Below, piece after piece: positions 1 to 44,900 of a stretch of 44,900 nt of DNA (positions within the stretch are counted from its first letter, which is position 1; the number at the start of each line of letters is the position of its first letter). A model generated the notes under the pieces. The model was not told where the DNA came from, did no database searches, and saw nothing but the letters and a program-made list of their open reading frames with translations. The stretch covers positions 1 to 44,900 of the forward strand of contig CANNKH010000003.1 in the NCBI GenBank assembly GCA_947504985.1, in the 5' to 3' direction. The stretch is from Methylococcaceae bacterium. GTDB taxonomy: Bacteria > Pseudomonadota > Gammaproteobacteria > Methylococcales > Methylomonadaceae. Position numbers and translations under genes: made by a program.

Positions 1-274
1 CCTTTGTAACTGCTTGCCGGTTGCTATCAATAAAGAGGGAGGCTATTAGTTAGTTGGTGAAAAAGAAACTCCAAAATACTAATAAATCCTACTACGAACA
101 CCAGAATTTTGAGTGCTGCTTCAAATTGAGGTCGCACCCTTGGCGTAGTTGTTAATTAAATGGTTCTCGCGATTAAAAACTTTCAAAATGTGTTAGAATT
201 ATTTTCGTCACATAACTGTAATTAATGGTTATATCGACGTTAATAAAACAACAACAACTAGAGGATTAGTGAAT

Positions 275-652
275 ATGAAAAAAATCTTACTTTCTTTATT
301 GGTAGCGTCTTTTGTGGGCGTTGCTTCATCTCCAGTATTGGCTGAGGGTGATGCGGGTAGAATTACCTATCCACCTGTTGAAGCTATTGATATGGTTTCT
401 GGTAAAATTAAAGTTGCTATTGATGCAATAAGCAGCGGTTCAGATGGCGAAGCAGTTGCTGCTCTTATTAAAAGCGCGATGGATGCAAGCAAAGAAATCA
501 ATGCAAATGATAAAGTTGATATGGCTCGTTCAAAAGCTAATAATAAATTAAAATCTGCACGCACTCATGCCAAAGAATCAGCTTTACAAGAAGCTGAACA
601 AGAATTAAAAAGTGCACAAAAAAGCTTTCAAGATTTGAAAGGTTTGTTGTAA
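275..652 (+). CDS. Small secreted hypothetical protein, Ala/Lys/Glu-rich helical
   Basis: ORF 269..652 (GTG at 269, in-frame ATG at 275); signal peptide MKKILLSLLVASFVGVASSPVLAE; GAGG upstream; hairpin plus T-run after the stop. Confidence 0.75.
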   Translation: MKKILLSLLVASFVGVASSPVLAEGDAGRITYPPVEAIDMVSGKIKVAIDAISSGSDGEAVAALIKSAMDASKEINANDKVDMARSKANNKLKSARTHAKESALQEAEQELKSAQKSFQDLKGLL

Positions 653-660
653 AAACTATA

Positions 661-704
661 AAGCCATATCAGGAGGTTTTAATAATTTCTTGGTATGGCT
701 TTTA
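661..704 (+). terminator. Putative Rho-independent terminator after small secreted protein
   Basis: AAGCCATATCA ... TGGTATGGCTT stem (one G-U) followed by TTTT. Confidence 0.6.
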
Positions 705-832
705 AAAGCCACAGTCTTATTAACTATCTTTTTTAGCTAGGTAGCCCAAAATTAAGGTGTGCTTTTGATAATTCCCCATCAGTGTTATAAGTTTCTCCTG
801 CCATAAGCTTTGCCTCTTATTTTAAAACCTAT

Positions 833-2224
833 ATGACTTCAGTTAATACAGACAAGCTGTCTAGTGCACGATTTGCCCAAGCGACCGATGCGTTTGTTGA
901 GGTGTTTACCGCTTCGGTTGATTTTGATCAGCGTATGGCGCAGCAAGATATTCAGGGATCTATTGCTCATGCAACAATGCTTGGTGCATGTGGCATTGTC
1001 ACGGAGTACGAGTGTGATGTGATTGTTTCTGGTTTGCTGAAAATTAGCGAAGAAATAGAAAAGGGTGAATTTGTCTGGTCGGTAAAACAGGAAGATGTAC
1101 ATATGAATATAGAAGCTCGGCTCACCGATATAATTGGTGTGGCGGGTAAAAAATTACATACTGGTCGGTCTCGTAATGACCAGGTTGCTACAGATATTCG
1201 CCTTTATCTGCGAGCTGAGATTGAGCAGATTGCTGCAGGTATAAATCGATTGCAAATAGCTATTTTGAATTTAGCTGAGCAGAATGCAGATACTATTATG
1301 CCTGGTTTTACGCATTTGCAAGTTGCTCAGCCAATTACTTTTGGACATCATCTCATGGCGTGGTTTGAGATGTTAAGTCGTGATCAGGATCGGTTGCAAG
1401 ATTGCACCAAGCGCATCAATATAATGCCGTTGGGTGCGGCAGCATTGGCGGGAACCAGTTATCCCATAGATCGCAATCTGACAGCGAATCTACTTGGTTT
1501 TAGTGGTCCTTCTGCAAATTCGCTAGATTCAGTAAGTGATAGGGATTTCGCGATTGAGTTTACCTCAGCGGCTAGCTTGATCATGATGCATTTATCACGT
1601 TTTTCGGAAGAATTAATTTTGTGGTCTAGTGCGCAGTTTGATTTTATAGACATGCCTGATGCTTTCTGTACGGGGTCATCAATTATGCCGCAAAAGAAAA
1701 ATCCTGATGTGCCGGAGTTAGTGCGTGGCAAATCCGGTAGGGTGACAGGGCATTTAATATCATTGCTAATGTTAATGAAAAGTCAGCCCTTGGCATATAA
1801 CAAAGATAATCAGGAAGATAAAGAGCCGCTTTTTGATACGGTTGATACCTTAATCAATTGCTTGCGCGCTTATGCGGATATGGTTCCTCATATCAGTGCT
1901 AAAAAAGAAAATATGTATAATTCTGCGAAGCGCGGCTTTGCTACAGCGACCGACTTGGCTGATTATCTGGTACGTAAAGGTATGGCCTTTCGTGATGCTC
2001 ATGAGATTGTAGGTCAAGCTGTGCGCTTAGGGTTGGATACTGGTCGTGATTTATCGGAGCTTTCGTTAGTTGAGTTGCAGCGGTTTTCGGTTTTGATAGT
2101 AGAAGACGTTTTTGGCTGCTTGACGCTTGAAGGATCGGTTGCGGCACGTAAGCATATTGGTGGAACGGCTCCCGATACGGTAAGAAATGCCATTTCTTCT
2201 GCACGACAAAGGTTGTTGGCATGA
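833..2224 (+). CDS. argH: Argininosuccinate lyase
   Basis: 463 aa; fumarase/lyase superfamily signature [12 protein letters not shown], plus [13 protein letters not shown]. Confidence 0.95.
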
Positions 2225-2282
2225 TGCGCAGCGTCTTTATAAAAAAGATTACCTTTTTCAACTACGATAGGTAGGTGTACAA

Positions 2283-3818
2283 ATGACTGATTGGACTTCT
2301 GGTTATATAGCTGATATTGGTTATACCTATGGTTATTATCAAGAGCTTAACCCTCTGCGAGTAAAGTTTGCCTTTCTCAAGGCAGGGTTGGTAGCGCCTG
2401 AAATAGGTAGTGCTTGTGAGTTAGGTTTTGGTCAAGGAATGAGTGTTAATCTACATGCCGCTGCTTCAGTGACTCAGTGGTGTGGTACTGATTTTAATCC
2501 ATCTCAAGCGGGCTTTGGACAAGAGCTCGCTACAATTTCTGGTTCCGGTGCAAAATTGTACGATGAGGCTTTTGCTGATTTCGCTAATCGTTCTGACCTG
2601 CCAGATTTCGATTACATTGGTGTGCACGGCATTTGGAGTTGGATCAATGATGAGAATCGATATGTGATAGTGGATTTTATCCGTCGTAAACTTAAGGTAG
2701 GCGGAGTGCTTTATGTTAGTTATAACACATTGCCTGGATGGGCCGCTTTTGCGCCTATGCGTCACCTGATGACCGAGCATGCGGAAGTGATAGGTACAGA
2801 AGGTCACGGTATTGTTAGTCGCATTAATGGTGCTCTTGATTTTACCGAAAAGCTGCTGGCAACTAATCCTGCTTACGCGCGTGCCAATCCGCAAATTGTT
2901 GAGCGTATCAAGAAAATTAAAGAGCAAAATCGTCACTACTTGGCTCATGAATATTTTAATCGCGACTGGCATCCAATGCACTTTGCAACGATGGCGGAAT
3001 GGCTTGAGTCGGCCAAGTTAGGTTATGCTTGTTCCGCGCATTATCTTGATCATATTGATGCAGCCAATCTGACTGCTGAGCAACAAGTTTTTTTGAGTGA
3101 GATCCCTGATGTTATGCTTCGAGAGTCTGTGCGTGACTTCATGGTTAATCAGCAGTTTCGTAGGGATTACTGGGTTAAAGGGGCGCGCAAGCTTTCTATG
3201 CTAGAACAATCAGAGGCTTATCGTACGCAAAAGGTAATGTTAATTACCTATTACCAAGATGTATCCTTAAAAGTTAATGGTGCTCTGGGTGAAGTGACAA
3301 TGAGCAGTGAAATATATAACCCAATTATTGATCTATTGGCTGATTATAAGGTAAAGACTGTAGGCCAGATTGAGCAAGCAGTTAAAGATAAAGGTATATC
3401 ATTCACGCAATTGATAGAGGCTGTTGTCATGTTGACAGGTGCTGGATATTTAACTGCAGTACAGGAAGATGGTTTGATTGTTAAGGCAAAAAAACATACA
3501 GATAAGCTGAATATTTATATTATCAACAAGGCGCGTAGCAGCACTGATATTAGCTATCTAGCTAGTCCAGTGACTGGTGGTGGTGTGGCAGTAGGACGCT
3601 TCCAACAGCTTTTTCTGCTGGCTATTAGTCAAGGTAAAAAGCAGCCTGCAGATCTTGCGGTGTATGTATGGCAGGTTTTGGCTATGCAAGGTCAGAAGAT
3701 TATTAAGGAGGGTAAGATGTTAGAAGCTATAGAGGATAATATTGAAGAGCTAACAGTCCAGGCATCAACGTTTATCGAAAAACAACTCCCAATTTTAAAA
3801 TCGTTACAAATTGGTTAA
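2283..3818 (+). CDS. SAM-dependent methyltransferase with C-terminal methyltransferase-regulatory region
   Basis: 511 aa; SAM-binding motif ACELGFGQGMSVNLHAA, IGVHGIWSWI, LYVSYNTLPGWAAFAPMRHL typical of regulatory-domain methyltransferases. Confidence 0.75.
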   Translation: MTDWTSGYIADIGYTYGYYQELNPLRVKFAFLKAGLVAPEIGSACELGFGQGMSVNLHAAASVTQWCGTDFNPSQAGFGQELATISGSGAKLYDEAFADFANRSDLPDFDYIGVHGIWSWINDENRYVIVDFIRRKLKVGGVLYVSYNTLPGWAAFAPMRHLMTEHAEVIGTEGHGIVSRINGALDFTEKLLATNPAYARANPQIVERIKKIKEQNRHYLAHEYFNRDWHPMHFATMAEWLESAKLGYACSAHYLDHIDAANLTAEQQVFLSEIPDVMLRESVRDFMVNQQFRRDYWVKGARKLSMLEQSEAYRTQKVMLITYYQDVSLKVNGALGEVTMSSEIYNPIIDLLADYKVKTVGQIEQAVKDKGISFTQLIEAVVMLTGAGYLTAVQEDGLIVKAKKHTDKLNIYIINKARSSTDISYLASPVTGGGVAVGRFQQLFLLAISQGKKQPADLAVYVWQVLAMQGQKIIKEGKMLEAIEDNIEELTVQASTFIEKQLPILKSLQIG

Positions 3819-3950
3819 AGCGAAAATATGTTTCGATATTCTAATGGTATTGCTAATACTGATTACAAAATCAAATACATTTTTCTATATATGCTGATAT
3901 GCTGTTGATAATTTGACGATATTATTATTTACCTATATCATTTGGCGGTT

Positions 3951-4478
3951 ATGTTAGAGCGATTACCAGAATACATAGATCCTTTGTACTTAGCGGATAA
4001 GCGAGGTGCTTTAAAGGGTCGGATTCCCATAAATAGTTTAAGTCGTTTGGCTGATATACTTCAAAATGATGAGGGGACTATTTTCGTTGAGCTTTTTTTT
4101 GGACGAGAGGGACGGTTGGCCTTCTGTGAGGGTCATATAGAAGCTGTACTTGTCTTAAAGTGTCAAAATTGTTTGGAGGCGATTGAATTGCCTGTAAACA
4201 GCTCGATTAAATTAGGTATTGTTGTATCGATAGATCAAGCAAATAAATTACCGGAGGAGTATGAACCGCTCTTAGTTCAAGAAGGTAATATGCTTCTTAA
4301 AAACATTATTGAAGACGAGCTACTACTTATGCTACCTACATTTCCAAAGCATAAGAGTCGTTGTTTTGTTTCGAATCCAAATAATAGCAAAGTAGATTTA
4401 TTATTTAATGGCGACTTGTCGCTCCCTGAAAATCCTTTTTCCATCTTAGTCAATCTAAAAAATACTGGAGATTTATAA
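3951..4478 (+). CDS. yceD: YceD/DUF177 family protein
   Basis: Immediately upstream of rpmF; conserved [14 protein letters not shown] region; ORF track starts at TTG 3942, ATG at 3951 is likelier. Confidence 0.85.
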
Positions 4479-4660
4479 TGGCCGTACAGAAAAGTAAAGT
4501 AACACGTTCAAGACGTGGTCAGCGTCGATCACATGATGCTTTAACTAGCAAAGCGTTGTCCCAAGATCCGATAACGGGCGAAACTCATTTACGTCATCAC
4601 ATGACACCAGATGGTTATTTTAAGGGACGCCAAATTGTAGGTGCGGTTGAAGAGGATTAA
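4478..4660 (+). CDS. rpmF: 50S ribosomal protein L32
   Basis: 60 aa [22 protein letters not shown]..., canonical L32. Confidence 0.97.
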
Positions 4661-4689
4661 TTGTCTTCTTGAGTTGTTATTGATGCCAT

Positions 4690-4717
4690 GCCGAACCATT
4701 AAATGATTCGGCTTTTT
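4690..4717 (+). terminator. Terminator/attenuator-like hairpin between rpmF and plsX
   Basis: GCCGAAcCATtaaATGaTTCGGC followed by TTTTT. Confidence 0.6.
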
Positions 4718-4744
4718 ACCATAACTGCGGAGTCAATAGGCAGC

Positions 4745-5773
4745 GTGAGCTTAACAATTTCGATTGATGCAATGGGCGGGGATTATGGTCCTGATGTGAC
4801 AATACCCGCATCGTTAGATTGTTTAAAAAACAATCCAAATCTAGAGTTGATTTTAGTAGGCGATGAGGCTGTTTTAAAGCATCGGTTAGCTGAAGCAATG
4901 ACCACCTATCGGGGGCGGCTATTTTTTGAGCATGCTTCTCAGTGTGTTGGCATGGATGAGTCACCATCAAAGGCTCTGAAGAACAAAAAAGACTCTTCTA
5001 TGCGCGTGGCTATTAATTTGGTTCGTGATGGGCGCGCCGATGCTTGTGTTAGTGCCGGAAATACCGGTGCGTTAATGGCAACTGCACGCTTTGTTTTGAA
5101 AATGATTCCAGGAATTGATCGCCCTGCCATTATTTCTACATTACCATCGATTTATGGTCACACGCATGCGCTGGATCTTGGTGCAAACGTAGATTGCACA
5201 GCAGAGCATCTTTTTCAGTTTGCTGTTATGGGTGCTGAATTGGTTAAAGCCATAGAAAATATAGACAATCCAACTATCGGTTTGTTAAATATCGGCGAAG
5301 AAGATGTTAAAGGTAATGAGCAGGTTAAGTCGGCTGCAAAGTTGCTAGAAAGCTCGACATTGAATTATATCGGTTATGTAGAGGGCGATTCATTAACCGC
5401 TGGGCATGTTAAGGTTGATTTGATTGTTGCAGATGGATTCGTCGGCAATGTTGCGCTGAAATCAATTGAGGGTGCAGCGAAAATGATAGGTGCCGGATTG
5501 AAAGCTGCTTTTGGTAAGAATATGTTTACTCGATTGGCTGGGTTAATTGCCTATCCCGTGCTTAGATCATTTAAAAATCATATTGATCCCCGTCGTTATA
5601 ATGGCGCAAGCTTTTTAGGTCTTCGTGGACTAGTTATTAAAAGTCACGGTGGAGCGGATGTGCTGGCGTTTAAAACAGCGATCCAGCTTGCTGCTTGTGA
5701 AGCAGAACAAGATGTGATTAGAAAGATAAGTGAGCAAGTTGAAAAAACGCTGGCTCTTAGAGAAACAGCATGA
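4745..5773 (+). CDS. plsX: Phosphate acyltransferase PlsX
   Basis: [20 protein letters not shown] and [11 protein letters not shown] motifs; ORF track starts at ATG 4703 inside the hairpin, so GTG 4745 is proposed. Confidence 0.92.
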
Positions 5774-6738
5774 CCCGTTATTCAAGAATAATTGGTACAG
5801 GTGGTTATTTGCCTGAAGAAATTCGTACAAATGAGCATATATCAAATACAGTTGATACTTCGGATAGCTGGATTTTTGAGCGTACAGGTATAAAAAGCCG
5901 TCGTATTGCAGGTTTCCATGAAACTGCTTCCAGTATGGCTGAAATTGCCGCAAGACAGGCTATAGCTGTAGCGGATTGCAATCTTGAAGATATTGATCTC
6001 ATTATTGTTGCGACAGGTACGCCTGATCGTGTTTATCCAAGCACTGGCTGTTTATTACAAAAGCGTTTAGGTATTAAAAACTGTGTGGCCTTTGATATTC
6101 AAGCGGCCTGTTCAGGATCGATATTTGCTTTAAGTATTGCCGATCAATATATTAAATCAGGGGCAGCAAATAAAGTGCTTGTTGTGGGTACAGAGATTTG
6201 TTCGCGTATAGTTGATTGGACGGATCGCAGCACTTGTATTCTATTTGGTGATGGTGCTGGTGCTTTATTGCTTGGTGTTTCAGAGGAAACCGGTATTTTA
6301 TCCACACATATTCATTCTGATGGCGAATATGAAGATTTGCTTTATTGCCCTAATCCTCAGGTAGCAACCGATGAAAGCGATAAACAAGCAGGCTATATTA
6401 ATATGCGTGGTAACGAGGTGTTTAAAGTCGCTGTTAACACGCTAGGGCGTATTGTTGATGAAACGCTTGAAGCAAATAATATGGATAAATCGGAAATAAA
6501 TTGGCTGGTTCCTCATCAGGCAAACATACGAATTATCGCAGCAACAGCAAAAAAATTGAAAATGTCGATGGATCAGGTCGTTGTAACGCTTGAAACCCAG
6601 GGTAATACTTCGTCAGCTTCAGTATTGCTTGCTTTTAATGAGGCGGTTCGCGATGGTCGGATTCAGCGTGGGCAAGTAATTTTGCTCGAAGCTTTTGGGG
6701 CAGGATTCACTTGGGGTTCTGCATTAGTCAAGTACTAA
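5770..6738 (+). CDS. fabH: Beta-ketoacyl-ACP synthase III
   Basis: 322 aa; [14 protein letters not shown] active-site Cys, [21 protein letters not shown] overlap with plsX. Confidence 0.96.
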
Positions 6739-6752
6739 ATAATAGTTGTGTG

Positions 6753-7703
6753 ATGAGCAAGCAGTTTTATAATTTAGCTTTTGTTTTTCCCGGACAGGGT
6801 TCACAGTCTGTTGGCATGTTAACCGAATTGGCTGATAGCTATCCTGAAGTAAAGCTCACCTTTGAACGGGCATCCGATGTGTTAAGTATAGATTTATGGT
6901 CTATAGTCACAGAGGATAAGCAGCGTCAGCTCGATCAAACTCACAATACACAGCCTATTATGTTGGCAGCAGGTGTTGCGATATGGGAGGTATGGTGTAA
7001 GCGTAGCGGTGTGCGTCCAGCATGGATGGCTGGTCATAGCTTAGGTGAATATACTGCTTTGGTTTGTGCTGAAGCAATGTCTTTTGAAGATGGCATAAAA
7101 TTGGTGACCGCTAGGGGGCATTTGATGCAGCAGGCTGTCCCAGAAGGTGTAGGTGCTATGGCTGCTATTTTGGGGCTGGATGATTATCAGGTAGTTAATG
7201 TTTGTTCTGAAGTCGCAGGTTCCGAGATTGTTTCTGCTGTTAATTTTAATACCCAAGGGCAGGTAGTGATTGCTGGTCATGTTGCGGCTGTTGAAAGAGC
7301 GATGGTTGCAGCTAAAAAACTCGGTGCCAAGCGCTCAATACCTATACCTGTTAGTGTACCTTCGCATTGTGCATTGATGCAGCCAGCCGCAGAAAAGCTT
7401 GTAGACTATTTGCGAGACATCCAGATTGATACGCCAAAAATAACACTTATTCATAACGTCGATGTCGCTTCCCATAGCGCGCCCGATGTTATCAGAAATG
7501 TATTAAAAGAACAGTTATACAAGCCTGTGCGCTGGGTTGATTCCATTAGATTTATGCGCGATCAGGGAGTTACCTGTTTTGTAGAATGTGGTCCTGGTAA
7601 AGTTTTGCTTGGACTTAATAAACGCATCGCTAAAGAGTCGGAGCATTTGGCAATTAATGATTCCGAAACAATAAATAAACTGTTGGAACATTTCAATGAG
7701 TAA
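6753..7703 (+). CDS. fabD: Malonyl-CoA-ACP transacylase
   Basis: FVFPGQGSQSVGM, GHSLGEYTAL; ATG at 6753 preferred over the 6711 extension. Confidence 0.95.
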   Translation: MSKQFYNLAFVFPGQGSQSVGMLTELADSYPEVKLTFERASDVLSIDLWSIVTEDKQRQLDQTHNTQPIMLAAGVAIWEVWCKRSGVRPAWMAGHSLGEYTALVCAEAMSFEDGIKLVTARGHLMQQAVPEGVGAMAAILGLDDYQVVNVCSEVAGSEIVSAVNFNTQGQVVIAGHVAAVERAMVAAKKLGAKRSIPIPVSVPSHCALMQPAAEKLVDYLRDIQIDTPKITLIHNVDVASHSAPDVIRNVLKEQLYKPVRWVDSIRFMRDQGVTCFVECGPGKVLLGLNKRIAKESEHLAINDSETINKLLEHFNE

Positions 7704-8424
7704 ACACATCGCGTTGGTGACAGGTGCCAGTCGAGGTATAGGTAAGGCAATTGCTGAACAGTTAGTCGGGGATGGTTTTTTTGTAGTAGGCACGGCAACA
7801 TCGGATAGCGGAGCAGATGCTATTTCTGCTTATTTGGGCAAGAATGGCAAAGGCGTTATGCTTGACGTGGCGAATCCAGATTCTGTCGATGCCGTTATTA
7901 AAGTGGTTAATGATGAGTGGGGTACGCCGACTATTTTGGTCAATAATGCTGGTATAACCCGTGATAATTTGTTGATGCGCATGAAAGATGATGAGTGGGA
8001 TGATATTATCAATACTAATCTGACTTCAGTTTTTCGCATGAGTAAAGCAGTACTGCGAGGCATGATGAAAGCCAAAACAGGACGTATTATTAATATTTCA
8101 TCAGTAGTTGGTGTTACCGGTAATGCGGGACAGGCAAATTATGCGGCAGCAAAAGCAGGAATAATTGGTTTTACCAAATCAATGGCTAAAGAAGTAGGCT
8201 CAAGGAACATAACGATCAATACGGTTGCTCCTGGATTTATTGATACTGATATGACCAAGGAATTGAGTGAAGACATTAAAAACGGTTTATTGAATTCTAT
8301 TCCGCTTTCTAGGTTGGGTTCTGCAAAAGAAGTTGCGCATGCCGTTGCCTTTCTGGCATCCGAGGGTGCATCTTATATTACCGGAGAGACCATTCATGTG
8401 AATGGTGGTTTGTTTATGCCTTAA
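7696..8424 (+). CDS. fabG: 3-oxoacyl-ACP reductase
   Basis: SDR: VTGASRGIGKAIA, NNAGITRDNLLMRM, YAAAKAG. Confidence 0.96.
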   Translation: MSKHIALVTGASRGIGKAIAEQLVGDGFFVVGTATSDSGADAISAYLGKNGKGVMLDVANPDSVDAVIKVVNDEWGTPTILVNNAGITRDNLLMRMKDDEWDDIINTNLTSVFRMSKAVLRGMMKAKTGRIINISSVVGVTGNAGQANYAAAKAGIIGFTKSMAKEVGSRNITINTVAPGFIDTDMTKELSEDIKNGLLNSIPLSRLGSAKEVAHAVAFLASEGASYITGETIHVNGGLFMP

Positions 8425-8426
8425 TA

Positions 8427-8456
8427 TTGTGACATTGTTGCAATATAAAGTATAAT
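8427..8456 (+). promoter_or_regulatory. Candidate sigma-70 promoter for acpP
   Basis: TTGTGA (8427-8432), 18-bp spacer, TATAAT (8451-8456). Confidence 0.5.
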
Positions 8457-8558
8457 TTGCCGCCGTCTGGGATTGCCGGGGACGGGATTTCCAGAAACAC
8501 TATAACGACACTTTTGTAAGTTGGACATAAAAACTTACATTGTTTGAGGATAATAATT

Positions 8559-8789
8559 ATGAGTAACATTGAAGAGCGAGTAAAAAAGATTGTTGCGGAG
8601 CAACTGGGTGTTAAGGAAGATATTGCTACAGATGCTTCTTTTGTAGATGATCTTGGTGCTGATTCTCTGGATACAGTTGAACTCGTGATGGCTCTTGAAG
8701 AAGAATTCGAATGTGAAATTCCAGACGAAGATGCTGAAAAAATCACAACTGTTCAGCAAGCTATTGATTACGTAGAAAAAAACGTTTAA
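8559..8789 (+). CDS. acpP: Acyl carrier protein
   Basis: [18 protein letters not shown]...[20 protein letters not shown] with the phosphopantetheine DSL motif; ATG 8559 preceded by GAGG. Confidence 0.97.
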
Positions 8790-8795
8790 TTTAGT

Positions 8796-8828
8796 TTTTA
8801 GTGGATGAGGTTTTTTCATCCACTAAAA
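8796..8828. other. Perfect 13-bp hairpin in acpP-fabF intergenic region
   Basis: TTTTAGTGGATGA-ggttttt-TCATCCACTAAAA; no U-tract after the 3' arm. Confidence 0.6.
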
Positions 8829-8873
8829 CATTTCCTGTTTAGTCCTATCCCCCTTCTTTCACGGTAAATTACA

Positions 8874-10118
8874 TTGAGCAGACGTCGAGTTGTAATAACT
8901 GGATTGGGTGCCGTTACCCCTTTAGCTAATACTGTTTCAGAGACTTGGGACGGAATTATTAATGGTAAAAGCGGTATAAGTTCAATCGATTCATTTAATA
9001 TTTCGCCCTTTGCAACCACTTTTGGCGGAGTTATCAGAAACTTTGATATTACCCGTTATATCGCTGAAAAAGATGCCAAACGAATGGATGGTTTTATTCA
9101 TTATGGTATTGCCGCAGGCTGCCAAGCTTTTGAAGATTGCGGAATTGAAGTGACTGAAGCTAATGCCGAACGTATAGGAGTTGCCGTTGGTTCTGGAATA
9201 GGCGGTATCACTGGCATTGAAGAATGCTATGCCCTTTATGAAAAAGGCGGCCCGCGTCGTATATCACCTTTTTTTGTTCCCGGTAATATTACCAACATGA
9301 TTTCTGGGAATCTTTCGATTAAATACGGATTAAAAGGTCCTAATTACGCGATCGTTACTGCTTGTGCAACGGGTACGCATAATATTGGTGACGCAGCACG
9401 CTTGGTTATGTATGGCGATGCAGATGTTATGATTGCTGGAGGTGCAGAGCGTTGTACAACATCTCCGACAGCAATGGGTGGATTTGCCTCGGCAAAAGCG
9501 TTATCGCGCCGTAATGATGATCCGCAAGCAGCAAGTCGCCCGTGGGATAAGGATAGAGATGGTTTCGTTTTAAGCGATGGTGCTGGTGTAGTGGTACTTG
9601 AAGAGCTTGAACATGCGAAAAGCAGGGGAGCAAAAATTTACGCCGAATTGGTTGGTTTTGGCATGAGTGGAGATGCCTACCATATAACAACACCATCAGA
9701 AGGTGGTGAGGGCGCCGCACGTTGTATGCGAAATGCCCTTCGAGATGCAGGCTTAAATGCCATTGATGTTGATTATATCAATGCGCATGGCACTTCTACG
9801 CCCGCTGGAGATTTGGGTGAAACTTACGCAATGAAGGCAGCATTGGGCGATCATGCTTATAAAACCGCCATTAGCTCAACCAAATCTATGATCGGTCATT
9901 TACTAGGGGCTGCAGGCGGTATTGAAGCTGTATTGACCGCATTAAGTATCAAAAATCAAATTGCACCTCCGACAATAAATCTTGAAAATCAAGATCCTAA
10001 ATGTGATCTTGATTTTGTGCCTAACATTGCTAGAGAGATGGAAATTAATGTTGCAATGTCTAACTCCTTCGGATTTGGTGGTACTAATGGCACGTTGGTA
10101 TTTAAACGTTACGGATAG
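8874..10118 (+). CDS. fabF: Beta-ketoacyl-ACP synthase II
   Basis: 414 aa; RRVVITGLGAVTPL, TACATGTHNIGDAARL, NAHGTSTPAGD; apparent TTG start. Confidence 0.95.
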   Translation: MSRRRVVITGLGAVTPLANTVSETWDGIINGKSGISSIDSFNISPFATTFGGVIRNFDITRYIAEKDAKRMDGFIHYGIAAGCQAFEDCGIEVTEANAERIGVAVGSGIGGITGIEECYALYEKGGPRRISPFFVPGNITNMISGNLSIKYGLKGPNYAIVTACATGTHNIGDAARLVMYGDADVMIAGGAERCTTSPTAMGGFASAKALSRRNDDPQAASRPWDKDRDGFVLSDGAGVVVLEELEHAKSRGAKIYAELVGFGMSGDAYHITTPSEGGEGAARCMRNALRDAGLNAIDVDYINAHGTSTPAGDLGETYAMKAALGDHAYKTAISSTKSMIGHLLGAAGGIEAVLTALSIKNQIAPPTINLENQDPKCDLDFVPNIAREMEINVAMSNSFGFGGTNGTLVFKRYG

Positions 10119-10987
10119 TGTTTTGGGATACTTTTTTTCTAGCACTAATGTTTCTCGTCAATGGTGAAAGCAGGACGCATATTGAAATAACCGATCGTGG
10201 TTTTCAATACGGTGACGGATTGTTTGAAACGATCAAAGTCATCAATAAACGACCTGCTTTTGTTGATCTTCACTTAAGCAGATTACAGTCGGGTTGTCGA
10301 AGGCTTTACATTCCTCTCCCTGACTTTCAAATACTGATCTTCGAAGCCGAAACGCTCTGTAAACAATTTTGCACTGATAGTTTGGCTGTTCTTAAGCTGA
10401 TAATAACTCGAGGTTCTGGAGGTCGCGGTTACAGACAGCCTGATTTGATTCAGCCTACTCGGATTCTTAGCTTACATCCTTTTCCTGATTATCCACTTAG
10501 TTATCAAACAGAAGGCATCATTGCCCGTTTTTGCGATACTCAATTGGGATTAAATCCTGTACTGGCAGGTATTAAACATCTCAATCGTCTTGAGCAGGTT
10601 TTAGCCCGAGCGGAATGGTGTCACTCTTCTATCCAAGAAGGCATCATGCTTGATGTTAATCATCATGTCATTGAAGGTACAATGACAAATCTTTTTTATA
10701 TCAAAAATAATACGCTTTATACTGCCGAGCTAACATCTTCAGGTGTCGCAGGTATCATGCGCACTATCATCATGACATTGTCCTCTCTGAAGGGACTTGA
10801 TGTGGTTGAACATGTTTTTACTAAAAATGAGCTGTTATGCGCAGATGAGATTTTTTTTAGCAATTCCATTATTGGTATCTGGCCGGTTAAACAAATCGAA
10901 ACGCATTATTTTTCAGTGGGTCCAATAACTCGACAAATTCAGCTGTGGATAGACGACATTAAGTATGAAACTTTCAGTGTTGACTAA
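10118..10987 (+). CDS. pabC: Aminodeoxychorismate lyase (class IV PLP aminotransferase)
   Basis: ITDRGFQYGDGLFETIKV, IKHLNRLEQVLAR; fab operon position. Confidence 0.9.
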   Translation: MFWDTFFLALMFLVNGESRTHIEITDRGFQYGDGLFETIKVINKRPAFVDLHLSRLQSGCRRLYIPLPDFQILIFEAETLCKQFCTDSLAVLKLIITRGSGGRGYRQPDLIQPTRILSLHPFPDYPLSYQTEGIIARFCDTQLGLNPVLAGIKHLNRLEQVLARAEWCHSSIQEGIMLDVNHHVIEGTMTNLFYIKNNTLYTAELTSSGVAGIMRTIIMTLSSLKGLDVVEHVFTKNELLCADEIFFSNSIIGIWPVKQIETHYFSVGPITRQIQLWIDDIKYETFSVD

Positions 10988-11984
10988 TAAAATTGCTGGT
11001 CTTTTTGCTTTAGGCTTGTTTATTTTATGTCTATGTCTATGGTTTTGGAAGGATTATCAATGTGCAGTGCGTACTCCTGTGATTATTGATGAGACGGTCA
11101 CTGTAAAAGTAGAAAAAGGGGATTCTTTTAGCCAAATAAGCAATAAGTTAACCGCAAAACAGCTTACCATCCAACCCTTCTGGTTTAGGCTACTTGCTAT
11201 CCAGGATAACGCATTCAAAAAAATAAAAACAGGTGAGTACGAATTAACTCCTGGCATGACGATGCAGGGGATATTGGCGCTATTTGTCTTGGGAAAAACT
11301 AAACAATACAGCATTACCTTTCCTGAAGGCTGGAATTTTAAGCAAATACTTCAGAAAATAGAAAATAATCCCTATCTTGAACATACCTTGCAACCTGTTG
11401 ATAATGAAGTTTTAATGGCTGCTTTAGGTGCAGATATAAAATATCCTGAAGGCGAGTTTTTCCCCGACACCTATTTTTTTGAAAGACATACGACGGATGT
11501 CGCGCTATTAAAAAGAGCATATATCAAAATGCATCGTTTGATGCAGCAGCAATGGCTCAAAAGGGACGAAAACTTGCCGTTTAAAACACCTTATGAAGCA
11601 CTGATATTAGCTTCGATTGTTGAGAAAGAGACAGCAGCTCCCGTCGAAAGGCCTGCAATAGCCGGAGTTTTTATTCGCAGACTCAAGCAGGATATGCCTT
11701 TGCAAACGGATCCCACTGTCATCTATGGAATGGGTGATAGTTATTCAGGCGACATTACGGCCAAAGATTTAGCTACAATTACACCTTACAACACTTATCG
11801 ATTTAAAGGTTTGCCGCCAACGCCTATTGCAATGCCTGGGTTTGAGGCAATATCGGCTGTATTGCATCCTTATCAGGGAGATACACTTTATTTTGTTGCT
11901 CGCGGGGATGGAACGCATGTTTTTTCAGCGACATTAGACGATCACAATGCGGCGGTGGATCATTATCAAAGGAAGCCAAAATGA
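10965..11984 (+). CDS. mltG: Endolytic transglycosylase MltG (YceG)
   Basis: N-terminal TM; YPEGEFFPDTYFF, ASIVEKETAAPVERPAIAGVF, MPLQTDPTVIYG. Confidence 0.93.
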   Translation: MKLSVLTNKIAGLFALGLFILCLCLWFWKDYQCAVRTPVIIDETVTVKVEKGDSFSQISNKLTAKQLTIQPFWFRLLAIQDNAFKKIKTGEYELTPGMTMQGILALFVLGKTKQYSITFPEGWNFKQILQKIENNPYLEHTLQPVDNEVLMAALGADIKYPEGEFFPDTYFFERHTTDVALLKRAYIKMHRLMQQQWLKRDENLPFKTPYEALILASIVEKETAAPVERPAIAGVFIRRLKQDMPLQTDPTVIYGMGDSYSGDITAKDLATITPYNTYRFKGLPPTPIAMPGFEAISAVLHPYQGDTLYFVARGDGTHVFSATLDDHNAAVDHYQRKPK

Positions 11985-12604
11985 TACGCGGAAAATTTAT
12001 TACTCTGGAAGGTGGTGAAGGTGTTGGTAAAACGACTAATTTGGCGTTTATCAAAGACCATTTACAGCATCATAATATACCCGTTGTCGTTACTCGCGAA
12101 CCTGGGGGTACTTATCTGGCTGAAAAAATACGTCATTTGCTACTGGATGCCGACAGTGAAGATATTTCAGAACAAGCGGAGTTATTATTGATGTTTGCGG
12201 CACGGGCACAGCATATCAAGCATGTCATAGAGCCCGCTTTAGTAAGGGGTAATTGGGTGTTGTGCGACCGCTTCACCGACGCTACTTATGCCTATCAGGG
12301 TGGCGGACGAAGCATGAAAGCAAGCATCATAGAATGTTTGGAAAATCTTGTGCAAGGCACATTAAAGCCTGATTTAACGCTATTGCTGGACGCCCCTGTT
12401 GAAATTGGTATAGACCGGGCAAGAAAGCGCGGGGCATTTGATCGTTTTGAAATAGAAAAAATAAGTTTTTTTGAACGTGTTAGGCGTGCCTATTTATTGC
12501 AACTGGAGCTTCATCCAGAACGTATTAAATTGATTAAAGCTAACCAACCTTTGGTAGATGTGCAACGTGCCATTGTTGACACTTTGCGTGTGCTATTAAG
12601 ATGA
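11981..12604 (+). CDS. tmk: Thymidylate kinase
   Basis: FITLEGGEGVGKTTN P-loop, TREPGGT, DRFTDATYAYQGGGR. Confidence 0.96.
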   Translation: MIRGKFITLEGGEGVGKTTNLAFIKDHLQHHNIPVVVTREPGGTYLAEKIRHLLLDADSEDISEQAELLLMFAARAQHIKHVIEPALVRGNWVLCDRFTDATYAYQGGGRSMKASIIECLENLVQGTLKPDLTLLLDAPVEIGIDRARKRGAFDRFEIEKISFFERVRRAYLLQLELHPERIKLIKANQPLVDVQRAIVDTLRVLLR

Positions 12605-13599
12605 CATTGTCGCCATTACTGCCGTGGCAGCAACAAGATTGGGTGCATTTGCAGCGCTATATTAAACAGCAACGCATTCCACAGGCTTTGCTGATTAGCG
12701 GAAAAAAAGGCTGGGGTAAGCAACACTTGGTTAACCAGTTTGTTTATTCATTGTTGTGTGCAAAGCCACAGGCTGACGGATTGGCTTGTGGACACTGCCA
12801 TAGCTGTGGGCTACTCAGCTCAGAAACACACCCTGATTATATGGTTATAAAACCCGATGAGCTGGGCAAATCGCTTACTATAGATCAGATTCGTAATGTT
12901 ATTGCCCGGTTGACATTAAAGCCTCAGTATGATGGCTATCGGATTGTTATTGTAAATCCAGCTGATGCAATGAATGCAAATGCCGCCAATGCGTTTTTAA
13001 AATGCCTCGAAGAACCCACAGAACGCACGGTTATTATCTTGATCAGTGAAAAAACGCAGGCATTACCAGCGACTATTGTTAGTAGATGTCAAAAAATGGC
13101 GTTGACTATACCCTGCAGAGCAACCTTGCTTGTTTGGCTGCAACATCAACAGCCTGATTATTCAACGTCTGATATCGAAACTTTGCTGGATTTGGCGCAA
13201 AATGCGCCGTTACTAGCGTTGCAATATGCTACTGATGAAACATTAAGCTTGCGCAACACTTGTTTTAGTAGCTGGATGGCGATAGCTGAGCGACGAATCC
13301 ATCCTGTTATTGTTGCTGAACTGTGGCAAAAAATACCCGAATCCCCTTTGATTTTCTGGATGACATCATGGGTTATTGATATGATCAAATGTATTTATCA
13401 GCCAGGGTCGCAGCAATTGTACAATCCTGATTTAAGCAAATCCTTGCAAGCTTTGGCACAGCAGCTAGAATTAAAAGCACTTTATAAATTATATGATCTG
13501 TTGCTAATAAGTCGTCAACGTCTACAGACACCAATTAATAAACAGTGCTTATTAGAAGAAATTTTAATCCAGTGGTTTCAACTCAACCAGTGTAAATAA
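12601..13599 (+). CDS. holB: DNA polymerase III subunit delta'
   Basis: ALLISGKKGWGKQHL, CGHCHSCGLLSSETHPDY, NAANAFLKCLEEPTERT. Confidence 0.92.
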   Translation: MTLSPLLPWQQQDWVHLQRYIKQQRIPQALLISGKKGWGKQHLVNQFVYSLLCAKPQADGLACGHCHSCGLLSSETHPDYMVIKPDELGKSLTIDQIRNVIARLTLKPQYDGYRIVIVNPADAMNANAANAFLKCLEEPTERTVIILISEKTQALPATIVSRCQKMALTIPCRATLLVWLQHQQPDYSTSDIETLLDLAQNAPLLALQYATDETLSLRNTCFSSWMAIAERRIHPVIVAELWQKIPESPLIFWMTSWVIDMIKCIYQPGSQQLYNPDLSKSLQALAQQLELKALYKLYDLLLISRQRLQTPINKQCLLEEILIQWFQLNQCK

Positions 13600-13601
13600 T
13601 A

Positions 13602-13952
13602 ATGGCAGAATCACCACAAAGACCCGGAATATTGACTCTTTCAATTAAAGATAAAAACTCGTTGTATATGGCCTATATGTCTTTTGTTACCAATGGTGGC
13701 TTATTTATTCCTACCAATCGGCAATATGAAATGGGGCAGGAAGTGTTTATGTTATTAAATTTAATGGAAGAAACCGAACGTTTGCCAATCGCCGGAAAAA
13801 TTATCTGGAAAACACCTCCAGGTTCAGAGAGTTACCGAGCCACTGGTATTGGCGTGCAATTCACCGATCAGGATGGCGGCATCGCACGCAATAAAATTGA
13901 AAACTATCTGGCGGGTGCATTGCAATCCGAGCGCCCCACTCATACCTTATAA
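13602..13952 (+). CDS. pilZ: PilZ domain protein
   Basis: 116 aa; type IV pilus PilZ-like; holB-pilZ-tatD order. Confidence 0.85.
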   Translation: MAESPQRPGILTLSIKDKNSLYMAYMSFVTNGGLFIPTNRQYEMGQEVFMLLNLMEETERLPIAGKIIWKTPPGSESYRATGIGVQFTDQDGGIARNKIENYLAGALQSERPTHTL

Positions 13953-13959
13953 ATCCCCT

Positions 13960-14739
13960 ATGCTGATTGACTCGCACTGCCATTTGGATCGTATTGATCT
14001 TGAACCGTATCAAAATGATTTTGGTTGCTTTATGCAGGAAGTGAAAAATAGTCAAATTGAACATTTGTTATGTATTGCCATCGATCTTGAGGCTTATCCA
14101 GCGATGTTGGATTTGGTTGCTGGTTACGATAATTGTTCTGTTAGTGTTGGTGTGCATCCCAATGTTCAGGAAGGAAAAGAGCCTAGTGTTGACGAACTTA
14201 TTGAACTAGGAAAAGCCGATAAAGTTATTGCGATAGGCGAAACCGGACTGGATTATTTTCGTTCCACAGGTGATTTACAATGGCAGCATCAACGTTTCAG
14301 AAATCACATTAACGCCGCAAAAGCGCTAAACAAACCACTAATTATTCATACACGGGAAGCTAAATACGATACCCTGCGTATTTTGACTGAAGAAGGTGCC
14401 GATGAAGTCGGTGGTATTATTCATTGCTTTACCGAAGATTGGGCGTTTGCCCAACAAGCGCTGGATTTAAATTTCTATATTTCTTTTTCAGGCATAGTGA
14501 CGTTTAACAGTGCTAAAGACATTCAGGAGGTTGCAAAAAAAATACCGGCCGACCGTTTCCTGATTGAAACAGATTCTCCTTATCTGGCGCCGATGCCGTT
14601 TCGTGGACGGCCTAATTATCCAATTTATGTACGCTATGTTGCAGAATATATTGCACAGTTACGTGATACCTCATTTAGCACCATCGCCGAACAATCTACG
14701 ATAAATTTCTATAGGTTATTTAAAAATCTCCCTTTATGA
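13960..14739 (+). CDS. tatD: TatD family metal-dependent hydrolase
   Basis: MLIDSHCHLDR, GETGLDYFR, FLIETDSPYLAPMPFRGRPN; ATG 13960 preferred over the 13849 extension. Confidence 0.93.
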   Translation: MLIDSHCHLDRIDLEPYQNDFGCFMQEVKNSQIEHLLCIAIDLEAYPAMLDLVAGYDNCSVSVGVHPNVQEGKEPSVDELIELGKADKVIAIGETGLDYFRSTGDLQWQHQRFRNHINAAKALNKPLIIHTREAKYDTLRILTEEGADEVGGIIHCFTEDWAFAQQALDLNFYISFSGIVTFNSAKDIQEVAKKIPADRFLIETDSPYLAPMPFRGRPNYPIYVRYVAEYIAQLRDTSFSTIAEQSTINFYRLFKNLPL

Positions 14740-14752
14740 CCTATAGGTTATT
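14709..14752. repeat. 12-bp direct repeat CTATAGGTTATT upstream of Ter operon
   Basis: Copies at 14709-14720 and 14741-14752, exact 32-bp period. Confidence 0.7.
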
Positions 14753-14824
14753 AAGCCCACTTTGAAAAAAAGGGGATTGAATGTACTTTAATTAAAAGAA
14801 AAACCCTTAACGGAGAATGGATTT

Positions 14825-15400
14825 ATGAGTATTTCATTAAGTAAAGGCGGTAATATCAGTCTGTCCAAAACTGATCCCAGTCTTAAAAATGTGATTGTCG
14901 GTTTAGGTTGGGATGCGCGACCTACGGATGGTGCAGATTTTGACTTGGATGCCAGCGCCTTTATGGTCAAAGACGATGGCAAAGTGCGTTCTGACAGTGA
15001 TTTTATTTTCTACAACCAAGCCCAGTCGACTTGTGGATCAGTCGAACATACCGGTGATAATCGCACCGGTGCAGGCGATGGTGATGATGAATCGGTTATC
15101 GTTTTACTTGATAAAGTGCCGGTCGATATTCAACGCATCGTTTTTACTGTTACCATACATGAAGCCGAATTGCGTAAACAGAATTTCGGTCAAGTGTCAC
15201 AAGCGTTTGTGCGCATTGTCAATAAAGATTCAGGACAAGAAGTGACCCGTTATGATTTGAGTGAAGATGCTTCTATTGAAACGGCAATGATATTTGGAGA
15301 AATATACCGGCATGCCGGTGAATGGAAATTTAAAGCAGTCGGGCAAGGCTATGCTGGCGGATTGGCGGCTTTAGCGCGTCAATACGGCATTAGCATCTAA
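14825..15400 (+). CDS. terD: TerD family protein
   Basis: 191 aa; [45 protein letters not shown]. Confidence 0.93.
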
Positions 15401-15448
15401 CCAGCGCAGTATCAACCTCACATTAATTTACATAATTAGGAGACTATC

Positions 15449-16024
15449 ATGGCTATATCACTTACTAAAGGCGGTAACGTAAACCTAAGCAAAGAAGCAC
15501 CAGGTTTAAATAGAATCATCGTAGGCTTAGGGTGGGATGCCCGTTCGACCGATGGTGCTGCATTCGATCTGGATGCTAGTGCATTCTTGGTTAAATTGGA
15601 CGGCAAAGTTCGTTCAGACAGCGACTTCTGCTTTTTCAATAACAAAGTGGTTGCCGATGGCGCAGTCCAGCACATGGGCGACAATACCACGGGCGAGGGC
15701 GATGGCGACGATGAAACTGTTAAAGTGGAACTGTCTAAAATTCCAGCCGATTTAGATAAAGTCGTGTTTACCGTGACCATTTACGATGCCGAAACACGTA
15801 AACAGAATTTCGGGCAAGTAAGCCGTGCCTATATCCGTATCGTCAATGAAGAAGGTGGGCAGGAAATCGCCCGTTATGACTTGAGCGAAGATGCGTCAGT
15901 TGAAACAGCAATGATTTTTGGCGAGATTTATCGCATTGGCACTGATTGGAAATTCAAAGCAGTGGGTCAGGGTTTTGCGGGTGGCTTGGGGCCTTTGGCA
16001 ACATCGTTTGGCGTTAGCGTTTAA
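15449..16024 (+). CDS. terD: TerD family protein (second paralog)
   Basis: 191 aa; same length and close similarity to the preceding ORF. Confidence 0.93.
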
Positions 16025-16043
16025 ATCTGATAGGAATCTTAAG

Positions 16044-16637
16044 ATGGCTATTAATTTACAAAAAGGACAAAAAATTTCTTTGTCCAAAGAATCCGGTGGT
16101 GCCTTGAGCAAAGTTATCATGGGGTTGGGTTGGGATGCCAAAAAGTCTGGCGGAGGCATGTTAAAAGGTCTGTTTGGCGGTGGTGGCAGCGACTCGATTG
16201 ATTTGGATGCCTCTTGCGTTATGTTTGATGACAATAACAAGGCTGTCGACACTATTTATTTCGGGCACTTAAAAAGTAAAGACGGTAGCATTGTCCATAC
16301 CGGCGATAACCGTACAGGTGACGGTGACGGTGATGATGAGCAAATTTTGGTTGATCTCGACAAAGTGCCCGCCAGCGTTAAATCTTTGGTGTTTACCGTT
16401 AACTCGTTTACCGGACAAACGTTTGATGCAGTGGAAAATGCCTATTGCCGCATGGTAGACAGCAGCACAAAAAATGAAATCGCCCGCTATACGCTGAGTG
16501 CCCAAGGTTCGCATACGGCACAAATCATGGCGAAAGTTTACCGCCACAACGGTGAATGGAAAATGCACGCCATCGGTGAAAATGGTACAGGACGCACCAT
16601 CGAAAACCTGTTGCCCCAAATTATTATCCATCTCTGA
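16044..16637 (+). CDS. TerD family protein, divergent third paralog with Gly-rich insertion
   Basis: INLQKGQKISLSKES...MGLGWDAKKSGGGMLKGLFGGGGSDSIDLDASCVM; ATG 16044 preferred. Confidence 0.9.
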   Translation: MAINLQKGQKISLSKESGGALSKVIMGLGWDAKKSGGGMLKGLFGGGGSDSIDLDASCVMFDDNNKAVDTIYFGHLKSKDGSIVHTGDNRTGDGDGDDEQILVDLDKVPASVKSLVFTVNSFTGQTFDAVENAYCRMVDSSTKNEIARYTLSAQGSHTAQIMAKVYRHNGEWKMHAIGENGTGRTIENLLPQIIIHL

Positions 16638-16642
16638 GACTG

Positions 16643-17659
16643 ATGAGAATCTGGTTTAACAAAACCTTTTCGACGATCAGCGCAGTGCTTAACAATCTTC
16701 GCCAGTCTTTACCGGCTGGTGAGGTTACGCTTGTCTGTACGCATACCCACAGCACTGCAGCGGTATTTTTGGCAGCTGACGAATATTATCTTGAACCTTC
16801 TGATTTAACCGAACGCGACTATCTTGAGTGGTGTCTGGATTTTTGTCGCCAGTACAATATTGGTTTGTTCTGGCCGGGCAAGGAAGCTGTACTGGTTAGT
16901 CAACATCATTTTTTGTTTCATGCCATTGGTGTTCAAGTGATGTCGGTGGCTGATTATGAAACGCTCACGTTATTGCATAACAAAGCAGATTTTTATGCCA
17001 CATTGCCAGCAACAGTTGCGGCAACTATGGATTTTTTAGCCGTTAATGATAGTGCTGGTTTCGATAACGCGGTTGCTTTATTGTCTGCAAAACATGCCAA
17101 TTTATGTGTTAAACCCGCCGTTTCGGTATTTGGTTTGGGTTTTCGAATTTTGGATACTCAACGCGATAGCATTAGCCAATTACTTGAAGGTGTGGAATAT
17201 CAAATTCCATTACACGACTTGAGGCAGGGCATGGTCAATACGCCACAATTCGATACCTTGCTGGTGATGGAGCATTTAGCCGGACCTGAATGGAGTGTCG
17301 ATTGTGCCGGTCGGTACGGCGAATTATTATGTGCCGTACAGCGTAAAAAATCGCAATTTATCGGGCATGGTCAAAGCATCGACAACAATGCTGAAATTGC
17401 GGGCATGGTAACTAGATTAACCGCGCATTATCGTCTGAATGGCTTATTCAATATTCAATTTAAAGAAGGTGTCCAAGGGCCGCGTTTGTTAGAAATCAAC
17501 CCGCGTCCTTCCGGTGGTTTTGGCATGGCGTGTTTATCGGGCGCTAATCTCGCGCAGCTTGCCTGGCAAGCCATCAAAGGTAAAGTGATTGAACCGCCTG
17601 TCATTCAGTATGGGCTTAAGGTGACTGAAATCAATATGCCCGCAGTGTTGCGAGATTGA
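16643..17659 (+). CDS. ATP-grasp enzyme of Ter biosynthetic module
   Basis: VKPAVSVFGLGFRIL, LLVMEHLAGPEWSVD, RLLEINPRPSGGFGMA; Ter context. Confidence 0.85.
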   Translation: MRIWFNKTFSTISAVLNNLRQSLPAGEVTLVCTHTHSTAAVFLAADEYYLEPSDLTERDYLEWCLDFCRQYNIGLFWPGKEAVLVSQHHFLFHAIGVQVMSVADYETLTLLHNKADFYATLPATVAATMDFLAVNDSAGFDNAVALLSAKHANLCVKPAVSVFGLGFRILDTQRDSISQLLEGVEYQIPLHDLRQGMVNTPQFDTLLVMEHLAGPEWSVDCAGRYGELLCAVQRKKSQFIGHGQSIDNNAEIAGMVTRLTAHYRLNGLFNIQFKEGVQGPRLLEINPRPSGGFGMACLSGANLAQLAWQAIKGKVIEPPVIQYGLKVTEINMPAVLRD

Positions 17660-17735
17660 TTGTACACAGTGTGATGTAACACGAGGCGCTACGTTCAAAA
17701 CCTGATCCAGAGCTTATCAACACGACTTAAATACC

Positions 17736-18932
17736 ATGCAAAAAACACTAACGGTTAAACTGGATACCGGCATACTCCAGCTCACGATAGCGCCTGGGCG
17801 TATCCCTCTCAAACGTTTATTAGGATTTGCTGCCCGTGTTAGCAGTAAGCGCAAGTTTTTGCTGGTTAGCAAGGTCTTGGGTAAGCATTATCCGGTATCG
17901 CCAATAATGATGCGCTGGTCTTATCGAGCATTAGCGCGGGCTGTACTTAAATGCGGGGTAGGGGATAGCTCATTATGGATAGGCATGGCGGAAACGGCGA
18001 CGGGTCTAGGTTATGGCGTTTTTGCAGCGGCTAGCGATGTCGGCGTGCAAAAAGCGCTGTTCATGCAAACCACACGTTATCATCTTGATGGTATGGAACG
18101 CTTGGCATTCGATGAAGCCCATAGTCATGCTACTGACTTTTTTCTGTATTATCCTGAGCAACCTGATTTTCGGCAGCGATTTTTAAAGGCACAAACCCTA
18201 GTGTTGATTGATGATGAAATCAGCACGGGTCGTACTTTTTTACGGCTGATTAATGCCTATCAAGCCGTTAATCCAGGTTTACAAAAAGTGTTTATCGTCA
18301 GTCTGGTCAATTTTGCCCATCCTGATGATCGTGCGTTATTGGAAGCGCAAGCCGGGGTTGTCGTGGAATGGGTGTGCTTTCGGGAGGGGTTGCTGCATTT
18401 TGACGACAGTCAGAATACCGCGCTAGATAACATTGTTGTCAACGTATCGGGTAATGGTGCTTGTAAAAAGTATGTGTTGGCTTGGCCAGGGCGATGGGGG
18501 ATCGAGGTTCCGATACAGCTAGAATCTGGTGTGGTTGATGCGTTATTGCCGCTGCTTAAAAACGTTATCGATGACTTCCGACCGATACTGGTGTTAGGGT
18601 CAGGTGAGTGCAATACACCCGCCTATCTATTAGGATGCGATCTGGAAGCGAAAGGTTTTAACGTGAAAGTGCAAAGCACGACGCGTTCACCTATTCATCA
18701 GGGTAATGATATTGCACTGGTTTGCCAGTTTGAAGATAACTATGATGATGGTATCCCCAATTTTATTTACAACCTGAATCCTGCGGCTTATCGTGAAATT
18801 ATTTTGTGCCATGAAACACCGATGTGCGCATCACTGCTAGAGCGTTTGCAGGCATGGCAAGCGATCAGCGCACGCTTTGAACTTAACCCAGATATGACTC
18901 ACCATGCAAAGCTACATTTTTTTAGACCTTGA
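17736..18932 (+). CDS. Phosphoribosyltransferase with C-terminal TRSP-like domain
   Basis: PRPP-binding loop VLIDDEISTGRTF; C-terminal LVLGSGECNTPAYLLG...TTRSPIHQGNDI. Confidence 0.82.
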   Translation: MQKTLTVKLDTGILQLTIAPGRIPLKRLLGFAARVSSKRKFLLVSKVLGKHYPVSPIMMRWSYRALARAVLKCGVGDSSLWIGMAETATGLGYGVFAAASDVGVQKALFMQTTRYHLDGMERLAFDEAHSHATDFFLYYPEQPDFRQRFLKAQTLVLIDDEISTGRTFLRLINAYQAVNPGLQKVFIVSLVNFAHPDDRALLEAQAGVVVEWVCFREGLLHFDDSQNTALDNIVVNVSGNGACKKYVLAWPGRWGIEVPIQLESGVVDALLPLLKNVIDDFRPILVLGSGECNTPAYLLGCDLEAKGFNVKVQSTTRSPIHQGNDIALVCQFEDNYDDGIPNFIYNLNPAAYREIILCHETPMCASLLERLQAWQAISARFELNPDMTHHAKLHFFRP

Positions 18933-19659
18933 TGACACCTTGTTTCAAACCTTGAGAAAATGCACGTCTGATGCAAGCAATAATACGTTGGCAGTGCGGG
19001 CATTTTTGCCTGATGGCACACCTAATTCATTTGCCACGCGCAAGCAACAATGGCTGTGGCAATGGCTGGCGAAAGGTTTCAGGATTGTGCCAGTGACTGC
19101 GCGTGATATGGGGGCTTTCCGTCGTGTCAATTTGCCATTTCAAGAAGAAGCGGTATTGAATCACGGTGCGGTCGTTTTAGACAATCAGGGCGCTATTGAT
19201 AAGGTCTGGATGGACAGGATTCTGCAAAAACTACCTGCCTATCATGATAAATTAATGATGGTATGGGAAAAGGTTGAAGCTTATTGTCACCTTCATACTG
19301 GCTTTAAACCGCGTCTAGTGGATGATTTTGACATTACTTGGTATGGTGTTATCAAGCATAATGACGGCACTGAAGCGACCCTTAAAAAATTGTTGGAGAG
19401 TGTCATTAAGCCGCACCCGTCTATTTGCGATGGCAGTTTATATTGGCATCTGAACGGCAACAATCTTGCCATATTGCCCCGTATCATCAATAAAGAAAGC
19501 GCTGTCAGCTATTTACTAGATAGCTATAAACAGCAATATTCAGAAATTTTAACTTTTGGCGCCGGCGACAGTAGAACCGATGCGCCGTTTCTGGCCTTAT
19601 GCGATTACGCATTGATCCCAAAAAACACGCAATTATTTAATACGTTGGTCGCCGTTTAA
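18904..19659 (+). CDS. HAD family hydrolase
   Basis: YIFLDLDDTLFQT motif I, VPVTARD motif II, FGAGDSRTDAPFL motif IV. Confidence 0.9.
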   Translation: MQSYIFLDLDDTLFQTLRKCTSDASNNTLAVRAFLPDGTPNSFATRKQQWLWQWLAKGFRIVPVTARDMGAFRRVNLPFQEEAVLNHGAVVLDNQGAIDKVWMDRILQKLPAYHDKLMMVWEKVEAYCHLHTGFKPRLVDDFDITWYGVIKHNDGTEATLKKLLESVIKPHPSICDGSLYWHLNGNNLAILPRIINKESAVSYLLDSYKQQYSEILTFGAGDSRTDAPFLALCDYALIPKNTQLFNTLVAV

Positions 19660-20759
19660 TGACAGCACTAATGCCGCTTTCAGGCAGCTATGCACCGGAT
19701 GATGTCAGATTTTTGCTGACACCGATCACGATGCCGGACACGCCCGTGTCTATCAAAGAAGTCTTGATCCAGTCTGGTCAAAAACATTATTCACAAATGT
19801 TGTCGTATGAAGCGTTGCCGTCCGAAGACTATCTGGCGTTGTTTTATCAGGCAATGGCGGCGAATAAAATGCGTGTCGCAGAGCATGTGGTCATTTTGGC
19901 CGAACGTATTCTGGCAACACGACCTCACGGTATCACGCTGGTCTCATTGGCACGGGCTGGAACGCCTATGGGGGTGTTGCTCAAACAGGTGATTAAGCGT
20001 TATTTCAATACCGATGTTGCTCATTATTCGATTTCGATACTCCGTGATGTTGGTATGGATTTGAATGCACTGCGTTTTATCGTGCAGCATCATGCGCCGG
20101 AAACGCTGGTATTTGTCGATGGTTGGACAGGGAAGGGCATCATTGCAGGGCAATTGGCAACTAGCTTGCAACAATTTGCCCAGACAGACGGGATTAATAT
20201 CCCTGCTGAGTTGTATGTATTAACCGATTTATCCGGTTGTGCGGCCGTGGCGGCATCGTCAGAAGATTATTTAATTCCGTCGTGCATTTTGAATGCAACG
20301 GTATCAGGCTTAGTCAGCCGTTCGGTTTATGATGAACAATTAATCAGAGCGACTCAATTTCACGGCTGTGTGTATTACGATCAATTTGAAGCGCATGATT
20401 TATCAACGTATTTTGTTGATGAAATACTTGCCAGTATTGATTTTATTTGGAAAAACTCAACCTATCGGCCGCCTATTGAATTGAACCATCAACAATTGCA
20501 AGCCATCTCACAAACGCTGTTACAGCAGCTTGCCGAGCGTTATCAAATTAGTCGGCAGCATTACATCAAGCCAGGCATCGGCGAAGCAACGCGAGTGTTA
20601 TTGCGTCGCGAAGCCAGATTACTGCTGTTACAAGATATTGAATCAGAAGCAACCTTGCATTTACGTTGGCTGGCAGAGTCCAGGTCAGTCCCGATAGAAG
20701 TGTGTAGTGAGCTTCCGTATCGCGCCGTGGCGTTAATCAAAGAGATACATAATGACTAG
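19659..20759 (+). CDS. StiP/PELOTA-type phosphoribosyltransferase-like protein
   Basis: ITLVSLARAGTPMGVLLKQ and LVFVDGWTGKGII (PRPP-loop-like); Ter cluster position. Confidence 0.78.
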   Translation: MTALMPLSGSYAPDDVRFLLTPITMPDTPVSIKEVLIQSGQKHYSQMLSYEALPSEDYLALFYQAMAANKMRVAEHVVILAERILATRPHGITLVSLARAGTPMGVLLKQVIKRYFNTDVAHYSISILRDVGMDLNALRFIVQHHAPETLVFVDGWTGKGIIAGQLATSLQQFAQTDGINIPAELYVLTDLSGCAAVAASSEDYLIPSCILNATVSGLVSRSVYDEQLIRATQFHGCVYYDQFEAHDLSTYFVDEILASIDFIWKNSTYRPPIELNHQQLQAISQTLLQQLAERYQISRQHYIKPGIGEATRVLLRREARLLLLQDIESEATLHLRWLAESRSVPIEVCSELPYRAVALIKEIHND

Positions 20760-21699
20760 ACAATATACCGCTCAGCCTAAAGCTTTTTCGCCGTGGTGTT
20801 TAGGTGCGCCACTTTATATGCCCGCCCATCGTATTGATTTGATGGATATTGCCAATGGTGAAAAACTCCCAGGGCTACGATCAATGATATTTTGTACTGA
20901 GGATGCCGTGTCTTATCGCCAAGTTGATAGCAGCTTGCGTCATTTAGGATTATGTTTGCAAGGTTTTAGAGACACACCCAATCGTTTTCGTTTTATTCGC
21001 GCCAGAAATCCTGAGATTCTGGCGCGATTACTTGACCTTCCTGATATTGAAAAAATCGATGGTTTTGTGTTGCCAAAATTTAACGAAGATGTATTTGATG
21101 CTTACTTTGATCAATTGCAAGGAACCTCCTTTAAAGTCATGCCAACGCTGGAAACTAAAGATGTATTTGATTACACGGCGATGAGCGCCTTACGTAAAGG
21201 CTTGTTACAAGATACTATTTTTCCGCGTATTTTAATGTTGCGGATAGGCGGTAATGATTTGATGAATCTGCTGGGACTGCGACGTTCACGCGGATTAACA
21301 CTTTATGATACGCCGATGAGTCAAGTGATCTCGCAGCTGGTAATGATATTCAAACCCTACGACTTTTCGATTTCGGCACCGGTATTTGAATATCTGGATG
21401 ATATGGCAACGTTATCAAAAGAAATTCAGCTTGATTTAGCGCATGGTTTGACGGGTAAAACGGCGATTCATCCTAGCCAAATTTCTGCTATTGAAGCCGC
21501 TTACGAGGTTGATAAAGAAGATTATGAAATGGCATTGAGCCTTTGTGAGCGCGATGCGCCAGCTGTTTTTAAAATGCACAATGCAATGTGTGAAGTTGCT
21601 ACGCACCAGCAATGGAGTAAAACCATTATCAATAGACAAGCGTGTTATGGTGTTAAAATCGCCATGCCGCTTGATGGGTATGCTGAATTATCTGTTTAA
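20752..21699 (+). CDS. HpcH/HpaI aldolase / citrate lyase beta-like (CitE) protein
   Basis: RSMIFCTEDAV, RFIRARNPEIL, LMLRIGGNDLMNLLG, LTGKTAIHPSQI. Confidence 0.85.
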   Translation: MTRQYTAQPKAFSPWCLGAPLYMPAHRIDLMDIANGEKLPGLRSMIFCTEDAVSYRQVDSSLRHLGLCLQGFRDTPNRFRFIRARNPEILARLLDLPDIEKIDGFVLPKFNEDVFDAYFDQLQGTSFKVMPTLETKDVFDYTAMSALRKGLLQDTIFPRILMLRIGGNDLMNLLGLRRSRGLTLYDTPMSQVISQLVMIFKPYDFSISAPVFEYLDDMATLSKEIQLDLAHGLTGKTAIHPSQISAIEAAYEVDKEDYEMALSLCERDAPAVFKMHNAMCEVATHQQWSKTIINRQACYGVKIAMPLDGYAELSV

Positions 21700-21756
21700 T
21701 CGGTATTTGTTTAAGCCACACCAATCTCACCACCCTTACCCTTCCAGGAGTACATT

Positions 21757-22212
21757 ATGAGTTTCGATAATTTTTTAAACCAATTAAAAACCAAAGCCAA
21801 CGAATTAAAAACGGATGTCTTAAAATTTAAAAATAAGAATTTTCTTAATGCAGCAATGGCAGGTTCTGCATTGATTGCAATAGCTGACGGCAGTGTCAGT
21901 GCCGAAGAAAAGCAAAAAATGATTAAATTTATTGAAGGGCATGATGCGTTGTCTATTTTCACTACCAGCGATGTGATTAAAGCGTTTCAAGAATTTATAG
22001 GACAGCTCGAATTTGACAAAGACATCGGTGAAGCTAAAGCCTATCAAGCTTTAGGTAAAATGAAGTCGGATGTAGAGGCATCACGGTTATTAATGCGTAT
22101 GATTATTGCCATTGCCGCTTCTGATGGTAATTTTGACGCCTCTGAAAAAAATGTGGCAGCTAAGATAGCCAGAGAATTAGGGCTTAACCCGTCTGAATTT
22201 GAATTGGCATAA
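21757..22212 (+). CDS. terB: TerB family tellurite resistance protein
   Basis: 151 aa; ALIAIADGSVSAEEKQKM and IIAIAASDGNFDASEKNVAAKIARELGL. Confidence 0.92.
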   Translation: MSFDNFLNQLKTKANELKTDVLKFKNKNFLNAAMAGSALIAIADGSVSAEEKQKMIKFIEGHDALSIFTTSDVIKAFQEFIGQLEFDKDIGEAKAYQALGKMKSDVEASRLLMRMIIAIAASDGNFDASEKNVAAKIARELGLNPSEFELA

Positions 22213-22239
22213 CGGTCTGATTAATTTAGACGGGTTAAT

Positions 22240-22263
22240 GGGCGATCTGTAGTCGCCCTTTTT
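22240..22263 (+). terminator. Rho-independent terminator after terB
   Basis: GGGCGA-tctgtag-TCGCCC followed by TTTTT. Confidence 0.8.
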
Positions 22264-22340
22264 ATACACAAAAGGCTGGAATTGTATGTTGATTAATAAT
22301 TCTCTATGATTGCTCCTTTATTTGTAGTCATTCACGTTAA

Positions 22341-22700
<360 letters not shown>

Positions 22701-22724
22701 CACAGGTAAAAAAAGGGAAGAACA

Positions 22725-24017
22725 ATGTTGTCTACGAAAAATGTCAGCCTGTTAATAGGGTTGCTATTTATCCCTGGGCTGGCTTTTGCCGATCAGCTCA
22801 ATCAGGCTAACACCGTTTGGGTGCTAACCTCTACGGCGCTAGTTTTGTTTATGACCATTCCAGGGTTGTCACTGTTTTATGCTGGATTGGTCAGAAGCAA
22901 GAATGTGTTATCGGTATTAATGCAATGCTTTGCTATTACTTGCTTGGTTTCGATACTTTGGCTTGCCGGTGTTTACAGTTTTATTTTTACTGACGGCGGT
23001 GATCTGCAAAATTTGATAGGCAGTGCTTCGAAAGCTTTTTTGCCTGACATTAGTGCAGATTCATTGACGGGCGATATTCCTGAAACCGTGTACTTCATGT
23101 TTCAAATGACTTTTGCCATCATCACCCCAGCATTAATAGTTGGTGCTTTTGCCGAACGTATGAAGTTTTCAGCAATGCTTTGGTTTAGTGCTTTATGGCT
23201 GATTATTGTTTATGCACCTGTATGCCATTGGATTTGGGGTGGTGGTTGGCTGGCTGATCTGGGAGCGATGGATTTTGCTGGTGGTATTGTTATTCATGTC
23301 AACGCTGGAGTTGCCGCGCTAGTATCTGCTTTGGTGTTGGGTAATAGAAAAGGTTTTCCAAGTACGGCGATGCCACCGCACAACATGACGATGGTGGTTA
23401 CCGGAGCAGGGATGCTATGGGTAGGTTGGTTCGGCTTTAATGCCGGTAGTGCATTAACGGCAGATGGACATGCAGGCATGACGATGTTGGTGACGCATAT
23501 CGGTGCGGCTTCCGGTGCGTTGACATGGATGTTTATTGAATGGAAACGTTTTGGTAAGCCCAGTGTTTTGGGTATTGTAACCGGTATGGTTGCAGGGCTT
23601 GGCACCATTACGCCGGCATCCGGTTTTGTTGGACCGTTAGGTGCGCTGGTGATTGGTGTGACTGCCGGTATGGTGTGTTTTTATGCGACACAGTACGTTA
23701 AACGTACGTTAAAAATTGACGATTCTTTGGATGTGTTTCCCGTACATGGTGTCGGTGGTGTCACTGGTTCATTGTTAACCGGTGTTTTTGCCTCTGCTAA
23801 CCTAGGGGGAATCGGTTTGGCTGAAGACGTTACCATTGTCCATCAAATCAGTATTCAAGCATTAGCCATTGTAGTTACTATCATTTGGAGTGCAGTATTC
23901 AGTTATCTGATTCTTAAGGGGTTGGATAAATTGATAGGTTTGCGTGTTACTGCGGATGAAGAGGTACAAGGACTTGATACTATTCTGCATGAAGAAACAG
24001 GCTATCTTGACTTATAG
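22725..24017 (+). CDS. amtB: Ammonium transporter
   Basis: 430 aa; AGLVRSKNVLSVLMQ, MPPHNMTMVVTGAGMLWVGWFGFNAGSAL, DVFPVHGVGG. Confidence 0.96.
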   Translation: MLSTKNVSLLIGLLFIPGLAFADQLNQANTVWVLTSTALVLFMTIPGLSLFYAGLVRSKNVLSVLMQCFAITCLVSILWLAGVYSFIFTDGGDLQNLIGSASKAFLPDISADSLTGDIPETVYFMFQMTFAIITPALIVGAFAERMKFSAMLWFSALWLIIVYAPVCHWIWGGGWLADLGAMDFAGGIVIHVNAGVAALVSALVLGNRKGFPSTAMPPHNMTMVVTGAGMLWVGWFGFNAGSALTADGHAGMTMLVTHIGAASGALTWMFIEWKRFGKPSVLGIVTGMVAGLGTITPASGFVGPLGALVIGVTAGMVCFYATQYVKRTLKIDDSLDVFPVHGVGGVTGSLLTGVFASANLGGIGLAEDVTIVHQISIQALAIVVTIIWSAVFSYLILKGLDKLIGLRVTADEEVQGLDTILHEETGYLDL

Positions 24018-24048
24018 TTTGTTTTATAGCGTGTTCTCTCAACAAACA

Positions 24049-24074
24049 GGCGACCTTTAAAGTCGCCTTTTTTG
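24049..24074 (+). terminator. Rho-independent terminator after amtB
   Basis: GGCGAC-ctttaaa-GTCGCC followed by TTTTTTG. Confidence 0.8.
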
Positions 24075-24113
24075 TTTATAATGAACGCTACATAGGTAAT
24101 AAACTAGGGTTTT

Positions 24114-27100
24114 ATGAATATTCGACATGCCATATTTATTATTGCAAAAGCTTTAGTCATCTCAGGCATCCTTTTGGTAGTGATGATTTCAGTTGGCTTT
24201 TTTGCTTTTCCGCCACTATTGAAAGCTAAATTACCGGAAATTATTAAGCAATACACTGGTCGCACGTCATCTATTACCCGCGTTCAACTTGGCTTGTTTC
24301 CCTTAGCGCTTAAACTACAGGGCTTCGATATTAAAGAACAGAATACGCAACCTTTCGCCTCGTTTGATACGCTTTATCTTCAAATTGATCCGTATCTATC
24401 AATTTTACAAAAAACGCTGATTATAAATAAAGTCAAACTGGATAAGCCTTACCTGCATATTGCTAGACAGCAAGAGGGTACCTTTAATTTTAGTGATCTC
24501 ATTAAAAATAAAACACCTGCTCCACCAGCTTCCAAAAACAGTACCTTATTTCCAATTACGATCACCAAGCTATCACTTTCAGCAGGTCAGTTGGTATGGG
24601 ACGACCGTTATGCAGGTCAAGCTATTACTGAAACAGTAACGCCTATACAGCTTGATATTGATGATTTTACAACGCGGACAGAGGGACAATCTCGACTTAT
24701 CTTAGCACTTGCTTTTGCTTCTGGTGGTCGTCTTCATTGGGAAGGTGATTTCGGTATCAATCCTTTCGTTTCAAAAGGACGTATCAAGTTGGACGATTGG
24801 CGTCTACAAAAAATGCCAATGTCAGCTATGCAGCTCAAGAATCTACAAGGGGCTATGCAACTTGATACCGATTATCAACTCAGTGCAGCCGAAGGTAAGG
24901 TAAAACTGTCGATCAACAAGGCCATAATAAATGCCCATGATGTCCAGTATGAGGCCGATGGACGCACATTTAAACTGGCAGATTTTACGCATGATAGCGA
25001 TTTGTCATTGCTTTACGCTAGCAACAACTGGCAACTTGATGTCAACAATGTCGGAATCATTAGTCACAATCTTCGTGTACAAGAAAAAAAATTGTTGGGT
25101 AAACTGTCTGATTTGGCACTGGAAGCCGCCTACAAAGTGACTTATGCCAATCATAGTTTGAATGTCATGATTAGTCAGGGCAAAGTTGATAGTAAAGGTT
25201 TGCAATTGTCAGAACACACTAAGCCGCTGTTTGCTATTCCTGTGCTTGCCTTTAAGGGTATCGCATTTAACCTGAATGATCGGCGGTTGAGTGTTGCTTC
25301 TGTGTCCGCTAACGATGCGACTATTAAAGCTGGGCTGAATACTGACGGTCGTTTTAATTATCAAGCTTTGCTGCCTGCAACCACCACCACTCTGCAATCT
25401 CCTCTCAGTGCCGATCAGCAAAAACCCTCTTGGCAACTTGCCGCTGACATGATTACCTTGAATCGCTGTTCACTCGATTTTGAAGACCAGACTTTGCCAA
25501 AACCATTTACATTTCATATCAAACCTATTGATTTCAAACTGACCGGTTTTAGTAATCAAAGCAAGACTAAATTACCTTTTCAGCTTAATGCTGGCATTAA
25601 CAAGAATGGCACTATTAATTTAAACGGCAGTGTAACCATGACCCCGCTCATCGCTGCTACCCTGGATATTGATGTTAAAAACATTGATTTAGCGAGCTAT
25701 CAGACCTATTTCGACCGCTTTATTCGCCTGGATGTTGTTGATGGACTGCTGGCAATTGATGGTCAAGTAACACTTGAAAAACGCGATAAACTGGCGTTTA
25801 CATTTACCGGTAATACCGGAATTACTGAGTTTTTAACGCGAGATCAGCGTGTACATAAAGATTTTGTAAAATGGGAGAACCTAAGCTTAAAAGACATCAA
25901 CATTGACTCATCAGCCAATCGTTACACAGCACAGACACTGGTGATTGATAAGCCTTATGCCAGAGTGACCATTAGAAAGGATAAGACCATCAATTTTTTT
26001 GGTCTCCTAATTGCCGACGAACGTCAATCTGAACCTGCCGTTAACAAAGATGAAGTCAATTCCGCTTACTTTAAACTGGGTAAGATTCAAATTACCGATG
26101 GTTATTCGGATTTTACCGATTTATCGCTGATTTTACCGTTTTCCGCACATGTACAAGGCTTGGATGGCGGTGCAAATGGCATTTCTTCAGAAAAAAATGC
26201 CCAATTTAATGTCATGTTAAAAGGTAACGCCTACGATTTGGCGCCAGTTGATGTTAGCGGCAAAATTAGTCCTTTTCTCGGCGATTACCATGTCTCAATC
26301 AATTTTAAAGGATTGCCCATGCCTCTGGTTTCCCCTTACATGGTGCAATTTGCCGGATATAAAGTTGAAAAGGGCAAAATGTCGCTGAAGCTGGATTATA
26401 AAATTGCAAACAAACAATTGACTGCCAGCAATAATTTATTAATCGATCAATTTGAATTGGGCGAGAAAGTAGACAATCCCAATGCGGTATCATTACCACT
26501 TAAGCTGGCTGTCGCGCTGCTTAAAGATTCCAGTGGCAGAATAAAATTTGATGTGCCAATTACCGGCAGTTTGGAAAATCCGCAATTCAGTCTGGGCGCT
26601 ATTATTGCTGATGCTTTGGTTAATGCGATTGGTAAAGTTGTGACTTCACCCTTTAGTGCCATTGCGTCACTGATCGGCAGTACACAAGATTTAAGTGCGG
26701 TCAGCTTTAATCCGGGTAGCTCGATATTAAGCACCCAACAAGAAGCGAAGCTTGCCGAAGTATCAAAAGCATTGCAGGAACGTCCGCAATTATCACTGGA
26801 AATTAAAGGCACAACTTCTCAGCAACAAGATTGGCCCGCAATAAGTGATGATGCGTTATACGATCAGTTAAAAATACGGCGGGCGGCAGAAATTAATCAA
26901 AAAGGTGTAAAAATCCGCCCGGAATATATAGCACTTACTGCGGAAGATTATCGACGTTTATTGGCAGATTTGTTTATCGAAAAATTTCCGTTGCTGGCAG
27001 AAAAATCATTTTTAGGCACGCCAGAATTAAAAGTACCGCAAACTGCCGATTTTTATGATGTCGCCAAACAAAAGTTGCTAGAAGTGATTAACCCTGAACA

Positions 27101-27266
27101 GGAACGGCTTAAAGAGTTGGCCGCACATAGAGCGCAGACTATCGCAAAATATATTGTCCAAAAAGGTGACATAGCTCAAGAACGGGTTTTTATACTCGAC
27201 CCTGTGGTTAATCCTGGTGACGATGCCAAAGAAATCATTAGCGTGTTATCGTTAAAAGCAAATTGA
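24114..27266 (+). CDS. AsmA-like / DUF748 envelope protein
   Basis: 1050 aa; N-terminal TM; repeated VxGxISPFLGDYHVSINFKGLPMPLVSPYMVQFAGY; GTTSQQQDW... C-terminus. Confidence 0.8.
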   Translation: MNIRHAIFIIAKALVISGILLVVMISVGFFAFPPLLKAKLPEIIKQYTGRTSSITRVQLGLFPLALKLQGFDIKEQNTQPFASFDTLYLQIDPYLSILQKTLIINKVKLDKPYLHIARQQEGTFNFSDLIKNKTPAPPASKNSTLFPITITKLSLSAGQLVWDDRYAGQAITETVTPIQLDIDDFTTRTEGQSRLILALAFASGGRLHWEGDFGINPFVSKGRIKLDDWRLQKMPMSAMQLKNLQGAMQLDTDYQLSAAEGKVKLSINKAIINAHDVQYEADGRTFKLADFTHDSDLSLLYASNNWQLDVNNVGIISHNLRVQEKKLLGKLSDLALEAAYKVTYANHSLNVMISQGKVDSKGLQLSEHTKPLFAIPVLAFKGIAFNLNDRRLSVASVSANDATIKAGLNTDGRFNYQALLPATTTTLQSPLSADQQKPSWQLAADMITLNRCSLDFEDQTLPKPFTFHIKPIDFKLTGFSNQSKTKLPFQLNAGINKNGTINLNGSVTMTPLIAATLDIDVKNIDLASYQTYFDRFIRLDVVDGLLAIDGQVTLEKRDKLAFTFTGNTGITEFLTRDQRVHKDFVKWENLSLKDINIDSSANRYTAQTLVIDKPYARVTIRKDKTINFFGLLIADERQSEPAVNKDEVNSAYFKLGKIQITDGYSDFTDLSLILPFSAHVQGLDGGANGISSEKNAQFNVMLKGNAYDLAPVDVSGKISPFLGDYHVSINFKGLPMPLVSPYMVQFAGYKVEKGKMSLKLDYKIANKQLTASNNLLIDQFELGEKVDNPNAVSLPLKLAVALLKDSSGRIKFDVPITGSLENPQFSLGAIIADALVNAIGKVVTSPFSAIASLIGSTQDLSAVSFNPGSSILSTQQEAKLAEVSKALQERPQLSLEIKGTTSQQQDWPAISDDALYDQLKIRRAAEINQKGVKIRPEYIALTAEDYRRLLADLFIEKFPLLAEKSFLGTPELKVPQTADFYDVAKQKLLEVINPEQERLKELAAHRAQTIAKYIVQKGDIAQERVFILDPVVNPGDDAKEIISVLSLKAN

Positions 27267-27321
27267 ATTATATTTCGAGTATTTTTTGTTAGGGCGACTA
27301 AATTCGCATCTACAGTTTTTT

Positions 27322-27365
27322 AAAGCCTTCTTCTGGAATATTCTGGAAGAAGGCTTTTTGTTTTA
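27322..27365 (+). terminator. Strong Rho-independent terminator
   Basis: AAAGCCTTCTTC-tggaatattctg-GAAGAAGGCTTT then TTGTTTT (12-bp perfect stem). Confidence 0.85.
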
Positions 27366-27562
27366 CAGGACGTTCATTTTGCTAGCAGTAGATGCGACTT
27401 CACTTGTGCCCCAAGGTATTCCGGTGTTGAAAACGCACGCAGATTAATGTGGTATTTTTGACGATCATTTCAGGCAATCCATCACATTAGCCAATAGCCT
27501 TTTTTGTTACTCTGTATTCGCAGTAACAATTACCCCCATCTATAAAAATTGGAGTGTGCAAC

Positions 27563-28315
27563 ATGTTTATCAATCAAAGAAAGTTGGTGTCCAGCTTATG
27601 TTTACTTACCGTCAGTGCCGTGTCCATGCCGGGGGCTATCGCCGCCGATAGGGAAATTGGCGGTTATGTTGATCGTGCGGAAAGCCGGTTTGTTCGTAAT
27701 GTGTGGAATTTTGTCAAAAATTTCCAAGGCTTTCAAACCATCGGCGCTAATCGTTATAAAAATGTTCAATATTATTGGGCAGAACCCTATATGTTCGACA
27801 GTTCACATGAAAATTATGTCGATAAAATGGATTTGGCCTTTTTTGCTGGTCACGGTAGTTCATATTACATCCAGACTAATCAAAGCACAGGTCAAGGTGT
27901 TGATTTAAGAACAGTTCCTGCTTATGGTGATTTGGCTAATAACGGGGATTTAGAATTTATGATTATTGAATCTTGTAGTACGGTGGCCACAGCGCCTGAT
28001 GCAGCAGATTGGTGGACACCCTATTCACCGATGTTCCAAGGCTTACATCAATTGGTAGGTTTTCGCACGCTTAGCTACTCTGACAACAGCATTCCAAACA
28101 ATTATGCCAATAAGCTAAAAGCGAACGGTGGCGTATGGCAATCATGGTTTGCTGCCCTCAACGAGGAGCGCTATTTTGCAGGCAGTTCAAACGCCGCTTA
28201 TCCAGGTATGGGCAGCGCGATCATGTATACCTCCACTGAGAATGATCGACTTGGCGCTTATGCCGCCGATCCTGCCGGTGGCACAGCAGGTATGAAAACT
28301 TGGTGGCAGTATTAA
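27563..28315 (+). CDS. Secreted DUF6345-like protein, putative clan-CD (caspase-like) fold
   Basis: ATG 27563 with GGAG 8 nt upstream; signal peptide ending AIAA; FFAGHGSS (His97) and IIESCST (Cys138). Confidence 0.7.
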   Translation: MFINQRKLVSSLCLLTVSAVSMPGAIAADREIGGYVDRAESRFVRNVWNFVKNFQGFQTIGANRYKNVQYYWAEPYMFDSSHENYVDKMDLAFFAGHGSSYYIQTNQSTGQGVDLRTVPAYGDLANNGDLEFMIIESCSTVATAPDAADWWTPYSPMFQGLHQLVGFRTLSYSDNSIPNNYANKLKANGGVWQSWFAALNEERYFAGSSNAAYPGMGSAIMYTSTENDRLGAYAADPAGGTAGMKTWWQY

Positions 28316-28340
28316 TTCTTATCCTTAACGGAGTACCCTC

Positions 28341-29309
28341 ATGAACGCGAAAAAACTTATTTCAACCCTCCTTTTAATCGCTGGAAATGTTGGCCTTATC
28401 GGTACACAAGCATTTGCAGAAACAACTACCGAAAACTTGTTTCTCTACAGCTTTGAGGAAGCCCCGATTCTTAACGTCGAGGCATCGCAAACATTAATGA
28501 AACAATTTTTGGATGGTGAATCAGTCGATAGGCTTAATCCATCACCAGACAAAACAGTACGCTATGTTTCACCTAATGATGTTAATACCACTTTTGAACA
28601 TAATCTTGTGACGGGAGACCTTCGATTTCACCGCAATTTTGCCCGTTACCTGGGGGATTTTGCGCCTGAACTTCCTTCAACAGAGGAAGCTATAAAAGTG
28701 GCGGAACTTTTTCTCGAAGAAAATAAATTGTTACCCGCTAACCCATCGGAATTAAAAATTGCCCATATTGGTGGATTACGTACCACAACCTTAATCGACG
28801 AAAATCATGCTGGACCAGTTATTGATAAATTAATTACACTGAATTATTCTCGTGAAATCAATGGAGTCCCTGTTATTGGTCCAGGATCAAAGCTAATTAT
28901 AGATATTGGTGAAAAAGGTGAAATTCTTAGCTTGACAAGGCATTGGCGGGAATTATCTCCGAAGGGACGTGAAATCAGTCCTGGGGATATGAATTCTTTA
29001 GATGAAGCACAGCGGTTAGTTGCGCTACAAATCAGCAAAGAATTTGGAGAGAAAGCCACCTTTGAGCTAATCGGATCACAGACGGCTTATTTCGATAATA
29101 ATGGCCGGTTGCTGCAACCGGTATACGCTTTCCAGACTAAAGTTTTCTTGCCAGATGAGCAGGCACAAGCGTTCGAGTACCTCAGTGTCATTCCTGTCCT
29201 GAGAAAATCACCAGAACAATTAAATCTGACTAAACTGGATACGAAAGCATTGCGTACGCTGAAAAATGGAGATGCGACCTTGTTCGGAAGACCCGGAAAG
29301 CTGGATTAA
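28341..29309 (+). CDS. Secreted hypothetical protein with FTP/PepSY-like propeptide features
   Basis: Signal peptide ending AFAE; LNYSREINGVPVIGPGSKLIIDIGEKGEILSLTRHWREL; 25 bp after the DUF6345-like gene. Confidence 0.6.
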   Translation: MNAKKLISTLLLIAGNVGLIGTQAFAETTTENLFLYSFEEAPILNVEASQTLMKQFLDGESVDRLNPSPDKTVRYVSPNDVNTTFEHNLVTGDLRFHRNFARYLGDFAPELPSTEEAIKVAELFLEENKLLPANPSELKIAHIGGLRTTTLIDENHAGPVIDKLITLNYSREINGVPVIGPGSKLIIDIGEKGEILSLTRHWRELSPKGREISPGDMNSLDEAQRLVALQISKEFGEKATFELIGSQTAYFDNNGRLLQPVYAFQTKVFLPDEQAQAFEYLSVIPVLRKSPEQLNLTKLDTKALRTLKNGDATLFGRPGKLD

Positions 29310-29373
29310 TAGGCTGCAAAGTTGCCGTTTAAGTAATGGGTAAAAAACAACTTTGTTACTTCCGTTGGATGTC

Positions 29374-29406
29374 ATGACTGTCAGTCCTTAAAGGACTGGC
29401 AGTCAT
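29374..29406. terminator. Long palindrome, candidate bidirectional terminator between convergent genes
   Basis: ATGACTGtCAGTCCTTaAAGGACTGgCAGTCAT; 7+8 bp stem with one mismatch; weak T-tails. Confidence 0.45.
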
Positions 29407-29457
29407 TATATTGCCGAGGGTGTCGTACTTGTTTTAAGACCTCAAAGATAATTGCTT

Positions 29458-31143
29458 TCAGGTTGATGAGCGGTTATCAACTAACACTTTAAGTTGTTGT
29501 CCTGGACGAAGGCCTTTACTGAGTACTTCCACGTTCGATTTGCGTAAATCACTCAAAGGTACGTTAAATTTTTTGGCGATTTGTATCAATGAATCGCCCT
29601 GGGCTACCTTGTAATGAACAAGGCGAATGGAAGAAGAGGAAGCGAGCTGAGGATTGGCCGATTTAATGGCGAGTTTTCGCCCTGGAACTAAAGCTGTTTT
29701 TAACGTAATTTTGTTCCAATCAGCAATATCTTTGGGTGTTGCGGAAAACCGTTGGGAAATATTCCAGAAAGTATCGCCTTTCTTTACCGTATAAAACTGA
29801 TTACTGGCGACTTGATGGTTAGTTGTTTTTGAATCAAAAACGTGTTGAATACGTTTACCGGCGACAGGAATTTGTAATGTGCTACCCGATCGTACGGAAT
29901 TAGAGGTTAAATGGTTAGCTTGGCGCAGGTTATTAATCGTTGTATGGTTTTTCTCGGCAATCATTGCCAAGGTTTCCCCCGATTTAACCTTATAACGATT
30001 AGCAATAGTATGAACGTCCTCGCGTTTAATTTCGGTAGCCTTGCTTTCATTACGCTGAACCTGCGCAACAACGGTCGTCTCCGTGCGTATTTTGTTTAAA
30101 TCAACCCGTTCACCAAAGGGGAGTTGAGCCAGATTTCTTTTGAAAGATTGCGCCCGATCAACGGGAACTAATAAACGATGTGGTCCTTGAGGCGCGGTAC
30201 AGGATTTATTAAAACCAGGATTTAGTTTTACAAATTTATCATAAGGGGTATTCGCCAATTGCGCTGCTTTATGTAAATCCAGCGGGGATTTTATATCCAC
30301 TACTTCAAAATAAGGTTTATTAGGGATATGTTGCAAATGAATATTGTATTCTTCTGCATTAGCAAATATTTTGGCAATGGCCAATAACCGAGGCACATAA
30401 TCCACCGTTTCTTCAGGTAAGCTTAATGACCAGTAATCGGTTGGCAAGTTACGCTCTTCATTTTTTTCGATAGACTTTCTTACTCGACCTTTTCCGCAGT
30501 TATACGAGGCAAGGGCAAGCAGCCAATCGCCATCAAAGGTTTCACTCAATTCTTTAAGGTAGGTTGTTGCCGCTTTGGTTGAAGCATAAACATCACGACG
30601 ACCGTCATACCAGGCATTTTGTTGCAAGCCATACTCTTCACCGGTGGAAGGTACAAATTGCCAAAGTCCTGAAGCATCGGCATGTGAATAAGCGTCAGGT
30701 ACGAATGCACTTTCAACAACCGGCAATAATGCCAATTCTCCAGGAATATTTTTTGCCTCGACTTCATCAAGAATATGATGCAGATAAGGTTCTGCACGTT
30801 GCTGGATGATCGCCAAAGAAGCAGGATGTTGCAAATACCAATTGACTTCTTCATCAATTCGGTAATGTTCAATCTCGGGTAACGAATATAACGACAATAA
30901 ACGATCCCAGACGGTGTTACGGTTTGTTAATGCAGTTTTGGATTTATATTTGCCGAATTTGAGGCGGGAACTGGCGTGTGGGTATTGCTCATAAAGGCCA
31001 CTTTGTTCGTCAGTGTTTGAATTACCAGGTAACTGATCACTGAGGCTGAGCGGTTTTTCAGAGGTTCCTGAACAGCCTGCTGCGAGCAGCGCCAGCAAAA
31101 TTAATAGAAAATTAACTGACCTGTTAAAATTAACATGCATCAT
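29458..31143 (-). CDS. mltD: Membrane-bound lytic murein transglycosylase D with three LysM repeats
   Basis: Lipobox LAAGCS; SLT domain VVESAFVPDAYSHADASGLWQFVPSTG; LysM repeats YKVKSGETL, YTVKKGDTF, YKVAQGDSL. Confidence 0.92.
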   Translation of the reverse strand: MMHVNFNRSVNFLLILLALLAAGCSGTSEKPLSLSDQLPGNSNTDEQSGLYEQYPHASSRLKFGKYKSKTALTNRNTVWDRLLSLYSLPEIEHYRIDEEVNWYLQHPASLAIIQQRAEPYLHHILDEVEAKNIPGELALLPVVESAFVPDAYSHADASGLWQFVPSTGEEYGLQQNAWYDGRRDVYASTKAATTYLKELSETFDGDWLLALASYNCGKGRVRKSIEKNEERNLPTDYWSLSLPEETVDYVPRLLAIAKIFANAEEYNIHLQHIPNKPYFEVVDIKSPLDLHKAAQLANTPYDKFVKLNPGFNKSCTAPQGPHRLLVPVDRAQSFKRNLAQLPFGERVDLNKIRTETTVVAQVQRNESKATEIKREDVHTIANRYKVKSGETLAMIAEKNHTTINNLRQANHLTSNSVRSGSTLQIPVAGKRIQHVFDSKTTNHQVASNQFYTVKKGDTFWNISQRFSATPKDIADWNKITLKTALVPGRKLAIKSANPQLASSSSIRLVHYKVAQGDSLIQIAKKFNVPLSDLRKSNVEVLSKGLRPGQQLKVLVDNRSST

Positions 31144-31233
31144 CTTAAGCCTAAGCGTGTAGTTTAAATAAGGTTTCTAGTATATCTTGCTTTTCTTGAA
31201 AAACATCATCCTAATGTCGCATTGAGTGTACAC

Positions 31234-31950
31234 ATGAAGCGTAACTTTCTATTTAATTGGTATCAAACGCCCAGAGGCAAGCTACTAAAAGCGCTTGAAG
31301 CTGACTACTTAAAACGCGCCATTACGGTGAGTTGTCAGCAAACAGTTTTACAGATCGGCGGACTGGGTTGGGAAGATGAGTTTATCGATTGTACGTTGTA
31401 CAAATATTACACCATATTAGATGCTAAAAATCTGGGCTGTCCCACTGCCCGCCAGATTCAGGCTAAGGCTTTTAGCTTGCCACTGAAAAGCGACAGTGTT
31501 GACATGATTATCGTGCCGCATTTGTTGGAGTTTGATAGTTACCGTTTTCAAACTATGCGTGAAATCGAACGTGTTTTGAAACCAGAAGGTATTGTTTTAA
31601 TAATGAATTTTAATCCTTGGAGTATTTGGATTAGATACCAGTTCCTATGGGAAAGAAAATGGTCTGATTCTTGGCGAGGGCATTTTATTGGTCGATCAAG
31701 AGTGTTGGATTGGTTGAAATTGCTGAATTTTGAAGTCACGGTATCATCAGAATTTTATTTGGATAATGTTAAATCCATGCACGGAAAATTTATAACTAAC
31801 AGTAGCGCTTTATCCTCAACCGCTTATGCCATTAAAGCGATAAAACGCCGTTACAATCTAATTCCTCTGACACCTGTTAAAAATGAGTCCCCCCTTCTGG
31901 TTCTCGCTAATTCAATTAATCCCACCGTACAGAAAAATAAGCATGACTAA
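31234..31950 (+). CDS. SAM-dependent methyltransferase, YafS-like
   Basis: ATG 31234 [57 protein letters not shown]; between mltD and rnhA. Confidence 0.82.
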
Positions 31951-32395
31951 TCTTGTCGTTATTTATACCGATGGCGCTTGTCGCGGCAATCCAGGACCCG
32001 GCGGCTGGGGCGTTACCCTTGAGTTTAAGGGTAAGCTTAAGGAACTTTATGGCGGTGAGCCTGAAACAACCAACAACCGCATGGAATTAATGGCGGCCAT
32101 ACAAGCCTTGGAAACATTAACAAGGCCATGTTGTGTTGAACTCAACTGCGATTCAAGTTATGTGCTTAAAGGCATTACTGAATGGATTGCCAACTGGAAA
32201 AAACGTGGCTGGCAAACTGCGGCTAAACAACCGGTTAAAAATGAAGATCTCTGGCGCCGCTTGGATGCGGCGATTGGCAAGCACACTATCGAATGGAAGT
32301 GGGTAAAAGGTCATTCCGGTAACTTGGGCAATGATCGTGCTGATGCACTCGCTAATCTAGGCATTGATTCGATATTAATAGCTGCGCCCCGCTAA
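31943..32395 (+). CDS. rnhA: Ribonuclease HI
   Basis: [50 protein letters not shown]. Confidence 0.96.
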
Positions 32396-32427
32396 TCAAC
32401 AAATTAAACACGTTAAAAAATAATATT

Positions 32428-33879
32428 ATGACGCCTATGTTATCCCGCCCTGCCAAAATTCGTGGCTTGGCATTCCTCGGGCTGTTGCTGATGGCACTGG
32501 CTATTCTCGGTGGCATGATCTGGCGCAACCTTCATCACTTTGATACGGTTTTGTCCTATGTTGATTATTCCCACAGGATTCAAAATGTAGCAGTGGGTTT
32601 ACAACAATCCCTTATTACTTATCTGACTGAAAAAAATCCTCATGTTCAACCGGCGACGTTAGTTAAAACGCTCAATGAAATGGATGCGCTAATGACAGAA
32701 AATAGTCAATTATCAGATTCCACCAAGTCAAATCTGGCTGAGGTTAGAGCGATGCTAAAAAATGTCGCTAAACTTGACAGCCAAGAAAAAAATGCCCATT
32801 TAATCAAGTCGCTACAAATAATGACTGAGACGCTCGATTATGAAACAAAGCATCGAGAGAAATTATTGGAGGACATCAATCTTGATACTCAGACTGAGCT
32901 GTATTCGGCACTATTTATTTTTACGATGCTATTACTGGGCGCGATGTTCTTCTTGCATTTTCGGATATTGCACCCGCTTAATGACCTTAGAAAACTACTG
33001 GAACGTCTGACAGAAGAAAATTTCACGCCGATTACGACCGATCATCTTGATCCCTTGTTATTACCCATTTTTAACAGTTATAACGTCATGGTTGCCCAGC
33101 TTGCGGCGTTGGAAGAAGCTCAGCGTTTGTATGCCCAGTCTTTGCAAAGGGAAGTCAGGTTAGCGACGCAGGCCTTACTTGAACAGCAATACAGTCTAGC
33201 CAGAGCTGAACGTCTCGCGGCAATCGGTGAAGTGGCGGCCGAATTAGCGCATGAGATTCGTAATCCTTTGGCGGGAATCCAGATGGCGTTTAACAACCTG
33301 CGCAATGAAATCGATGACCAACAACAATGTGAAAGAATGGAACTCATCAGTGCTGAATTAAAACGTCTGGCGGTATTGCTCAACGATATGTTGAATCAAA
33401 GCAAACATGCGCCCGAAAACGCAACAGATTTTGATATGAATATCATGGTTCGCAATTTGGTTGCTTTAACCCGTTACCAAATTGCCGAATCAATACAATT
33501 GGATATTGATGTGCCTGAAAGGTTAGTGGTGCATTTGCCGGAGAGCGGTATACGTCAAGTATTACTAAACTTGATCTTGAATGCTGCAGATGCACTGGAG
33601 GCCGGTATTGGCTTAATCCAAATTACCGCCCATGCTGATTATCAAGGCTTATGTATCAATGTAATCGATAATGGCTCAGGGTTTTCCCAAGAAATGCTTG
33701 ATTATGGCATACGTCCGTTCCGTACCAGCCGTCAACGGGGTACGGGGCTTGGCTTATCTATGGTGCAGCGCTTCGTTAAAAACATGGGTGGCACTATCCG
33801 GCTTGGCAATCATCAGCCACATGGTGCTTGCGTCACGCTATTATTACCGAAAGGATGTCTTGCTGGAGAAGCCTTATGA
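32428..33879 (+). CDS. Membrane sensor histidine kinase
   Basis: 483 aa; two TMs; H-box AAELAHEIRNPLAGIQMA; N/G boxes NLILNAADAL, TGLGLSMVQRF. Confidence 0.92.
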   Translation: MTPMLSRPAKIRGLAFLGLLLMALAILGGMIWRNLHHFDTVLSYVDYSHRIQNVAVGLQQSLITYLTEKNPHVQPATLVKTLNEMDALMTENSQLSDSTKSNLAEVRAMLKNVAKLDSQEKNAHLIKSLQIMTETLDYETKHREKLLEDINLDTQTELYSALFIFTMLLLGAMFFLHFRILHPLNDLRKLLERLTEENFTPITTDHLDPLLLPIFNSYNVMVAQLAALEEAQRLYAQSLQREVRLATQALLEQQYSLARAERLAAIGEVAAELAHEIRNPLAGIQMAFNNLRNEIDDQQQCERMELISAELKRLAVLLNDMLNQSKHAPENATDFDMNIMVRNLVALTRYQIAESIQLDIDVPERLVVHLPESGIRQVLLNLILNAADALEAGIGLIQITAHADYQGLCINVIDNGSGFSQEMLDYGIRPFRTSRQRGTGLGLSMVQRFVKNMGGTIRLGNHQPHGACVTLLLPKGCLAGEAL

Positions 33880-35270
33880 TAGAAACGCTGCTCGTCATCG
33901 AAGACGAAAAATTATTGGGCTCAGAATTGTGTCGACATTACCGGCAATCCGGCTGGGATGTCGTATTAAGCAGTAACCTCGCTGAAGCCAAAACTTTGCT
34001 ACTTAAAAAAAGGATAGAACCCTTGTTGATACTGTCCGATATGAACTTACCCGACGGTAATGCGCTGGATTTTATGGAAAAAATGAAAATGCATGTTGGC
34101 TATGCCGAGTGGCTATTTTTAACAGGTTACGGCAGCGTACCCGATTCGGTTAGGGCATTGCGATTAGGGGCGTATGACTTTTTGGAAAAACCCTGTGATC
34201 TGGAACGGCTTGATTTAGTGGTTACCAGTGCCGCGCGGAGTGCATCGATACAACGTCGCGTGGTCGATCAAACTAAACAGGGTTATCGCCGATATTCACC
34301 AGATGCCTACGTTGGCCATAGTTTGCAGGCACAAGCAATAAGACAGTTATTAGCTAAACTAACTCAGGTACCGTTTAGTGCATTGATTATCGGTGGCGAA
34401 AGTGGTACCGGTAAAGGTCTGACCGCTCGTATTCTGCATTACGGCGGTACGCGTGCCCAGCAACCCATGATAGAGGTCAATTGTGCAGCCTTACCCAGAG
34501 AGTTGCTAGAATCAGAATTATTTGGTCATGAACCCGGAGCATTTACCGGCGCAACAGGACGTCATCGAGGGCTATTGGAACAAGCAGATGGGGGCATGTT
34601 ATTCATGGATGAAATTGGTGAAATGCCACTGGATTTACAGGCCAAACTGCTGAAAGCGATTGAAGACCATAAAGTCCGGCGCTTAGGCGGTGAAAAGGAA
34701 ATCAGCGTCGATGTCCAGATTGTTGCTGCCAGTAACCGTGATCTGGAACAAATGACACGCACCGGTTATTTTCGTACTGATTTATATCATCGTTTAAGTG
34801 TATTTCATGTGGATTTGCCCCCTTTGCGTGAAGCCGTAGAAGACCTTGATGAATTAGTTCCATTATTTATCGCTGAATATAATGCTAAAGCCGGGCGACA
34901 AGTTAAGGATATTCCCGACGAGGTTTGGGAAAAACTGAAAGCACATTACTGGCCGGGCAATGTCAGAGAATTACGCAACGTTATTGAACGATGTGTATTG
35001 TTCTCCGATGGCGCAACCTTTCCAGGGCAATGGCTGCAACTGCCAGGACAACAGCATAGTGATAAAACCAATAGTTCCGCTGCTACTGAAAACAGCATTT
35101 GTTTGCCGCTGGATGGCAGTATGGCACTTGATGATATGGATCGTTTTGTAATCAAGACCGTATTAGAACGCTCCGGTAATAATTTAACCGCTGCGGCCAG
35201 AGCATTGGGCGTGACTCGCGAAACTTTACGTTATCGGGTGAGGAAATATAATTTAAAAACGGTAGATTGA
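33876..35270 (+). CDS. Sigma-54-dependent response regulator (NtrC family)
   Basis: Receiver [14 protein letters not shown]+ [14 protein letters not shown] (sigma-54 loop), Fis-type HTH; ATGA overlap with the kinase. Confidence 0.95.
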
Positions 35271-35279
35271 AGGTGGCGT

Positions 35280-35295
35280 TGGCGTTGAGTTTGCT
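35280..35295 (+). promoter_or_regulatory. Candidate sigma-54 promoter
   Basis: TGGCGTTGAGTTTGCT: GG-N10-GC with TGGC and TTGCT elements; 10 nt after the NtrC-type gene and 118 nt before the next ATG. Confidence 0.55.
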
Positions 35296-35413
35296 TATTT
35301 GCTCCTATTGTCATTATCAGGTAATAAAGAACCGCCATGCTTTTGAGGATTTCAATGCAACTGTTGTAATCGCAGCAAAACTATCTTAACTTACTTGATA
35401 CGAGCCTATTTCA

Positions 35414-37273
35414 ATGAACACTAAAAATATATTTATTTATTCATCGCTGGCGCTCGGCGTCGCTATAGCGATAAATAATGGCACCGCCTTTGCCAGCGAA
35501 CCTGTGACACCTATTCAACATGTTATCGTTGTCATAGGAGAAAACGTAACTTTTGACACGCTCTATGGCGCTTATAAGCCGACTAATGGACAGACCATAA
35601 ATAATTTATTGTCGCGTCACATTATCAATGCCGATGGTACACCGGGTTCTAATTACGGTGCGGCTTTGCAGCGCAAAGGCAGTAATCCAACTGAAAAATA
35701 CACGGTAAAACCTAAGCGTGGTGAAGCGTATTCAACATTACCGCAACCTTTTCAAACCGGGATGCTCAATCCGGCTACTTTCCAATTTTTGGATTCAACG
35801 ATTGACCCTCGTTTTCCAGCCGATCTTCCTAATGGTCCCTTTCAAATTACCAAGTATGTCCCTTATGGTTCAGCTAATTCTGCAACTGGCGATCCAGCAC
35901 ATCGATTCTTCCAAATGTGGCAGCAAACCGGTGGAAATAATCTCAACCATAGCTTATTTACTTGGGTAGCGACGACCACAGGCATTGGTGGTGATAACAC
36001 CACGGATGCGCCAGTACCTGGCGATGCCAAGCAAGGTGGAGAATTGATGGGATTTTTTAACATGTCCCAAGGCGATGCGCCTCTGTTCAATCAATTGGCG
36101 AAAGATTACGCGTTAAGCGACAATTTTCACCAAACGATTATGGGTGGAACAGGGGCAAACTTTTTTGCAATAGCGACTGGTGACGTGGCGGTTTATAACC
36201 ATGACGGTGTTCTTGCCACCCCACCAGCCAATCAAATTGAAAATCCTAATCCGCAAGTGGGCACAGATAATTTTTACACTCAAGATGGCTACCAAGGTGG
36301 CTCTTATGTCAATTGCGCTGATGCTAAACAACCGGGGGTTCGTTCAATTCTGAGTATTCTTAACAAGAACAATCGCGCCAGTAATTGTGAAAAAGGCGCA
36401 TATTACCTAGTCAATAATTATGACCTGCCTTTCAACGTCGATGGTACGGCTAAAGAATTGGGCGCAGATAAATTTGTGTTACCTCCTCAAACCGTGCCAA
36501 CGATAGGCGAAGCCTTATCTGCCAAAGCCGTCAGCTGGAAATGGTATACCGCCGGTCGTGATACCGGCGATATACTCAATGACGATTTATATCCGTTAGT
36601 CCGTGCCTCGGTAGATGCACAGGTTCCAACAACAATTCCTGAACCCAATCGTACGCAAATCGTTGATGCTAACGCCTATAGCACGGCACAAGGCGCTATT
36701 TATAATACCAACGGTGATCCGCATAATGCGTCATCCAATGTAGTAAATACGCCGGCATTGCGTGAACATTTGAAAGGCATGGAAACTTTCCTCAACGATG
36801 TCAACAACGAGACTCTACCTGAGGTTTCTTTTGTTGTGCCGAAGAATTTGATTAGTGGACATCCAGGTTATTCTGCACCGGCGCTTTATGAATTATTTAT
36901 CAATAATTTGGTGAACGCCGTTCAGTCCAAACCCGCATTATGGGCGAATACCGCCATTATTATTACTACTGACGAGGGTGGCGGTTATTTCGATAGTGGC
37001 TTTATTCAAAATCTGGACTTTTTTGGTGACGGTCCAAGAATTCCATTTTTAGTGGTATCGCCTTATGCGAAAAAAGGTTATGTGGATCACGTCTATCACG
37101 ACCATGCGTCGATTTTGAAATTTATAGAACACAACTGGGGTTTGCAACCTTTATCATCACGCAGTCGTGATAACCTGCCTAATCCCATTACCAGTACCCA
37201 TGCTTATCGTCCAGACAACCAACCCGCTATTGGTGATTTAATGAGTATGTTTGATTTTTCTGTTAAAAATTAA
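35414..37273 (+). CDS. Secreted phosphoesterase (phospholipase C / AcpA-type, alkaline phosphatase superfamily)
   Basis: 619 aa; signal peptide ending AFAS; HVIVVIGENVTFDTLYGAY; ITTDEGGGYFD; FLVVSPYAKKGYVDHVYHDHASILKFIEHNWGL. Confidence 0.88.
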   Translation: MNTKNIFIYSSLALGVAIAINNGTAFASEPVTPIQHVIVVIGENVTFDTLYGAYKPTNGQTINNLLSRHIINADGTPGSNYGAALQRKGSNPTEKYTVKPKRGEAYSTLPQPFQTGMLNPATFQFLDSTIDPRFPADLPNGPFQITKYVPYGSANSATGDPAHRFFQMWQQTGGNNLNHSLFTWVATTTGIGGDNTTDAPVPGDAKQGGELMGFFNMSQGDAPLFNQLAKDYALSDNFHQTIMGGTGANFFAIATGDVAVYNHDGVLATPPANQIENPNPQVGTDNFYTQDGYQGGSYVNCADAKQPGVRSILSILNKNNRASNCEKGAYYLVNNYDLPFNVDGTAKELGADKFVLPPQTVPTIGEALSAKAVSWKWYTAGRDTGDILNDDLYPLVRASVDAQVPTTIPEPNRTQIVDANAYSTAQGAIYNTNGDPHNASSNVVNTPALREHLKGMETFLNDVNNETLPEVSFVVPKNLISGHPGYSAPALYELFINNLVNAVQSKPALWANTAIIITTDEGGGYFDSGFIQNLDFFGDGPRIPFLVVSPYAKKGYVDHVYHDHASILKFIEHNWGLQPLSSRSRDNLPNPITSTHAYRPDNQPAIGDLMSMFDFSVKN

Positions 37274-37295
37274 AGTTTAAATACCTTTCAAAATT

Positions 37296-37330
37296 TAGTC
37301 GCAGGGTACGCTCCGCCTAGTCTGCGACTA
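37296..37330. terminator. Inverted repeat between convergent genes, candidate bidirectional terminator or REP-like element
   Basis: TAGTCGCAG-(17 nt)-CTGCGACTA. Confidence 0.4.
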
Positions 37331-37348
37331 TGTCAAAACCCCACTATT

Positions 37349-38497
37349 CTAATTGCCGAGTAAGGGCACTGGTTCATCCATTGTAGTTACTGACAAAGCG
37401 GCGCTAGCGCCAATTAATGCGACAGCGTTGTCAAAGACCGCTTTGATTTCCGCATTCTGGAAGGTCTGTGTTTGTGCGGTCGAGATTGCTTTTAGCGAGC
37501 TAGTATCATCAATTTTGGTCAACAAATCTTTTAGGTTTCTGGCGCCTTCTGCCGGTGCGTCCTTGGCCCAATCGATTATTTCTTGCGTTGCTTTGGGCGA
37601 GCCTATTTCTACCAAGGCATTGGCGCTGACTTCAAATGCCGACGTTCCCAAGGGTGCTTGCTTAAACCAGGTACTCAAGACTTCAACGGCATCAGGGTTA
37701 CGTACTTGGGGAATGGCTTCGAACGCTACGGTTTGCTTGGTGCGGTTGGTTTCTTCTGTGACGTTATCGGTGTTATTTCCTGATACGGTTTGTAATAACT
37801 GATCAACGCCTTCCGGCGCACCTACTTTCGCAATGGCGGTACCGATAGCATCCAAAAAGGCTGGATCGGTAATCTCAGGATTTGACCAGACAGTTTCTAA
37901 AACAGGAGACAGCTCTTCATGAAACTTTCCATCCCAGCGATTATCGCCAATGCGTGCGATAACTTGCAAAACTAATAAATACAGCGGAAAGTCAGCACCT
38001 TGTTCAGCCAGATTGATTAATCCAGTCAGCGCTTCAGGCGTAGCAATGTCAGCCAGCAGATCAAGCAGAATGGCTTTATTTTCTACAGGCTCATCCGGTT
38101 GCAAGAGTAAGTCGGTGATGCTTTGATAAACGCCAGAGTCGGGGTATTTTCGCAGACGCTCGGCAAGCAAGGTGCTTATGATGGGGATTTGCTGTAAATC
38201 AGACTGTTCCAGTAACTGTTTAAGATGATGCCATAATTGCGCAGGTGTTTGAGCATTCTTTGTATTTGCCGAAGTGAACGGTTTAATCCTGATAACTTTA
38301 CCCGAATGCCTTTTTTCAACGTGGTAAACAGCGGCAATATCTCTGGCTTGTGTTGTTATCACTTGATCGTTTTTTGTACTTTCGCGCAGGCTAATCCAAG
38401 TATTGCTAGCTTGCCAACCCGTAATGCTGGGCAAGAGACTGAATAATAGGCAAATCGAAGCGAGTATTCGTCGGTTTATCACCGAGTCATCCACCAA
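37349..38497 (-). CDS. Secreted hypothetical protein with HEAT-like helical repeats
   Basis: 382 aa; N-terminal hydrophobic segment; repeats like LLDLLADIATPEALTGLINLAEQ and ALVEIGSPKATQEIIDWAK. Confidence 0.6.
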   Translation of the reverse strand: MVDDSVINRRILASICLLFSLLPSITGWQASNTWISLRESTKNDQVITTQARDIAAVYHVEKRHSGKVIRIKPFTSANTKNAQTPAQLWHHLKQLLEQSDLQQIPIISTLLAERLRKYPDSGVYQSITDLLLQPDEPVENKAILLDLLADIATPEALTGLINLAEQGADFPLYLLVLQVIARIGDNRWDGKFHEELSPVLETVWSNPEITDPAFLDAIGTAIAKVGAPEGVDQLLQTVSGNNTDNVTEETNRTKQTVAFEAIPQVRNPDAVEVLSTWFKQAPLGTSAFEVSANALVEIGSPKATQEIIDWAKDAPAEGARNLKDLLTKIDDTSSLKAISTAQTQTFQNAEIKAVFDNAVALIGASAALSVTTMDEPVPLLGN

Positions 38498-39420
38498 GCA
38501 CGGGTTAATTTAGCTAAAGCCGCGTTGATTTTTGCATCTTGTTCAGGATCAGCTTTCAGTGTAAGTATTGGAAACGCTAGCTTATCCAATGGATTAGTAG
38601 CGTTATGCCCCGATTGCTGTAGCGCTAATAATCCAACGATCGCTTGATTTTCTGTGGTGTCGGCTTGTAAAAAAGACTGCGCCGCTAATGCTGATTGTGC
38701 TTGTCCTATCAGCGTTAGACTAAGCTGGGGATGACGATTTAACAAACCCAATGCCGCTGCTCGAACTTCATAGCCTAACTGTTTGCTAGAAACGCGCTTT
38801 TTCTTGCCATCGTTGGCGTCATGATGCAATAGCTTGCCAGCAATACTTTGATTTAGCAGGTCGTAATAGCCAAAGGCAACGCGATAGCAATAGACATTAT
38901 TGTGCGGATTGTATGAATCTTCACCGAGTACAACACCACCGTAAATAATGGGGCAGCGATTATTAAAGTGTTGTTTTACAAACTCATTCCATACGGTGTG
39001 CTTAATACCTTCACCATGCAGCAGTAGCAAGGCTTTAGTCGGCTTTTTGGGGACTTTGGTTTTAACAAAACGGGCACTCAAGCTAATATTTTCATTAGAT
39101 TTCAGCGTACAAAGCGGGCCTATCGTATTAATACAGGCACCATTCCAACCCTCAAAGCGGTAATTCTTATCAGGTACGGCGAACAGACTGACCAGCGCGT
39201 CAGCAGGTATCTGGAAGGTGCAGCTAGAGATACAGTCTATATCACCCAGAACACTGGCAACATGCCCACCCGAGCTGTCGGCTACTTGAATATCCAGCTC
39301 CAAGGCGGTCGTGGGCAACGGAAAAGTCAGCACCATTACCGTTAATAGTAATAGCCATTTTGCGCTATTGAAGGGTAGCTTAAGCCCATAGCCCTTGTTA
39401 GGATAGTGGTGAATTTGCAT
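38479..39420 (-). CDS. Secreted protein with InlB-B-like domain and degenerate alpha/beta-hydrolase domain
   Basis: Signal/TM; NYRFEGWNGACINTIGPLCTL; KALLLLHGEGIKHTVWNEFV; LTLIGQAQSALAAQSFL at the elbow position. Confidence 0.6.
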   Translation of the reverse strand: MQIHHYPNKGYGLKLPFNSAKWLLLLTVMVLTFPLPTTALELDIQVADSSGGHVASVLGDIDCISSCTFQIPADALVSLFAVPDKNYRFEGWNGACINTIGPLCTLKSNENISLSARFVKTKVPKKPTKALLLLHGEGIKHTVWNEFVKQHFNNRCPIIYGGVVLGEDSYNPHNNVYCYRVAFGYYDLLNQSIAGKLLHHDANDGKKKRVSSKQLGYEVRAAALGLLNRHPQLSLTLIGQAQSALAAQSFLQADTTENQAIVGLLALQQSGHNATNPLDKLAFPILTLKADPEQDAKINAALAKLTRAWWMTR

Positions 39421-39708
39421 GGTTTAACTCTTGTTGTTAGGTTTTATTTTCATAATAATACCGGACATAACAACGTCTTGCGAGCGGGTTTTTTGGTTAA
39501 CATTTCATTCACACTAACTGTTGTATCCTGTCGCTGTCTGATGGTTTGTTGCGCTTTTTTATGCTTACGGGGCTATTAGACCTAACGCCGGTTTGCTCAC
39601 AAAATGGTATCCTTATCCCATTGCTACGGGTAAACGGGTAACTGCTGAGTAGTTAATACGGCATTTTTTATCAACATCATCTATAAAAACCTTCTTAAGG
39701 AGCATTCT

Positions 39709-41769
39709 ATGAAGTTAATTAATTACCCAATAGGTATAAAAATACTCGGGTTAATCAGTGCCTCGCTCATTTTTTTAGCGATTCATACTGACGCGCAAGC
39801 AGCGCAAAAAACGAATCAGCTCAAGCCTAAACATGTCGCCTCATTCAAGCAATTAAAGCGAATGCTTTCTGCAAAAAGGGTACATGCCAATAATTTTTTA
39901 GTTTTTAAAACGATGACATTAGCGGATGGGGGAACCGCCGTATTTAACTCGGCTCCTACAGAATCTGGTGCAATCGAACATTCAGATACCAATATACAAG
40001 TGCAAGGTGTTGATGAAGGCGATACCGTTAAAACCGATGGTCAGTACATTTACCGCATTCAAAACGGTCAAGTGAACATCATGCAGGCTTATCCTGCCAA
40101 TAGCATGGCATCGATTGCCAGCTTGAAATTTGATACGCAATTCAGCCCTATTGAGCTTTATGTTCAGGGTGAGCAAATGATTGTTATTGGTACAGGTTGG
40201 CGAGCCGATAGTAACAATAACGCGGTGCCGGTTTTGCAAAAACAAAGGCAAACCAAAATGGCGATTTGGGCACCTTCGGGAGAAAGCCGCACAATGGCGC
40301 GCGTTTATGACATTAGTGATCGTACTGCACCGGTTATACAGCGCGAAATTGCCTTTACTGGCGATTATCTGTCTTCGCGCAAAATTGACGACAACGTCTA
40401 TCTGATAGGAAGAAAGTATCCCAATTATTACTTCAGATATTTTGGGTTTGGCCTTATGGCATCGGACAGCGCAAAAATGACCACCGATAATGTGTTACCG
40501 CATATCAGTGACAGTGCCGTTGCCAACGGCGAAGAACATACTTTGCCATTGACTGACCTGTATTATTTTCCCAATTTTGTTGAACCGGATTATGTCGTTG
40601 TGGCAGGTTTTAGCCTTAGTGCCTTGAATCAACAAGCTGATATTAAAGCGTATTTGGGTAGCGGCGATATTACTTATGCTTCCAGCAAAAATTTATATCT
40701 CTCGGCGGCAGATTACAACAGCGATACCGTAACCGATTCATCAGTATCCTCACCGGTCACGCATCTTTATAAATTTGCACTTGATAAGGGTGGTGTTACT
40801 TTTAGCAAAGCGGGCGAAGTGCCGGGCGTGGTGTTAAATTCCTTTTCAATGGATGAACATAACGATTATTTCCGCATAGCCACTACAGTTGATCAATGGA
40901 CAACCTCAGGTGATATTGGCAATCTTCAGACTTGGAACAATCTTTATACCTTAGATAGTGATATGAAAATTGCGGGTCGTCTTGAACATTTAGCCGAAGG
41001 TGAGCGCATTTACTCAGCGCGTTTTATGGGGGATCGCAGTTATCTGGTCACCTTCCGTCAAACTGATCCCTTGTTTGTAATTGACCTGTCCACACCTACG
41101 GCGCCTAAAGTATTAGGTGAGTTAAAAATTCCTGGGTTTAGCAATTATCTGCATCCTTATGATGAAAACCATATTCTCGGCTTTGGGCAAGATACCCAAG
41201 AAACCAGTACAGGCGTGGTGACTAAAGGCATGAAACTGGCAATGTTTGATGTGACCGATGTGGCTAATCCCACTGAAATGCACAGTTTGACTATTGGCGA
41301 TCAGGGTACTTACTCACCGTTAATGTGGGATCATAAAGCCTTATTGTTTGACAAAAAACGCGGTCTGTTAGGTTTTCCTATCAGCGAAACAGCGCAACAA
41401 GCCGGAGACCAATGGCCTTCAGAAGTTTTCCAAGGGGCGCATATTTACAAAATCAGTTTGGCTGACGGGTTTCAAAAACAAGCGGCCATTACGCATCAGG
41501 ATAATGGTGAAATGTATAACTGGAATCATTATATTCAGCGCCTGTTGACGATTGGCGATCAGTTGTACACGCTTTCTGAAACTAGGGTGCAAGCCAATGA
41601 TCTGACTGATTTTAAGCAAACCGGTGTATTAGATTCGCCTATTGAAATCTTACCCGTAACAGACTGTGTGCTGCCGCAAACTGATGAAACGGTTGTTGGC
41701 GAAATTGCCAGTGATTGCCAAATACTTATTGACCCACCGATACCGGTTTCCATCCAAACTTTACAATAG
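39709..41769 (+). CDS. Secreted beta-propeller domain protein
   Basis: 686 aa; signal peptide; signature SDTNIQVQGVDEGDTVKTDGQYIYRI; RVYDISD, MFDVTDVANP repeats. Confidence 0.85.
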   Translation: MKLINYPIGIKILGLISASLIFLAIHTDAQAAQKTNQLKPKHVASFKQLKRMLSAKRVHANNFLVFKTMTLADGGTAVFNSAPTESGAIEHSDTNIQVQGVDEGDTVKTDGQYIYRIQNGQVNIMQAYPANSMASIASLKFDTQFSPIELYVQGEQMIVIGTGWRADSNNNAVPVLQKQRQTKMAIWAPSGESRTMARVYDISDRTAPVIQREIAFTGDYLSSRKIDDNVYLIGRKYPNYYFRYFGFGLMASDSAKMTTDNVLPHISDSAVANGEEHTLPLTDLYYFPNFVEPDYVVVAGFSLSALNQQADIKAYLGSGDITYASSKNLYLSAADYNSDTVTDSSVSSPVTHLYKFALDKGGVTFSKAGEVPGVVLNSFSMDEHNDYFRIATTVDQWTTSGDIGNLQTWNNLYTLDSDMKIAGRLEHLAEGERIYSARFMGDRSYLVTFRQTDPLFVIDLSTPTAPKVLGELKIPGFSNYLHPYDENHILGFGQDTQETSTGVVTKGMKLAMFDVTDVANPTEMHSLTIGDQGTYSPLMWDHKALLFDKKRGLLGFPISETAQQAGDQWPSEVFQGAHIYKISLADGFQKQAAITHQDNGEMYNWNHYIQRLLTIGDQLYTLSETRVQANDLTDFKQTGVLDSPIEILPVTDCVLPQTDETVVGEIASDCQILIDPPIPVSIQTLQ

Positions 41770-41781
41770 TTGAGACTACTT

Positions 41782-42231
41782 ATGAAAAAATCGAATTTAC
41801 GCGTTATTTTTTTAGCGCTATCGTTGATGACTACCTCGACATTCGCAGGCAATAATGCTGTTGAAATTACTATTGGCGGTATCGGTCCGGGTGTTGATGC
41901 GGCGGCCTTTGGAACCGTACAGCAGGTTATTGGCCATGCGGTTGCCAGCGGTGTTGTTGATAAGTTTGTCGTCAGTGGTTATGGCAAAGAAGGCGGTTTT
42001 TCTGCTTGCGCACAAGCCTCGCCAAGAACCAAAGGCTTTGCCGCTTTTGTAAAGCAATTGCGGATCATTACCCCTAATCCAGCTACAACGGCTTATTCTC
42101 TGCATTTAACTGCGGCGTGTGTTAGCGAGCCTATCACCGCTTGTACCATGGATGTTATGCAATGTCCTGATGGTTCATTTGTTGGGCGCACTGCACCTTT
42201 TTGCGAATTTGCGCCTTGTCCTGGAAACTAA
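41782..42231 (+). CDS. Secreted hypothetical protein with C-terminal Cys-rich CPDGS motif
   Basis: ATG 41782 MKKSNLRVIFLALSLMTTSTFAG; C-terminal ACTMDVMQCPDGSFVGRTAPFCEFAPCPGN. Confidence 0.7.
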   Translation: MKKSNLRVIFLALSLMTTSTFAGNNAVEITIGGIGPGVDAAAFGTVQQVIGHAVASGVVDKFVVSGYGKEGGFSACAQASPRTKGFAAFVKQLRIITPNPATTAYSLHLTAACVSEPITACTMDVMQCPDGSFVGRTAPFCEFAPCPGN

Positions 42232-42247
42232 TTGCGCAACTGCTGTT

Positions 42248-42276
42248 GTAGAGACGTTGCATTACAACGTCTCTGC
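42248..42276. repeat. REP-like palindrome
   Basis: GTAGAGACGTTG-catta-CAACGTCTCTGC; 10-bp perfect stem extended by G-T and G-C. Confidence 0.5.
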
Positions 42277-42302
42277 ATGATTACCGTGAATAAAGGTCTA
42301 CC

Positions 42303-42968
42303 ATGCGAATTTTGATTATCGAGGATGATATTGATATCCGCGCCCAAGTTCGTAGGCATCTCGAAAAGGAAAGCTTTCGTGTCGATGAGACCGGTGACGG
42401 TCAGGAAGGGCTTTATTTTGCAACTGAATATCCGGTCGATGCTGCCATTATTGACTTAGGCTTACCCGGTATGTCTGGTCTGGAAATTATCAAACGGTTG
42501 CGCCAACAAGGTAGTCAACTTCCCGTGCTTGTGCTTACCGCTCGCGGCCGCTGGCAAGAACGTGTTGAAGGGCTGGAGGCTGGAGCAGACGATTATTTGG
42601 TAAAACCTTTTCAGATGGAAGAATTGTCTGCACGCATCAAGGCTTTGATGCGTCGCGTGATTGGTGCGCCACAATCCTTATTGAATTGTGGCAATCTGAT
42701 ACTCAATCTCGACACACAAAAAGCGATGGTCGATGGCATTGATATAGAACTAACCAGCTTCGAATATCAACTGTTAGCCTATCTTGCTCAACAACAGGGC
42801 AAAATTGTTTCCAAAGATGAACTTACCGGCTATCTTTACCCTCATGACGCCGATCCTGAAAGCAATGTTCTTACCGTTTTAGTCGGTCGTTTACGAAAAA
42901 AACTCGATCCAGAAGGTATTCGAAATCCCATCGAAACCTTACGTGGACGAGGCTATCGACTGAACTAA
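42303..42968 (+). CDS. OmpR/PhoP-family response regulator
   Basis: MRILIIEDDIDIRAQVRRHL, AIIDLGLPGMSG, ADDYLVKPF, C-terminal winged helix. Confidence 0.93.
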   Translation: MRILIIEDDIDIRAQVRRHLEKESFRVDETGDGQEGLYFATEYPVDAAIIDLGLPGMSGLEIIKRLRQQGSQLPVLVLTARGRWQERVEGLEAGADDYLVKPFQMEELSARIKALMRRVIGAPQSLLNCGNLILNLDTQKAMVDGIDIELTSFEYQLLAYLAQQQGKIVSKDELTGYLYPHDADPESNVLTVLVGRLRKKLDPEGIRNPIETLRGRGYRLN

Positions 42969-42979
42969 AAATAGCTCGC

Positions 42980-44320
42980 GTGATAAATTCGCTTTATTTC
43001 AGACTTAATCTTACCGCCATTCTTGTGTTGGTTATTTTTCTGACCACCACGGGCGCTGTCCTCGACAATGCTTTTCTGGAAAGCGCACGCTCGTCCTTTC
43101 GGGAGCGTATGTTAGGGCAGGTTTATCAACTGCTTACCGCCGCCTTAGTCGATGAAAGCGGTCAACTCATCATGCCGCTGCCGACCCATTTACCTTATCC
43201 CCAACTCGCGCTGCTGGATTCTGGGTTGTACGCGGTTGTGAGCGGCAATGGTAACGAGCAATTACTGTGGCGGTCGCCCTCATTACTCAACCGAAAAACA
43301 CCGCCCCTGTTTAAATTGCAAGTAGGCGAAAAGCATTGGGCTGATATACAAATGGAAGACGGTAAGGATTACTACCTGCTGGGTTTCGGTTTTCAGCGCA
43401 CCCTTAAAACCGGCATCTATGCTTTCAATTTTTATTTAATGACTGAACTGGCACCCTTGCAAAAACAAATTTATCTCTACCGCCGCCGCTTATGGCGTGG
43501 TTTAGCAAGTGCGGCCATCTTGTTACTAGCGACCCAAATTTGGGTATTACGTTGGGGATTGAGTCCTCTGCGTAAGGTTGGACAAGAGCTCAGTGCCATT
43601 GAAGCGGGCGAGCGCAACCAGATTGATGGCCGCTATCCCAGAGAAGTGAAGCAATTAGCCGATAATATCAATACGCTCCTGACCCAGGAACGTGCCCGCC
43701 AAACTCGCTACCGTAATGCCTTGGCCGATCTGGCGCATAGCTTGAAAACACCCTTAGCGGTATTGCTGGGCGCGGTCGATCAACCTGAGGCATTGCCTGG
43801 TACGGTAAATGAACAAACGACTCGAATGATGCACATTGTCGAGCGGCAATTGCAACGCGCCGGTGCAGCCAATAGCGCCGCGACGGCGCCACCAATTTTA
43901 GTGCAGCGCGTGGTGGATAGAATTACTGCCTCATTGTGCAAAGTGTATCGCAACAAAAATATAAGCTTGGGTAACCATATAGCCGCTGACCTGCGGTTTC
44001 GTTGTGATGAAGCTGATCTGATAGAAATTCTAGGTAATCTGCTCGATAACGCCTTCAAATGGTGTAACCGCCGAGTCGAAATTAGCGGACACCAAGCAGG
44101 TCATCGGTTGACGATTAGTATCCATGATGATGGCCCAGGCATCAGCGCTAAAGATATTGAGCATATTCTGCTACGCGGCGGGCGTGCCGATGAATCAACG
44201 CCCGGTCACGGCATTGGGCTTAGCGTTGCCGCCGATATTGTAGAAGCTTATCAGGGGCAGCTACGCATAGAAGCAAGCGAGTTAGGCGGTGCGGCTATTA
44301 TTATTGAATTTTGGGTTTAA
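42980..44320 (+). CDS. PhoQ/QseC-like sensor histidine kinase
   Basis: 446 aa; TMs; H-box LADLAHSLKTPLAVLLG; N-box ILGNLLDNAFKW; GHGIGLSVAADIV; GTG start. Confidence 0.92.
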   Translation: MINSLYFRLNLTAILVLVIFLTTTGAVLDNAFLESARSSFRERMLGQVYQLLTAALVDESGQLIMPLPTHLPYPQLALLDSGLYAVVSGNGNEQLLWRSPSLLNRKTPPLFKLQVGEKHWADIQMEDGKDYYLLGFGFQRTLKTGIYAFNFYLMTELAPLQKQIYLYRRRLWRGLASAAILLLATQIWVLRWGLSPLRKVGQELSAIEAGERNQIDGRYPREVKQLADNINTLLTQERARQTRYRNALADLAHSLKTPLAVLLGAVDQPEALPGTVNEQTTRMMHIVERQLQRAGAANSAATAPPILVQRVVDRITASLCKVYRNKNISLGNHIAADLRFRCDEADLIEILGNLLDNAFKWCNRRVEISGHQAGHRLTISIHDDGPGISAKDIEHILLRGGRADESTPGHGIGLSVAADIVEAYQGQLRIEASELGGAAIIIEFWV

Positions 44321-44513
44321 ACGAATTTGCAGGGTGTCTTCAACTCGCGTGTCCAGCAAAAGCATAATCAGTAGCCTCTTTTTCCTCAGCTTTTCAAACA
44401 CAAACCTCTTATCAAGCCACAACTAATATTTTTAGAGGTACAAAGCACAATGACATAACCTGTCACCCCCCTATGCTATCGTTTGCCATCCATCAACGAA
44501 TCAACCCAAGACT

Positions 44514-44900
44514 ATGGCTAAAACGACCACCCCCTCTACGCATGAAAAAGTATCCGTGCGTCTAGCCGAAATACTAATTAAGCTCAATCGCGGTGAAAAA
44601 CTCGATCCACATCAACTCGCTGAGGAATTTGGCGTGACCTTACGCACCATTCAGCGCGACTTACTGGAGCGTCTGGCTTATCTACCGTTTACCAAAGACC
44701 AACACTATTTCGCCCTTGATCCTTATTATCTGGGCAAACTGACCGCCGCTGACATCCAACGCTTTGCCAGCTTATCCGGCATCAAGGCGTTATTTCCGGT
44801 ATTAAGTGACAATTTTCTGAGTGAAATTTTTGATGCCCGTATCAGCCATGCCTATCTGGTCAAAGGTCATCATTACGAAGATTTGTCTGACAAAAACAGC
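44514..44900 (+). CDS. HTH/WYL-type transcriptional regulator (truncated by window end)
   Basis: ATG 44514; MAKTTTPSTHEKVSVRLAEILIKLNRGEKLDPHQLAEEFGVTLRTIQRDLLERL...; open to the window edge. Confidence 0.75.
   Translation, partial: MAKTTTPSTHEKVSVRLAEILIKLNRGEKLDPHQLAEEFGVTLRTIQRDLLERLAYLPFTKDQHYFALDPYYLGKLTAADIQRFASLSGIKALFPVLSDNFLSEIFDARISHAYLVKGHHYEDLSDKNS

Follow-up and report, generated by a model that had tools for sequence, protein, structure and literature searches.

A two-gene unit predicted to encode an exported caspase-fold peptidase of the DUF6345 family and a separate FTP/PepSY-type pro-domain

Introduction

A stretch of 44,900 nucleotides from a Methylococcaceae bacterium (contig CANNKH010000003.1, positions 1 to 44,900, hereafter the window) carries a gene for an uncharacterised protein that a sequence-only reading had described as a possible caspase-fold peptidase. 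What would such an exported protein do, and does its genomic setting tell how it may be controlled? In clan CD, to which the caspases belong, a His followed by a Cys forms the catalytic dyad at the C-terminal ends of strands beta3 and beta4 of a caspase-type sheet (PMC4357240), and a Gly adjoins the catalytic His (PMC4357240, PMC12445089). The clan comprises eight families in MEROPS, C11, C123, C13, C14, C25, C50, C80 and C84, as listed in 2025 (PMC12445089). Here we combined profile searches, structure prediction and comparison of genomic loci for this gene and for the gene that follows it.

An exported DUF6345 protein with a conserved His/Cys dyad

The product of the gene passed the curated cut-off of the Pfam model PF19872 (DUF6345) with E=4.2e-22 and 79.1 bits against 26.9. 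It begins with a typical signal peptide that is predicted to be cleaved after about residue 27, and His97 and Cys138 close two hydrophobic strands in the remainder of the protein (Table 1). The export signal, the resemblance to DUF6345 and the spacing of 41 residues between His97 and Cys138 had all been proposed from the sequence and were confirmed here. No NCBIfam model matched the window protein and a search of the PDB with its sequence returned nothing useful.

Table 1. Coordinates of the features of the DUF6345 locus in the window
Feature	Coordinates	Strand	Evidence
Terminator-like hairpin	27322..27357	+	16-pair stem, 4-base loop, then T-rich tail
DUF6345 gene, 250 aa (start ATG, stop TAA included), putative exported clan CD cysteine peptidase	27563..28315	+	PF19872 match, model fold, C14 profile match
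Sec signal peptide, residues 1-27, cleavage site AIA/AD	27563..27643	+	sequence, hydrophobic stretch
Strand beta3 and His motif DLAFFAGHGSSYY, residues 90-102 (His97 codon 27851-27853)	27830..27868	+	conservation, strand 91-95 in model
Strand beta4 and Cys motif DLEFMIIESCSTV, residues 129-141 (Cys138 codon 27974-27976)	27947..27985	+	conservation, strand 132-137 in model
Partner gene, 322 aa, exported protein with predicted FTP/PepSY propeptide fold	28341..29309	+	pairing, fusion, fold, profile match

Homologs were collected by Pfam searches of whole genomes and by a scan of GTDB species genomes, and after removal of duplicates 47 distinct DUF6345 domains were aligned. His97 is invariant in these domains, which come from several phyla (47/47), and Cys138 is found in 46 of them. 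This pattern is not due to chance, because it extends to homologs less than 20% identical to the window protein and because the mature window protein has no cysteine other than Cys138. Conservation of the two residues, which the sequence-only reading had set as a check, was thus observed. The same holds for their surroundings: Gly98 is present in 46/47 domains and Gly96 in 35/47, so that a Gly stands beside the His as in clan CD, and the residue just before Cys138 is always small (Ser in 35, Thr in 7 and Ala in 5 of the 47), in the place where the classic clan CD motif has Ala. Other near-invariant positions are Asp87 (44/47), Gly122 (45/47), Gly166 (46/47) and Trp195 (42/47, otherwise Phe). 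In 18 of 33 DUF6345 proteins, the window protein included, the part that follows the signal peptide has Cys138 as its sole cysteine. That an exported protein conserves this one cysteine and no other suggests that it is a nucleophile.

The residue two positions before Cys138 is Glu in 25/47 domains and otherwise Gln, Ser, His, Asp or Met, so that no single P1 specificity can be deduced for the family. In MALT1 Asp462 is part of the S1 site (PMC4357240) and Glu136 of the window protein occupies its place, which suggests that the subfamily of the window protein would cleave after basic residues; the position varies in the other subfamilies. Of note, one homolog (locus L003, 1432-2274) keeps the His and has a Ser in place of Cys138 (FIHFSSSYS). 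It is possibly a pseudo-enzyme or an enzyme with a serine nucleophile.

A predicted caspase-type fold

We built an AlphaFold2 model of the DUF6345 protein on an alignment of 33 rows (pLDDT 82.8, pTM 0.79). The model consists of beta1 (32-36), alpha1 (41-54), beta2 (70-72), beta3 (91-95) followed by His97, two small strands (102-104 and 112-114), beta4 (132-137) followed by Cys138, a helix (152-157), beta5 (163-168), two helices (177-186 and 191-201) and beta6 (217-222). This is the order of elements in caspases, which includes a small extra sheet after beta3 (PMC4357240). In the predicted model the two strands end directly before His97 and Cys138, that is where clan CD places its dyad.

A Foldseek search of the PDB with the model returned clan CD proteins only at ranks 1 to 34. 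The best E-values were obtained with SAVED-CHAT (1.9e-5) and caspase-8 (9.7e-4), and the other matches included CED-3, the C11 protein 6n9j, further caspases, MALT1, the Craspase TPR-CHAT and PIGK. The TM-scores of the clearest matches were modest (0.34-0.49 by query length), which indicates a distant match to clan CD. An independent comparison was made at the profile level by aligning 30 C14 proteins from genomes of the same family and comparing them with the DUF6345 profile using hhalign. The two profiles matched with P=2e-4 and a score of 35.7, while 20 column shuffles scored at most 14.0 and the reversed alignment 21.3. In this alignment AGHG stands opposite AGHG and ESC opposite DAC, which places His97 and Cys138 on the catalytic dyad of C14. 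Against a CHAT profile only the Cys strand was aligned and the match was not significant. In all, the fold is well supported, and the caspase-like reading of the sequence, its placement of the two motifs as in clan CD and the structure prediction with fold search that it had suggested as a check came out as anticipated.

By sequence DUF6345 stands outside the described clan CD families, because all 33 members examined matched Pfam DUF6345 and none matched a clan CD Pfam model (C14, CHAT and others) up to E=1. Matches of the 33-member profile to designed 'Pizza' beta-propellers were rejected as a repeat artefact, since single stretches contributed 2-8 bits and were significant only when summed. 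A viral structure library yielded little for this fold, namely one phage protein and an ascovirus caspase. In genomes of the window's family C14 is found in 41/61 and CHAT in 30/61, the window's own genome included.

The downstream gene encodes a propeptide-like protein

The sequence-only reading had overlooked the pro-domain-like gene that begins 25 nucleotides 3' of the DUF6345 gene, referred to here as the partner gene. The partner protein of the window by itself has no Pfam match, and Pfam FTP (PF07504) was matched weakly by 5 of 25 partner members, with a best E-value of 0.0026. The AlphaFold2 model of the partner (pLDDT 81) matched 5coz, YycI (2o3o), the fungalysin chain 4k90_B (E=3.6e-4) and chains of the vibriolysin MCP-02 propeptide (3nqz_A, E=1.1e-2). 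We take 4k90_B, 3nqz_A and 3nqy_A to be propeptide chains from their lengths (174-207 residues). When the partner was compared by hhalign with a profile of FTP-containing propeptides drawn from other genomes of the same class, the match reached a probability of 92% (P=7e-7, score 53.9), with 20 shuffled controls scoring at most 20.7, and the alignment covered both the FTP and the PepSY parts. Model and profile therefore give good support to assigning the partner to the predicted FTP/PepSY fold, the one found in the propeptides of thermolysin and fungalysin.

Proteobacterial partners carry plain signal peptides, whereas those of five Bacteroidota loci (L020, L027, L030, L032 and L038) carry a lipobox, which would anchor the partner in a membrane.

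Pairing, fusion and spread of the two genes

In tblastn searches a relative of the partner was found directly downstream of DUF6345 in most loci. With the partner profile it was recognised as the gene immediately following DUF6345, in the same orientation, in 36/47 distinct loci, a figure that leans to the window's subfamily because part of the loci were gathered with close relatives as query. The gap between the two genes is generally 12 to 125 nucleotides, and the paired loci span Methylococcales, Cellvibrionaceae, Pseudomonadales, Thiocystis, Chlorobiaceae, Bacteroidota and Planctomycetota. The partner profile matched five of 101 genomes of the window's family, in each case beside DUF6345 and never alone; two other DUF6345-positive genomes of this family carry the long forms L008 and L009 described below. 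The pairing is thus well supported.

In two loci the partner and DUF6345 are fused. L118 and L119 encode single proteins of about 630 residues in which the N-terminal partner domain (about 118-348, E about 1e-28 to 1e-25) precedes DUF6345 (about 402-586), which is the order of a zymogen. Nine divergent loci have a weak partner, or one discerned solely as an extension or downstream gene of PepSY-like type. Five proteins of 530-610 residues form a long-form branch (L008, L009, L116, L117 and L123) in which DUF6345 comes first and is followed by a C-terminal region that was read as PepSY-like from its motifs, without strong matches to the partner profile. L117 gave weak matches to the partner profile (1e-5) and to the PepSY-type DUF4901 (9e-4). 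BLASTP of the partner against L008 or L009 found nothing significant, so that reading these two as fusions relies on motifs and on the weak and DUF4901 matches in relatives such as L117. In L003, L011, L120 and L121 an open reading frame of 320-380 codons lies directly downstream, and the partner profile matches it weakly or misses it. In L120 (1-2154) DUF6345 ends a chain of more than 700 residues with weak Ig-like (Big_1) similarity upstream, and this is a possible surface-anchored form.

Pairwise identities of DUF6345 and partner proteins are correlated (Pearson r=0.88, 300 pairs), as expected of a co-inherited pair, and this correlation alone does not imply binding. The partner changes faster, with a mean identity of 32% against 50% for DUF6345. 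The family occurs in Gammaproteobacteria, Bacteroidota, Chlorobiaceae, Planctomycetota and Methanosarcina. A homolog of the bacteroidete Mangrovibacterium shares 70% identity with the window protein, which is missing from four sampled genomes of the window's own genus; together these findings point to transfer of the cassette of DUF6345 and partner between phyla. No relatives were found in IMG/VR and the plasmids searched gave one weak match, in Deinococcus, so that, as far as seen, the gene belongs to neither phages nor plasmids.

Proposed mechanism and alternative explanations

We propose, with a probability of about 0.72, that DUF6345 and the partner form one two-gene unit made of a clan CD peptidase and an FTP/PepSY pro-domain acting in trans. 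The proposal builds on the export signals, the conserved dyad, the clan CD fold in model and profile, the pairing and the two fusions, all established computationally. The first gene would encode a cysteine peptidase with a His97/Cys138 dyad that is exported by Sec and has no propeptide in its own chain. The product of the second gene is likewise predicted to be exported, and to fold like the propeptides of the thermolysin and fungalysin types. It probably binds to the peptidase in the periplasm or, in those Bacteroidota whose partner has a lipobox, at the membrane. There it would act as a pro-domain in trans, both helping the peptidase to fold and inhibiting it until release, and in some lineages the two halves would be joined in one chain. 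Peptidase activity, direct binding and the role of the partner as inhibitor or chaperone are what we infer from these results.

Three other explanations were weighed. DUF6345 could be a clan CD peptidase whose partner is a substrate or a YycI-like sensor that is cut to relay an outside signal, in keeping with the presence of YycI, which regulates a sensor kinase, among the best fold matches of the partner and with the membrane-anchored partners of Bacteroidota. The strong profile match of the partner to propeptides and the zymogen order of L118 and L119 argue for a pro-domain instead, and the pair has no conserved regulator or kinase gene next to it; we consider a substrate or sensor unlikely. 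That the conserved His and Cys are structural or bind a metal, as such pairs can, in a non-catalytic binding protein that has kept the caspase fold would agree with the absence of the Cys from L003. Such a role is quite improbable given that the two residues are conserved precisely where clan CD has its dyad, flanked by the Gly and the small residue, and that a propeptide-like partner suits an enzyme.

The caspase fold might also serve to link proteins to the cell surface, through a transpeptidase or ligase activity comparable to that of PIGK or the sortase-like enzymes of the C25 type, with the partner presenting the substrate. PIGK, a subunit of the GPI transamidase, is indeed among the fold matches, and ligation is also known from enzymes of clan CD such as legumain (PMC9604545). 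PIGK is nevertheless one weak match amid many hydrolases, and neither a sorted surface protein family nor secretion genes are linked to the pair; we regard a transpeptidase or ligase as very unlikely.

Relation to known systems

The proposed unit of peptidase and trans-acting pro-domain resembles several known systems in part. DUF6345 shares with C14 (caspases, metacaspases and paracaspases) the model fold, the strand-HG and strand-(S/A)C motifs, the order and spacing of the dyad and the profile match described above; unlike C14, it has no Pfam C14 match among 33 members, is exported and is paired or fused with an FTP/PepSY protein. C11 (clostripain) and C25 (gingipain) are, like DUF6345, secreted with a caspase fold, and a C11 structure was among the fold matches. 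Their pro-segments have folds other than FTP/PepSY and lie in the same chain, unlike the usually separate DUF6345 partner, and no Pfam match links the families. C25 enzymes are processed or controlled by a pro-domain (PMC4357240). The partner itself resembles the FTP/PepSY propeptides of M4 and M36 (thermolysin, vibriolysin and fungalysin) in fold and profile, but most loci encode it separately, and it stands beside a caspase-fold protein, not a metallopeptidase. Adjacent genes for an exported cysteine protease and its specific inhibitor or propeptide analogue are known from SpeB-Spi, where Spi is the propeptide analogue, staphopain-staphostatin and the Bacteroides C10 pair bfp-bfi (PMC2873492). 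Those proteases are papain-like enzymes of clan CA with unrelated inhibitors, whereas the DUF6345 pair would combine clan CD with a PepSY/FTP partner.

Neither 'DUF6345' nor 'PF19872' appears in any paper of the open-access literature searched, and we found in these papers no account of a thermolysin-type pro-domain paired in trans with a clan CD enzyme. We conclude that DUF6345 is a clan CD family of putative peptidases undescribed in these papers and among the eight MEROPS families, with a predicted pro-domain or inhibitor usually encoded in trans. The balance tilts somewhat towards the broader view of a new clan CD family whose FTP/PepSY pro-domain has been uncoupled to act in trans and which moved between phyla as a two-gene cassette. 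If so, the uncharacterised DUF6345 family would gain a function and a testable pair of protease and controller, clan CD would grow beyond the families listed in 2025, and a pro-domain known from zinc metallopeptidases would also serve caspase-fold cysteine peptidases, even as a separate protein.

Genomic surroundings

The terminator-like hairpin lies between the pair and the upstream DUF748/AsmA gene, and a search of the gap upstream of the DUF6345 gene revealed no sigma-70-like promoter. Other neighbours in the window are kept only in its closest relative, L012. The DUF748/AsmA protein (24114-27266) includes a stretch that is OmpA-like, and 29458-31143 encodes a transglycosylase of the MltD-like kind with three LysM domains; both neighbours are ordinary. 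Further downstream, 39709-41769 encodes a beta-propeller protein that matches PF09826 (E=1.3e-168).
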